Shown here in pieces: positions 1-64,000 of a stretch of 64,000 nucleotides of DNA (the first letter of the stretch is position 1; each line of letters begins with the position of its first letter). Made by a program: the position numbers and the translations under genes. The notes under the pieces are model-generated. The model was not told the origin of the DNA. It was given only the letters and a program-made list of their open reading frames with translations, and searched no databases. Source of the DNA: Chitinophagaceae bacterium (GTDB lineage: Bacteria; Bacteroidota; Bacteroidia; Chitinophagales; Chitinophagaceae); contig CANFLL010000009.1 in the NCBI GenBank assembly GCA_947447825.1, forward strand, positions 1-64,000. The letters are read 5' to 3'.

Positions 1-2
1 AG

Positions 3-122
3 TTCTTGCAAACAGTGGATAATATCCTCAAAAAAACAACTGAGGCAATCAGACCTAACAGAACCTTTCCCAGAAAACATAAACAGAAAAAACCTAAATC
101 AATGAACTATAAAATAATGTGA
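3..122 (+). CDS. C-terminal end of an ORF entering from the left edge; possibly a transposase tail
   Basis: Frame 3 reads FLQTVDNILKKTTEAIRPNRTFPRKHKQKKPKSMNYKIM* with the stop at 120-122; the basic RPNR.FPRK tail resembles IS4-type transposase C-termini (from memory). Confidence 0.35.
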   Translation, partial: FLQTVDNILKKTTEAIRPNRTFPRKHKQKKPKSMNYKIM

Positions 123-236
123 TGAAATCTCTTAACTTAACGACATTGGTTTATTATGTCATTTTACAAATCTTTTCAAATTAAAAAACCCAATGAAAAC
201 AAATTCTTGGGGCTTAATTTTTTTATCAAGAATCTC

Positions 237-623
237 CTAAATTAATTTGCTGATAATAAGTATCAATTCATTTGCTGGTTCAAACAATTCTAATACATCT
301 TCTTTGTCAAAGTCGTAGAAATCATCATAGTCTCCCGTTTGCCTTTTGTCAAAAATATAAGAGAAGAATTTACCAGTTTCAATTGATATAATTCCTGTTT
401 TTACAAAGTGTAATCCGAATAGCTGCCTTGTTCCATTATGCGTTTTTGAGGTGATGTTTTTTGAAATCAATAAAGCAGATACTGCATAATAGCAGGCGTG
501 GTATAATCTGTTCACTGCTGTGTTCCATAGTTTATTTTCTGTAAGCAATGCTACTTCATCGTAGGTAGAGAAAGCTTTAGATAATCTATATGCTGCAAGT
601 TCCAATCTTTCTTGGTCATTCAT
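237..623 (-). CDS. HEPN domain protein
   Basis: ORF; NRLYHACYYAVSALL motif and helical layout typical of HEPN; overlaps the upstream MNT gene by 4 nt. Confidence 0.8.
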   Translation of the reverse strand: MNDQERLELAAYRLSKAFSTYDEVALLTENKLWNTAVNRLYHACYYAVSALLISKNITSKTHNGTRQLFGLHFVKTGIISIETGKFFSYIFDKRQTGDYDDFYDFDKEDVLELFEPANELILIISKLI

Positions 624-937
624 ATCAATTTACCTTCTTTAAGTATGTTTTCATAAAAAGGTGAAATTCTATGTTTTGTTTCCCATTCTTTTCTAGAAAA
701 TACGATGGGGCTAATGACAATGCCTGTTTCAAATTCTAAATCGTATAACGGATAATGAATACTTTTCACCTCTTCTTTGCTAGGTTTCTCACTATCTAGA
801 AGGATAAGGATGTCTATATCAGAGTCGGATGTGTAATTTCCCCTAGCATAAGACCCATACAATATAATCTGAGCTGATGGGGCAGCACCAAGAACGGTAG
901 CTTTTATCTTATCCAATATGTCGATTCCTTTGCCCAT
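620..937 (-). CDS. MNT-type nucleotidyltransferase
   Basis: GSYARGNYTSDSDIDILI nucleotidyltransferase signature; operonic with the HEPN gene. Confidence 0.85.
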   Translation of the reverse strand: MGKGIDILDKIKATVLGAAPSAQIILYGSYARGNYTSDSDIDILILLDSEKPSKEEVKSIHYPLYDLEFETGIVISPIVFSRKEWETKHRISPFYENILKEGKLI

Positions 938-1047
938 AAGTGCAAATCTACTTGTTTAACTATTCACTCTAAAACCTTGTCTAATTATATTATTCCGCAC
1001 CCAAATATTTTTTTTTGCTTCTTTGTATTTATTTCAAATGTTCCCCT

Positions 1048-1055
1048 TACTTTTG
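1048..1055 (+). promoter_or_regulatory. Bacteroidota -7 element (TACTTTTG) for rplU
   Basis: Matches TAnnTTTG about 20 nt upstream of the likely rplU start at 1077. Confidence 0.5.
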
Positions 1056-1076
1056 CCGACCAAATTTTGGTTTATT

Positions 1077-1382
1077 ATGTTAGCAATCGTAAAAATAGCA
1101 GGACAGCAATTTAAAGTACAAGCAGGCGATAGTTTGTTTGTTCCTCATATTGAAGGAAATACTGGCGACAAGGTAGAGTTTAGTGAAGTATTATTAGTTG
1201 ACAACAACGGTGTACTTACCACAGGTGCTGATGTTACAGCAGTTGTTACAGCTGAAATCGTGAAAGACCTTGTGCAAGGTGATAAAGTAATAGCGTTTAA
1301 AATGAAGCGCAGAAAAGGTTTCCGAAAAAAACACGGTCACCGTACTCATTACACCCGTATTAAGATTGAAAGCATTGCTTAA
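1077..1382 (+). CDS. rplU: 50S ribosomal protein L21
   Basis: MLAIVKIAGQQFKVQ...KMKRRKGFRKKHGHRTHYTRIKIESI; start moved from 1023 to the ATG at 1077. Confidence 0.95.
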   Translation: MLAIVKIAGQQFKVQAGDSLFVPHIEGNTGDKVEFSEVLLVDNNGVLTTGADVTAVVTAEIVKDLVQGDKVIAFKMKRRKGFRKKHGHRTHYTRIKIESIA

Positions 1383-1442
1383 TTGCGACTTTTATTTCTT
1401 CGATAGAAAAACAGTTTATTAAAATATTCAAATCTTTATAAG

Positions 1443-1721
1443 ATGGCACACAAGAAAGGTGAAGGCTCGGTAAAAAACGGTCGTGATTCGAACAGCAAAC
1501 GTCTAGGCGTTAAAATATTTGGCGGTCAACCTGCCATTAATGGTAATATCATCATCCGTCAGAGAGGTACTCAGTACCATCCTGGTAAAAATGTTGGTGT
1601 TGGTAAAGACTTTACTTTATTCGCTCTTACAGACGGATTGGTTCAGTTCAGAAAAACAAGAGAAGACAAAACAATCGTTTCTGTTGCTCCAGTAGCAGCA
1701 GAAGTTGCAGTGGCTGAATAA
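1443..1721 (+). CDS. rpmA: 50S ribosomal protein L27
   Basis: [24 protein letters not shown] signature. Confidence 0.97.
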
Positions 1722-1741
1722 GCTTCCTGATTTACAATATT

Positions 1742-1771
1742 GAATAGCGGCAAATTAGTTTGCCGCTATTC
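1742..1771 (+). terminator. rpmA terminator hairpin
   Basis: gaatagcggcaaa-ttag-tttgccgctattc perfect stem. Confidence 0.8.
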
Positions 1772-1842
1772 TTGTTTATATCATTCACGCCTCGAAACTA
1801 TCGGGGCTTTTTTATTTATGTTTGCCATTCAATCAGTTTATT

Positions 1843-3519
1843 ATGACTAATGATGCCATTGCAGACAATTTCTCGTTATTGGGGAAGTTGATGGATATAC
1901 ACGGGGAGAATAGTTTTAAAACGAAATCTTATGGCATTGCAGCTTTTACCATAGAGAAACTTCCTGCGGAATTATCTGAAATGCCGCAGGATAAAATATT
2001 TGGTATAAGAGGCATTGGCGATGCAATAGGGAAGAAGATTGTAGAGCAAATAGAAACTGGAAAGCTTGCCTTACTAGATGAATATATTTCTAATACACCT
2101 CCCGGTATTTTGGAAATGCTTAGCATAAAAGGTATTGGCCCTAAAAAGATTTCGACGATATGGAAGGAACTTGGGGTGGAAACATTGGGCGAATTATTAT
2201 ATGCTTGTGATGAAAATAGGTTGACACTCTATAAAGGTTTTGGAGAGAAGACACAGCAAAGCATAAAGGAATCTATTCTGTTTTATATGAGTTCGCAAGG
2301 AAGTTATCTGTACCAACAGATAGAAAACTTTGCCATTAATGTGGAGGCAAAACTGAAAGCCTTTTTCAAAAATCCACAGTTTTATATTACTGGTCAGTTT
2401 AGAAGACAGATGGAAGTTATAGATAAACTGGATTGGGTTACCACCACACCAAAGGATACCATTGTTTCTTTTTTTACTGGAAACGGGTACAAGCTGGTAG
2501 ATAATGAAGGTAACTACGCATCGGTTGTTGGACCGGAGAATGCAACGCTTGGGTTTTATTCTGTTAAGCCTGAGGCAATATATTCAAAGTTATTTGCTAC
2601 TAGTTCTTCTGAAGAGTTTTTAAATGAATGGAATACAACTGTTGGATTAGATGAAAACAAAAATTATTCCTCCGAAGAAGAAATTTTTTCTGCTAACAAT
2701 ATTACATATATACCTCCATGCTTACGAGAGGATGCGGCTGTTATTGCTCAGGCAAAAGCAGACAAGTTACCTACACTTATTCAAGTAAAAGATATAAAGG
2801 GGATTATACATAGCCATAGTAAATGGAGCGATGGGAACAATACCTTGGAAGAAATGGCGAAGGCTGCCATTGATAAAGGATACGAGTACCTAGTAATTAG
2901 CGACCACTCTAAAACAGCTTTCTATGCACAAGGTCTTTCTGTAGAAAGGGTATTGGCACAGCATGAACAGATAGATGAACTGAATGCAACCCTTGCTCCT
3001 TTTAAAATATTTAAGAGTATAGAGAGTGATATATTGAATGACGGTAGTCTTGATTATGATAGTGACATTCTAAGCAAATTTGATGTGGTTATTGCCTCCG
3101 TCCATTCTAACTTAAAAATGGCTGAAGAAAAGGCAATGATTCGTTTGCTGAATGCGATTGAGAATTCATATACTTCTATATTGGGACACATGACTGGACG
3201 ATTATTATTGAGCAGAAATGGTTATCCCGTAGATCATTTGAAGATAATAGATGCCTGTGCCGCCAATAATGTGGTGATAGAATTGAATGCACACCCTCGC
3301 CGTTTGGATATTGATTGGCGATGGATTAAGGCTGCACTAGACAAAAACGTACTAATCTCCATAAATCCTGATGCACATAGCATTGAAGGTTATAACGATT
3401 GCCGGTATGGTGTGCTAGCTGCGCAGAAAGCAGGACTAACTGCCACCCAAAACCTTAGTAGTTATTCGTTACCACAGTTTGAAGCTTATGTAGCCGAACA
3501 GAAAAAGAAAAGAGGATAG
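1843..3519 (+). CDS. polX: PolX family DNA polymerase / PHP domain protein
   Basis: N-terminal HhH/PolX region (GIRGIGDAIGKKI, IKGIGPKKI) and C-terminal PHP domain (IIHSHSKWSDGNNTLEEMA). Confidence 0.85.
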   Translation: MTNDAIADNFSLLGKLMDIHGENSFKTKSYGIAAFTIEKLPAELSEMPQDKIFGIRGIGDAIGKKIVEQIETGKLALLDEYISNTPPGILEMLSIKGIGPKKISTIWKELGVETLGELLYACDENRLTLYKGFGEKTQQSIKESILFYMSSQGSYLYQQIENFAINVEAKLKAFFKNPQFYITGQFRRQMEVIDKLDWVTTTPKDTIVSFFTGNGYKLVDNEGNYASVVGPENATLGFYSVKPEAIYSKLFATSSSEEFLNEWNTTVGLDENKNYSSEEEIFSANNITYIPPCLREDAAVIAQAKADKLPTLIQVKDIKGIIHSHSKWSDGNNTLEEMAKAAIDKGYEYLVISDHSKTAFYAQGLSVERVLAQHEQIDELNATLAPFKIFKSIESDILNDGSLDYDSDILSKFDVVIASVHSNLKMAEEKAMIRLLNAIENSYTSILGHMTGRLLLSRNGYPVDHLKIIDACAANNVVIELNAHPRRLDIDWRWIKAALDKNVLISINPDAHSIEGYNDCRYGVLAAQKAGLTATQNLSSYSLPQFEAYVAEQKKKRG

Positions 3520-3520
3520 C

Positions 3521-4663
3521 ATGACAAGTGGTAGTCCAATCTTCGTGGTCATTATATGCTTGATTGCATCTTTGACGGCTTATATTATTCAAAAAATAGA
3601 AAAGCCATTGCCAACTACTACCTCACGTAATACCACCATTGATGGATTACGGGGATTGTTGGCCTTAGGAGTATTTATCCATCACTCTAACCTATGGAAC
3701 CAATTTCTTACAGAAGGTTTATGGGAGAAATCAAAGTCTAATATCTATAATCAATTTGGAAGCATAAGGGTGGCCATGTTCTTTATGATTACCAGTTTCC
3801 TCTTTATATCCAAGCTTTTGAACGACAAGGAAGGCGGGTTTAACTTTCAGCATTTTCTCATTTCAAGGGCGTATCGGTTGATGCCCATGTATTTGTTTTC
3901 ATTGGTATTAATATTCATACTTATCTTTTCAGTATCCAAGTGGCAGTTAAATACAAGCATCTTCGAGCAACTACAATCCATTTTTTATTGGTCCACATTT
4001 GCTGCATTCAAGCACCCATTAATTAACAATTATCCCCTCACTAATCTTTGCACTGGGGCATTGTGGACAATGGCTTATGAGTGGTTGTTTTATTTCAGTA
4101 TGCCATTGATTGCACTTTTTTTATTTAAGCATACCAAACCTATTTATAAACTCTTTGGAGTTATGTTTCTACTCCTTTTTTTGCGGTTTCATACTTTAGT
4201 TATCTATTATATTTTTGAGTTTATTGGTGGCAGTTTAGTCGCTATACTGTTCGAGTATACCAAAATAAAAGATAAACTAAAGGATAGCTATGGAAGTGTG
4301 ATATGGATTATTTGCCTTTTATTATTCCTGAGATATAATGATGCTCGAAACATGAAATGTATAATCCTACTAACAATAATGTTTGGATTGGTAGCCGCTG
4401 GTACCTCTTTATTTGGCTTATTCAACGTAAAACAACTTCATTTCATAGGAAAAATGTCTTATAGTATTTATCTCTTGCACAGTATTTTGTTGTTTTCTGT
4501 TTGCTATTATGGAATAGGATTCTCCTCATTTCATACATCCTTATCTGACAATTCCTTCTGTTTGTTAATTTTTTTTCTTACCCCTCTGTTGATTACAATC
4601 AGTTACTTAGGATACCGATTTATTGAGCGTCCGTTTATGGATAAATCAAAATCAATACAATAA
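3521..4663 (+). CDS. Acyltransferase family 3 membrane protein
   Basis: IDGLRGLLALGVFIHH motif with multiple TM segments. Confidence 0.85.
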   Translation: MTSGSPIFVVIICLIASLTAYIIQKIEKPLPTTTSRNTTIDGLRGLLALGVFIHHSNLWNQFLTEGLWEKSKSNIYNQFGSIRVAMFFMITSFLFISKLLNDKEGGFNFQHFLISRAYRLMPMYLFSLVLIFILIFSVSKWQLNTSIFEQLQSIFYWSTFAAFKHPLINNYPLTNLCTGALWTMAYEWLFYFSMPLIALFLFKHTKPIYKLFGVMFLLLFLRFHTLVIYYIFEFIGGSLVAILFEYTKIKDKLKDSYGSVIWIICLLLFLRYNDARNMKCIILLTIMFGLVAAGTSLFGLFNVKQLHFIGKMSYSIYLLHSILLFSVCYYGIGFSSFHTSLSDNSFCLLIFFLTPLLITISYLGYRFIERPFMDKSKSIQ

Positions 4664-4794
4664 AGTAATCTATTATATCTTAAAGTAATTACAAAATAAC
4701 TTTTAAAGTATTTAATCTCTATTCGAATTGATTTTTTCGGTAGCGCATTTTTTGGTGAAGAATGCATTTTGGTTCATTAATATTGTATTTTCAA

Positions 4795-5000
4795 TCAATC
4801 ATACAATGTAAATAATCAATGATACCGTATATTCTACAAATCATACAAGGTATTTAATAAATGATACGATATATTTTACGAATCATACACGGAATTAACG
4901 AATGATACGGGATATTTTATCATTCATACAAGGTAATGAACGAATCATAAAGTATATTGTATCATCCATACGAGATATTCAATCAATCATACCAAATAAG
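4795..5000. repeat. 21-bp-period degenerate array 1
   Basis: ATAC core at 4801, 4822, 4843, 4864, 4885, 4905, 4926, (ATAA) 4947, 4968, 4989. Confidence 0.9.
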
Positions 5001-5075
5001 CTTGTTGAGTAGTAACCATAATGCTAATTCTTATAAAAAAGGATGTGGTCCATTGCATATTAATGTCATTAAAAT

Positions 5076-5113
5076 AAAAAGTCTCCTTCACAAACGGTGA
5101 AGGAGACCTTTTA
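5076..5113. terminator. Bidirectional terminator hairpin
   Basis: aaaaagtctccttcac-aaacg-gtgaaggagacctttt between convergent genes. Confidence 0.75.
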
Positions 5114-5133
5114 TACAATATAAAATTCAGAAA

Positions 5134-6354
5134 CTAGAGTTCTAATAATGTTTTAACTGGGTCTTTCCCCATTAACAATAACTGTGGATTTTCTAATAGT
5201 TCTTTAACCCTAACCAAGAAACTAACACTCTCCCTGCCATCAATCACACGGTGATCATAGCTAAGAGCCAAGTACATCATAGGACGAACTTCAATCTTAC
5301 CATCAATAACCATTGCTCTATCTTGTATTTTGTGCATACCCAAAATAGCACTTTGTGGAATGTTGATAATTGGTGTACTCATTAAGCTGCCAAAAACACC
5401 ACCATTGGTAATGGTAAATGTACCCCCTTGTAAATCTTCTGCGGTTAGTTTGCTATCTCTTGCTTTAGTTGCTAAAACTACTACAGTCTTTTCAATTTCG
5501 GCCATGCTAAGACTCTCAACATTACGAATAACAGGAACAGTTAAACCTCTTGGTGTACTTACTGCAATACTGATGTCTGCATAATCATGGTATCTCAAGC
5601 TTTCTCCATCAATGTAGGCATTAACGGCAGGCCATTCGCCAAGGGCAATAGCACAAGCTTTTGCAAAGAAGCTCATGAAGCCTAGGTTAACATTATGTGT
5701 TTCTTTAAATTTATCTTTAAATTGCTTTCTAACTTCCATTATCTTGCCCATATCCACTTCATTAAAAGTGGTAAGCATTGCAGTGGTGTTTTTTGCTTCA
5801 ACCAAACGTCTACTTATTGTTTTACGGAGATTGCTCATTTTTTCAACACGAACATTTCTAGTAAACAATTGGTTACCTGCAAAAGCTTTTTTTCCAGGAT
5901 TTGCCAAAGCCTCTAAAACATCACCCTTCATGATTTTTCCGCCAGCTCCACTTGGTGTGATTCCAGCAGTGTCAATTTTTTTATCAGCAATTATAGCAGA
6001 AGCCACGGGGGAAGCTTTTACTTCTACAGCAGGTGCCATAGAAGCAGAAACAGTCGGTGCAACAACGGGAGCTGAAGCTGCTTTAGGAGCTTCATTTATT
6101 GAGGTCGCAGCAGGTGCAGAAGCTGTTTCATCAATTTGAGCAAGAACAGAACCAATTAAAATAGTGTCGCCCTCATTAGCCAATCTTGTTAGGATACCTG
6201 CTTTTTCAGCGTTAACTTCAAAGGTTGCCTTCTCACTTTCTAGTTCAGCAATAATTTCATCACGTTCTACATAAGCTCCTTCTTTTTTTGTCCATTTTAA
6301 GAGGGTTACTTCCGTTATCGATTCGCCTACAGTAGGCACTTTAATATCTATCAT
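5134..6354 (-). CDS. sucB: 2-oxoglutarate dehydrogenase E2, dihydrolipoyl succinyltransferase
   Basis: Lipoyl domain ([11 protein letters not shown]) and catalytic [18 protein letters not shown]; directly downstream of sucA. Confidence 0.95.
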
Positions 6355-6396
6355 AAATAATTATTTCTTGTTTAACTATTAAATGTGAAACAGCAA

Positions 6397-9135
6397 TTAA
6401 ATACTAAAAGCCATATCAATAATTTCTGCTTGTTCTTTTGCATGTACCTTAGAATATCCAGTGGCAGTAGACGCACTTTGATTTCTACTTATTATTCCGA
6501 AATTTATTCCCTTCAAATTCATTTGTAGGAAAGAAGCTGCACCCATATTTAATGGTTCTTCTTGAACCCAGAACCACATTGCTTTACTGTATTTTCTGCT
6601 TAATTCTTCCAATTGCTTGGTTGGAAGCGGATACAATTGTTCTAGTCTAACAATGGCTATGTCTTTTCTCGACTCTTTTATTTGTTTTTCTGTTAATTCA
6701 AAGGAAATCTTGCCACTACATAATAATACTTTATTAACTGAGTTAGGGTCAGTGATAGTAGCATCATCAATAACTTCTTTGAATCCACCAGTAGAGAGCT
6801 CACTAATATGACTGAAAGTAACAGGGTTGCGAAGATTGGCTTTTGGAGAGAAGTTAATTAGTGGCTTTCTGAAATTCCAAGTTAATTGTCTTCTCAACAA
6901 ATGGAAAAGATTGGCCGCAGAAGTGACATTAGTAACAACCATGTTTAGTTCGGCACACATTTGCAGGAAGCGTTCAAGCCTTGCACTACTATGTTCTGGT
7001 CCTTGACCCTCATAACCATGAGGCAACAACATCACTAAACCATTTTGACGTTGCCATTTTTGTTCTCCACCAGATATAAATTGGTCAATCATTGTTTGTG
7101 CGCCATTACAGAAATCACCAAACTGCGCTTCCCAAACAACTAAAGCATTTGGATTTGCAAGAGCATAACCATATTCAAAACCTAAAACACCATACTCGCT
7201 AAGCAATGAGTTGTATATTCTAAACTTTGCTTGATCCTCAACAAAATGATTTAACCTGTTGTAACCTTTACTGGTTTCCTCATCTCTTAAAACAGCATGT
7301 CTGTGGCTAAATGTGCCTCTTTTCACATCTTGTCCACTCATTCTTACAATATTACCTTCTAAGAGTAAGGAGCTATAAGCCATCAATTCACCAGTTGCCC
7401 AATCAATTTTTTGTTCATTTTCCAGCAATTTCACCTTCTCTTGAATCAGTTTTTCAACTTTCTTGAGGGGCTTAAATTCTGCAGGCCATCTCATTAAACC
7501 GTCAAATAAAATTGAAGCAGTTTCAGCATTGATAGCAGTAGAGGGAGAATGGTCAAAATCGGCAGCTTTTGCTTTAATCATACTTTCCCAAACAATTTCT
7601 GGCTTTTGTTGCTTGTATGGTAAAGGCGATTGCTTTACTTCATCCAATCTTTCTTGTAAGTCTCCCCAGAATTTTTTCTCCATTTCCTTAGCCAAATCTT
7701 GAGCATCAGATTCGCCATTCTCTAACAAGAATTTGATGTACTGCTCACGAGGATTAGCATGTTTATCTATCAGTGCATACAATTGTGGTTGCGTATATTT
7801 AGGATCATCACCTTCATTATGACCATGTTTTCTGTAGCAAACCATGTCAATAAAGATGTCTTTATTAAATTCTTGACGATACCTTGCTGCTATTTCTGCA
7901 CAACGAACTACTGTTTCAGCATCGTCACCATTTACGTGCAAAACGGGTGCTTGCACCATCGCCGCAACTGAAGTACAGTAATCAGCAGTTCTTGCATCTT
8001 CAAAATCTGTTGTAAAACCAATTTGGTTATTGATCACAAAATGGATAGTTCCACCAGTGTAATATCCATTAAGGTTACTCATTTGCAAAACCTCATAAAC
8101 AATGCCCTGACCAGCTACAGAAGCATCACCATGTATTAATATTGGTAATATTTTATCAAAATCACTATCGTACAGTACGTCAGCTTTTGCCCTTGAAAAG
8201 CCAACTACTACAGGGTCAACAGCTTCTAAGTGAGAAGGATTCGGCATCAACTTTAAATGAATCTCTTTATTGTTTGGTGTTGTTAATTCACTACCAAAGC
8301 CCATGTGATATTTAACATCACCACTGCCCATTGTCTGGTCCATTACAGCAGTACCCTCAAATTCACTAAATATTTGTTCGTATGTTTTTCCTAATATGTT
8401 AGCCAAGACGTTCAGACGTCCACGGTGTGCCATTCCAACTACCACCTCTTTTACGTCATAATCTGCAGCAGTGTTAATGATGGCATCTAAAGCGGCAATA
8501 GTAGTTTCTCCACCTTCGAGGGAAAATCTTTTTTGTCCAATATATTTTGTGTGAAGAAATTTTTCGAATATAACCCCTTGATTTAATTTTTCAAGAATTC
8601 GTCTTTTCTTTTCTAGCGATACTGGTTTGAAAAACTCTTTTTCTAATTCATTAGTAATCCAATCAACTTTAGTTTGATCGCTTATATACTTAAATTCAAC
8701 GCCAACGTGGTTTGAATATACTTTTTGAAGATGAGAAAGAATGTTCCTTAAAGTGGTTGCTCCTAGTCCAATCAGATTGCCCGCATTAAAAACGGTATCT
8801 AAATCATTGTCAGTTAAGCCAAAAAAAGAAAGTTCTAAATTTGCGCCTCTGTCTTTACGTGTACGTATTGGATTGGTCTTTGCTAAAAGATGTCCTTTAT
8901 TTCGATAACCAAGAATTAAACGATAAACGCTTACTTCTTTCAACCAATCAATGGAGGCTGATGTAGGTTTATCCGCAACATTTACGGAAGCAGAGCCATT
9001 TGCTACTGCAAAATCAAAACCTTCAAAAAATTTTTTGAGGTCTGCATCTACGCTGTTGGAATCTTTTAAAAAATCCTGATAAAGACTTTCAATATAACTT
9101 GGGTGCGAGTTGGTGATGTACGAGAAATCCTTCAT
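6397..9135 (-). CDS. sucA: 2-oxoglutarate dehydrogenase E1
   Basis: GMAHRGRLNVL, GDASVAGQG, YRKHGHNEGDDP, LPHGYEGQGPEHSSARLERFLQ. Confidence 0.97.
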   Translation of the reverse strand: MKDFSYITNSHPSYIESLYQDFLKDSNSVDADLKKFFEGFDFAVANGSASVNVADKPTSASIDWLKEVSVYRLILGYRNKGHLLAKTNPIRTRKDRGANLELSFFGLTDNDLDTVFNAGNLIGLGATTLRNILSHLQKVYSNHVGVEFKYISDQTKVDWITNELEKEFFKPVSLEKKRRILEKLNQGVIFEKFLHTKYIGQKRFSLEGGETTIAALDAIINTAADYDVKEVVVGMAHRGRLNVLANILGKTYEQIFSEFEGTAVMDQTMGSGDVKYHMGFGSELTTPNNKEIHLKLMPNPSHLEAVDPVVVGFSRAKADVLYDSDFDKILPILIHGDASVAGQGIVYEVLQMSNLNGYYTGGTIHFVINNQIGFTTDFEDARTADYCTSVAAMVQAPVLHVNGDDAETVVRCAEIAARYRQEFNKDIFIDMVCYRKHGHNEGDDPKYTQPQLYALIDKHANPREQYIKFLLENGESDAQDLAKEMEKKFWGDLQERLDEVKQSPLPYKQQKPEIVWESMIKAKAADFDHSPSTAINAETASILFDGLMRWPAEFKPLKKVEKLIQEKVKLLENEQKIDWATGELMAYSSLLLEGNIVRMSGQDVKRGTFSHRHAVLRDEETSKGYNRLNHFVEDQAKFRIYNSLLSEYGVLGFEYGYALANPNALVVWEAQFGDFCNGAQTMIDQFISGGEQKWQRQNGLVMLLPHGYEGQGPEHSSARLERFLQMCAELNMVVTNVTSAANLFHLLRRQLTWNFRKPLINFSPKANLRNPVTFSHISELSTGGFKEVIDDATITDPNSVNKVLLCSGKISFELTEKQIKESRKDIAIVRLEQLYPLPTKQLEELSRKYSKAMWFWVQEEPLNMGAASFLQMNLKGINFGIISRNQSASTATGYSKVHAKEQAEIIDMAFSI

Positions 9136-9309
9136 GTTGCCCTGTTGTTCTTCTTTAATTTAAAAAAATTTTTGCAAATATCGTATAACAAATTAATGCA
9201 GGGACATTATTTATGTTAGTTTTTAATATTTTTTAAATAACGTTTTCGACTGTTGATTAATTGTAAAATAAAAGTTTTAAAAATATTTTTTCATTCCAAA
9301 TCATACACC

Positions 9310-9317
9310 TACATTTG
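9310..9317 (+). promoter_or_regulatory. Bacteroidota -7 element (TACATTTG) for rpsT
   Basis: TAnnTTTG match 23 nt upstream of rpsT. Confidence 0.55.
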
Positions 9318-9339
9318 CAATCCGAAAAATTTTTAGTAT

Positions 9340-9603
9340 ATGGCAAATCATAAGGCAACCAAAAAAGATACAAGGCAGGCAGCCAAACGCAGAGATAGCA
9401 ACCGTTATTATGGTAAAACTACCCGTAATGCAATCCGTGACTTGAAGACTACAGTTGGTACTGCTGAATTTACAGATAAACTACCTAATGTAGTTTCCAT
9501 GATAGATAAACTTGCAAAAAGAGGTATTATACACAAAAACAAAGCTGCAAATTTAAAAAGCAAACTTGCAAAAAAAGCAAATGCTGAAAAAGCTGCTGCA
9601 TAA
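9340..9603 (+). CDS. rpsT: 30S ribosomal protein S20
   Basis: [36 protein letters not shown]... [17 protein letters not shown]. Confidence 0.95.
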
Positions 9604-9626
9604 TTTGTTTATTTTACTGCAAACTA

Positions 9627-9667
9627 AATAAGGCTGTTCGAAAGGTAACTTTTGAACAGCCTTATTT
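9627..9667 (+). terminator. rpsT terminator
   Basis: aataaggctgttcgaaag / cttttgaacagccttatt hairpin. Confidence 0.75.
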
Positions 9668-9897
9668 ACTTTGTGCTTTTCATAAGTTAGAACTTATCTG
9701 CACCAATTGGAAAAACGTCTGCTTCATCCAAATAAATAAGTAGTTTTTTTTGACTGTTTCAGTACTAAACTAAAAAGTAGAATAATTTTAATCCAAGGAA
9801 TGTCTGACTGTTGAAAATAAACTTTATAATCAAGCAGTTTTTTAATGTAAAATCAACATTTTCTAACTTTTCTTTTTCATTATTCAATCTCAACCAC

Positions 9898-9905
9898 TAC
9901 ATTTG
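9898..9905 (+). promoter_or_regulatory. Bacteroidota -7 element (TACATTTG) for SRP RNA
   Basis: TAnnTTTG ending 5 nt before the GGCAGG closing stem. Confidence 0.6.
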
Positions 9906-9910
9906 CAACC

Positions 9911-10005
9911 GGCAGGTCTCATACGACCAGCTCCTGCTAAACCTCCCCAGGGTAGGAATACAGCAAGGATAGGCGGTTGTAGCGGTGCGATGTGAGTAGC
10001 CTGCC
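9911..10005 (+). ncRNA. ffs: Signal recognition particle RNA (small bacterial type)
   Basis: GGCAGG...CCTGCC closing stem; CCAGGGTAGGAATACAGCAAGGATAGG matches the SRP domain IV core; followed by a T-rich tract. Confidence 0.88.
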
Positions 10006-10080
10006 GATTTTTTCTTTTCGCTACGGAGAGAATGATTCCAGAAGCTCCAAATACTATTTTATTCTCACTAAATATTAATC

Positions 10081-10731
10081 ATGAAATTTTTTATTGACAC
10101 AGCAAACTTGGCTCAGATTAAAGAAGCCAATGATTTAGGCATTTTGGATGGTGTAACTACCAACCCGTCTTTAATGGCCAAAGAAGGCATCAAGGGAAAT
10201 GAAGCTATTTTGAATCATTATAAAACAATATGTGAGCTTGTAGATGGTGACATCAGCGCAGAAGTATTGTCAGTTACTTATGAAGAAATGGTTGCAGAAG
10301 GTAAAATACTAGCAGCAATACACCCGAATATAGTAGTAAAAATTCCAATGACAAAAGATGGTATTAAAGCTATTAAATGGTTTACAGATAATGGTATAAA
10401 AACTAACTGTACACTTGTATTCAGTGCTGGACAAGCAATCTTAGCTGCCAAAGCTGGTGCTACTTATCTTTCTCCTTTTATTGGAAGGCTAGATGATACC
10501 TTGTGGGATGGTGTTGATTTAATTGCTCAAATTGCAAACATTTATACTATTCAGGGTTTTCAAACAGAGATTCTAGCTGCTTCTATTCGTACACCTTTAC
10601 ACATTGTTAAGTGTGCTGAAGCTGGTGCAGATGTTTGTACATGTCCTTTAGATTCAATCTTAGGATTGTTGAAACATCCTTTAACAGATATTGGTCTAGC
10701 TAAATTTATAGAAGACGCTAAGAAAATGTAG
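10081..10731 (+). CDS. Fructose-6-phosphate aldolase / small transaldolase
   Basis: MKFFIDTANLAQIKEANDLGILDGVTTNPSLMAKEG; KIPMTKDGIKAIK. Confidence 0.93.
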   Translation: MKFFIDTANLAQIKEANDLGILDGVTTNPSLMAKEGIKGNEAILNHYKTICELVDGDISAEVLSVTYEEMVAEGKILAAIHPNIVVKIPMTKDGIKAIKWFTDNGIKTNCTLVFSAGQAILAAKAGATYLSPFIGRLDDTLWDGVDLIAQIANIYTIQGFQTEILAASIRTPLHIVKCAEAGADVCTCPLDSILGLLKHPLTDIGLAKFIEDAKKM

Positions 10732-10743
10732 TTTATAGCTTAT

Positions 10744-10795
10744 CCACAAATAAAAAGTCCCAAGCGTTTTTACGCTTGGGACTTTTTATTTGTGG
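10744..10795. terminator. Bidirectional terminator, perfect 24-bp stem
   Basis: ccacaaataaaaagtcccaagcgt-tttt-acgcttgggactttttatttgtgg. Confidence 0.85.
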
Positions 10796-10820
10796 AATAA
10801 TATCTTTACAAGAAAGCCTC

Positions 10821-11453
10821 TTACAAATTATCATATAAATAGAATGGATCAATAGGACTATTCGCTGGCAATTCAAAAACAGGGTTGATAATGCCATTCT
10901 TTAATCCATATACCCACCCATGTAAATCTGGACGATTGTCGTGTTTCCATGCAGACTGAACAATAGACGTTTTAGCTAGGTTCATTACTTGTTCCTTCAC
11001 ATTAATTTCAATCATTTTGTCTAACCTTTCCTCTTCTGTAGGTAGTGAATCTACTTCATCTTTGTGTAATCTATAAACATCTTTAATGTTGCGCAACCAT
11101 TTATTAATAATGCCAAAAGAGTGTTGAGTCATAGCTGCATTTACACCTCCACATCCGTAATGTCCGCATACAATGATATGTTTAACCTTTAGCACTTCTA
11201 CTGCATATTGTAAAACACTCAACATATTCAAGTCTGTATGAACAACCATATTTGCAATGTTTCTATGTACAAATATTTCCCCAGGCTGTGTAGCGGTTAT
11301 TCTATCTGCTGGCACTCGGCTGTCGCTACATCCTATCCATAAAAACTCAGGAGTTTGTATGCCTGCTAGTCTGGTGAAAAAATCACAATCCTTTGCCACC
11401 TGCCTATTTGCCCATTCTCTATTGTCTATTAATAGCTTTTCGTATTCATTCAT
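10821..11453 (-). CDS. Beta-class carbonic anhydrase
   Basis: WIGCSDSRVPAD and CGHYGCGGVNAA zinc-site motifs; start chosen at MNEYEKLLIDNREWA. Confidence 0.93.
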   Translation of the reverse strand: MNEYEKLLIDNREWANRQVAKDCDFFTRLAGIQTPEFLWIGCSDSRVPADRITATQPGEIFVHRNIANMVVHTDLNMLSVLQYAVEVLKVKHIIVCGHYGCGGVNAAMTQHSFGIINKWLRNIKDVYRLHKDEVDSLPTEEERLDKMIEINVKEQVMNLAKTSIVQSAWKHDNRPDLHGWVYGLKNGIINPVFELPANSPIDPFYLYDNL

Positions 11454-11654
11454 CTTAACCCTGGTATAATTATTAAACAAAAATTTTTTGCCCTTAATTG
11501 ATTTTAAAAACAGTTTAGTAAAAGACAACTAAACTTGGCAAATCTATAGTTCAAAAAATCATTTGGTTGTCTAATTGAAAAAAAATAAAATAAAAATAGA
11601 AAGAACAAACATTTTCTGTTTAACTTCGTTTTTATAATAGTTAAACAAAATAAT

Positions 11655-12155
11655 ATGTCAACAGAAGATTTCGATTACATGCTTATTAATAACACAGAGT
11701 TTTTAAAGCCATTTGCTATTACACTTACAAGGGATCATGAGCTAGCAAAAGATTTATTTCAAGAAACTTTGCTGAGGGCTTTGGCAAATAAGGAGAAATA
11801 TAATGATGGAACGAACGTTAAAGCATGGCTTTACACCATCATGCGCAATATTTTCATAAACAATTATCGCAGAAAAGCTAAACAGAACACCATTTTTGAT
11901 AATACTCCAAATGATTATTTGTTAGATTACAATCAAGGTGCTGTTTCTAACGCAGCCATTGCAGGTATAAACATGAAGGAAGTGCAAGCTGCTATCCATA
12001 ATCTTCCTATCATTTTTAAAAACCCTTTCTTACTCTATTTTGATGGTTTTAAGTATCACGAAATTGCAGATATGCTAGGCGAACCACTAGGTACCATAAA
12101 AAGCCGTATTCACTTTGCTCGTAAATTATTAAAGGCTCAGATTGAACGTCATTAA
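11655..12155 (+). CDS. ECF-type RNA polymerase sigma factor
   Basis: DLFQETLLRAL, AWLYTIMRNIFINNYRR, GTIKSRIHFARKLL. Confidence 0.93.
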   Translation: MSTEDFDYMLINNTEFLKPFAITLTRDHELAKDLFQETLLRALANKEKYNDGTNVKAWLYTIMRNIFINNYRRKAKQNTIFDNTPNDYLLDYNQGAVSNAAIAGINMKEVQAAIHNLPIIFKNPFLLYFDGFKYHEIADMLGEPLGTIKSRIHFARKLLKAQIERH

Positions 12156-12196
12156 TATTGTTAAACAAAATAGTTCATCTATTTGTAATTCCTGAC

Positions 12197-12245
12197 AGGT
12201 TACAGGTTGCAGTTATTAAAAATCTGCACCAGTAACCTGTTTTAT
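12197..12245 (+). terminator. Imperfect hairpin after sigma factor gene
   Basis: acaggttacaggttgcag ... ctgcaccagtaacctgttttatt. Confidence 0.6.
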
Positions 12246-12265
12246 TTGTAATCAACGATTCTAGA

Positions 12266-13813
12266 ATGACTATGAAGAAAAATAAAAAGGTGGTTGTAAT
12301 TGGCGCCGGCTTCTCTGGCTTATCTGTTGCAAGTTTCTTGGCCAAAGAAGGGTATGATGTTACCGTTTTAGAAAAACATTCTTTGCCAGGAGGGAGAGCT
12401 AGAAAGTATGAAGCAAACGGATTCACTTTTGATATGGGGCCAAGCTGGTACTGGATGCCTGATGTTTTTGAAAGATACTTCAGTCAATTCGGCAAAAAGG
12501 TAGCTGATTATTACACACTTCAACGCTTAGACCCTTCTTACAGAATATTTTGGCAGGATGTTCCAATGGATATTCCAGCAGACTACAATGCGTTTAAACA
12601 ACTTTTTAATGAATTAGAAATAGGCAGCGCAGAAAAGTTAGAACAATTCATTGCAGAAGCTGCCTTCAAATACAAAGTGGGCATAAATAAATTGGTTCAT
12701 AAACCAGGACGGTCAATAGCAGAATTTATTGACCTAGATTTAATAAGCGGCCTGTTTAGGTTGGATGTTTTTAATTCAATACAAAGCCATGTTCGATCAT
12801 TATTTAAAAACGAAAAAATACGGCAACTTCTTGAGTTTCCCGTACTGTTTCTTGGTGCACTTGCTGAAAATACACCTGCTTTGTATAGCCTAATGAATTA
12901 TGCCGACATTGTTGGTGGCACTTGGTATCCTGAAAAAGGTATGTATGAAATTGTTGATGCCATGTTTAAACTGGCAGTTGAACAAGGTGTACATTTTAAG
13001 TTTAACGAAGATGTGAAAGAGATTGTAGTTAAAGATAGTGTTGCGGTTGGGGTAAAAAGTAGTAATTACGAATTGCTAGTTACAAATCAAAATACTCAAT
13101 GCTCAATTTCTGACTTTAAACTTACCACTTCAACCTTTTTTGACGCAGATATTATTGTGGGAAGTGCAGATTATCATTTTATTGAAACCAAATTGTTGCC
13201 AAAAGCTTACAGAAGCTATACTGACAAATATTGGGAATCTAGAGTGATGGCACCTAGCTGCCTATTGTTTTATGTAGGTTTAAATAAAAAATTAAACAAT
13301 ATTACGCACCATTCACTCTTCTTCGATACCTCATTTGCTGTTCATGGTGATGAAATATATACTTCAAAAAAGTGGCCAACAAACCCATTGTTCTATGTGT
13401 GTGTGCCATCGGTATCTGACAATACTGTAGCGCCTCAAAACTGTGAAAACCTTTTTCTGCTAATTCCTGTTGCTACTGGGCTAGAAGGCGATGATGAAAA
13501 GCTGAGAGATTCGTATTTTGATATGATTATTGAAAGAATGGAAACACATTTAAAACAATCTATTAAAGAAAGTGTTATCTACAAACGTTCTTATGCGCTA
13601 AGTGATTTTGTGGGTGATTACAACGCCTTTAAAGGGAATGCTTACGGATTGGCAAACACACTTTTGCAGACCGCCATCTTGAAGCCGTCATGTAAAAGCA
13701 AAAAGGTAAAGAACTTGTTTTATACCGGACAACTAACAGTGCCAGGGCCAGGAGTGCCACCAAGTTTGATAAGTGGAGAAGTGGTAGCCAAGGAAATAAT
13801 GAAACTTTCCTAA
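12266..13813 (+). CDS. crtI: Phytoene desaturase
   Basis: VVVIGAGFSGLSVASFLAKEGYDVTVLEKHSLPGGRA; FYTGQLTVPGPGVPPSLISG. Confidence 0.95.
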   Translation: MTMKKNKKVVVIGAGFSGLSVASFLAKEGYDVTVLEKHSLPGGRARKYEANGFTFDMGPSWYWMPDVFERYFSQFGKKVADYYTLQRLDPSYRIFWQDVPMDIPADYNAFKQLFNELEIGSAEKLEQFIAEAAFKYKVGINKLVHKPGRSIAEFIDLDLISGLFRLDVFNSIQSHVRSLFKNEKIRQLLEFPVLFLGALAENTPALYSLMNYADIVGGTWYPEKGMYEIVDAMFKLAVEQGVHFKFNEDVKEIVVKDSVAVGVKSSNYELLVTNQNTQCSISDFKLTTSTFFDADIIVGSADYHFIETKLLPKAYRSYTDKYWESRVMAPSCLLFYVGLNKKLNNITHHSLFFDTSFAVHGDEIYTSKKWPTNPLFYVCVPSVSDNTVAPQNCENLFLLIPVATGLEGDDEKLRDSYFDMIIERMETHLKQSIKESVIYKRSYALSDFVGDYNAFKGNAYGLANTLLQTAILKPSCKSKKVKNLFYTGQLTVPGPGVPPSLISGEVVAKEIMKLS

Positions 13814-13939
13814 ACATTAGTTTAACGGCCATATTATTGTCACCGAAAAATTACGTTTCGAGGTTTAAGAATGCACACATACACACAATTGTATAACTAG
13901 AACAACTTTTAATAGATAAATAAACTTTTAGAAAACGGT

Positions 13940-14782
13940 ATGACAAACATGCAATTATTCCACGATGTAAGTATGGAGTGTAGTAAAAATGTTACTGAAA
14001 AATACAGTACCAGTTTTTCTTCCTCTATCAATATGCTTGGGAAATCGTTGCGACAACCTATTTTTAATATTTATGGGTTTGTTCGTTTTGCTGATGAAAT
14101 TGTAGATACATTTCATGAGTTTGATAAGCAAACACTACTTCAAGAATTTAAGGCAGACACTTATAAAGCTATCGAAAGACGGATTAGCCTTAATCCTATT
14201 TTGAATAGCTTTCAGCAAACCGTTAATCAATTTAATATCGATATATCATTAATAGAAGCGTTCATCTATAGTATGGAACTCGATTTGGGAAATAAAAAGT
14301 ACGACAGAAATGGTTATGAACAATACATTTACGGAAGTGCAGAAGTTGTTGGTTTGATGTGTTTATATGTGTTTTGCAATGGAAATAAAGAACAATATGA
14401 ACTATTGAAACCAGGTGCCAGAAGTTTGGGTGCTGCTTTTCAGAAGGTTAATTTTTTGCGAGATTTAAAAGCTGACTACGAAGGAATGGAAAGGGTTTAT
14501 TTCCCTGAATGCGACTTTGGTAACTTCACAAAAAAGGATAAAACATCAATAGAATTAGATATACAAAAAGATTTTGACAGTGCCTATGCTGCCATTTTGC
14601 AATTGCCTTTACAAGCAAGATTTGGTGTTTATGTGGCCTACAAGTACTATTTATCTTTGTTCAATAAAATAAAAAAACTTCACCCTCAAAAAATCATGTC
14701 CGAACGTGTTAGAATACCCGATTACATCAAAGCACTCATCGTTGCAAAAGCTAGCATTAGAAGTCAATTAAACCTATTATAA
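13940..14782 (+). CDS. crtB: Phytoene/squalene synthase
   Basis: YGFVRFADEIVDTFHEF, GAAFQKVNFLRDLKADY. Confidence 0.93.
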   Translation: MTNMQLFHDVSMECSKNVTEKYSTSFSSSINMLGKSLRQPIFNIYGFVRFADEIVDTFHEFDKQTLLQEFKADTYKAIERRISLNPILNSFQQTVNQFNIDISLIEAFIYSMELDLGNKKYDRNGYEQYIYGSAEVVGLMCLYVFCNGNKEQYELLKPGARSLGAAFQKVNFLRDLKADYEGMERVYFPECDFGNFTKKDKTSIELDIQKDFDSAYAAILQLPLQARFGVYVAYKYYLSLFNKIKKLHPQKIMSERVRIPDYIKALIVAKASIRSQLNLL

Positions 14783-14884
14783 AACCATAACTCCATTTAA
14801 ACTTCAATAAATTACACAAGGTTATTCAAATTATATTTGAACCAAGAATACCTATATTGATACACATACTACTAATTTTATCGC

Positions 14885-15439
14885 ATGGATAACGTAATTC
14901 TGGTTGACGAACACGACATAGAAATCGGTTATATGGAAAAAATGGAAGCACACATTGAAGGGAAACTACATAGAGCTTTTAGTGTTTTTATTTTTAACCA
15001 AAAAGGGGAGATGCTACTTCAACAAAGGGCTTTAAAAAAATATCATAGTGGGGGCTTATGGACAAATGCTTGTTGTAGTCATCCTAAACCAAATGAGGCA
15101 ACAATTGATGCTGCACACAGACGATTAAAGGAAGAAATGGGCTTTGATACTCCTCTCATCAAGGCATTCGATTTTAAGTACAAAGCTAATTTTAGCAACG
15201 GGCTAACCGAATACGAATTCGATCATGTGTATGTGGGCTATTATGATGGAAAGATTATTTCGAACTTTGAGGAAGTAGAAAATTATGCCTATAAAAGCAT
15301 TGAAAGCATAGATGAAACGCTTACTGAACAGGTAGATTCATTTACCGAATGGTTTGTTATTGCTTTTCCTAAAATGGTGGAATGGATGGCAAATAATCCT
15401 TATCCGAATACATCAGAAAATAGCATTCAGAATATTTAG
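14885..15439 (+). CDS. idi: Isopentenyl-diphosphate delta-isomerase
   Basis: LVDEHDIEIGYMEKMEAH, LWTNACCSHPKPNE, RLKEEMGF. Confidence 0.95.
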   Translation: MDNVILVDEHDIEIGYMEKMEAHIEGKLHRAFSVFIFNQKGEMLLQQRALKKYHSGGLWTNACCSHPKPNEATIDAAHRRLKEEMGFDTPLIKAFDFKYKANFSNGLTEYEFDHVYVGYYDGKIISNFEEVENYAYKSIESIDETLTEQVDSFTEWFVIAFPKMVEWMANNPYPNTSENSIQNI

Positions 15440-15523
15440 AATGAAAAAGCAGCTAATTAAAAATTGTAACAATCCTTTATATTAATACTTCCAATAGACG
15501 AACCTTATAGTTTTTTAGTTTGG

Positions 15524-15598
15524 TAGGTGTGTATAAAACTTTTTCGATATGAAGTTTAAATGTCAGCATTAAAGACGCATTATCATTCGTCTTTAATG
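15524..15598. repeat. Hairpin element copy A
   Basis: taggtgtgtataaaactttttcg followed by cattaaagacg-cattatcatt-cgtctttaatg; related to 27763-27855. Confidence 0.5.
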
Positions 15599-15663
15599 AG
15601 AAAAACTATTTTTCATTCTTTAGAGTTCACTCCTCTTGGCCTAGCAGTCAAATTATGGAGAAC

Positions 15664-15699
15664 CGGCAAACCTGTCAGGTTTCGAAGACCTGACTGCTT
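15664..15699. repeat. REP-like palindrome
   Basis: ccggcaaacctgtcaggtttcgaagacctgactg; CAGGTNNTCGAAGACCTG dyad. Confidence 0.45.
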
Positions 15700-15767
15700 T
15701 AAACCACAGGATATACCGAAAGAAAGTAGATTTGTGGGTGAAAGGTATTTTCATTAAAAAAGTAATT

Positions 15768-16029
15768 ATGCAAAATTTAGATACCAGTATTAGATCAATT
15801 TCTAACCAAGAAGATTTTCTAGCTTTTATAAAATTGCTTATTGAAGATTTTTAAAACTAATGGGAATAATTGGGAAAATAAAACTCTTGACACTTATCTT
15901 GAAGCAATAGCAGATTGGACAGAGGGAGATATTGAAAATTATTATCTAAATACAAAACAAGAAATACCCAAGAATATAAATTGGAAAGTACTTGCAGACA
16001 TCTTAATGGCGGCTACGATGTATGAGTAA
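15768..16029 (+). pseudogene. DUF7660-like protein gene interrupted by an apparent +1 frameshift
   Basis: MQNLDTSIRSISNQEDFLAFIKLLIEDF* then, in the next frame, KTNGNNWENKTLDTYLEAIADWTEGDIENYYLNTKQEIPKNINWKVLADILMAATMYE; junction at TTTTTAAAA (15848-15856). Confidence 0.75.
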
Positions 16030-16136
16030 TTGAAAAACATAATACCGATTCTTATTCTTCTCTCTCCCTCAAAAACTCTCTCCTCACCATAAAGCCGTTT
16101 ACAATACTTTTGCGGCTCTTATTTCGATAATCATAT

Positions 16137-17633
16137 ATGGCAAATACAAACGAAACGGCAACAGTTAACTCCCCTTCAGGGGTTGGGGGTAAGGTTGGGG
16201 GTGATAAATACGAAGCGGTGATTGGGTTGGAGATTCACGCGCAACTGCAAACGGAAAGTAAATTGTTTTGTGGCGACAGTGCCGCTTTTGGTGGTGCGCC
16301 AAACACGCATATCAGTGCCATCACCATGGGGCATCCGGGTACGCTGCCCAAAACCAACAAGAAGGCGGTGGAGTATGCCATCAAGATGGGACTTGCCTGC
16401 AACTGCGAAATAGTGAAGGACAATTACTTTGCCCGTAAAAACTATTTCTACCCCGATTTGCCGAAGGGTTACCAGACTTCGCAGCACACAACACCCATCT
16501 GCAAAGGCGGCATTGTACCCATCACCACTAGCGAAGGCGCTAAGGATGTGGAGCTAAATAGGATTCACCTAGAGGAAGATGCGGGCAAAAGCATACACGA
16601 TATTGAGGATGATTATACCTGTGTGGATCTGAACCGTGCTGGTGTGCCACTGATAGAAATAGTGACCGAACCGTGCCTTCACAGCAGCGAAGAAGCGTAT
16701 CAATACGTGACGGAAGTGCGTAAGCTAGTGCAATGGATTGGCGTGTGCGATGGTAACATGGAAGAAGGCAGCCTGCGTTGCGATGCTAATGTGTCAATAA
16801 GGTTGAAGGGCGAAAAGAGTTTGGGCACCAAGGTGGAAGTGAAGAACCTGAACAGCATCCGCAATGTGAAGAAGGCAATAGATTATGAAATTGCACGGAT
16901 GATTGCCATTGTAGAAGACGGTGGTAAGATAGTGCAACAGACACGCAGCTTTAATGCTGATAACGATACTACCTTCTCGATGCGTGATAAGGAGGAAGCA
17001 AATGATTATAGATACTTTGCTTGTCCCGATTTATCGCCTTTTCATTTGACCGATGAATTTATCAAAGGAATAGAGGGAGCCTTGCCGAAGTTGCCAAAGC
17101 AATTAATTGCTAGTTATCAGAACGACTTTGGATTGAGTGCTTACGATGCGGCACAGTTGTGCGATGAAAAAGAAACCTCCGATTACTTTAATGCAGTAGC
17201 AAAAGAAAGCAAGAACTACAAGGCCATCGTAAACTGGATAACTGGTCCGATAAAGCAATACTTGAATGATAGCAATTTAAGCATTGGGGCACTGAAACTA
17301 CCTGCCAAAACATTGGGGGCATTGATACAATTAATTGATGAAGGAAAGGTAAACTTCTCGGTAGCGGCAACAAGGATATTCCCTGTGTTATTGCAAAGCG
17401 ACAAGCAACCGCTGCAAGTGGCAGAAGAATTGAACCTATTACAAGTAAGTGACACCAATGAACTGGAAGGATGGGTGGATGAAGCCATCAGTAAGATGCC
17501 AGACAAGGTTGCAGAATACAAAAAAGGTAAGAAGGGATTGATAGGCTTGTTTGTAGGCGAAGTGAAAAAATTAAGTAAAGGCAAGGCTGATCCGAAAGTG
17601 GTGACAGAGTTGTTGCAAAAGAAGTTGGGATAA
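16137..17633 (+). CDS. gatB: Asp-tRNA(Asn)/Glu-tRNA(Gln) amidotransferase subunit B
   Basis: YEAVIGLEIHAQLQTESKLFCGD, MGHPGTLP, RADANVS-like SLRCDANVSIR. Confidence 0.96.
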   Translation: MANTNETATVNSPSGVGGKVGGDKYEAVIGLEIHAQLQTESKLFCGDSAAFGGAPNTHISAITMGHPGTLPKTNKKAVEYAIKMGLACNCEIVKDNYFARKNYFYPDLPKGYQTSQHTTPICKGGIVPITTSEGAKDVELNRIHLEEDAGKSIHDIEDDYTCVDLNRAGVPLIEIVTEPCLHSSEEAYQYVTEVRKLVQWIGVCDGNMEEGSLRCDANVSIRLKGEKSLGTKVEVKNLNSIRNVKKAIDYEIARMIAIVEDGGKIVQQTRSFNADNDTTFSMRDKEEANDYRYFACPDLSPFHLTDEFIKGIEGALPKLPKQLIASYQNDFGLSAYDAAQLCDEKETSDYFNAVAKESKNYKAIVNWITGPIKQYLNDSNLSIGALKLPAKTLGALIQLIDEGKVNFSVAATRIFPVLLQSDKQPLQVAEELNLLQVSDTNELEGWVDEAISKMPDKVAEYKKGKKGLIGLFVGEVKKLSKGKADPKVVTELLQKKLG

Positions 17634-17711
17634 GAGAGGGGGATAGACAAATAGGGAAAGCAGTTTTGGCTGTAGAGAATATTCATTTATAAAACAATAA
17701 AAATAAAAAGT

Positions 17712-18383
17712 ATGAAAGTAAATCAGTTTATAGACCATACCATTTTGAAGCCTACCACGCTTGTTAGTGATATTGAAAAACTATGTGCCGAGGCAACAGA
17801 ATACCAGTTTGCAGCAGTGTGTGTGCCGCCAAACTTCATTAAGAAATCGAAGGAATTAACAACAGGTTCTTCTGTAAAAGTGGCAACAGTTATTGGCTTT
17901 CCGTTTGGCTATAGTGCCGTAGAAGCCAAGCTTGCCGAAATAGTATTGGCATTGGTAGATGGTGTAGATGAATTGGATATTGTAATTAATATATCGGCCA
18001 TTAAAAATAATGATTGGGAATATTTGGCTAATGAAATAAATCACTTATTGCCCGTGATAAAGCAACATAATAAAACAGTAAAAATTATTATTGAAAGCGG
18101 CATATTAACCGATGACGAAATAGTAAAATGTTGTCAACTATATGGTGCTGCCGGTATCGATTACCTAAAAACTTCTACCGGTTATGCTGAAAAAGGTGCT
18201 TCTGTGCACACAGTAGAATTGTTTAGAAAGAATCTTCCTCCCAATGTGCAAATTAAAGCTTCGGGTGGAATAAGAGATTATGCTTTCGCTAAAGAATTGG
18301 TTGAAGCAGGGGCAACTCGTTTGGGTTGCAGTGCCGGAGTAGCCATCGTGAAAGGCGAAAATGCAGGTGCAGGAAATTATTAA
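17712..18383 (+). CDS. deoC: Deoxyribose-phosphate aldolase
   Basis: FIDHTILKPTT, DYLKTSTGYAEKGASV, IKASGGIRD. Confidence 0.95.
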   Translation: MKVNQFIDHTILKPTTLVSDIEKLCAEATEYQFAAVCVPPNFIKKSKELTTGSSVKVATVIGFPFGYSAVEAKLAEIVLALVDGVDELDIVINISAIKNNDWEYLANEINHLLPVIKQHNKTVKIIIESGILTDDEIVKCCQLYGAAGIDYLKTSTGYAEKGASVHTVELFRKNLPPNVQIKASGGIRDYAFAKELVEAGATRLGCSAGVAIVKGENAGAGNY

Positions 18384-18512
18384 TAGTGAAAATTATTTAG
18401 TTAAGAGAAAATACCGCAGAGTCTACTTTGTTATTTTCACAGATAATGGTTGAGTGAGTGGTGTAATCACTTCAAGCTAAATTAACGGAATTGAATCATT
18501 AATATTTGTTTT

Positions 18513-18545
18513 GAAAGGCGACTTCTATCAATGAAGTCGCCTTTC
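18513..18545 (+). terminator. deoC terminator
   Basis: gaaaggcgacttc-tatcaat-gaagtcgcctttc followed by T-rich sequence. Confidence 0.8.
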
Positions 18546-18609
18546 TTATTTTAATTATTCGGTTATAAAAGAGTGTTTCTGGACTAAAATAATCAACTCA
18601 TTAAGTGTA

Positions 18610-18810
18610 CTTTCAAGGTTATTGTTGTAATTCTTGAAATCTGATAAGAACCTCTGGAGGTTCAGACTAAAATCTTTGAAATCTAAGGTGAACCACTATA
18701 GGTTCAAGCCGAAATCTTTGGAATCTGAGTTAAACCTCTAGAGGTTCAGACCAATATCCTAGAAATCTGAGCTAAACCTATGTAGGTTCTTACTAGAATC
18801 CCGAAATAGG
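18610..18810. repeat. 42-bp-period degenerate array 2
   Basis: GGTT at 18617, 18659, 18701, 18743, 18785; AACC at 18649, 18691, 18733, 18775; GAAATCT-type core at 18636, 18678, 18720, 18762. Confidence 0.9.
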
Positions 18811-18893
18811 GATGATTTTGAAATTTAATCCATCCTTACCTATAACCATAATTAGCTTATAACGCTTTTAGTGTTTTCTGTTACCTTCGCGGC

Positions 18894-20429
18894 ATGACTG
18901 AAAAAATCTTGATTCTCGATTTTGGTAGCCAATTTACCCAACTAATTGCGCGTGGGGTAAGAGAAGCCAATGTGTATTGCGAAATAATTCCCTACAACAA
19001 AGCGTTCACAATAGATTCTACACTGAAAGGTATCATCCTTAGTGGCTCTCCTTTTAGTGTTAATGACGAAAATCCACCACTGGTTGATGTAGCAAAACTA
19101 GCTGCACAATTGCCAGTTTTGGGCGTTTGTTATGGTGCCCAAATGACGGCCAAACTATTGGGTGGCCGAGTGGATAAGAGTAATAAAAGAGAATATGGTC
19201 GTGCAATATTATCAATTGCAAAAGATGATGTATTGCTAAAAGATGTAACGCCAAGCTCGCAAGTTTGGATGAGCCATAGCGATAGCATCTCTGCCTTGCC
19301 AGAAGGTTTCGAAGCACTTGCCACAACAGAAAGCATTCCGGTTGCCGCTTTTAAGAGAGTTAATGGAGATGGTTTTCCACTTTATGGCATCCAATTTCAT
19401 CCAGAAGTACATCATTCAGTAGAAGGAAAAAAGATAATTAAGAACTTTTTGGTGCATGTATGTGGTTGTAAACAAGAGTTTACGCCCACTTCTTTTATAC
19501 ACGAAACAGTAGAAAAATTAAAAGCACAAATAGGTGATGCCAAAGTAATTATGGCATTGAGTGGCGGTGTGGATAGTACTGTTGCTGCTACACTGATAAG
19601 CCGTGCAGTAGGTAAAAACCTGTACGGAATATTTGTAGATAATGGGGTATTGAGAAAAAATGAGTTCCAGCAAGTATTGGATATTTATAAACAACTCGAC
19701 CTTAATGTTACAGGCATTGATGCTAAGAAATTGTTCTATGATGGATTGGCAGGAAAATCTGATCCAGAAGAAAAAAGAAAGGTTATTGGGGGATTGTTTA
19801 TAGATGTATTTCAGCAAGAGGCAAACAAAATAAAGGATGCCAGCTTTCTGGGACAAGGAACTATTTATCCTGATGTGATAGAAAGTGTGAGTGTTCATGG
19901 GCCGTCTGCTACTATAAAATCGCACCATAATGTTGGGGGACTACCAGATACTATGAAGCTTGGATTGGTAGAACCTTTGCGTTATCTGTTTAAAGATGAA
20001 GTGAGAAGGGTTGGTTTAGAATTGGGCATTCCGCACGATTTGTTATTCCGTCATCCATTTCCTGGTCCAGGATTGGCCATCCGAATTTTGGGAGAAGTAA
20101 CAGAAGAAAAAGTAACGCTATTGCAAGACGCGGATCTTCTCTATACAAAAATGCTGAAAGAAACAGGTTTGTACGAAAAGGTATGGCAAGCTGGTACCAT
20201 CTTATTGCCGGTGAAAAGTGTGGGTGTAATGGGCGATGAACGTACTTATGAGTTTACGGTGGCACTTAGGGCAGTAACAAGTGTCGACGGCATGACGGCA
20301 GATTGGGCACATTTACCTTATGAGTTCTTGGCAAACATTTCTAATGAAATTATTAATAACGTTCGTGGAATAAACCGTGTGGTGTACGATATTAGCAGTA
20401 AGCCACCAGCCACAATAGAATGGGAGTAA
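18894..20429 (+). CDS. guaA: GMP synthase (glutamine-hydrolysing)
   Basis: [49 protein letters not shown]. Confidence 0.97.
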
Positions 20430-20430
20430 A

Positions 20431-20508
20431 TAGTTGTTAGTGATTAGTTATTAGTGGTTAGTTTTAGCCTACAATAACTAACCACTAATAACTAATCACT
20501 AACAACTA
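20431..20508. repeat. Perfect 33-bp inverted repeat built from 7-nt units, filling the guaA-20520 gap
   Basis: tagttgttagtgattagttattagtggttagtt (20431-20463) and its exact reverse complement (20476-20508); 12-nt loop. Confidence 0.9.
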
Positions 20509-20519
20509 AAAAAGTGTTC

Positions 20520-21674
20520 ATGAATAAATTGTCAATCCTTTGTTTGGTTCTTTTGGTTCAGTCTTTTTGTTTGCATTCGAATGCGCAGAATAGACTTAAA
20601 GTAGCTGTATTTGCACCTGTTTATTTGGATAGTGCTTTTAATGGAAATGACTTTAGGGCAGGATTAGCCAATCTTCCTAAGTATATGCTTGCAGGACAAG
20701 ATTTTTATAACGGCGTTATGATGGCCATAGATAGCCTTCAAGCAATTGAAAAAGATTTAGAAGTTTTGTTTTATGATAGCAAGGGTAAAGAAAGCGTTTA
20801 TACCATTGCCCACAAACCTGAGTTCGAAAGTGTAAACATGATTATTGCCGTTTTTAATAACAGGCAGGATGTTAAACCATTGGCAGATATTGCACAAACA
20901 AGAAAAATTCCACTCATATCTTCCACTTATCCAAATGATGGCGGCATTGACAATAATCCTTATTTCGTGTTGATTAATACTCCGCTGAAATCCCATCTCG
21001 AACAGATTTACAAGTATCTACAAAAGAATCTCTCCACAGGCAATGTTGTTTACATTAAGCGTAAAGGTCAATTGGAAGATCTAATTCAGTATTATTTTTT
21101 AGAAGCCGCAAGAGCAACTCCTTCTCTTCCACTTAAATACAAAACAATTGAATTAGCGGATAACTTCACTTCCCAAATGCTTGAAAAATGCCTTGATAGT
21201 ACTGTTGCAAACACTATTATTTGTGGCAGTCTGAACGAAACCTTTGGAGTTAAACTAGTGAAGTCCTTGGCTGCAAACAAAAGCTATGAATGTACAGTGA
21301 TGGGAATGCCTACTTGGGATGGACTAAAAGATTTGGATGGACCTGATTGCAAAGGCGTAAACCTTGTGTTCACCACTCCCTACAATTTTATTCGATCACT
21401 TCCTGTTGCAGCTAAAATCTCTGCTGCTTATAAAAGCCAGTTTTATGGCAGAGCAAGTGATATGTTTTTTAAAGGATATGAAAGTATGTTTCATTTCAGT
21501 AGTTTATTAATACAGCATCCAACAGACATTATGCAACATCTTTCTGATAAAGAGTTTAAACTTTTTAATGACTTTATAATAGAACCCTTCAAGATAAGTC
21601 CAGACCAACCCGTACAATACCTAGCTAATAAAAAGATATACTTCATTAAGAAGCTGGATGGGGCATATAAATAA
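20520..21674 (+). CDS. Secreted type-1 periplasmic-binding-fold protein
   Basis: Signal peptide; ABC receptor/LivJ-like layout (KVAVFAPVYLDSAF..., FYNGVMMAIDSL, IPLISSTYPNDGG). Confidence 0.55.
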   Translation: MNKLSILCLVLLVQSFCLHSNAQNRLKVAVFAPVYLDSAFNGNDFRAGLANLPKYMLAGQDFYNGVMMAIDSLQAIEKDLEVLFYDSKGKESVYTIAHKPEFESVNMIIAVFNNRQDVKPLADIAQTRKIPLISSTYPNDGGIDNNPYFVLINTPLKSHLEQIYKYLQKNLSTGNVVYIKRKGQLEDLIQYYFLEAARATPSLPLKYKTIELADNFTSQMLEKCLDSTVANTIICGSLNETFGVKLVKSLAANKSYECTVMGMPTWDGLKDLDGPDCKGVNLVFTTPYNFIRSLPVAAKISAAYKSQFYGRASDMFFKGYESMFHFSSLLIQHPTDIMQHLSDKEFKLFNDFIIEPFKISPDQPVQYLANKKIYFIKKLDGAYK

Positions 21675-21916
21675 TTCATATTTGTTTGTGTTGATTTATT
21701 TCAACTAAAGTAAACTAGATTTATTTGGTAAATTTTTAATAATTCTTGTTTATTGTTAGAAAAATTATACTAATTTTCGCCATTCTATATTTGCTTGCCC
21801 AAAAAAACGTTGTTCCGAAAGGAAAATACAAAGATTAATAAAGGACTGTTGCGTCAACCTTCAACCTTTATTTTCTTTATAAAAATAAACAGTAAACAGC
21901 TTAACACATACACATT

Positions 21917-24496
21917 ATGAATCATCGTTTGGCGGCTCTTCAGAAATTTAAAAACCATGTAGGTATCAAATTTCAGTTATACAACAGCCTTTTTGGCTCT
22001 CTGCCTTTTCATCGAATAGAAAAGACGGGCATTTTGGTTTCCTTGTTATTGGTAGATTGCGAGGAGGGCTATGCGAAAGGTAATAGCCCGATACAAATTT
22101 TGGAGGAGTTCTTTGCCAAACAAACCAGTTTTGTGAAGGAAGAGGATAAAGCTGATTTATTGTTTCGCTTTGTGCAATATATTGAAAGGCAAGTAGTATT
22201 GTTTGATGCACTAGAAGATGCCGCTTTTACAAACGTAAACGACATTAATGGCAAGGGAACGATGAAACATTTGGAGATGCTTGTTGAACAACAAGATTCC
22301 GAAAAACAACTTTCTGAGAAGTTAAAAGATTTCAATATTGAGTTGGTGTTAACTGCACATCCAACACAGTTCTATACAGGTTCAGTATTGCGGATTATTC
22401 ATGACATTTCTAATGCAGTGGACCATAATAAGGAAGCTCAAATCTATACTTATCTACAACAACTTGGTCGTACACCATTTTTTCAACATTCAAAGCCTAC
22501 ACCTTATGATGAGGCTATGAGCTTATTATGGTATTTGGAAAATGTTTTTTATTCTGCAACTGGAAAAATAATCAGCAATTTAAAAAATACCTTTCCTGAT
22601 TGTATGAGTGCAGATAATCCTGTTATTAAAATGGGATTCTGGCCAGGTGGTGATAGAGATGGAAATCCTTTTGTTGATGCAGAAACAACCCTTAAAGTGG
22701 CTGGTGCATTGCGGAAAGGAATCATTAAATGTTACCATTCAGAAGCTAAAAAACTAATTAGACGATTAACTTTTAAAGGAGTTGAGCCATTGATTGCTCA
22801 ATTGGAGAAAAGACTTTATACTCATCAACATAATCCTGATTGTAAGGATATCATCACCAAACAATCTATATTGGATGTTCTTTTTGAAGTTCGTCATAAG
22901 ATTATCTACCAACACAATAGTCTTTTTTTAGAATTGGTTGACAACTTTATCAGTAAAGTAGAAGTATTCGGAATGCACTTCGCTTCCTTAGATGTTCGAC
23001 AAGATAGTAGCATTCATGTGAAAGTTATTGATATTATTTCTAAGAATTCAGATGTTCTTCCATCAAATTATGAATCCCTTTCTAGCGTCGATAAAATGCA
23101 AGCACTTTGCGCCATCACTAAAACTGTTGATGAATCAATTCTAACAGATGCAGTACATAAGGATACCGTCAGGGTTACTGCCGCCATCAAGGAAATTCAA
23201 CAAACTAATGGAGAGTCTGGTTGCAATAGATACATTATTAGCCAATGCAACAGTGCTTTAAATGTTATAGAAGTTTATGGTTTATTCTTGATGGGCGGAT
23301 GGAATGCAGACGAGTTAAGTGTTGATATAGTGCCACTATTCGAAACTGTAGATGATCTTCGCAATGCTTCCGACATTATGAAGCAGTTATATGAACATCC
23401 TGTTTACAGCCAACATTTGTTGCGCAGAAAGAACAAACAAACTATCATGCTTGGCTTCTCTGATGGTACAAAAGATGGTGGTTATTTGATGGCAAACTGG
23501 AGCATCTATAAGGCTAAGGAAGAACTTACAGCCATTTCAAAACAATATGAAGTAGATGTAGTATTCTTTGATGGTCGTGGTGGCCCGCCAGCAAGAGGTG
23601 GCGGAAAAACTCATCAGTTCTATGCGTCAATGGGCAACAAAATTGCTAATAAAGAAATTCAGTTAACCATTCAAGGACAAACTGTTAGTAGCAACTTTGG
23701 CACTATCGATAAAGCGCAGTTTAATATGGAGCAGTTGCTTCATGCAGGACTTTCGCACAACCTATTTAATAATGAGGAAATAACAATTCTACCTAAAGAA
23801 GAAGAGTTGATTAATTTATTAGCAGATAAAAGTTTCAAGTCTTACATAAAGTTAAAAGAGCATCCATACTTTGCTGATTATTTAAGCAATGCAAGTGCGC
23901 TAAAGTTTTATGCACAAACAAACATTGGCAGTCGGCCTGCAAAAAGAGGTGCTGGCAATAAGCTTTCCTTGAAAGATTTGAGGGCTATTCCTTTTGTCGG
24001 TGCTTGGAGTCAGTTAAAACAAAATGTTACTGGTTACTACGGTGTGGGTACTGCCTTTAAAGAAATAGAGGATGAAGGAAAATGGGATGAGTTAGTTAGT
24101 CTTTACGAGCATTCACTTTTCTTTAGAACACTCTTGGATAACTGCCAAATGGCCATGCAAAAGTGTTTCTTCCCACTAACGGCATTTCTTCAAGATCACC
24201 CTATTTATGGGGAAATCTGGAACATGGTTCATGATGAATATGAGCTAACTAAAAAATATGTGCTTAAACTTTCTGGTAATACAGAATTAATGGACAATTA
24301 TCCTGTTGACCAGTTATCAATCCAAATGAGGGAACGTATTGTTCTTCCATTGGTCACCATTCAGCAGTATGCCATTACTAAAGTTCGTTTGTTAGAAGAA
24401 CATTTAATAGGTACTGCGCCTATTAAAACTACGTACGAAAAGTTGGCAATGCGTTGTAGTTTCGGTATCATCAATGCTGGCAGAAACTCAGCATAG
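21917..24496 (+). CDS. ppc: Phosphoenolpyruvate carboxylase
   Basis: VLTAHPTQ, MGFWPGGDRDGNPFVD, FFDGRGGPPARGGG, GSRPAKR, C-terminal RNSA-like end. Confidence 0.95.
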   Translation: MNHRLAALQKFKNHVGIKFQLYNSLFGSLPFHRIEKTGILVSLLLVDCEEGYAKGNSPIQILEEFFAKQTSFVKEEDKADLLFRFVQYIERQVVLFDALEDAAFTNVNDINGKGTMKHLEMLVEQQDSEKQLSEKLKDFNIELVLTAHPTQFYTGSVLRIIHDISNAVDHNKEAQIYTYLQQLGRTPFFQHSKPTPYDEAMSLLWYLENVFYSATGKIISNLKNTFPDCMSADNPVIKMGFWPGGDRDGNPFVDAETTLKVAGALRKGIIKCYHSEAKKLIRRLTFKGVEPLIAQLEKRLYTHQHNPDCKDIITKQSILDVLFEVRHKIIYQHNSLFLELVDNFISKVEVFGMHFASLDVRQDSSIHVKVIDIISKNSDVLPSNYESLSSVDKMQALCAITKTVDESILTDAVHKDTVRVTAAIKEIQQTNGESGCNRYIISQCNSALNVIEVYGLFLMGGWNADELSVDIVPLFETVDDLRNASDIMKQLYEHPVYSQHLLRRKNKQTIMLGFSDGTKDGGYLMANWSIYKAKEELTAISKQYEVDVVFFDGRGGPPARGGGKTHQFYASMGNKIANKEIQLTIQGQTVSSNFGTIDKAQFNMEQLLHAGLSHNLFNNEEITILPKEEELINLLADKSFKSYIKLKEHPYFADYLSNASALKFYAQTNIGSRPAKRGAGNKLSLKDLRAIPFVGAWSQLKQNVTGYYGVGTAFKEIEDEGKWDELVSLYEHSLFFRTLLDNCQMAMQKCFFPLTAFLQDHPIYGEIWNMVHDEYELTKKYVLKLSGNTELMDNYPVDQLSIQMRERIVLPLVTIQQYAITKVRLLEEHLIGTAPIKTTYEKLAMRCSFGIINAGRNSA

Positions 24497-24516
24497 TGAT
24501 AAATGTATATAATCAG

Positions 24517-24552
24517 AAAGTGCAGCCACTATTTATTAGTGGCTGCACTTTT
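24517..24552 (+). terminator. ppc terminator
   Basis: aaagtgcagccact-atttatt-agtggctgcacttttt. Confidence 0.85.
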
Positions 24553-24565
24553 TGTTTGAATGATT

Positions 24566-24608
24566 CAACAAAGGTCAAAAACCTTCAAAAAGTTGTTGAC
24601 CTTTGTTG
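24566..24608. repeat. Second hairpin downstream of ppc
   Basis: caacaaaggtcaa / ttgacctttgttg perfect 13-bp inverted repeat. Confidence 0.65.
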
Positions 24609-24689
24609 TTTAATGGATAATAAAGCACTAGATGTAATTTGGATAACAGCATCTTATCCACTTGTAACCTTATAGAATATCTGTAGCCT

Positions 24690-25463
24690 CTAAATCCTAA
24701 AACCTCCTGCCACTTCAATCCTTTGTGCATTTACCCATTTAGATTCTTCCGAGCAAAGAAATGCTACAACACTGCCAATGTCGTCAGGTAAGCCTACTCT
24801 TCCTAAAGCCGTTTGCGATGAAAGCATCTCATTAAAGTCGGGATTGTCACGCACTACTCCTCCACCAAAGTCAGTTGCAATTGCACCCGGAGCAACCGAG
24901 TTAACCCTAATTTTTCTGCCTCCCAGTTCCAAAGCTTGATACCTAGTAAGTGAATCCACAGCTGCTTTCATTGCCCCATAAGCAGCATAGCCGGGAAAAG
25001 AAAACCTTGCTAAACCAGAAGAGATGTTAACAATACTGCTGCCATCATTCAATAAAGACAATAGCTTTTGAGTAATGAAATAAGGTCCCTTAAAATGAAT
25101 GTTGGTCATTGCATCCAATTGTTCTTCAGTGGTTTCACCAAACGAAGCATGTATGCCCACGCCTGCATTGTTTACTAGGGCATCCAATTTTTTAGCACCT
25201 AATTGTGTGTCTAGAATGTTTTGAACCTCTACTACAAATGCATCAAATCCTAATGTAGTGGCAATGTCTAATTGAAGCGCAAATGCTTTTTGTCCAATTG
25301 CTTCAATTTCTTTCACCACATCATCTGCAAATTCTTTTTTTGTTTGATAGGTAATGATAATATCAAACCCTTTTTTTGCTAACTGTAAGGCCGCACTTTT
25401 GCCAAGCCCACGACTTCCGCCTGTTACTAAGGCGATTTTACTTTCATTATTTGACATAAACAT
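24690..25463 (-). CDS. SDR family oxidoreductase
   Basis: ALVTGGSRGLGKSAALQLA, NNAGVG, YAAYGAMKAAVD. Confidence 0.93.
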   Translation of the reverse strand: MFMSNNESKIALVTGGSRGLGKSAALQLAKKGFDIIITYQTKKEFADDVVKEIEAIGQKAFALQLDIATTLGFDAFVVEVQNILDTQLGAKKLDALVNNAGVGIHASFGETTEEQLDAMTNIHFKGPYFITQKLLSLLNDGSSIVNISSGLARFSFPGYAAYGAMKAAVDSLTRYQALELGGRKIRVNSVAPGAIATDFGGGVVRDNPDFNEMLSSQTALGRVGLPDDIGSVVAFLCSEESKWVNAQRIEVAGGFRI

Positions 25464-25549
25464 CTTTTTTTATTTACAATGCAAAAGTGTATTAAAAACA
25501 GGAGATGGTAGTTGCAACAATCAAAGTGTTATTTGCAAAAAACAAATAA

Positions 25550-26515
25550 TCAGCCCCTAAATAGTTGTGGAGATTTGTTACTATGCTTCTTAAAGAAGTT
25601 AGAAAAGTGGGCTACTTCTTCAAAACCCAATGTGAAAGCAATTTCAGAAATGTTCCATTGGGTTTGGGTCAGTAAGGTTTTGGCTTCCTGAAATATTCTG
25701 CTGCCAATTATCTCGCCTGTAGTTTTTCCAGTGGTTTCCTTCAAAACCCTATTCAAATGATTTACGTGTACCCCCAATGTATTAGCATAATCTTTCGGAG
25801 TTTTCAATTGTAGGTGTTGGCTAATGCTTTCAATGGGGAATTGTCTTTCAAGTAATTCTATAAAAAGAGAAGTTGTTCTTGTTGCAGCGGTTTTATTATT
25901 TTTTGTTGGTTCCATAGGATTTAGCTTTTGTCCATAATGAATTAGCTCCATCAAATAATTACGAAGCAAATCATACTTATACTCGTAGTCTGAGGCAATT
26001 TCTGAGTGCATCTTTAGGAATATCGCATTAATATATTGAAACTGTTCTTGGTTTATTTGATAAACAAAATTGCTTTTAGGCAAAAAAATGGGTAATGCAT
26101 CTATATCTAATCCAATATTAAACTTTGATAAATACTCTTTTGTAAACACACAAAAATGCCCACTTTGATTGGTAGAGGTTGGGGTGAAGTTGTAAGGTAT
26201 TTTTGGTGAAGCAAACAAAATAGCATAATCCTCAATTTCGATGGTTTTGTCGGCGTATTCCACTTTGTTTTTTCCTGAAATCAAACTTACTTTATAATAG
26301 GTTCTTCTATTGTAGGGCATCTCTGGTTTCAGCTTACATTTTTTGTACAACTCTGCAATATCAAACACATTGAAGTGGCCAATGTCCTTATTAATATTCT
26401 CTTCTAAAAATAAATCGATGTCTGGGCAGCAATTTCTTAGTATATCTTGATAAAACTCTTTAATGGTTATGGGGGTCATCATTTTGCAAAAATCAAATGT
26501 AAGTGTTTTTTGCAC
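25550..26515 (-). CDS. AraC family transcriptional regulator
   Basis: C-terminal tandem HTH: GVHVNHLNRVLKETTGKTTGEIIGSRIFQEAKTLL...ISEIAFTLGFEEVAHFSNFFKKHSNKSP. Confidence 0.92.
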   Translation of the reverse strand: MQKTLTFDFCKMMTPITIKEFYQDILRNCCPDIDLFLEENINKDIGHFNVFDIAELYKKCKLKPEMPYNRRTYYKVSLISGKNKVEYADKTIEIEDYAILFASPKIPYNFTPTSTNQSGHFCVFTKEYLSKFNIGLDIDALPIFLPKSNFVYQINQEQFQYINAIFLKMHSEIASDYEYKYDLLRNYLMELIHYGQKLNPMEPTKNNKTAATRTTSLFIELLERQFPIESISQHLQLKTPKDYANTLGVHVNHLNRVLKETTGKTTGEIIGSRIFQEAKTLLTQTQWNISEIAFTLGFEEVAHFSNFFKKHSNKSPQLFRG

Positions 26516-26936
26516 TCACCGTGTAATTAATGGCAATCAACCATGTTTATTGAATTGATATATTGGTTTCTGTTTAAGATAAAGTGGGTTTATTCATTTA
26601 ACCAAAAAGAACTCAAAGGTTTACATATACTAGTTAATGAAGGGATGATTTCTTTATCAAATTACTAACTCGAAGCAAACACCGCCTAAGAAAATAGGTG
26701 CATTGTTTCTAATTGTGCAGTATAGAAATAATGAAATGCTACTTAGCAGAATTTGGAATATCGTTTTATAAAGAGGCTGCTATGATAGATATATAGTTTA
26801 AAAGGGAGATTTTTTCAGTCAATTAATTAATGTGCTAGGTAAGTAAGCTAATTAACAAAAATGTCTAACTTTTATTAATAAACTTTTAATATTTCTTTAT
26901 TTTACCTTATCATTGTGACTAATTTAATGACCGATT

Positions 26937-27746
26937 ATGAATAATAAAGGCCCTATTCTGTATGCTGAAACAATTGGAAATGGTGATAGAACGATTGTTT
27001 TTATACATGGAAATTCACAGTCACATTCTATTTGGGATAAGGTGATTTTGGAAATCCCCAATAAAGAATCTTACTCTTTAATTTCAGTTGATTTGCCTGG
27101 CCATGGTGCATCATTTAGAAGTGATGAACCTGAAAAGGATTATTCCATCCAAGGAATGTCTAGTAAACTAAAAAATTTCATTATTGATGCTGTTCCAACT
27201 GAAAGTGAATTTATTGTAGTAGCAACGTCTTTAGGCACCAATTTAGTTGGGGAAATAGCCGATACTTTTTCAAAGTGTAGGGGTTTCTTTTTTGTTAGTC
27301 CTTGTATAATTGGTAGTGGGTTTACAACTTCCGATCTATTTCAACCTAATCCAAATATCGCTCCTTTTTTCACAGCTAATCCTAAGCCCGAAGACCTTAA
27401 TAATTTGTTAGATGACTTGTTGGTGTCCAATGATTATAAAATACGGGAAGAGATAAAAGCAGATTATTTGAAAACTGATAGCCGATTCAGAGAGAACTGG
27501 TTTGCATCAGTATTGAAAGCCGAATACACAGATGAAATAGCTAAATTAAAAAGTACAGGAAAACCAATTGCTATATTGTTTGGAGAACAAGAAAAGTTTT
27601 GTAATACTAGCTATTTAAATAATTCTTCTCTTAATTTATGGAAAGCCCAAACCATTCTTATTCCGAATGCAGGACATGCTACTCCGTATGATAATCCATC
27701 TGCAATTGCTGCTTTGTTAACTGAATTTATTGATGATATTAATTAG
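26937..27746 (+). CDS. Alpha/beta hydrolase
   Basis: IVFIHGNSQSHSIW, VDLPGHGAS, VVATSLGTNL, NAGHATPYDNP. Confidence 0.88.
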   Translation: MNNKGPILYAETIGNGDRTIVFIHGNSQSHSIWDKVILEIPNKESYSLISVDLPGHGASFRSDEPEKDYSIQGMSSKLKNFIIDAVPTESEFIVVATSLGTNLVGEIADTFSKCRGFFFVSPCIIGSGFTTSDLFQPNPNIAPFFTANPKPEDLNNLLDDLLVSNDYKIREEIKADYLKTDSRFRENWFASVLKAEYTDEIAKLKSTGKPIAILFGEQEKFCNTSYLNNSSLNLWKAQTILIPNAGHATPYDNPSAIAALLTEFIDDIN

Positions 27747-27762
27747 TAACAATTATGGATTA

Positions 27763-27855
27763 GGCGTGCATAAAAGTTTTTCGCTTTATTAATTCTGTAG
27801 CGGCTTTATAGACGCATATAAATGCATCTATAAAGCAGAAAACTTTTGTGCACTT
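27763..27855. repeat. Hairpin element copy B (nested inverted repeats, MITE-like)
   Basis: gtgcataaaagtttt ... aaaacttttgtgcac (one mismatch) enclosing ctttatagacgcat-ataa-atgcatctataaag (one mismatch). Confidence 0.65.
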
Positions 27856-28011
27856 AGGAGTAGTTGGAATGCATTTTTAAAAAGAAGTTATTTTGTAGAA
27901 CACGATAGTAGTTATACTTCTTGATATGAAATCCAAAAAGGGCTTCTACAACACATTGTCTACTAGTTTTTTTTCTTGTAAATTCTTCTTGGTAAACCTA
28001 TTGAGCAATAA

Positions 28012-28797
28012 CTATATAATTCTGTTTTTAATTACAAATGCAACAAGTTCTGCTACATTTTTTGTGTTTGTTTTTTTAAGCATGTTTTGCCGATGATTAT
28101 CAATGGTGTTTTCGCTTATTTTCAGTTTATCTGCTATTTGTTTGCTACTTAAACCATCAGAAATGTATGCAATAACAGTCTTTTCTTTTTTGGTGATTAT
28201 AGTGTCTTCTTCATTTGGGTAATATATATTTCTTTCAATAAGTTTCTTTTGTTTCCCTTTTTCATCCACTCTCTCAATATATTGAACCATGGTATTGTCT
28301 GTTTTTATAGCTGTAATGTCAGTAACAATTCCAATATTATAGAGAGGTAAACCTGTTTCATTAGAGGTAATGTAAGAACATTGCTGCCAAACGGAAGAAA
28401 GCACTTTGTCTTTTCTTTGAACCCTGAAGTTAAAGGAGAAGATGTATTTATCGTGCTCCGTTTGTTCAGTTTTTTTTAGAAATGATGCCGTACTGCCAAA
28501 TATTTTCTGGTTAAAAATCTTGAAATCCTCTTTTTGAATGATAGACACCAATCTTTCGGTTCCTCCTTCAATAAATTCCTGTGTATCATATTGAGTTATC
28601 AAGCAAATGCTGTCTGTCAAACACAGATATGACTGTTTGGTATAGTCAATTACATAAAAAATGGGGAAAGAAAAGTGCACATCGCCTGCTAGTCTACTAA
28701 ACTTATTAAACAGCGTATTAACCGTTTGTTCATTCACGATTTCATTGGCATTGTTAATGTTGCAGAGATGGTCTGTGAATGATACATGTAAGCGCAT
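28012..28797 (-). CDS. LuxR-type HTH transcriptional regulator with PAS-like N-terminus
   Basis: C-terminal AYISDGLSSKQIADKLKISENTIDNHRQNMLKKTNTKNVAEL. Confidence 0.85.
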   Translation of the reverse strand: MRLHVSFTDHLCNINNANEIVNEQTVNTLFNKFSRLAGDVHFSFPIFYVIDYTKQSYLCLTDSICLITQYDTQEFIEGGTERLVSIIQKEDFKIFNQKIFGSTASFLKKTEQTEHDKYIFSFNFRVQRKDKVLSSVWQQCSYITSNETGLPLYNIGIVTDITAIKTDNTMVQYIERVDEKGKQKKLIERNIYYPNEEDTIITKKEKTVIAYISDGLSSKQIADKLKISENTIDNHRQNMLKKTNTKNVAELVAFVIKNRII

Positions 28798-29342
28798 TTT
28801 TAAGGGTTGTTTTTGTGTTTATAAATGTATTCAAGAAAAGCAATTAATAATTAATAAACAATTTAAAATGATTCAATTCTGCTATTGAATCACTAAATAT
28901 ATTTTATTTAATTAATATTATTGATAAAGATAAAAGAATTTGCAATAACGACATCAATTTTATGATAAAAAGAGATTTTATAGTTCTTTTCCACTATTTT
29001 TTAATGAGGGTTCCTCTATTACTTTTGCTGCATCTAATTGTTAAATTCACTCAAGGTTAAGTAACAATGGTTTTTGCATTCAAAAAGAGGAGGAATTAAA
29101 TAGAAAAAAGTATAAATACTATTCAAGCCATATAAAGCAATTTATTGTTAGTATAAAAATATTTATTCTGGGGGTATAAAGCCAAATAATAAAGCAGGTA
29201 GGTTATCCTATAAAAGCAAAACAACATTTTTTAGAGTAGGGATCAAGATTTATAGGGTTTGATGAAATGATAGTTGAAAATGGTTTCATTGGAATAATAA
29301 AAGAATTGGGTGAATCAATCAAGTCTTTAATAAACAACATAA

Positions 29343-30134
29343 ATGAAAAAAACAGTAGTAGTCTTTGCATCAATTTTTTGTACGTCTTTAGTTTTTAAAG
29401 CACAAGCACAGTTAAAAAGGGTAGCCATAATTTCTATATATGGCAACAAAACACTAGGAAATTCAGGTGGTTCAGCATCCATAGGAGGTGGTGTTTCGTT
29501 AGGAAACTTGAATAACCTAATGTTGAGTGACAGTGCTTATAATCTTACGGGCATTGTAGACAAGTTCGCCAATCTTATTTCGGTAGATTTGTTAAAAGAG
29601 TTTCCTTTTCCTTTCGTTCCTAAAGATTCAGTTATCAATAATCCTGGCTATAAAAGCTTAATAGACGAATCTAAAGTTTTTAATAGAAAAAGCTATGAAG
29701 GAAGTCACCCTAGCGTACAAGTTGCGCCAGGATATATACCTATTGCTGCAAACGGTTTTATAATTGATGACACTAAAGCCATTAAAAAGTCATTCGATTA
29801 CCTTCCTTCCGATGTAGATGGGGTTATGATTGCATACCTAGATTTTGATTTACAAAATGGTGGGGCATCGGCATTTGGAGTGTCTACTAAAAAGGGTTTT
29901 GCAGCAGCAAACATTAAAATATTTAATAGAGAGGGCAAAAGAATTTTTAAATTGAAGGACTCTGAGAAATCTAAGGGTAGCATCACCACGGTTATGGGTA
30001 TGATGACCGACACTAAAAAGGTGATACCTCTTATCAACGAAGCAGCCGATAAACTATTTGACGAACTACAAAAAGAATTGCCAAAGTCTATAAACAAATT
30101 GGCTAAAAAGATAGATGCACAAAAGGAGGATTAA
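29343..30134 (+). CDS. Secreted protein of unknown function
   Basis: ORF with signal peptide (MKKTVVVFASIFCTSLVFKAQAQ). Confidence 0.7.
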   Translation: MKKTVVVFASIFCTSLVFKAQAQLKRVAIISIYGNKTLGNSGGSASIGGGVSLGNLNNLMLSDSAYNLTGIVDKFANLISVDLLKEFPFPFVPKDSVINNPGYKSLIDESKVFNRKSYEGSHPSVQVAPGYIPIAANGFIIDDTKAIKKSFDYLPSDVDGVMIAYLDFDLQNGGASAFGVSTKKGFAAANIKIFNREGKRIFKLKDSEKSKGSITTVMGMMTDTKKVIPLINEAADKLFDELQKELPKSINKLAKKIDAQKED

Positions 30135-30362
30135 ACTTTCGTAACCAAATTTTTGGGGAACTGAATTCAAGTAAAAAATAGGCTTCAATTTCATTCATGT
30201 AGTAATCAAACATATAAGCAGAATAAGGATTTTTAGGAGGGATACAGGCAATCCTAAAATCCTAAAATCAACTTAATCCTGATTCAGGCAATTTCACAAT
30301 TTCCCAAGCATCATTTTGTGTTTTATTGCCCAATGTAAAAGTGAGCTTTGTCCAGTAGGTAG

Positions 30363-30482
30363 TTTTAATTTCTTTACAATTTAACTTCGATGGTTTTCTA
30401 CTGTGTGTTTAGACATATAAAACAATGTGGCTATTTGTTTGCTACTATAATTCTCGACTAGCAGCCTTAATACAATCATTTT
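30363..30482 (-). pseudogene. LuxR-type HTH remnant
   Basis: Minus strand reads MIVLRLLVENYSSKQIATLFYMSKHTVENHRS*IVKKLK, HTH core with an in-frame stop. Confidence 0.75.
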
Positions 30483-30890
30483 AGTTTTATTTAATGATTT
30501 TTTCAAGTCAAAATAATCCTAAAAAATACAAATGTTCTGGGAGTATTAAACTTTCTAGCTGCACAGTTTTAGTGTCAAGTGTAGTTAAGCATGAAAATAC
30601 GTCTTAGCAAAATAAAAACATATAACTATTCAGGGGATATTTAAACACAAAGGTCACCAAGGCTTTCACCAAGAACAGAAGGATTGTGTTCTATTATCTC
30701 ATCAGAACTTCGATTGAGGAACGCTAAACCTTAGTGTAATTAGTTTTTTCCTTGTATTCTTCGGGGTAAATAACCCCTGAAGAGTTGCAAAAACCTTATT
30801 CTACTTATCATTCCCTCAATACAAAAAAGTCTAAAGGGGTATAATAAATTATAGTTGGCAATTAAATAGTTCTATTTTCGCCCGTTTTTA

Positions 30891-31130
30891 AGTGTGAGAG
30901 CCAATTTTTACTGTCAGAGAGGGTTTTTCTTATGAGAGATGCGCAAATTGCATTACTACATTCAATAATCCTATTGCAAGAGGCAATAAAGTTATTGTCA
31001 GATACGATAATGTTTGTGTAAGATGCAATAATGTTAGTGTAAGATGCAATAATGTTGATGTAAGACGCAATAATGTTTATGTAAGATGCAATAATCTTAA
31101 TGTAAGATGCAATAATTATCAAGTAGTATA
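30891..31130. repeat. 21-bp-period degenerate array 3
   Basis: CAATAA-type core at 30963, 30984, 31005, 31026, 31047, 31068, 31089, 31110 (all exactly 21); weaker in-phase units upstream. Confidence 0.92.
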
Positions 31131-31459
31131 TTACACCTAAAAAGTTAATAAAGCAATTAGCAAATTATGCTTGATATAGCTTCAAACTGGAGTAAATATT
31201 TAGCTAAAGCTAGTCCTTGTTCCTAAAAGACGAACAAGTTTATAACTGGAAATTGCTTCTAAAAGCCCATGAATTCATCTCCAAACTTATTACGTAATAA
31301 TTATAACCATACAATCTTTGTTTTTTGTGAAATCCTTGGTGTATTTTGTAATTAAAATACACTGGAGCAGTCAGCAATTAACGCTTTATTTCACCTTGCC
31401 TTCTTAATTGATTACTTATAACTCCTTTTAACGCTATAAATTTGTGGAATTGACTGCTT

Positions 31460-33604
31460 ATGAAGAGAATTTGGGGGTTGTTACTAGTTTTTGTTTTGCC
31501 AATAATATCATGGGGGCAGTATATTGATTCTATTATTGGGAGATTGAATTATGTGAAAGTATTGGAGGATTCAGTAGCGAAAACTAAAAATTATACCCTT
31601 TCCGCAAGCAGGCTTCCCGATGTCACGGTTCATTCTTTTGCGTTCAATAAAATATGGACTAATGCTCCTTCCTCTGTTGCTGTTTTATCCGAGGAACAAC
31701 TACATCTCATAGGTACTAATTCTTTGTTGCCAGCACTCAACACTGTTCCTGGCGTGCGGATGGAGGAACGAAGTCCGAATAGTTTTCGGTTATCTGTTCG
31801 TGGAAGTCTTTTGCGATCGCCGTTTGGCGTTAGAGATGTGAAGGTGTATTGGAACAACCTGCCGCTAACCGATGGAAGTGGTAACACTTATTTAAACCTG
31901 ATAGACCTTACTCAAATAGGCTCGGCTGAAATAACAAAAGGGGCAACTGCTAGCATGTATGGTGCTGGAAAAGGCGGATTGCTGCTGTTGGAAAACAAGA
32001 ATGATTTCACTAAACAATCTATCAATCATTATTCCGCAAGCCTTAGTGGGGGCAGCTTTGGCACGCTACAAGAGTCTTTTTTATGGAAGCATCAAGCGCA
32101 GAATTTTAGTTATCAGTTAATGCAAAGTCATCAGCAGAGTGATGGTTACAGGCAACAATCAGCATCAAATAAAAACAACTTAACCTACACAGCGTCTTAT
32201 AAAATAAAAAAGAATCAATTTAATTTTAGTGGATTTTATACCCGTTTGCATTACCAAACGCCAGGTGGCATAACCTTAGCGCAGATGCAAAAGAATCCTA
32301 CATTGGCTAGGCAAGCTGTGGGAAATTTGCCTAGTGCGCTACAACAAAAGGCAGCTATTGATAACAACACCTTCTTTGCAGGATTAAATCATCTATTCAC
32401 AATCAATAAGTCATTTTCAACAGATGCTTCAATTGTTTTTCATCACACTGATTTTATCAATCCTTTCATCACGAACTACGAAATTAGAAATGAAACCAAT
32501 ACAGGGGTTAATGCTAAAATTGTTTATCAGCATCAGCTTAAAAAAGTAAGTGTGCAATGGATTACAGGCGGCGAATACTTGTACAATCATTCTGCTGTGG
32601 AAGATGATGGAAACAGAAATGGCAATAGAGATACTGTTCAGTTAAAAGACAACATTTTTGCAAGCCAGTGGTTTGGCTTTTCGCAGGTACAAATGTTTGT
32701 GGGGAAGTTTACGGTTCAAATGGGCATTAGTGCCAACAATCAGACATTTGCGTTTGAAAGATTATCAGACAAGATTCATTCATTAACAAATAAACACACC
32801 GATATTGTGGTCATGCCTAGGTTGTCCATTGGATATACATTAATGAACGGAATAACCATTTATGGAGAAGTAGCCAAAGGATTCAGTCCGCCAACGCTAG
32901 CTGAGATTCGACCATCAAACAGGGCTTTTAACACCACATTGCAAGCGGAATATGGCTTGAATGAATCATTGGGAATTAAAGGAAATGCGTTTGATGGTCG
33001 ATTAATGTTTGATGTGAATGCTTATCGGTTTCATTTACAGAATGCAATCGTGCTTCAAAATAATACTGACGGAACACAATATTTTTCAAATGCAGGTAGC
33101 ACCAAGCAAGATGGGATGGAAATGTGGCTTCAATTTCAACTTTTACAACAAAAAAACAGTTCCGTAAAACAAGTTACCCTTTCAGAAAGTTATAGCTATC
33201 AGCCGTACAGGTTTACTTCCTATGAGCAGGGTAGTAGTAACTATTCTGGCAAAAAACTTACAGGTGTTCCTGAAAATGGTAGTGTAAGCACTGTATCAAT
33301 TAAGTTAAATGGTGGTTATTTCATGAATATCTCTTATAACTACTCATCAGCAATTCCGCTCACGGATGCAAACGATGTTTACGCCAAAGCCTATCATTTA
33401 TTGCAAAGCAAGATAGGGTGGGAGGGGGCAATTAAAAAGCTGCATGTTCAGTTGTTTGTGGGTGGAGATAATCTATTGAATGAGCAATATAGTTTAGGTA
33501 ATGATATCAATGCAGCAGGAAAAGATATTAATGCAGCAGGAAAAAGGTTTTATAATCCTGCCCCCAAAATTAATTTTTATGGAGGATGCAAGTTGGGATG
33601 GTAG
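31460..33604 (+). CDS. TonB-dependent outer membrane receptor
   Basis: Plug domain (SVAVLSEEQLHLIG...PGVRMEERSPNSFRLSVRG), beta-barrel C-terminus. Confidence 0.88.
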   Translation: MKRIWGLLLVFVLPIISWGQYIDSIIGRLNYVKVLEDSVAKTKNYTLSASRLPDVTVHSFAFNKIWTNAPSSVAVLSEEQLHLIGTNSLLPALNTVPGVRMEERSPNSFRLSVRGSLLRSPFGVRDVKVYWNNLPLTDGSGNTYLNLIDLTQIGSAEITKGATASMYGAGKGGLLLLENKNDFTKQSINHYSASLSGGSFGTLQESFLWKHQAQNFSYQLMQSHQQSDGYRQQSASNKNNLTYTASYKIKKNQFNFSGFYTRLHYQTPGGITLAQMQKNPTLARQAVGNLPSALQQKAAIDNNTFFAGLNHLFTINKSFSTDASIVFHHTDFINPFITNYEIRNETNTGVNAKIVYQHQLKKVSVQWITGGEYLYNHSAVEDDGNRNGNRDTVQLKDNIFASQWFGFSQVQMFVGKFTVQMGISANNQTFAFERLSDKIHSLTNKHTDIVVMPRLSIGYTLMNGITIYGEVAKGFSPPTLAEIRPSNRAFNTTLQAEYGLNESLGIKGNAFDGRLMFDVNAYRFHLQNAIVLQNNTDGTQYFSNAGSTKQDGMEMWLQFQLLQQKNSSVKQVTLSESYSYQPYRFTSYEQGSSNYSGKKLTGVPENGSVSTVSIKLNGGYFMNISYNYSSAIPLTDANDVYAKAYHLLQSKIGWEGAIKKLHVQLFVGGDNLLNEQYSLGNDINAAGKDINAAGKRFYNPAPKINFYGGCKLGW

Positions 33605-33663
33605 GCTAAGTAAATAACTTGATAAAGAAAATTTAAACTGATGTATAGCGTAATTAATAAATA

Positions 33664-33720
33664 GCTCACATTTCATACTTCATATCTCATATCTCATATT
33701 TCACATTTCATATTTCATAA
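33664..33720. repeat. 7-nt tandem repeat (TCATATT-type)
   Basis: TCA every 7 nt (C at 33667, 33674, 33681, 33688, 33695, 33702, 33709, 33716). Confidence 0.9.
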
Positions 33721-33724
33721 CAAG

Positions 33725-34561
33725 ATGGTATACGTTAATCAGAATGGTAAAATAATAAAGGAAACCACTGCTTCTATTTCAGTGAACAATCGATCGTTTA
33801 GATATGGTGATGGTTGCTTCGAAACAATGAAAGTGATAGATAATAAACTACTATTTGCTAATTATCATTTTGAAAGGTTATTTGCTTCTTTAGCATTGCT
33901 TCAGTTCGAATTGCCCAATTATTTTACACCAGACTATTTGCATCAGCAAGTGTTAGCCATTACCCAGAAAAATTATCATCAGAAGCTGGCAAGAATAAGG
34001 CTAATGATTTATAGAGGTGATGGTGGCTTATATGATCCTCAGAATCATTTCCCTAATTTTTTAATTCAGACATGGGATCTTAATCCAGCCAATAATAAAC
34101 TTAATGAGAATGGACTAATTGTAGATGTTTTTAGTGATGCAGTAAAACATGCGGATACTTATTCAGCCATAAAAAGTAATAATTATTTGGGTTATGCAAT
34201 GGCTGCCTTATGGGCTAAAAAGCAACATATAAATGATGCAATTTTGTTGAATCCATTTAATAGGGTTGCAGACGCTACCATTGCCAATGTGTTTATCATT
34301 AAAGATGGTATTGTTAAAACCCCATTCCTTTCAGAAGGTGGCATCAATGGCGTTATGAGAAGGAATTTATTAGAAAAACTTCCTTTAATAGCAATTCAAA
34401 TACAAGAGACCACTTTAACAGTTGAGGATTTGTTGGAGGCTGATGAATTATTTTTAACTAATAGTATCTACGGCATCCGTTGGGTGAAAAGGTTAAAAGA
34501 GAAAGAATATGGTAATAATATGACTGCTCTAATTTTTAATAAAATAATTGAAATATTATAG
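33725..34561 (+). CDS. Aminotransferase class IV (branched-chain / aminodeoxychorismate lyase type)
   Basis: NNRSFRYGDGCFETMKV, KSNNYLGYAMAALWAK, GINGVMRRNLLE. Confidence 0.9.
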   Translation: MVYVNQNGKIIKETTASISVNNRSFRYGDGCFETMKVIDNKLLFANYHFERLFASLALLQFELPNYFTPDYLHQQVLAITQKNYHQKLARIRLMIYRGDGGLYDPQNHFPNFLIQTWDLNPANNKLNENGLIVDVFSDAVKHADTYSAIKSNNYLGYAMAALWAKKQHINDAILLNPFNRVADATIANVFIIKDGIVKTPFLSEGGINGVMRRNLLEKLPLIAIQIQETTLTVEDLLEADELFLTNSIYGIRWVKRLKEKEYGNNMTALIFNKIIEIL

Positions 34562-34633
34562 TTTAGAGTCAAGTGCAAAAAGTTTTGATAAGGTCAAAAG
34601 AAAATACTTTAGGAACAATTTGTGCCAATATTC

Positions 34634-34664
34634 ATTCTGTGAAATATCAATTATTTCACAGAAT
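34634..34664 (+). terminator. Hairpin between aminotransferase and giant surface protein
   Basis: attctgtgaaat-atcaatt-atttcacagaat perfect 12-bp stem; terminator or operator. Confidence 0.5.
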
Positions 34665-34747
34665 AAATACTACGTAATGGTTTGATGTTTATTTTTACAT
34701 TGATTTACACTACAATTGGAGTGTCCCTGTTTAGTAAACATCTATTA

Positions 34748-37700
34748 ATGGAGTATAAGTTTAGCCCTAGTTTTTCATTTTTAAAATATTTATATTTAGT
34801 TATAATATTCATCTTAGCAAGTAATTTTTTGCAAGCTCAGAACTATGCCGATGGTTCAGGAAGGGGTTCGTTGCAACGCTCTGTTTTTTGGTTAACTTGG
34901 ACAAATGGACTTTACAGCCGCCCCACAGGATCTGATAGCTCACTAGTTACGGCAGGAGTTTATGTGTGGCAGTTTACGCCTGGTGTTAAAGTTATTGCAA
35001 CAGTTAGCAACATAAATGCCATTACAAAAAATGGAGCTCTCAGACCTACCACTAGCGGAAGTAGTGCTTATAATCCAGATGGATTAGGGGTGTTATATCC
35101 AGGTATTTCAGGGGCAGGATTAAGAGATTCTCTTTTTGCAGCTAACATAAAATTTGATATTACGGTCGATTTGCAGATGCTAGTAAATGGTACATGGAAA
35201 AGCATTTCTTATCCTGGATTAGTTGTAGGAGATGCGGAAACATTGGCTAATGACAATAACACTGCTGGGTTAAATGAGTATATAAAAGCAAGTGCAGCAG
35301 ATGCCAATACTAGTTGGCAACTGTTGGATTTTAGAAAAGAACAAAGCAGCAAGTTTCCTGAAGATTATAAAATAAAGGTTAGTAATAGTGGAAAGGATGT
35401 TAAGCTTTATATTGATAATTCAGTTAATACAGCCGATTTGGGAGATGGTTATCTTCAAGCAGTATTATTTGCAAAGAACGCTCATAGCCTTTCAAACATT
35501 CAAACACAAGGAAGAGGCTATACTGCCGTTGCATTAGGATTGGTTGCTCCATTCGATTTTGGTGATGCGCCATCTACATTTGGAAATGCTGGTAACTACA
35601 TCGGTAATGTTACTTATAACACCCTTCCTAGTTTGGTTGATAGCGTTTACACGGCAGTTAAGATGTCCCAAATCACTGTAGGTTCATATTCTAATTTATA
35701 CTTGGGTAGTTATGGAACTGATGCCGACGGTAACCCTCCCCATAGTAGTGGTGCTACTACAGATAACAACACCGAAAATAATGATGAGGATGGTTTTGAT
35801 TTGTCAACACAACCTGGTATCTATGTCAACAATGCAAACAATTTATTCATAACTGTTAAAGCTAGTAACAAACAATCTACAAGTGCAACAGTGTATGGCT
35901 GGATAGATTTTGATGGCGATGGGCAATTCTCCTCTAGCGAAGTGGCAACTGCAACAGTTCCTTCTGGTGCATCTTCATTGCCTGTTAAACTAACTTTTGA
36001 TTATGGCAAGTTTGGGAAAACCATAAAACAAGGTGCTACTTATGCAAGGTTTAGAATTACTACTACTAAACTATTAGATAACCCAAACACGTCAGTAATT
36101 GATGAAAGAAGTACGAGTATTGCATTAGATGGAGAAACGGAAGATTATCAGTTAAATGATATTAATTATGGAAACATTTCTAAGCCAGAAGGGGTCAATG
36201 ATGTAGACAGTACGCCCGTGAATACTCCAGTAACAACTACGGTAAAAGTGAATGACATCGTTAACTCCTATTATGCAACTGTTGACATTGCTAATCCTCC
36301 AAGTTCAGGAAAAGTAGTAGTAAATGCTGATGGAACTGTTACTTATACCCCCGATAGCACTTTTACAGGAACAGATACTTATACCTACACACTTACCACA
36401 CCAGCAGGTTTAGTTTCAGACCCCATTAATGTGGTAGTTTATGTAAAACCAAAAGGTGTAAACGATTCTGTGATTACGCCTATTAATACCCCTATTATTA
36501 TAAATGTTAGGGCAAATGATGGTATTGCTGAGGTCAAAAATGCAGTATCGATTGTTACGAGTCCTTCCAATGGAACGGCTACGGCTACTAGCGATAGTAC
36601 GTTTAACTATATTCCTTCTAAAGACTTTGTAGGCTTAGATACTTTTACTTACATTCTAACAACACCTGATGGCATTTCATCTGATCCCATTCGAGTAATT
36701 ATAAAAGTAGTTCCATTGGGTGTGGACGATTTGGATAGTACTTTCATTAATAAACCAGTAACAACTAAAGTGTTGGCAAATGATGGTATCGGCGCACTAA
36801 CTGATACACTAAAGCTTGCTACAGACCCTGCCAATGGAACAATAAAACTTAATAAAGATGGTACGGTTACATATACGCCAGCAAATGGATTTACGGGAAA
36901 AGACACTTACACCTACACGCTGACAGATTCTGTAGGTGCAATAACACACCCAATTACCGTAACAATTTTGGTGAAGCCTATTGGCGTATTAGACAGAGAT
37001 ACCACCGCATTTAATAGTCCATTGACAATTGATGTTAAGGCAAACGATAGTGCAAAAGGGTTAAATGACGCTGTAGTAATTACTTCGAATCCTCGAAATG
37101 GTACAATAGTAGTTAATGCAGACAGCACGGTTACCTATACCCCAAACACTGATTTTGTGGGAAAAGATACCTGCTATTACACATTAATAACTGCAGATAG
37201 TGTTCAATCTAAACTTATTCCTATATACATAACGGTACTTCCACGAGTAAAGAAAACGGATGTATTGATTGTAAAAACATTGAACACACCTGGCAAATTG
37301 ATTGCAGGGGAAACAATTAGCTTCACTATCACCGCAACGAACAATGGAGCCGACACGGCTACCAATGTGATTGTGAAAGATACTTTAGCAGCTAATATTG
37401 GCACTGCCACAATTGTTACTACTCAGAATGGCACTGCTTCTTACAATTCTACAAAAAAGATACTGACTTGGAATATTGGTACGCTAATTAATGGTCAATC
37501 GACATCATTAACTTTTAAAACTATCATAGATAGTGGTAATAAAGTAATTAATACAGCTTATGTTTCTGCAAAAGAAATCGATCCAGATACTACCAACAAT
37601 CACTCTACTGTTGGGCCGATTACCATTCAGCGAGTGCCACAAGGAGTAGCTGATTTGGATAGCACGTTTATTAATAATCCTGTAACTACAACTGTTAAAA

Positions 37701-39754
37701 CAAATGATGGTAGTATCAATATGAAAGATACCGTTAAGGTTTCCTCCACCCCAGTTTATGGTACTGTTGTAATCAATAAAGATGGAACGGCAACTTATAC
37801 CCCAAATAGCGGATATACAGGTAAAGACACTTACACTTACACCTTAACAAGTGATAGCGGTATTGTGTCGCAACCTATCACTGTGACCATTAAGGTTAAA
37901 CCAATAGGTGTGTTAGATAGAGAGACGACTAATGAAAATTCAGCCATCACTATTGCCGTAAAAAATAATGATAGTGCTAAAGGGGGTAACAATACGGTAA
38001 ACATTATCACTAACACTAATAATGGTAGTGTAGTTGTAAATACTGATGGTACAATTACTTATACCCCCAACAAGAATTTTGTGGGCAATGACACTTGCTA
38101 CTACACACTAATAACAGCAGATAGTTTATCTTCATCTCCAATTGCTGTTTTCATTACAGTGGTTCCTCCAATTAAGAAAGCGGACATATCCATAAAGAAA
38201 ACCTTACTTACCAAAGGAAGCTTAACAGTTGGGCAAGGCATCAATTTCAGTTTAAATGTTACCAATAACGGTCCAGATGATGCTACTGGTATTATTGTGA
38301 CGGACACACTGGACTCGAATATTAGTAATGTTTCTATAACTCAACCACAAAATGGAGTGGCTAGCTACGATAAATTAGCGAGGGTTTTAGTTTGGAAAAT
38401 GGGGAACTTATCGGTTAACCAGACTTCGTCAATTACTTTCACAACCATCATTGATAGTGGTAAATCAATTGAGAACAATGCTTTTGTTATTGCTAATGAA
38501 ATTGATCCAGACACCACAAATAACCATTCTTCAATAGGGAAAATATCTGTTTTGCCAATGCCTGTAAATGGTGTGGCAGATTTAGATAGTACTCTTATTA
38601 ATCTACCAGTTATCACTAATGTTAAAGCAAATGATAGTGCAAAGAATGCGTTAGATACCGTTAAAATTGCTACCAATCCCACTTCTGGTGTTGTTACAGT
38701 AAATACTGATGGAACAGTTATCTACACACCCAACAACGGATATGTTGGTAAAGATGTGTACACATACACCCTCACCAATACGGACGGCACAGTTTCGTTG
38801 CCCATTAAGGTTACGGTATTAGTGAAACCAGTTGGCGTAAATGATGCTGATACAACTGAAGAAAATAAATCTATAACTATGGGGATAAAAGCTAATGATG
38901 GAGCTAGTGGCAAAAGTTGCTCAGTGCAAATTATAGCCCAACCTGTTCATGGCAAATTGGTTGTAAATTCTAACAATACCGTTACCTACACACCCGATTC
39001 TGGCTATGTAGGTAAGGATTCGTATAAGTATATTTTAATAACTACTGACAGTGTGACTTCTGCGCCAATTACTGCCACCATTCTAGTAACGCCTCCAGTG
39101 ACTAGATCAGTCGATTTATCTGTTGTAAAACAATTAATAACAACAGGAAGCATCACTATTGGAGAAAGTGTTGAATTCTCCATTACTGTCACTAATAACG
39201 GGCCTGATGATGCTACCAATGTTGTGGTAACAGATGTTTTAGCCAATAATTTGGAAAGCCCAACTGCACTAACGTCTGGCGGACTAGGAACAATAATTTA
39301 TAACAGTACCACTAAAAAAATTACTTGGAATGTTGGTGGTTTAGCGGCTAGTCAGGTGGCTACGCTAACTTTTAATGCGGTTATCGACAGTGGATCATAC
39401 CTAAACAATACTGCTATTGTGAAAGGTGCTGAACCAGATCCTGACACTACCAACAATAAATCGTACATTACCTCTACACCAATTTATCCGGCTGAATTGT
39501 TTATTCCAAACGTTATTACACCAAATGGCGATGGCAAGAATGACAACTTTGTTATTCAAGGATTACAGCGTTTCCCTAACAGTGGCTTATCAATTTTTAA
39601 TAGATGGGATAATATGGTGTACACTACTCCCGACTATCAAAATGATTGGAATGGCAAAGGGCTAAGTTCTGGCACGTATTATTATGTGCTGAAATTGAGG
39701 TTACTTAATGGAAACATTGAAGTGAAAAAAGGTTGGGTGATGGTAATTAAATAA
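34748..39754 (+). CDS. Giant modular surface protein with Ig-like/cadherin-like repeats, DUF11 repeats and C-terminal T9SS type B (CHU_C) sorting domain
   Basis: Signal peptide from MEYKFSPSFSF; repeated GVxDxDST...VTYTP..G..GKDTYTYTL modules; DLSVVKQLITTGSITIGESVEFSITVTNNGPDDATNVVVTD (DUF11); LFIPNVITPNGDGKNDNFVI...GWVMVIK. Confidence 0.92.
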   Translation: MEYKFSPSFSFLKYLYLVIIFILASNFLQAQNYADGSGRGSLQRSVFWLTWTNGLYSRPTGSDSSLVTAGVYVWQFTPGVKVIATVSNINAITKNGALRPTTSGSSAYNPDGLGVLYPGISGAGLRDSLFAANIKFDITVDLQMLVNGTWKSISYPGLVVGDAETLANDNNTAGLNEYIKASAADANTSWQLLDFRKEQSSKFPEDYKIKVSNSGKDVKLYIDNSVNTADLGDGYLQAVLFAKNAHSLSNIQTQGRGYTAVALGLVAPFDFGDAPSTFGNAGNYIGNVTYNTLPSLVDSVYTAVKMSQITVGSYSNLYLGSYGTDADGNPPHSSGATTDNNTENNDEDGFDLSTQPGIYVNNANNLFITVKASNKQSTSATVYGWIDFDGDGQFSSSEVATATVPSGASSLPVKLTFDYGKFGKTIKQGATYARFRITTTKLLDNPNTSVIDERSTSIALDGETEDYQLNDINYGNISKPEGVNDVDSTPVNTPVTTTVKVNDIVNSYYATVDIANPPSSGKVVVNADGTVTYTPDSTFTGTDTYTYTLTTPAGLVSDPINVVVYVKPKGVNDSVITPINTPIIINVRANDGIAEVKNAVSIVTSPSNGTATATSDSTFNYIPSKDFVGLDTFTYILTTPDGISSDPIRVIIKVVPLGVDDLDSTFINKPVTTKVLANDGIGALTDTLKLATDPANGTIKLNKDGTVTYTPANGFTGKDTYTYTLTDSVGAITHPITVTILVKPIGVLDRDTTAFNSPLTIDVKANDSAKGLNDAVVITSNPRNGTIVVNADSTVTYTPNTDFVGKDTCYYTLITADSVQSKLIPIYITVLPRVKKTDVLIVKTLNTPGKLIAGETISFTITATNNGADTATNVIVKDTLAANIGTATIVTTQNGTASYNSTKKILTWNIGTLINGQSTSLTFKTIIDSGNKVINTAYVSAKEIDPDTTNNHSTVGPITIQRVPQGVADLDSTFINNPVTTTVKTNDGSINMKDTVKVSSTPVYGTVVINKDGTATYTPNSGYTGKDTYTYTLTSDSGIVSQPITVTIKVKPIGVLDRETTNENSAITIAVKNNDSAKGGNNTVNIITNTNNGSVVVNTDGTITYTPNKNFVGNDTCYYTLITADSLSSSPIAVFITVVPPIKKADISIKKTLLTKGSLTVGQGINFSLNVTNNGPDDATGIIVTDTLDSNISNVSITQPQNGVASYDKLARVLVWKMGNLSVNQTSSITFTTIIDSGKSIENNAFVIANEIDPDTTNNHSSIGKISVLPMPVNGVADLDSTLINLPVITNVKANDSAKNALDTVKIATNPTSGVVTVNTDGTVIYTPNNGYVGKDVYTYTLTNTDGTVSLPIKVTVLVKPVGVNDADTTEENKSITMGIKANDGASGKSCSVQIIAQPVHGKLVVNSNNTVTYTPDSGYVGKDSYKYILITTDSVTSAPITATILVTPPVTRSVDLSVVKQLITTGSITIGESVEFSITVTNNGPDDATNVVVTDVLANNLESPTALTSGGLGTIIYNSTTKKITWNVGGLAASQVATLTFNAVIDSGSYLNNTAIVKGAEPDPDTTNNKSYITSTPIYPAELFIPNVITPNGDGKNDNFVIQGLQRFPNSGLSIFNRWDNMVYTTPDYQNDWNGKGLSSGTYYYVLKLRLLNGNIEVKKGWVMVIK

Positions 39755-39775
39755 ATGAACAGGAAATAACACTAA

Positions 39776-40789
39776 ATGAAATTAAAGATATTTATATCAA
39801 ATGTATTTATTGGCTTCATGCTTATCATTGCTTCAGTTGTTCATGCGCAACAGAATGTTCAGTTTAGTCAGTATGTGTTTAATAGCCTATCATTAAATCC
39901 CGCATATACTGGCTATAAAGAAGATTTGTATTTGAATGCTGTTTATCGAAAACAATATGTAAGCTTTCCTGGGTCGCCTTCCACTGCGGCAGTTTCTCTG
40001 GATGGTTTATTGAGTAAAGATAAAAAGTCGGTAGGTATTGGCGGACATCTCACAGTAGATAACCTTGGGCCGCAACAAACTGTTTCTCTTTTTGGTACTT
40101 ATTCGTACAGAATTAGATTAAACGAGGATGATACCAAACGATTATGCTTTGGTATTGCTGGTGGCATTAACCAATATTCCCTTGATGGTTCGGTTCTTCA
40201 ATATGTAGATGCCAATGATCCTTCCATCAATTCTGCCCAACAAAGTGTAATCAAACCAGATGCGCAGCTTGGGGCTTTTTATTATGGCTCCAATTTCTAT
40301 GCTGGCTTATCAGTACTTAATTTGTTTTCATTATACAATAACGGCTCTATCTATTTGAATAATACGAATGTTTCTTCTTCCGAAGACATCACCTCACATT
40401 TGTACCTGACAGTAGGAGGATTGGTAAATATGTCGGAAAATGTGAAGCTGAAACCTTCTATTATGCTTAAAGAAGATTTTCATGGGCCATCAAGTCTCGA
40501 CTTAAATCTTTTAGCCTTGCTTTCCGAAAAACTTTGGGTGGGTGCTTCTTATCGTTCTGCTGTTACTTTATGGAATAAGAAAGCGGTTTCCTCTAGTTTA
40601 AGCAAGAGCGGTGCAGCAGCTATTATGGCTGAAATATTTGCAACAGAAAGATTACGAATTGGCTATTCATACGATTTTATTACTAGTGGATTATCCAACT
40701 ATCAGGCTGGGTCGCATGAGATTTCTGTTGGACTTTTATTCAATAGAAACTTAGATGCAGAACGCATTAAGAGTCCACGATATTTTTAA
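39776..40789 (+). CDS. PorP/SprF family type IX secretion membrane protein
   Basis: AQQNVQFSQYVFNSLSLNPAYTGYKEDLYLNAVYRKQYVSFPGSP. Confidence 0.93.
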   Translation: MKLKIFISNVFIGFMLIIASVVHAQQNVQFSQYVFNSLSLNPAYTGYKEDLYLNAVYRKQYVSFPGSPSTAAVSLDGLLSKDKKSVGIGGHLTVDNLGPQQTVSLFGTYSYRIRLNEDDTKRLCFGIAGGINQYSLDGSVLQYVDANDPSINSAQQSVIKPDAQLGAFYYGSNFYAGLSVLNLFSLYNNGSIYLNNTNVSSSEDITSHLYLTVGGLVNMSENVKLKPSIMLKEDFHGPSSLDLNLLALLSEKLWVGASYRSAVTLWNKKAVSSSLSKSGAAAIMAEIFATERLRIGYSYDFITSGLSNYQAGSHEISVGLLFNRNLDAERIKSPRYF

Positions 40790-40838
40790 GGGATGTTGTA
40801 AAAGTAAATTGAACAACTTTCACTACGATGCAGTGTCT

Positions 40839-40880
40839 TTTTGACTTTTTATTTTCAACTTACTACTTTTAACTTTCTAA
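40839..40880. repeat. Degenerate 7-nt repeat
   Basis: ttttgac tttttat tttcaac ttactac ttttaac tttctaa. Confidence 0.55.
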
Positions 40881-41022
40881 GTTATCTCTGATAACTTCCT
40901 AAAAGTAGCAGAATATTATTTGAAACGTAAAATATTTCAAATTCAGCCTTTACTTTGTGCAGTTGCATAGTTAAATATTTAACTAATTAACAGGTCATTT
41001 AATAACTAGTATAAATAAACAA

Positions 41023-43119
41023 TTGAATACAAAACTTCATACTTTAAAGGGAAAAAAAGTAGTGCTTACAAGATGCCTAACTTTTTTTCTTCTCCTGCTA
41101 TCATATAGTAATTCTTCTTTTGCGCAGGAAGCAAAAGGAATCTTCACTAGTGCTAATGAGGCTTTCATTAAATACGATTATGCTATTGCTGCCAAACTTT
41201 ATGAAAAGGCACTGGCTAAAAAGGGTGACGATACTTTTATTCTTTCCAGATTGGCCTTTTGCTACAAGGAAATGAATGAATATGAAACTTCTGAAAAGTA
41301 TTATAAGAAACTAATTTCCCTTCCTGGTACAAATACCCAAGAGTGGCTTTATTTAGGCGATATGTTGAAGAATACTGCTAAGTATTCCGCAGCAAAAGAA
41401 ATCTATCAACAATATCAACAACGAAATGGTAAAGATGAGATTAGTTACAAAATTGCTGGTTGCGACAGTGCATTGTATTGGATAAACCACCCAGATGGGT
41501 ATAGTGTAGAGAATATGGCCTACCTAAACACTGCCAAATCTGATTGGGGGGCAGTGTATAATCCATTCACGAGTAGTGTGATTTTTGTTTCTGACAGTTT
41601 GCGTAATTCCAAAAAGAACTTCTTTCAAAAAACTTTCAGTGATGCTATTTATGGCAGAACAGACAACTATTTTCAAAAGATATACAGCATCAGCAATGCA
41701 CAACATGATGCCTTTAATAACCAGATTCATGAATTCGATCCTACTATAAATGCTTTTGCGTATCACACTGGGCCTGTTGTTTTTAGTGGTAATTATGATA
41801 GCATCTATTTCACAGTTACTTATGATGGCAACGACATTAAAGTGAAGGACAAAGTGGAGGATAAGGACACCAAAATCACGTCTTTTGGCACTAGACGTTT
41901 GGAATTGTTTCTTGCTACACTAAATAAATCTGGACAGTGGAACGCACCTACTCCCTTCACCTACAATAATCCTTCTGCCTATTCTGTTGGTCATGCCGCA
42001 TTGAGTCCAGATGGTAGAGTACTTTATTTTACCAGCGATATGCCAGGAGGTAAAGGTGGTTTAGATATTTGGTTTTGCGAAAGGTTGATTACTGGCAATT
42101 GGGGATTCCCCAAAAACTGTGGAAGCATCATCAATTCAAAGGATGATGAAGCGTTTCCAGTGGTTGCATCCAATGGCAATTTGTTTTTTGCCAGTAAAGG
42201 TCATGTGGGTATGGGGGGCTATGATTTGTTTGTTACTTCTGGAGAAAAAAATAGTTGGACAACACCCATCAATATGGGTTATCCTTTAAACTCTAGTGGC
42301 GATGATTTTTATTATGTTGCAAAAGATGATACTAGTGGATTCTTTGCCAGTAATAGAAAAGGAGGATTAGGTAATGATGATATTTATCAATTTGTAACAG
42401 CCGCACAGCCTGCAGTAGCACCAATAAATGGTCCTTTAGTGCTTGAGACTACAGTTATAGATAATGCAACCCAAGAACCCATTCCTGATGCTTCTCTTAC
42501 TTTTCTGAACACCAATAGTGACAGAAAGTGGGAGCAAAAAACTAATACTGATGGCAAAACATGGCATGGAGTGGATAATAATACGCCCTTTGCTATTACT
42601 GCAAATAAAAAAGGATATTACCCCAGCATTATTGCTATCAATACCAAAAATGCCACAAGCGATACAATGCTTGTAATTATTCCGTTAGATAATCAATCGG
42701 GTACAAAGCCAACGCCTAAGGTATATAAGCTTACAGATGCGCTTACTACACTACATGAGGGAGATAGATTTAGGATAAATAATATTCATTACGATTTTGA
42801 TAAAGACAATATTCGCAGAGATGCAGCCAAAATATTGGATACTTTGATAGACATACTACATCAATATCCTTCCATGGTGATTGAGCTTTCTTCTCACACA
42901 GACTCTCGTGGTACTGATGAATACAACTTCAATTTGGCAGATAGAAGAGCAAAATCTGCCGTGGCTTATTTGGTAAAACATGGAATAGACAAGCACAGAA
43001 TGATGGCCAAAGGTTATGGGGAGATGATGTTGCTAAATGGTTGTAGCAATGATGTGCCATGTTCGGAAGAAGAACACCAAGCCAATAGAAGAACAGAAGT
43101 CAAAATATTGCGGTTTTAG
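41023..43119 (+). CDS. OmpA family protein with TPR and PD40-like repeats (T9SS-associated)
   Basis: N-terminal TPR; LSPDGRVLYFTSDMPGGKGGLDIW; C-terminal NNIHYDFDKDNIR...ELSSHTDSRGTDEYNFNLADRRAKSA; apparent TTG start. Confidence 0.9.
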   Translation: MNTKLHTLKGKKVVLTRCLTFFLLLLSYSNSSFAQEAKGIFTSANEAFIKYDYAIAAKLYEKALAKKGDDTFILSRLAFCYKEMNEYETSEKYYKKLISLPGTNTQEWLYLGDMLKNTAKYSAAKEIYQQYQQRNGKDEISYKIAGCDSALYWINHPDGYSVENMAYLNTAKSDWGAVYNPFTSSVIFVSDSLRNSKKNFFQKTFSDAIYGRTDNYFQKIYSISNAQHDAFNNQIHEFDPTINAFAYHTGPVVFSGNYDSIYFTVTYDGNDIKVKDKVEDKDTKITSFGTRRLELFLATLNKSGQWNAPTPFTYNNPSAYSVGHAALSPDGRVLYFTSDMPGGKGGLDIWFCERLITGNWGFPKNCGSIINSKDDEAFPVVASNGNLFFASKGHVGMGGYDLFVTSGEKNSWTTPINMGYPLNSSGDDFYYVAKDDTSGFFASNRKGGLGNDDIYQFVTAAQPAVAPINGPLVLETTVIDNATQEPIPDASLTFLNTNSDRKWEQKTNTDGKTWHGVDNNTPFAITANKKGYYPSIIAINTKNATSDTMLVIIPLDNQSGTKPTPKVYKLTDALTTLHEGDRFRINNIHYDFDKDNIRRDAAKILDTLIDILHQYPSMVIELSSHTDSRGTDEYNFNLADRRAKSAVAYLVKHGIDKHRMMAKGYGEMMLLNGCSNDVPCSEEEHQANRRTEVKILRF

Positions 43120-43216
43120 CTGTTGGTAACTATTCATAACTATCAAGTGCTTTTCGGTGTAGTGAAACACGCAGCATATCACAGTGAGCACTTTCTTTTG
43201 TCCTCTTTCTTCCATT

Positions 43217-43420
43217 TATTCAACTGAGTCACGCTTATATTCACTTGAGTCAAGCTTATATTCACCTGAGTCGGCCAAAGATTCACCTGAGTCAGAAAAA
43301 GTTTCACCAGAGTGAGTCGACGACTCACTTGAGTCAGCCAAGGATTCAGTTGAGTCAGTCCACGACTCAACTGAGTGGGCCAAGGATTCAGTTGAGTCGT
43401 GGACTGACTCAACTGAAAAA
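43217..43420. repeat. 21-bp-period degenerate array 4
   Basis: TGAGT-type core at 43225, 43246, 43267, 43288, 43309, 43330, 43351, 43372, 43393, 43414; terminal 30-bp perfect inverted repeat 43345-43374 / 43388-43417. Confidence 0.93.
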
Positions 43421-43597
43421 ATGACGCTTTCTAAGTGGTAGTTTATATGAAAGTGACTACTTATCTAACATCCTTAATTTGCTAATTGTGGTTCATTAAC
43501 TCTTTTGGTATACTTCTTTCTAATTCAAGGTGATCTTTCCCTCATAAATATATTAGCATTTTAGTACTACCATATTCTACAATAGTCCAATATCATT

Positions 43598-43605
43598 TAC
43601 ATTTG
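43598..43605 (+). promoter_or_regulatory. Bacteroidota -7 element (TACATTTG) for lysC
   Basis: TAnnTTTG match about 50 nt upstream of lysC. Confidence 0.5.
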
Positions 43606-43656
43606 CGCCCCCGAAAGGGTTAAAACGATTAATTTAAGTTTAACTAAACAGGCATT

Positions 43657-44976
43657 ATGAAGATTATGAAATTCGGCGGCACCAGTGTTGGTAAGCCAGA
43701 AAGGATGCATCAGGTTGCACAGTTAATTACTAAAACAGATGAACCTAAAATAGTAGTATTAAGTGCTTTGAGTGGCACCACAAATTCATTGGTTGGTATC
43801 AGTGATTTGTTAGCACAAAATAATAAAAAGGGAGCTAAAGAAGCTATTGATAAGCTAGAAGCCCATTATCGTGATTTTGTGTTGCTATTATCAAACACTG
43901 AAGACGGGCGTAAGAAGGCAAATGCCATTGTGAGCGAACACTTTGAATTCTTGAATATCATCCTTCGCATTTCTTTCAGCGAAGCATTAAATAAAGACAT
44001 TCTTGCCCAAGGCGAATTGTTGAGCACTAAATTGTTTTGTGTTTTCTTGGAAGAACAAAGCATTGCACACGTTTTCTTGCCAGCACTCGATTTTATGACC
44101 ATCGATGAACATGGTGAGCCTCAGTTGGCAAACATTAAAGAGAAACTGACTGATATATTGGCTGGCTTCGAAGGAACTAAACTATTCATCACCCAAGGTT
44201 ACATCTGCCGAAATGCAAAAGGTGAAGTAGACAACCTTAAACGTGGTGGTAGCGATTATACCGCTTCACTGGTGGCTGCTGCAATTCAGGCATCGGTTTG
44301 TGAAATCTGGACAGATATTGACGGTATGCACAACAATGATCCTAGGGTTGTTGATAAAACATTACCTATAAAACAAATATCTTTTGACGAAGCTGCTGAG
44401 TTAGCTTATTTCGGAGCTAAGATTTTGCATCCTACCTGTATTTGGCCTGCACAGCAAACGAATGTTCCGGTGAAACTATTGAACACCATGCAGCCCGAAG
44501 CAGAAGGTACGGTTATAACTGAAGAAGCTGGTAGTAATGGCGTAAAGGCTGTTGCGGCAAAGGATGGCATCATTGCTATAAGGATTAAGAGCAGCAGAAT
44601 GTTGTTGGCTTATGGTTTTTTAAGGAAGATATTTGAAGTGTTTGAAAAATATCGCACCAGTATCGATGTAGTAACTACTTCCGAAGTGGCGGTGTCTGTA
44701 ACCATAGATAATGATACTTTCTTAAATGAGATTGTTGCCGAACTAGAACTATTTGGAAGTGTAGAAGTGGACAATAACCAAACTATCATATCGGTAGTGG
44801 GTAACGAAATTGCTAAAACAGAACATGTTTTGCAACAGTTCTTTACGGCTATCGCCGATGTGCCAGTAAGAATGGTTAGCTATGGTGGCAGCCATCATAA
44901 CATTACTATTTTGGTGCCTAATGAATTTAAAATAAAGACACTTCAATTGCTAAATAAAGGGTTGTTCGGGCTTTAA
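43657..44976 (+). CDS. lysC: Aspartate kinase
   Basis: MKFGGTSVGKPERM, GGSDYTASLVAAAI, tandem ACT region. Confidence 0.94.
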   Translation: MKIMKFGGTSVGKPERMHQVAQLITKTDEPKIVVLSALSGTTNSLVGISDLLAQNNKKGAKEAIDKLEAHYRDFVLLLSNTEDGRKKANAIVSEHFEFLNIILRISFSEALNKDILAQGELLSTKLFCVFLEEQSIAHVFLPALDFMTIDEHGEPQLANIKEKLTDILAGFEGTKLFITQGYICRNAKGEVDNLKRGGSDYTASLVAAAIQASVCEIWTDIDGMHNNDPRVVDKTLPIKQISFDEAAELAYFGAKILHPTCIWPAQQTNVPVKLLNTMQPEAEGTVITEEAGSNGVKAVAAKDGIIAIRIKSSRMLLAYGFLRKIFEVFEKYRTSIDVVTTSEVAVSVTIDNDTFLNEIVAELELFGSVEVDNNQTIISVVGNEIAKTEHVLQQFFTAIADVPVRMVSYGGSHHNITILVPNEFKIKTLQLLNKGLFGL

Positions 44977-44995
44977 TTAGTCTTGATTAAGATAA

Positions 44996-45031
44996 GAAAA
45001 GCTGAGGTATTTAAACACTTCGGCTTTTTTT
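44996..45031 (+). terminator. lysC terminator (imperfect)
   Basis: aaaagctgaggt / cacttcggcttttttt. Confidence 0.5.
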
Positions 45032-45129
45032 ATGTACCCAATCCTACTGTTTTACCATAGTAGTAAGTTGGAAACTATATCTTCGCAACGTTTTGAGATT
45101 TTAACTATTAATTTGATAAGAAGTAAATT

Positions 45130-46011
45130 ATGGCTGGGATATTAGACTTGGTTGGGAATACGCCGATTGTAGAATTAAAGCATGTAACTGTAAATAAAAA
45201 CGTAAAAATATTTGCAAAGCTTGAAGGCAATAATCCTGGAGGAAGTGTGAAAGATCGTGCTGCTTATGGAATGATCAAGGGAGCATTGGATAGGGGCGAA
45301 ATTGGGCCAAATGATAAACTTATTGAAGCTACTAGTGGCAATACGGGTATTGCATTGGCATTGATTGCAAGTCTTTTTGGAATCGACATTGAATTGGTGA
45401 TGCCCGAAGATGCAACAAGAGAGAGGGTATTGACGATGCAAGCTTTTGGTGCAAAAGTTACTTTAACACCCAAAGAAGGATCGATGGAAGCAGCTATAGA
45501 TTATGCCAATAATAAAGTCGCTCAGGGTGGTTACGTTATGCTAAACCAATTTGGTAATGAGGATAATCCTAAGATGCATTACAGAACAACTGGACCAGAG
45601 ATATGGAAAGATACTGATGGAAAAGTTACCCATTTTGTTTCTTCAATGGGAACAACAGGTACTATAATGGGAGTTTCAAGATATTTAAAAGAACAAAACC
45701 CTTTAGTGCAAATTGTGGGATGTCAGCCATCTGATGGTGCACGAATACCCGGCATTCGCAAGTGGCCGGAAGCTTATTTGCCCACTATATTCAATAGAAA
45801 GGAAATTGATAGAACCATAGAATTAAGTGAAGATGACGCACGCATAATGACCAAAAGACTTGCAAAGGAAGAAGGTATTTTTGCTGGAATGAGTAGTGGA
45901 GGTTGTGTTCATGCAGCCGTACAATTAAGTAAAGAACTACAAGATGGCATTATTGTTTGCATCATCTGCGATAGAGGTGATCGATATTTGTCTTCTGATT
46001 TGTTTGAATAA
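45130..46011 (+). CDS. cysM: Cysteine synthase
   Basis: LVGNTPIVELK, GGSVKDRAAYGMI, EATSGNTGIALAL, SSMGTTGTIMG. Confidence 0.92.
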   Translation: MAGILDLVGNTPIVELKHVTVNKNVKIFAKLEGNNPGGSVKDRAAYGMIKGALDRGEIGPNDKLIEATSGNTGIALALIASLFGIDIELVMPEDATRERVLTMQAFGAKVTLTPKEGSMEAAIDYANNKVAQGGYVMLNQFGNEDNPKMHYRTTGPEIWKDTDGKVTHFVSSMGTTGTIMGVSRYLKEQNPLVQIVGCQPSDGARIPGIRKWPEAYLPTIFNRKEIDRTIELSEDDARIMTKRLAKEEGIFAGMSSGGCVHAAVQLSKELQDGIIVCIICDRGDRYLSSDLFE

Positions 46012-46598
46012 TAGCACAGGAAACAGAGATAGATTAAATAGTGAATGTTGCAATAGTTGCCTTATTAGGTTTTGGAAAGGCTTTAAAAAGCCTATAAAAC
46101 AACCAATAGCAAGTTTATATATAGCATGGTTTTTCGTTTGACCTAGATATTTCTCAAATGGACTTCGGTTATGGTTCTCCAATTTTTTCAAAGATGTGGA
46201 GCGTAAAAGACAATATCCTTATTTGTATCTATGAATTTTTTTTGCCTATTTTTTTGCCAATACAATTTTTGCCATTGATTCCTACTGAATGATATTTGTT
46301 ACTTTTAAGGTTGTATTTTAATTCCTTTGGTGCAAGTATTACGTCTTCTGCTTATTTTCCTGTTGTTTATTTTATTACTTCTCCATAAGATATAGAACAA
46401 GAACCATTATTCACTCTAACTCAAGTTTTCGCTTAAATTCCCCTTGATAAACTGTTGAATAAAGGGCTTTTATTTCAGTTTAATCAAAGAATATTAAACT
46501 AGTAAAATGTTAAAGATTTTAAAGTGTTAACATATTCGTTTAATAAAAAAATGTACATTACTTCGCAGAAATAGCTTTTACCACATAACTAATGAATT

Positions 46599-47153
46599 AT
46601 GAATAAATTATTATTACTTTGTATTGTCGCTTTCTTATTTGTTACTGCCATTTCAGCGCAATATCCACAACAAATTTCGAATGTAAGGGCTCAAGCAAGA
46701 GTTTATGCGGATGCTACAATTAATAAGGATTATAAAACTATTTTGAAATATACTATCATCGATGCCCTTCCTAAAGCTAGACTGAATGTGATGACAGAAG
46801 CACGAGTGCTGAAAACAATTCAGATGGCCGATAGCCAACGAGTGAAACAAGGAATCCAAATTAAATCAATTAAATTCGGTGAAGTATTATCTATTGTTAA
46901 AGTAAATTTTGAGTTTCAATGTACGATGGAACAGATAACTGAGACTAAAATGCAGTTCGGTACCATAATTTCAAAATCTACCTTACTGGCTGTTTCCCCA
47001 GATAATGGCATCAACTGGAAATATGCGGATGCCACCGGAAGAACAAGGGAGGACATGATTAAGTTAATGCCTAGATTGAGTCAACAATTGATATTTGCTA
47101 AACAAGAAACACCTCAATTTTTAAAAGAGTTAAAAACTCCCAAGACAAAATAA
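46599..47153 (+). CDS. Secreted protein of unknown function
   Basis: ORF with signal peptide (MNKLLLLCIVAFLFVTAISAQ). Confidence 0.7.
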   Translation: MNKLLLLCIVAFLFVTAISAQYPQQISNVRAQARVYADATINKDYKTILKYTIIDALPKARLNVMTEARVLKTIQMADSQRVKQGIQIKSIKFGEVLSIVKVNFEFQCTMEQITETKMQFGTIISKSTLLAVSPDNGINWKYADATGRTREDMIKLMPRLSQQLIFAKQETPQFLKELKTPKTK

Positions 47154-47191
47154 CGGCCTATTTTTTAACAATTATTTAAAAAGTATAAATT

Positions 47192-47728
47192 ATGAAAAAT
47201 GAATCAGAAAGTAAGTTGAAAGAAGATATTCTGGATCTGACACCAAAAGCATTCACTATCCGTGTATATGGGATTCTACTAGATAGAAGTAGGGTTTTAG
47301 TGAGTGATGAATTTGTACGCGGTAACTACTTTACTAAATTTCCAGGAGGTGGACTTGAATTGGGGGAGGGAACACGTGAATGTTTGAAAAGAGAGTTTAA
47401 AGAAGAAGCTAACTTGGAAGTAGAAATAGTAGAGCATATTTATACCACAGATTATTATCAGGTTTCAGCTTTTAATCCAAGCCAGCAAATAATTGCGATA
47501 TATTATTTTGTGAAGCCAATAGACAAAATTGATTTAGCAACTAAAACAACGCCATTCGACTTTGCACCCGAACAAGTGGCTGATCTAAAAGGACAAAGTG
47601 AAGTATTTAGATGGATAGATTGGAACAATTTTTCTGAAGATGACATGCATCTGCCGATAGATAAAAGGGTGGCTCAGTTGATTAAAGAAAACTTCACTGC
47701 ACACGCTGAACGAGTAGTAGGCTTGTGA
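47192..47728 (+). CDS. NUDIX hydrolase
   Basis: GGGLELGEGTRECLKREFKEEANLEVE Nudix box. Confidence 0.92.
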   Translation: MKNESESKLKEDILDLTPKAFTIRVYGILLDRSRVLVSDEFVRGNYFTKFPGGGLELGEGTRECLKREFKEEANLEVEIVEHIYTTDYYQVSAFNPSQQIIAIYYFVKPIDKIDLATKTTPFDFAPEQVADLKGQSEVFRWIDWNNFSEDDMHLPIDKRVAQLIKENFTAHAERVVGL

Positions 47729-47885
47729 AATTTACGATAACAAAAAGGAGTATGCCCGTACATTTTACATTTCACATTGATGATTCACTTACGAAAGAAT
47801 AATTGAAGCTTAAATAGCTAGTTAATATTTAAATAAAATATTTAATAGCTTTTCTCAAAAGCTAAAACAAATTAAATATATAAAC

Positions 47886-49082
47886 ATGGTAGGCTCAATA
47901 AGGGAAGAATATAATAATGCATTTTCGGAGAAAAAATATGAAACCTACCTCAAAGAATTGAACAGCAGATACCCCGAAGCTATTGCATTCAGAGTGGCAG
48001 AAACACCTATTTTTATATCCAAGGATTTTACGAAGAAAATCATTTCCACCTGTGAAAGTATAATTGATGTTATTCTTCAAAATGACTTTACCTTTCTGAC
48101 TAATGCTGCAATACCGAAAGAATTATTTGTGCCAAACGAAAAGAATTATGTTGACTTTATTGCCCTTGATTTTGGTATTTGCGAAAATGATAATGGCGAA
48201 TTAGAGCCTCAACTTATCGAAATGCAAGGCTTTGCATCCTTATTTGCTTATCAAGTTTGGCAAGATGAAGTTATCAGAAACTGTTTTCATATCCCTACTA
48301 ATTACAGTACTTACCTGAATGGATATAATAAGGATACCTATTGCAAATTGCTTCAGAGTATCATTGCCAACGGTATTCCGTTAGAAAACTGCATTCTTTT
48401 GGAATTGTTTCCTGACAGTCAAAAAACAAAAATTGATTTTCTTTTTACAAAGGAATATATAGGTATTGAAACAGTATGTTTAACCCAATTAATTAGGGAA
48501 GGGCAAAAGATTCTCTATGTTAAAGATGGAAAAAAAATAGAAGTTAAGCGTATTTATAACCGAATTATTTTTGATGAGCTAGCGAAGCAATCATTACAAA
48601 TACAAGAAAAAGGAAAACTATTTACAGATGAAATAGACGTTGAATGGATACCACATCCTAATTGGTTTTATAGAATAAGTAAATATACGCTGCCTTTTAT
48701 AAAACATCAATATGTACCAGAAACCACTTTTTTAGATAAGCTTATTTCAATGCCGGCCGACTTAGAAAATTATGTTTTAAAACCACTTTTTTCTTTTGCA
48801 GGACAAGGAGTGGTTATTGATGTTACTGAGTACGACATTGAAGCTGTTAAAGATAAGCACAATTGGATATTGCAAAAGAAAGTGAAATATGCTGAGGTTA
48901 TTCCTACGCCTGAAGGTGCTGCAAAGGCAGAAGTACGTATCTTTTTCTTTTGGCCAAAAGATGCAGAAAGACCAATAGCCACCAATAATTTGGTTAGATT
49001 AAGTAAAGGAAAAATGATTGGTGTTAGGTATAATAATGATAAAAAGTGGGTGGGTGGAACTGTTGCCTACTTTGAACAGTGA
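47886..49082 (+). CDS. ATP-grasp-like protein of unknown function
   Basis: LENYVLKPLFSFAGQGVVIDVT...WILQKKVKYAEVIPTPEGAAKAEVRIF resembles an ATP-grasp fold. Confidence 0.5.
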   Translation: MVGSIREEYNNAFSEKKYETYLKELNSRYPEAIAFRVAETPIFISKDFTKKIISTCESIIDVILQNDFTFLTNAAIPKELFVPNEKNYVDFIALDFGICENDNGELEPQLIEMQGFASLFAYQVWQDEVIRNCFHIPTNYSTYLNGYNKDTYCKLLQSIIANGIPLENCILLELFPDSQKTKIDFLFTKEYIGIETVCLTQLIREGQKILYVKDGKKIEVKRIYNRIIFDELAKQSLQIQEKGKLFTDEIDVEWIPHPNWFYRISKYTLPFIKHQYVPETTFLDKLISMPADLENYVLKPLFSFAGQGVVIDVTEYDIEAVKDKHNWILQKKVKYAEVIPTPEGAAKAEVRIFFFWPKDAERPIATNNLVRLSKGKMIGVRYNNDKKWVGGTVAYFEQ

Positions 49083-49157
49083 GCATAAAATAAGCCACAA
49101 GAAAACTGGAAATTACTCCAATCACCTTGTGCCTTTACATTTAATTGGTGTGATAAA

Positions 49158-50213
49158 TTAGTATCCTTGTAAGATGGCCTTAATGAAATCGGTGACTAAA
49201 TAACTGATTAAACTACCGTTTGCTGCTTCATTCCATTGATCAAACGTATTAATGTCCCCTTCACTGATATGGAGGTAGGCTGGTTGACTATCAATAGCAG
49301 AAAAGAAAACATATTGCCTTGCTTGCATTGCCGTAATTCCAGTTGGGAATCCGGCAAGAGAAAATTGGTTCTGAACACTACCTAAATCAAGCTCAATACC
49401 ACAAAGGGTGTCAATGGTAAATTCTGTGGCATGATCTATTGCTTCTTGGAAAGATCTTTTTTCATGAAGAAAAATGTCTTCAAAGGTGATGCAATCAATA
49501 AATGGATTATTTACTATATCCATCCAAATATTCTGTTGAATGAGGTTTTCGTGTAATCCAATTACACAATATTTTTCTAGATATCCGTCTTCTTCTGCAT
49601 ATCTAAATGCGTTACCATTATGTCTTCCTTCTAAAGGCGCATAATCTGCACGAGCATCAACATTTATTGCATTAATTTGAGCAAATGGAATTACACCACT
49701 TTTAAACCATCCTTTTGCAGCACCTTTAATGCACGGATAAGCATTACTTTGACCTCCTCCAATAACAATGGGCAACTTTTTATTCTGTGTAATGATGTGG
49801 ATTATTTGCTCAACTTCATCATCAATAATATTAACTGCATGACGGTAAGCATCTACTTTTTCATCAAAGCTTCTAGCTGATTGTTCTATCACATGGGCTA
49901 AGTCGCTAAAATCAAAGTGACCTAGTAAAAGCATTTCGCCTCCTTCCAAAAAATCATTACTTTGAACGTTTAGAAAGGATTTTAAGAATGGATTCCAGAT
50001 ACTTGCCGAATCACCTTTTTCAAGGTTCGCTTTAGCACCAATAGACTCTGAAATACCAATAATAACATAGCGAGCATTCGAACTTTGTAGTGAATCTTCT
50101 AATTCCTTAACATCTTTTAGAACCTGAATTCTTTCTCCAATTTTAGTTTCAAACCTACGAATTGTTGTGTGCGCAAGAACATCTTGTTTAGTGTAAACCC
50201 TTAAGTGCTTCAT
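49158..50213 (-). CDS. Arginase/formimidoylglutamase family protein
   Basis: IVIGGGQSNAYP, INVDARADYAPLEGRHNGN, ELDLGSVQ. Confidence 0.82.
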   Translation of the reverse strand: MKHLRVYTKQDVLAHTTIRRFETKIGERIQVLKDVKELEDSLQSSNARYVIIGISESIGAKANLEKGDSASIWNPFLKSFLNVQSNDFLEGGEMLLLGHFDFSDLAHVIEQSARSFDEKVDAYRHAVNIIDDEVEQIIHIITQNKKLPIVIGGGQSNAYPCIKGAAKGWFKSGVIPFAQINAINVDARADYAPLEGRHNGNAFRYAEEDGYLEKYCVIGLHENLIQQNIWMDIVNNPFIDCITFEDIFLHEKRSFQEAIDHATEFTIDTLCGIELDLGSVQNQFSLAGFPTGITAMQARQYVFFSAIDSQPAYLHISEGDINTFDQWNEAANGSLISYLVTDFIKAILQGY

Positions 50214-50318
50214 ATAGTTTTCAATTTGAAAATGAAGATAATACTAAACATTATATGTTTAACTAACGAAAATCAGCATCTAGATAATATTCCAATTTAA
50301 AATACGATAATGTACAAA

Positions 50319-50356
50319 AAAAGGTGCTGAACAAACTAAATTGAACAGCACCTTTT
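50319..50356 (-). terminator. rpoB terminator
   Basis: On minus strand aaaaggtgctg...cagcacctttttttgt directly after the rpoB stop. Confidence 0.75.
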
Positions 50357-50374
50357 CACTTATTTATTTAAAAA

Positions 50375-53300
50375 TTACTCGAATTTAAGATCCAAACCTA
50401 AACCTCTCAATTCATGAACTAATACGTTGAATGATTCTGGAATACCAGGTTTTGGAATATTCTCACCCTTAACGATTGCTTCATAAGTCTTAGCACGACC
50501 AATTATATCATCTGATTTAAGTGTGAGCAATTCTTGTAAGATGCTAGAAGCACCGTAAGCTTCCAAAGCCCAAACCTCCATTTCACCAAAACGCTGACCA
50601 CCAAATTGTGCTTTACCACCAAGAGGCTGTTGTGTTATCAAACTGTATGGTCCTATTGAACGAGCGTGCATCTTATCATCAACCATGTGGTGAAGTTTAA
50701 TCATATAGATAACACCCACAGTTGCTTTTTGGTCGAATCTGTTTCCAGTTTCACCATCATATAGATAAGTATGTCCATTTCTTGGAATACCAGCCTTAAC
50801 ACACAATTCTTCAATTTGAGTGGTAGTAGCACCATCAAATATCGGTGTTGCGAACTTAAGACCTAATTTCAAACCAGTCCAACCAAGAATGGTTTCGTAA
50901 ATCTGACCAAGGTTCATACGACTCGGTACACCTAATGGATTTAATACAATATCAACAGGCGTTCCGTCTTCCATGAAAGGCATGTCTTCTGCACGAACAA
51001 TCTTGGCAACGATACCTTTATTTCCGTGACGACCAGCCATTTTATCTCCCACTTTCAACTTACGCTTTACAGCAAGATAAACTTTAGCTAATTTCAATAC
51101 ACCTGCTGGTAATTCATCGCCAATAGATATGTTGAATTTCTCACGTTTGTATCGACCTAACTCCTCATTAAACTTAATTGTGTAGTTGTGAAGCAACACA
51201 TTAATATAATGATCTGTTTCAGCTTCACCGGTCCATCCCAATGGATTAACACTTGAGAATTCAATGGAAGAAATGTTCTTTTGATTGAACTTAGCTCCTT
51301 TACCTATCAAAGATTCTCCAAAATTGTTAGTAATACCTTGAGAGGTTTTATCCTTCAATAATATTTGAAGTTTGCTTAATAAATTTTCTCTAATTTCCTC
51401 CACAGCTATTTGGTGAGCTTTTTCAACTTTCTCCAATTGAGCTTTTTCCTTAACTTTAGAGTTCTTATCTTTCTTAGCACGTTGGAAAAGCTTCTTATCA
51501 ATAACTACCCCTTCAGTTCCGTTAGGAGCCTTCAATGAAGCATCTTTAGCATCACCAGCTTTATCACCGAAGATTGCACGAAGCAATTTTTCTTCTGGAG
51601 TAGGATCGCTTTCACCCTTTGGTGTAATCTTTCCAATCAATATATCACCTTCCTTTATAGTAGCACCAATTCTAATAATACCGAATTCATCCAAATCTTT
51701 TGTTGCTTCTTCACTAACGTTTGGAATATCTGGCGTTAATTCTTCTTCTCCTAATTTAGTGTCACGTACTTCTAATTCATATTCATCTATGTGAACAGAA
51801 GTAAACATATCTTCTCTAGCAACACGCTCATTAATAACGATGGCATCCTCAAAATTGTATCCTTTCCAAGGCATGAAAGCAACTAATAAGTTTCTTCCTA
51901 AAGCAAGTTCACCACCTTTTGTAGCATAACCTTCTGTTAAGAAATCACCCTTAACAACTTTTTGTCCTTTTCTTACAGCAGGACGCAAGTTGATACAAGT
52001 TGCTTGGTTGGTTTTTATAAACTTAGTTAGTTTGTAATTAACTAAATCCTCATCAAAAGATACTAACCGGTCTAAATCATTTCTGTCATAACGAACATGT
52101 ATTTCGTTTGCATCAACAAACTCAACAACTCCTGTTCCTTCTGCATGAATTTGAATACGAGCATCACGAGCAGCTTTTCCTTCTAAACCAGTACCAACAA
52201 TTGGCACTTCCATACGAACCAATGGAACAGCCTGACGTTGCATGTTCGAACCCATCAAGGCTCGGTTAGCATCATCATGCTCAAGGAAAGGAATTAACGA
52301 AGCACTCAATCCAACAATTTGGTTTGGAGCTACGTCCATATATTCAACAACACCTTTATCTAGTATAGGGAAATCTCCAGTATCCCTTGAAACAACTTTG
52401 TCTTCTAAGAAGTTACCTTCATCATCGATAGGGGAATTAGATTGAGCCACCTTTACATTTTCTTCTGCTTCTGCACTTAAATAAACTAACTCTTTAGTAT
52501 TTACTTTAGCATTAGAAACTGTACGATAAGGTGTTTCAATGAAGCCCATATCGTTAATCTTTGCATGAACACACAAGGTTGAGATCAACCCAATGTTTGG
52601 ACCTTCTGGTGTTTCAATTGTACATAAACGACCGTAGTGGCTGTAGTGAACGTCACGAACCTCGAAACCTGCTCTTTCTCTACTTAAACCGCCTGGCCCT
52701 AGTGCAGAAATACGACGTTTGTGCGTAATTTCTGATAATGGATTGGTTTGATCCAAGAACTGAGACAATTGGGATGTACCGAAGAATGAGTTGATTACAG
52801 AGCTTAATGTCCTTGCGTTAATCAAGTCCACTGGCGTAAATACTTCATTGTCACGAACGTTCATACGCTCACGGATAGTACGAGCCATACGAGCAAGACC
52901 AACACCAAATTGAGCATATAATTGTTCACCAACTGTTCTAACACGACGATTGCTCAAGTGATCAATATCATCAATGTCGGCCTTAGCATTTGTTAGACGA
53001 ACAAGGTATTTTACGATTTCAATAATGTCTTGCTTTGTTAATACCTTTTTAGTTAAAGGATAATCTAAACCTAATTTACCATTGATTTTGTAACGACCTA
53101 CTTCACCTAAATCGTAACGTTTGTCACTGAAGAATAATTTATCGATAATACCACGTGCAGTTTCGTTGTCTGGAGCATCAGCACCACGCAATTGGCGATA
53201 GATGTGCTGAACAGCTTCTAATTCACTGTTTGAAGTATCTTTATTTAATGTGTTGTAGATGATAGCGTAATCGCCACCTACGTCTTCTCTTTGTAAGAAA

Positions 53301-54178
53301 AGACTCTTAATTTCCATTTCAATAACTGTGTCTACACCATCAAGGTCTAGAACACTATCACGTTCCATTACAATTTCGTTACGCTCAATAGAAACTACTT
53401 CACCGGTATCTTCATCAACGAAATCTTCAACCCATGTACGCAACACACGAGCGGCTAATTTGCGACCTACATGTTTTTCTAGTTCTGCTTTTGTAGCCTT
53501 AATTTCTTCGGCCATACCAAACAATTCCAAAATGTCTTTATCTGTTTCAAAACCGATAGAACGTAATAAAGTAGTTACAGGGAATTTCTTTTTACGATCA
53601 ATGTAAGCATACATTACATTGTTAATGTCTGTAGCAAACTCCATCCAAGCTCCTTTGAAAGGAATAACCCTTGCAGAATATATTTTCGTACCATTTGGGT
53701 GAACTGATTGACCAAAGAAAACGCCAGGAGAACGGTGCAACTGAGAAACAACCACACGTTCAGCTCCATTAACCACAAAAGTACCACGAGGAGTCATGTA
53801 AGGAATGTTACCTAAAAACACATCCTGAACAATAGTTTGGAAATCAACGTGCTCTTCATCATTACAACTCAAACGAAGCTTTGCTTTTAAAGGCACCGCA
53901 TACGTTAAACCACGTTCCATGCACTCATCGATAGAATAGCGTGGGGGATCAATAAAGTAATCCAAGAACTCCAATACAAAGATGTTTCTCGTATCGGTGA
54001 TAGGGAAGTTGTCCTTAAACACACGGAACAATCCTTCATTGTTACGCTTATCTGGCGTTGTTTCCAACTGGAAAAACTCCCTAAAAGATTGTAACTGGAT
54101 GTCTAGTAAGTCTGGGGCTTCTGCTAAGTTTTTGGTTCTTCCGAAGTTTACCCTGTTGTTAATAATTGTTGTTGACAT
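50375..54178 (-). CDS. rpoB: DNA-directed RNA polymerase subunit beta
   Basis: [77 protein letters not shown]. Confidence 0.98.
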
Positions 54179-54690
54179 AATATTTTATAAACCGGTTTGT
54201 CTAAAAAAACAACTAATCATCAGTAGATGACAGCTTGCCTAAGCATTGAAAAAGAATAAGTTATACCATGTTATACTGTCAGTATTCCTTATTATAGCCA
54301 AATAGGCATAAGTAAAGGATTGCAAAGGTAGGGGGAACAGCCCTAAGTTGTAAATTATTTTTTGATGAATTTTTCCATCTACACAAGGTTTTAACAAGAA
54401 AGTAAGTAAAATAATAATGGATAATTGTCAATCGACAATTTGCATTCGATTCAACCTGTTTTTATCAAAACACCTTTTTATTAATTATTACTTTTCAATT
54501 GCATACTATATTTTAAAAGTAATTTTTCATAGTTGTTGTTCTTCGCTAAAGTATTAAGCAATGAATAATCAATTACAATACAGGTAATCTTCCATGTTAA
54601 TTAATCATTACCATATTGTTATCGTTGTGTGAACTGTCTTTTTAAAGAATTCATAACTACACATTTGCAGCCTCTTAATAAAACAATATT

Positions 54691-57459
54691 ATGCAAATGG
54701 CTACATTTTCAAAGCGTTTATTAGTTTTCGTATCCCTCTCTGTTTCCTCATTTTTAACAGTCGTAAATGCACAATCCATTAAGGGTAAAGTTCTTGATGC
54801 CACAACAGGCGAACCACTAGTTGGGGCGGTGGTTAAGTTAGAAAACACAAAGTTTAGAACCATTGTGAAATTGGATGGCACCTATTCTTTCGCAAAACTT
54901 CCTCTCGGTAATTACACCATTAAGGTAAATTATGAAGGTTTTGCAAATGGAGAATTGCAAACTATCACTCTTTCCGACAATAGCACCAAGACCATTAGTT
55001 TCGATTTAAAGCCTACGGCTAATGAGCTATCCTCAGTAACTGTATCAACTTCTACTGAAAAGAATGGTGAAGTGGGTGCTAGGAGATTAGAAAAAATATC
55101 TGAACCAATTATTAATGTTTTGTCATCAAAATCAATACAGTTATTGCCTGACATCACGGTTGCCAATGCTTTGCAAAGGGTTAGTGGCGTAACAATTGAA
55201 AGAAGTAGTAATGGAGAAGGCCGTTATCCTATTATTCGTGGTATGGAAAAACGTTATATCAATACCTTGGTAAACGGCATTAAGATTCCTAGTCCTGATA
55301 ATAAAAATCGTTTTATTCCATTAGATCTTTTTCCTTCCGAATTATTAGAAAGACTAGAGGTAAGTAAAAACCTTACCCCATCGATGGAAGGGGATGCCAT
55401 TGGAGGTACTATTAATTTGGTAATGAAAGATGCTCCAGAAAAAGAACTTTTTCATATTAGTGCTGCTACTGGATACAGCGATATATTCATGAATCAAGCA
55501 TACCAACACTTCGATCATAATGTAATTAACAAACAATCGCCTAATGAAATTCATGGAGCTAGTTATGTGTCTACTCCAGCAGATTTTTCATTAACTAGCC
55601 TACATTCAACAAACATTAAAGCGCCAATCAATACCACCCTTAATGCATCTTATGGTAACAGATATGGAAAAACAAAACAGTTTGGTTTGATTGTTTCTGG
55701 TAGTTTTCAAAATATTTATAAAGGAACAAAATCTACCTTTTTCTTGCCAAACGCGCAACCTGGTGTTAATAATACACCTCAATTTGTTGATTTATTATAT
55801 AGAAAGTATTCAAACCAAAGCCAGCGTTTTGGGTTAAATGCCAAACTAGATTACCAAATAAATAAGAATAATAAAATTACTTTGGTAAACACTTTTGTAA
55901 GATTGGATGATTTTCAATATCGCTATACTATCGATTCTGTTTTACTTAATCATTTGGCTGATGAAAGCTTTAGAAGTATATGGCAATATCAATCCATTTA
56001 CAACACTACATTGCAAGGCATCCATCAATTGGCTAATTCCTTTAAGATTGATTGGTCGTTAGTTTATTCGATTGCCAATAACCACAGACCAGATGTGCAA
56101 GAGTTTACGCACGAATATCCTGCGGTATATTCCACAGAAAAAGATTTGGTTCAAAATCTATCTACCATTTGGACACATAATAGCGATAAGGATTATGATG
56201 CTTACTTGAATCTTACCAAAGCAACAAAGATTGCAAATAGAAGAACTGAGTTCAAAGTGGGTGGAATGATAAGAGTTAAAAGGAGAGATAACTTTTACGA
56301 TAAATATAGTTTGAATGCATCTAAGCAAGTTTATACAACAATGGATGCTGCAAAGTTTGTATTTAATCCAGTTCTAGATGGAATGGTGGACAGAGCGGAT
56401 GGAAACAATTACACTTTTGATGAAACTATTGGTGCTGGTTATTTTCAAGCTAAAATTCAGTTATCCGATAAATTAGAAGCCATTGGTGGGGTAAGGGTTG
56501 AAAATACTAACCAAAAATACAATACTCAAGAAAGTACTGATAATCCTTATGTGAAAGGTAAAATTTGGTACACGGATGTATTGCCTAGTTTGCAATTTAA
56601 ATATTTAATAGATAATAAAAATTCCATTCGTTTAGCCTACAATAAAGCATTATCACGACCAGGTTTTGCGGAGTTGATACCTGCTGGTGCGGCTATTTTT
56701 GAAACATTTAAAGAAACAGGAAATCCTTCATCTTTAAATCATACTACCTCCGACAATTTTGAGTTGAGGTATGAAATGTTTGGCAACAAGGCTGATCAGT
56801 TATTGCTGGGGGCTTTTTATAAAGATATTCAAGACCCAATTGAGTTCTCTGCAGTTAAGTCTGGGGTAACAAGTCAAGAATTACAACCGAGTAATTTTGG
56901 TAAATCTAATAATTATGGATTCGAAGCCGTTTACACAAAATATATTGGAGCTTTTGGAATAATGGCTAATTACACCTACACTAACTCTACCCTTACTGTA
57001 GATAAGATTTTTAAATATTATGACCCAACAAAAGGTTCTACTTCAAAGATACTTTCAGAGACAAGACCATTACAAGGGCAGTCTAAGCATATAGGAAACT
57101 TATCTTTCATGTATAAGAATCCTAAAAACGGGTTAGATGTTCAAGTAGCTTTTGTTTACACAGGCGAAAGAGTTGCATTGGTAAGTCCTTATTACGGCCT
57201 TGATTATTGGCAAGCACCAACAACACAATTAGATCTTTCTTTTGAAAAGAAAATTGTGAAAGGTATTTCTGTTTATGGCAAACTGAATAATCTTACTAAT
57301 ACACCGTTTATTCTACAATTACATCAGTCTTACAATAACTATATTGCTCAAAGTGGTTCGCAAAAACTCGATTTGCAAACAGATCCAAACAGTAAAATAA
57401 TTGTTCAGAAGGATTTGTATAAAGCTACCTACCTTTTTGGTTTTCGTTTTAAACTTTAA
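54691..57459 (+). CDS. TonB-dependent receptor with carboxypeptidase-regulatory-like N-terminus
   Basis: IKGKVLDATTGEPLVGAVVKLENTKFRTIVKLDGTYSF; plug and barrel; TYLFGFRFKL C-terminus. Confidence 0.92.
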   Translation: MQMATFSKRLLVFVSLSVSSFLTVVNAQSIKGKVLDATTGEPLVGAVVKLENTKFRTIVKLDGTYSFAKLPLGNYTIKVNYEGFANGELQTITLSDNSTKTISFDLKPTANELSSVTVSTSTEKNGEVGARRLEKISEPIINVLSSKSIQLLPDITVANALQRVSGVTIERSSNGEGRYPIIRGMEKRYINTLVNGIKIPSPDNKNRFIPLDLFPSELLERLEVSKNLTPSMEGDAIGGTINLVMKDAPEKELFHISAATGYSDIFMNQAYQHFDHNVINKQSPNEIHGASYVSTPADFSLTSLHSTNIKAPINTTLNASYGNRYGKTKQFGLIVSGSFQNIYKGTKSTFFLPNAQPGVNNTPQFVDLLYRKYSNQSQRFGLNAKLDYQINKNNKITLVNTFVRLDDFQYRYTIDSVLLNHLADESFRSIWQYQSIYNTTLQGIHQLANSFKIDWSLVYSIANNHRPDVQEFTHEYPAVYSTEKDLVQNLSTIWTHNSDKDYDAYLNLTKATKIANRRTEFKVGGMIRVKRRDNFYDKYSLNASKQVYTTMDAAKFVFNPVLDGMVDRADGNNYTFDETIGAGYFQAKIQLSDKLEAIGGVRVENTNQKYNTQESTDNPYVKGKIWYTDVLPSLQFKYLIDNKNSIRLAYNKALSRPGFAELIPAGAAIFETFKETGNPSSLNHTTSDNFELRYEMFGNKADQLLLGAFYKDIQDPIEFSAVKSGVTSQELQPSNFGKSNNYGFEAVYTKYIGAFGIMANYTYTNSTLTVDKIFKYYDPTKGSTSKILSETRPLQGQSKHIGNLSFMYKNPKNGLDVQVAFVYTGERVALVSPYYGLDYWQAPTTQLDLSFEKKIVKGISVYGKLNNLTNTPFILQLHQSYNNYIAQSGSQKLDLQTDPNSKIIVQKDLYKATYLFGFRFKL

Positions 57460-57483
57460 TTTTTATCTATTAAATTGAATTAA

Positions 57484-58878
57484 ATGAAAAATATATTCTC
57501 TTGTTTATTACTTATGGGTACACTTTTAGTGCTACTCAATTCATGTTCGAAAGTTGCTGATAGCAAAGATTTATCTAAAGCAGTTGTTCAAATAGCTGCT
57601 CCAATTAGCGATGCTGCATGTTTGTCTGGTGCCATAAAAGGAACAATGCTTGAAGGTAAAACATACCATGTTTGTGGCGACATCATTATAAACAAAGGTG
57701 ATACCCTTACTATTCAAGAAGGAGTTAAAGTATTGTTTGAAGGAAGCTTTGGTTTGGGTGTAAAAGGTAGCCTTATCTCTTTAGGTACTAAAGAAAAGCC
57801 AAACTGGTTTACTTATGATAGTGCTACTCTGGTACGTACTGATAACATTGGTGCCGACCCTACAAAAGATCCTGCTTTGAAAGGATTGTGGACGGGCATT
57901 TTGGGGGACACCTCTTGTTATTTAATGGTAATTAAATGGACACATGTTGAGTTTGCTGGTGGAAAGGCGAGTGCAAAGCTTTCAGCTATTTCAAAGCCAT
58001 ATCCTATTTATTTTGCTAATCCTTACGGCACTTTTGTTTTAGAAGATTCTTGGTTGTATGGTAGTGTTGATGATCCTATTCGTACGTTAGGAGGAAAGAT
58101 TGCAGTTTTTAGAAATACTTTCGAGAAATGTGGACTTACTGGTGGGGAAGCATTAAATGCAAAAGCTGGTACAATTGGTGATTTTGCATATAATGTATGT
58201 ATTGGTATTGCTACCAATGGACCTAAACTTTCCAATTCTGGCGCAATAATCGGTGTGCCAGGTTCTAACTTACATATCTACAATAACACTATCATAAACT
58301 GTGGTTACAGAAGAGCTGCTGCTGGTAGAGGTGGTTCTATCAATTTTGAGCAAGATGCTGCGGGCTTGGCTTACAACAATATTATGGTGAACTGTAAGTT
58401 TGGTATTCGAATTGTGGCAAATCCAATTGCAGATACTGCCAATACTCACTATGGTTATAATCTTAATTATGGTGATTCTGCTTCGGTAGTAAATCAGTTT
58501 ATACCATCTACTTCCATCAGTACAGCTATTACAACTCCTCAATCAACAAATATTCCAAACGACTATTCTTTTCTTCCTACTGGTTGGAAAATAGGAGACA
58601 CATACACAGCACCAACTTCTATTATCGGAGCTAATAATCCACTATTTATCAACGGACCAGTTCCGTTGCCTGCTGGAGCAAGGTTGCAAGACATTTCTGT
58701 TGTTGGCAACTACAACTTCCGTTTGCAATCTACTTCTCCTTGTGCTGGTAAAGGATACACTGGCTTTAACGCAAGAGGTGATGTTGCAGTGGATGCAAAA
58801 TATGGCGTTACCGAATTAACTCCTCCGGGAAAAGATTTAGGTGCTTATCAGCTTGATGGCACAGGTAACCAACACTAA
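57484..58878 (+). CDS. Lipoprotein with right-handed beta-helix-like region
   Basis: Lipobox LLNSCSK; repetitive IYNNTIINCG / YNNIMVNCKFGIRI segments; 25 nt after the TonB receptor gene. Confidence 0.65.
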   Translation: MKNIFSCLLLMGTLLVLLNSCSKVADSKDLSKAVVQIAAPISDAACLSGAIKGTMLEGKTYHVCGDIIINKGDTLTIQEGVKVLFEGSFGLGVKGSLISLGTKEKPNWFTYDSATLVRTDNIGADPTKDPALKGLWTGILGDTSCYLMVIKWTHVEFAGGKASAKLSAISKPYPIYFANPYGTFVLEDSWLYGSVDDPIRTLGGKIAVFRNTFEKCGLTGGEALNAKAGTIGDFAYNVCIGIATNGPKLSNSGAIIGVPGSNLHIYNNTIINCGYRRAAAGRGGSINFEQDAAGLAYNNIMVNCKFGIRIVANPIADTANTHYGYNLNYGDSASVVNQFIPSTSISTAITTPQSTNIPNDYSFLPTGWKIGDTYTAPTSIIGANNPLFINGPVPLPAGARLQDISVVGNYNFRLQSTSPCAGKGYTGFNARGDVAVDAKYGVTELTPPGKDLGAYQLDGTGNQH

Positions 58879-58983
58879 AATTTATTTTTCAACTTTATAT
58901 AAATGGTCTGTAGCAGCGTTGTTACAGACCATTTTAATTTGATTTATAACGTATGCCTGCAATTGATTATCGTGTAATTAGTT

Positions 58984-59414
58984 TTCAAGGGTATGTAAAT
59001 TCAATCATTAATGATCTGTGCCAGATACCAACCGATGTAATTTTAATCATTAATGATCTCGGCTAGATATCAAGGGTATGTAAATTTAATCATTAATGTT
59101 CTGCGCCAGATACCAACCGATGTAATTTTAATCATTAATGATCTCGGCTAGATATCAAGGGTATGTAAATTCAATCATTAATGATCTGCGCCAGATACCA
59201 ACCGATGTAAATTCAATCATTAATGATCTTGGCTAGATATCAAGGGTATGTAAATTTAATCATTAATGATCTGCGCCAGATACCAACCGATGTAATTTTA
59301 ATCATTAATGATCTCGGCTAGATATCAAGGGTATGTAAATTTAATCATTAATGATCTGCGCCAGATACCAACCGATGTAATTTTAATCATTAATGATCTC
59401 GGCTAGATATCAAG
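58984..59414. repeat. 85-bp tandem array 5 (two 42/43-bp half-units)
   Basis: caaggg junction at 58986, 59071, 59156, 59241, 59326 and truncated 59411; ATCATTAATGAT-type core at 59004, 59046, 59089, 59131, 59174, 59216, 59259, 59301, 59344, 59386. Confidence 0.97.
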
Positions 59415-59713
59415 TACTAACCCTATAAGGGTTCAAAAATCATTAACCATTAACAACTGTTTCTCCGAGAACATATTGCGTTAACAAATTAGTAATAGTA
59501 AGTTAACGATAAGGTTACAATTTGGTAACAAACAGATTTGAATATTGCGCTTCGAATGAAACGTCATTCAAAGTAATATATGGTTAACAGCCCCCTCAAC
59601 CCGCAATTCTCGTTTTCTCTCTCAAATACACCTCATCAATACGATGGTTTACTGTTAAACCAGTATGCCCTCATTTGTATAAACGTTTTAATTTTTAATT
59701 AAACAAACAAAAA

Positions 59714-62700
59714 ATGAAAAAAGAACATTTACACGTCAAGCAACGTCTCTTGAAAATGAAGAGTGTTGTTGTTTTAATGTTACTCGCCCTGTTTTGGACG
59801 GGAGCAAGTTTTGCGCAAGTCAATCTGGTAACCTGGAATTTTGCAGGTACAGCTTCAACAGACTTTTCTGCTAGTGCTGCAAATAGAAATGGGGTTAGAA
59901 GTACAGGACTTGCTTCTATTGGTAGTGGGTATTCTCTTTATGACATCACTAACTCAAACAATACAACCCTTACTTACAAGGCGGCTTCAAATAATTATTT
60001 TGCTTTGCAAGCTTACAACAATGCATTTGCAAATAATACCACCGATTATATCCAGACTTCAGTTTCGTTACCTACAGGTTATGTTTTTGGGTCAAACCCA
60101 TTAAGTCTTGTTATTCTATCTGGCGGTAGTAGTGCTACCAACAAAAAGTATTATAAAGTTTATTACCAGTATAGTTCAAGTACCTCTGGCATTCCTACGT
60201 CGGCAGTAACCACATCAACAGGTTCCACAGTTGGTTCAGGTATTGCAAACGGAACTGGATCGGCAAGTACTACTGCTTATGACGAAGTAGATGAAGTTCC
60301 TGCTTGGGTAAGTCCCACTACAACATCAGTTTCAGTGGCCAATACCAACACCATTACCATTCCTGCTCCAAGTAATAGTAGTTCTACCGTTTTAACCATT
60401 CAAGTAAGATTATGGAGTAGCAATGCTTCTGGAAACTGGCGTATGGGCTTATTTCAATTGACTGCACCTAACGGAGATATTGTTTCGCCTGTGCCAACGA
60501 TTTCTTCTTTTTCACCTGCTACTTCTACTCTTTTTGCAGGTTCTACTGCTCAAACTTTATCTATAGTAGGAACCAACTTCGATAATACAACGCCTACAAC
60601 TGTTACCTTCAATGGTAATACAAAAACCGTTACTTATAATAGTAGTACCCAAATTTCTATTCCATTGACCGCTACGGATTTACAAACTGCTGGCACTTAC
60701 CCGATTGTTGTGGCAAATGGTTCTAATACTGTTTCTGCAAATTATACAGTATTGTCTGCACCCACAGTAAGCATTGCCGATAATGGCACTCAGCCAAGTG
60801 CAGGAAATGTTTTACAGGCAAGTACAAAGAATAATTTACAAAGCTTTGTAATAAATAACTCAACATCTAGCCTTGCAACACTAAGCACCTTAAAAGCTCA
60901 TTTTACGGGTACTTACACTGCAAGTGATATTAACTCGTTTAAAGTTTACTACAATAGTTCAAATAGTTTGGCAAGTGCTACTCAAGTAGCTACTTCTGTA
61001 AGTGCTTCAACTAATACTTCTCAATCTACAACTGGTAGTGAGACGATTAATTTTACTGTAAATAAAACATTGGTACAAGGTAATAACTACTTCTGGGTAG
61101 TTGTAAGCCCTGATGCGAGTGCAAATATTACAAGCCCGTTCTCTACAGTTAGGGCAACAGCACTTACTAGCAGCGATTTTGGCTTTACAACTGCTACCAT
61201 TTCTAGCGCATCTGTAAGTGCAGGTGGCACACAAACTATTGCGCAAGGGCAAACAGTTTATATGGATGATATTACCAATCAACCTTCTGGAAACATTGCT
61301 CAAAATGCAAAAGTTGCCTTGGCTGGTTTCTATCTAAACCCTTATGCTTCATCGTTATTTAGTGGTGTAAATGTGTATGCCACAGGTTCTGCAACTGCAA
61401 CAGACATTACTTCAATTGCTATTTACAAAGATGTAAACAACAATGGGGTTTATGATGCAGGTACCGATGTATTGGTTTCTACCAATACACCAACTTTTAG
61501 TACATCAAATACCACTCCTATAGCTTTTACATTGAATCAGACAATTAGTAGCAAAACACAATACCTGATTGTTGCAACCATTGGCGATGTATTCGTTTCA
61601 ACCATTGGTCACACAGTTCAATTGGCTATTAATGACCAAGATTTCACTGTTTCTAACTATCCTGCAGCAGGTGCTTCTAATGGTGGAAATTCATTATCTA
61701 TCGTTGCGCCAACTGGTACATCAACCCTTGCTACTAATGGTACACCAGTTGCTACCATTTCTTCATTAGTAACAACTAGTGCTGCGGCAGTTCCCGTTTA
61801 CAGCTTCGATTTTCATAATGATAATACAAATACAAATGCAGCTTCTTTAATCTCTCAAATAGTAATTGGGCAAGGAAGTGCAAACAGCGCACTATTTGTA
61901 AACTGGAGTAACATTATTGGTGGTGCAACTTTGTCTGACGGTGCAAATACATTAACTGGAACTGTAGGAACTAGCGGAATCACTTTCGCATCAATCCCTA
62001 CTACTACTACTGATGCATTAGGATATGTAGCAACAAATACTACTAAGACTTATACATTAAGTATCTATCTAAAATCTTCTTTATCTACTGCAATACAGCA
62101 AGGAATTAATGGTGCTCAGTTGGCATTTGCACTTATAAATAGTAGTTTCACACTTACAGGTAGCACATTAGCAGCTAGCCAAAGCATTAATTCTGGTACA
62201 ACAAATGGCGCAATTAGTGTAGTTGCAACTAAACTTGCCTATGTGCAAGCGCCTACAAGTGGTTCTCCAAATGTTGTATTAACACCTGCTGTTACTGTTC
62301 AAGCAGTAGATGCTAATGGTAACTATGCAACAAGTTACGCTGGTACAGTAACTTTAGCTTCTAATCCTACTGGTATTAATGGAACATTGTCTGCATCTAC
62401 TTCTAATGGCTTGGCAACATTCAGTACCTTACAATTTACTTCTACAGGTACTTACTCTATTACAGCAACTTCTGGTAGTTTAACAAGTGTTAGTAGTAAT
62501 GCACTTATTGCAAATGCGTTGTATACAGGTAATGCTGCTGGTACAGCATATACTTGGGAAGCTGCTAATGTTTGGGGAACATCATCATCAAACACAGCAA
62601 CTACGAGCTGGACCGAAGGTGATGATGCTCATTTTGTAAACAAAGCTGCAACTGTTACTTTAGGTAGTAGTCATACTGCCACAAGCTTAAATTTTGATAC

Positions 62701-64000
62701 TACTGGTTATACATTAACTGGAACAGGAACTTTAACTCTTACAGGCTCTAATCCTAGTATCAATATTGTTAAAAGCGGTTTAGAAACTTTCAATTTGCCA
62801 ATAAGTGCTGCTAGTAATTTATTGTTTGCACCAACTTCTGGTACTGCTACCATGACTATTGGCGCAAATGGTGCTGCTGCAAATAAGTATAGTGCAAACT
62901 TACCTAATGGTGCAACTTTAGGCTTAGGATTAAATACAGTAAACCTATTATGTAGCTATCCTTTTGGTAACACAAACTCACCGTTATACGTGAATTCATC
63001 TATTGCTTCACCTTCCATGATTACCACTTCAAGTGCTACTGCGGTTACAACCCCAATGCCTTTAACAGTTTCTAATAACATCGTAATCTCTACTGGTGGT
63101 GCTTTAAGTCTTTGTCCTACAGGTGCAGGCTTGTATGGTAACCTCATTAAATACACAGGTGTTATCAGTGGTGCTGCCAATGCAATATGTATGAGTAACT
63201 CTTTAGGAACTTCTAGCCAATTTGCTACTGGTGGTAAGGGAATGGTTTATTTCGGTGCAAAGAATACTTATTCTGGTACAACCTTTATGGCAGGTAACCA
63301 AGGTTCTTTAATATGTGGTGGAGGCGACAATACCTTGCCTTCTACAACCGATGTATTATTCTTTACAGGTGCGACTGCTGGAGATGCCCCATTGTTAGAC
63401 TTAAATGGTAGTAACGAAAAGGTTTCATCTATTTCTGGTAGTGATGGTCTTGCATCGCATGTTACTACAGGTTTGTATCCTGGTGGGGTTTATAACTCAC
63501 TTACTTACACACAGAATTATGCCGCTACAACTACAAGTGTAACTGTGTTCGATAGTTTAATTTCTTCTTACATCTCTGCAGGTACTATAGCAGTAGGTAC
63601 TAAAGTATTCGGTTCTGGTATTACTTATGGTACAACTATATCATCTATTACCAAACAAACCATTGCAGGTTATACTTGCGATGTGTTGGGAATGAGCCAA
63701 GCAATTACTTCGGTATTAAGTGCTAACCAAGGTTTCTATATTTTCTTCGAAAATCCAACACAGAAAACACTAACCATTGAAGGTGTTGGTAGCGTGGGTG
63801 GTCCTTACGATCCTCAGGTAGGACATACTATTGACCGTACTAATGCTAATTATGGTGCAACCATCAATGGTAATGTTGCATTAACACTTTCTGCTAATAA
63901 TGCTACTGCCAACAAGTTAACCTTGCTTAATACAAATACCTACATCGGTAATACTACGGTTACTAATGGTACACTTGTTTTTGCACACGTTGGTGGAAAC
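59714..64000 (+). CDS. Giant secreted surface protein, partial (IPT/TIG-like domain, autotransporter-associated beta-strand-like repeat)
   Basis: MKKEHLHVKQRLLKMKSVVVLMLLALFWTGASFAQ signal peptide; frame from 59714 is the frame reading NKLTLLNTNTYIGNTTVTNGTLVFAHVGGN at the window edge; no terminated ORF from 59714 is in the supplied track, consistent with an open frame to the edge. Confidence 0.8.
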   Translation, partial: MKKEHLHVKQRLLKMKSVVVLMLLALFWTGASFAQVNLVTWNFAGTASTDFSASAANRNGVRSTGLASIGSGYSLYDITNSNNTTLTYKAASNNYFALQAYNNAFANNTTDYIQTSVSLPTGYVFGSNPLSLVILSGGSSATNKKYYKVYYQYSSSTSGIPTSAVTTSTGSTVGSGIANGTGSASTTAYDEVDEVPAWVSPTTTSVSVANTNTITIPAPSNSSSTVLTIQVRLWSSNASGNWRMGLFQLTAPNGDIVSPVPTISSFSPATSTLFAGSTAQTLSIVGTNFDNTTPTTVTFNGNTKTVTYNSSTQISIPLTATDLQTAGTYPIVVANGSNTVSANYTVLSAPTVSIADNGTQPSAGNVLQASTKNNLQSFVINNSTSSLATLSTLKAHFTGTYTASDINSFKVYYNSSNSLASATQVATSVSASTNTSQSTTGSETINFTVNKTLVQGNNYFWVVVSPDASANITSPFSTVRATALTSSDFGFTTATISSASVSAGGTQTIAQGQTVYMDDITNQPSGNIAQNAKVALAGFYLNPYASSLFSGVNVYATGSATATDITSIAIYKDVNNNGVYDAGTDVLVSTNTPTFSTSNTTPIAFTLNQTISSKTQYLIVATIGDVFVSTIGHTVQLAINDQDFTVSNYPAAGASNGGNSLSIVAPTGTSTLATNGTPVATISSLVTTSAAAVPVYSFDFHNDNTNTNAASLISQIVIGQGSANSALFVNWSNIIGGATLSDGANTLTGTVGTSGITFASIPTTTTDALGYVATNTTKTYTLSIYLKSSLSTAIQQGINGAQLAFALINSSFTLTGSTLAASQSINSGTTNGAISVVATKLAYVQAPTSGSPNVVLTPAVTVQAVDANGNYATSYAGTVTLASNPTGINGTLSASTSNGLATFSTLQFTSTGTYSITATSGSLTSVSSNALIANALYTGNAAGTAYTWEAANVWGTSSSNTATTSWTEGDDAHFVNKAATVTLGSSHTATSLNFDTTGYTLTGTGTLTLTGSNPSINIVKSGLETFNLPISAASNLLFAPTSGTATMTIGANGAAANKYSANLPNGATLGLGLNTVNLLCSYPFGNTNSPLYVNSSIASPSMITTSSATAVTTPMPLTVSNNIVISTGGALSLCPTGAGLYGNLIKYTGVISGAANAICMSNSLGTSSQFATGGKGMVYFGAKNTYSGTTFMAGNQGSLICGGGDNTLPSTTDVLFFTGATAGDAPLLDLNGSNEKVSSISGSDGLASHVTTGLYPGGVYNSLTYTQNYAATTTSVTVFDSLISSYISAGTIAVGTKVFGSGITYGTTISSITKQTIAGYTCDVLGMSQAITSVLSANQGFYIFFENPTQKTLTIEGVGSVGGPYDPQVGHTIDRTNANYGATINGNVALTLSANNATANKLTLLNTNTYIGNTTVTNGTLVFAHVGGN

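Follow-up and report, generated by a model that had tools for sequence, protein, structure and literature searches.

Mycobacterial interspersed repetitive units (MIRU) are composed of a short unit repeated in tandem at numerous intergenic sites, each with its own copy number. REP and BIME hairpins carry a GTAG/CGTC tag (PMC3733652), and in sopC (parS-F) of the F plasmid, repeats of 43 bp that contain inverted-repeat motifs follow each other in tandem (PMC6238139). Tandem arrays are pervasive in Borg elements, where they arose independently, are in many cases intergenic and are lineage-specific (PMC9879509). Heptamer repeats (TAACTGA and similar) are intergenic direct repeats of cyanobacteria, Beggiatoaceae and some Bacteroidetes (PMC4679880). 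Here, we describe an array in a stretch of 64,000 nucleotides from a Chitinophagaceae bacterium (the window). This array, referred to as array 5, belongs as one locus to a family of tandem arrays that is dispersed in the genome. The source species is represented by one genome of 187 contigs, in which genes are ORF calls.

Architecture and surroundings of array 5

In the window, TRF places array 5 at 58985–59414, with a period of 85 bp, 5.1 copies, 96% matches and a score of 811. Identity at lag 85 amounts to 0.965, compared to a maximum of 0.38 in 500 shuffles over all lags from 10 to 119. The ten half-unit starts are spaced by 42, 43, 42, 43, 42, 43, 42, 43 and 42 bp without exception, which bears out the preliminary description of 85-bp repeats with alternating 42- and 43-bp half-units at 58984–59414. 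The 12-nt palindrome reported for each half-unit is present as well, as the dyad core ATCATTAATGAT is perfect in nine out of ten half-units and reads ATCATTAATGTT in the remaining one, and the two different tails are as described. The quoted half-unit sequence, TGTAAWTTTAATCATTAATGATCT, is exact in six half-units and has to be amended for the other four (three with TTC, one with GTTCT). The components of the array are the following:

58985–59414, + strand: array 5, ten half-units of 42-bp type A and 43-bp type B in alternation; 5.1 copies of the 85-bp dimer
type A half-unit, 42 bp: tail ...ACCAACCGA
type B half-unit, 43 bp: tail ...ATCAAGGGTA
59004–59015, no strand: dyad core ATCATTAATGAT, the first of ten, with arms conserved in two species
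59046, 59089 (as ..GTT), 59131, 59174, 59216, 59259, 59301, 59344 and 59386: the other nine dyad cores
59405–59413, + strand: final copy of the conserved second block, AGATAYCAA, present once per half-unit

The entire 85-bp unit repeats and unique spacers are absent, which sets array 5 apart from CRISPR arrays. No 21-bp sub-repeat was found inside the unit. A coding repeat was rejected: neither 85 nor 42.5 is a multiple of three, and the 21n arrays described below are no more open than shuffles. RNA folding of the array is no better than that of shuffles (z −1.2), DNA folding is slightly better, and the dyad strength of the unit, on a broad measure, does not exceed that of column shuffles. No Rfam match lies within array 5; elsewhere in the window, the Bacteroidales small SRP RNA (RF04183) is matched at 9903–10010 with 94 bits.

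Array 5 is intergenic and has the following neighbors:

57484–58878, + strand: upstream ORF, 464 aa, without Pfam match
58901–58934, + strand: terminator-like hairpin of the upstream gene, between this gene and array 5
59419–59433, no strand: palindrome AACCCTATAAGGGTT, a short dispersed sequence directly 3' of array 5
59714–64000, + strand: giant downstream ORF, 2377 aa in the full contig, matching the N-terminal domain of a BNR-repeat neuraminidase

The array starts 107 bp past the preceding ORF and ends 300 bp ahead of the 59714 ORF, in agreement with the earlier placement upstream of a giant adhesin-like gene. A Bacteroidota-type promoter (TAnnTTTG) was not found between 58879 and 59713. 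The right flank is unique save for the 15-bp palindrome at 59419–59433, which is also tripled as an 18-bp repeat after the family array of contig 51 (L055:117-169) and occurs in about 12 further places. Array 5 was not found downstream of the orthologues of the upstream ORF in three relatives (G002, G006, G010); this position is taken by a different 21-bp array in G002 and by a 7-bp array in G010.

Dispersal and conservation of the array-5 family

The preliminary description proposed to search for the unit elsewhere in the genome. Such a search (4.65 Mb, 187 contigs) yields about 16 further places with 79–95% identity, bringing the total to about 17 loci. They are located on contigs 59, 29, 15 (twice), 81, 175, 37, 74, 49, 90, 64, 51, 68, 33, 50 and 122; a weak match inside a gene on contig 87 was taken as chance. 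All arrays of the family are intergenic and occur in tandem, divergent and convergent gaps. They comprise 1 to 13 half-units and start and stop at varying phases of the unit. Five of them start or stop at a contig end (contigs 37, 90, 64, 51 and 33), indicating that the arrays break the assembly and that copy numbers there are lower bounds. Neighboring genes encode peptide deformylase, orotidine decarboxylase (pyrF), glycyl-tRNA synthetase, an ABC transporter, NamZ, a T9SS plug, glycosidases and unknowns. Across these loci, no consistent tie to gene starts, gene ends or functions emerges, nor a clear preference for 3' ends.

Flanks differ among most loci, with short flanks common to C15/C74 and to C59/C15. 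The array-5 loci are not bordered by common element ends or by terminal inverted repeats, apart from copies of an unrelated MITE of about 170 bp. The latter ends in inverted sequences GTAACTATTCAGGGG, with target duplications of 8 bp (TATAAAGT, ATTCTGAT, AACAATTC); copies lie at L051:6434-6601, L052:12195-12361, L052:14607-14779, L046:7130-7301 and others, and one copy abuts or interrupts the family array on contig 81 (L048:8404-8551). An apparent long target duplication beside this element at C15 was dismissed, as it looks like a local duplication and the other copies show 8-bp duplications.

An alignment of 101 half-units from 14 loci reveals two near-invariant blocks, TAA-TT-AATCATTAATG-T and GC-AGATA-CAA. 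At several other loci, some of the B half-units have a second block that opens an inverted repeat (AGATACC-aag-GGTATCT) centered about 21.5 bp from the first dyad. Neighboring half-units switch between A and B in 75 out of 87 cases, while 2000 shuffles give at most 61. Half-units are also closer to each other within a locus (0.07–0.09) than between loci (0.12), a difference reached in none of 500 permutations. This homogenization within arrays supports a fairly recent amplification, as had been proposed from the high identity of the repeats. AA/TT phasing at 10.6 bp exceeds that of unit shuffles in the family (p ~0.02 for the window array).

Outside the source species, the repeat was found in one sister Chitinophagaceae species (G003) alone, as two arrays that have diverged. 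A half-unit model finds 142 matches in the source genome, nine in the sister species and, in the rest of the genus, marginal ones at most; a single contig, from the same sister species, was recovered when 85,000 species were scanned for the pattern. In these copies, the arms AATCAT..ATGAT and the AGATA motif are unchanged and the dyad center varies (e.g., TTAA to TCGA), giving a cross-species core of the dyad AATCATnnATG-T plus AGATA. Searches of IMG/VR, plasmids and phages gave zero matches; therefore, a plasmid, phage or viral origin of the repeat was rejected.

A 21-bp period in unrelated arrays of the genus

Four other intergenic arrays occur in the window, with unrelated sequences and periods of 21, 42, 63 or 84 bp:

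4794–4991, + strand: different intergenic array, period 42 (21)
18634–18789, + strand: different intergenic array, period 42/84, dyad AACCTCTAGAGGTT
30963–31116, + strand: different intergenic array, period 21/63
43218–43416, + strand: different 21-bp array of the CTGAGTC (CTGAGTCAG) family, internal to a dispersed element that is truncated here

Prompted by the periods of these four arrays, 400 kb of the genome (G000) was sampled, and the genome-wide numbers derive from searches and this sample. Strong intergenic arrays were defined by a TRF score of at least 90 and a period of at least 18. A period was considered to fit 21n if it deviates from a multiple of 21 by no more than 0.5 bp per unit, which is expected for 21% of periods between 18 and 130; this tolerance was picked post hoc, and the effect far exceeds that freedom. 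In the sample, 22 out of 23 strong intergenic arrays fit (periods of 21, 42, 63, 84, 126 or 41/82), or 17 out of 18 sequence families if each family is counted once. The rule extends to relatives of the genus, with 24 fitting arrays out of 32 (642 kb), whereas other genera of the family contain only four such arrays (615 kb). Intergenic 6-mers show autocorrelation peaks at lags 42, 82, 84, 63, 21 and 126. Array density in the sample is about 57 per Mb, and most arrays of the genus have their own sequences.

Open frames are as frequent in 21n arrays as in shuffles. Periods of 41, 82 and 85 are multiples of neither three nor seven, which favors helical phase over a coding or heptamer-based explanation. 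Arrays of AGTGATT/CACTAAT and TCATATT heptamers were also observed (window 20473–20509 and 33666–33719; L054:250-390; L056:7506-7656). Curvature by A-tracts was discarded as the general cause of the 21-bp period, given that the AA/TT phasing signal is confined to the array-5 family. Short inverted repeats with z above 2 occur in 14 out of 41 arrays of the genus. Compensated changes over all arrays show a modest excess (30 versus 14.4 expected, next to 281 uncompensated changes), which is weak as a proof of dyad selection.

Two further observations concern how such arrays come to lie where they are. The CTGAGTC family resides in an element of about 700 bp that has TTAATTCTACTTTGACAGATTA as terminal inverted repeats and holds between 6 and 10 of the 21-bp units in its interior. 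This element occurs at no fewer than 34 loci in this genome, with a few matches in G001, G006 and G010; a truncated copy spans 43165–43435 of the window (other copies L211-L230). In the gap before pyrF, a 21/63-bp array lies between the upstream terminator and the gene in three relatives (L075, L076, L079), but three other relatives (L077, L078, L080) have no array in this gap. This natural pair of filled and empty sites indicates that there are defined loci at which arrays of the genus appear.

Altogether, the genus may harbor hundreds of intergenic arrays, mostly unrelated in sequence, with a period of 21 bp or a multiple thereof. Such a rule would imply that a dedicated protein, or a machinery for duplication, measures DNA in steps of two helical turns, and array 5 would belong to the most regularly alternating dispersed family (42/43, or 21.25 bp per two turns). 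We put this generalization forward with considerable doubt. No earlier description of a two-turn (21-bp) spacing rule for unrelated intergenic arrays was found in the open-access literature.

Possible role and origin of the arrays

The explanation that we prefer, tentatively and as a plausible rather than a probable one, is that arrays of the array-5 type are platforms of helically phased sites that a putative DNA-binding protein binds cooperatively, and that they are homogenized and spread by recombination. Each half-unit would offer a conserved dyad site (AATCATnnATG-T) and the second block AGATAYCAA. Half-units follow each other every 42.5 bp on average, i.e., four turns at 10.6 bp per turn, so that all sites would face the same side of the helix. 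A regulator or nucleoid protein could then bind cooperatively to many in-phase sites, with selection presumably acting on the phasing and with a possible effect on neighboring genes or chromosome structure, while unequal recombination would alter the copy number and homogenize each locus. In favor of this explanation are the dispersal over about 17 intergenic loci, the strict A/B alternation, the core kept across half-units and in the sister species, the AA/TT phasing of the family, the noncoding nature of the arrays and the restriction of intergenic array periods in the genus to 21n. Our confidence is held back because the dyad evidence over all arrays is modest and the AA/TT phasing does not extend beyond the array-5 family. 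Further points against it are the dyad strength of the array-5 unit, which on the broad measure stays within that of column shuffles, the lack of a 21-bp sub-repeat in this unit and the lack of a consistent tie to gene starts, gene ends or functions. Moreover, similarity between loci could stem from copying instead of selection.

The strongest rival to phased platforms is selfish or neutral satellite DNA without function, spread by ectopic recombination or by hitch-hiking on mobile DNA and amplified by slippage, an account that we deem rather doubtful. The 21-bp rule would then reflect the amplification mechanism, for instance a nucleoprotein that exposes or duplicates two-turn blocks, and not the selection of sites. 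The genes flanking the array-5 loci share no functional theme, array ends and copy number vary, another 21-bp family rides inside an inverted-repeat element at 34 or more loci, and arrays are present or absent between species at the pyrF locus, all of which suit a satellite. Yet the dyad arms and AGATA stay the same from one species to the other whereas the remaining columns have drifted, and the A/B order is maintained. Very unlikely is the reading of array 5 as a repeat from the interior or the subterminal part of a transposon or MITE, which is already mostly refuted. The CTGAGTC arrays do sit in an element with terminal inverted repeats and shared ends, and a few array-5 loci have short flanks in common (C15/C74, C59/C15), but neither hallmark is found for the array-5 family itself, most of its loci have no common flanks and the window array is followed by unique sequence apart from the palindrome.

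The preliminary description suggested that copy number could tune the expression of the adhesin-like gene, and the distance of 300 bp to the 59714 gene fits a variable-number cis-regulatory repeat. Such a specific role is not supported, as the family adjoins unrelated genes at about 17 loci in gaps of all orientations, and is very unlikely also in view of the upstream terminator and the gap devoid of TAnnTTTG. Transcribed hairpins acting at the RNA level, as REP-like terminators or mRNA stabilizers, would accord with the inverted repeats in about a third of the genus arrays (14 out of 41); the unremarkable RNA fold of array 5, the missing Rfam match and the lack of a clear 3'-end preference make this highly improbable. 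The most remote of the explanations considered is a centromere-like partition site similar to sopC, for which the architecture of 42–43-bp repeats with one dyad each would be matching (PMC6238139), whereas a single site is expected instead of about 17 dispersed ones, and plasmids and phages have no match.

The 21-bp rule points to one of two things, a new protein of the nucleoid or of gene regulation for which phased sites are the target, or an amplification process that carries its own ruler. These alternatives are open to direct test because loci such as pyrF exist at which an array is present in one species and absent in a sister species.

Comparison with described repeat systems

Dispersed tandem repeats are known in bacteria, but a genus-wide two-turn rule for unrelated intergenic arrays is apparently undescribed. 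With sopC, array 5 has in common the tandem repeats of about 43 bp and the dyad in each, but the family occupies about 17 loci with ordinary chromosomal neighbors and no plasmid match; parAB was not found beside the array-5 loci, where the nearest genes with a Pfam match are others. The likeness to REP/BIME lies in the intergenic, dispersed and alternating dyad-bearing units and in the presence of Y1_Tnp (IS200/RAYT-type) genes in the genome. Nonetheless, the array-5 consensus lacks the GTAG/CGTC tag, its hairpins are weak and its units are in tandem with a fixed phase. The Y1_Tnp matches lie on C114, C103 (two), C125 and C64; the first three contigs carry no array-5 array, the match on C64 scores below the cut-off at about 12.7 kb from one, and none was seen adjoining an array-5 array. 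Heptamer repeats are paralleled by the 7- and 14-bp arrays of this genome, although heptamers are not the building blocks of array 5 or of most 21n arrays. As in Borgs, arrays are pervasive, independent, often intergenic and restricted to a single lineage. Borg intergenic repeats, however, are near-perfect and only 14–38% of their unit lengths are divisible by three, whereas periods here are almost all 21n and copies have diverged. The array-5 family resembles MIRU in forming tandem arrays at many loci between genes, with a copy number that depends on the locus, and may be a MIRU-like dispersed VNTR. It differs in its unrelated sequence, in the alternation of two half-units at 42/43 bp and in the 21-bp rule that holds across the genus.
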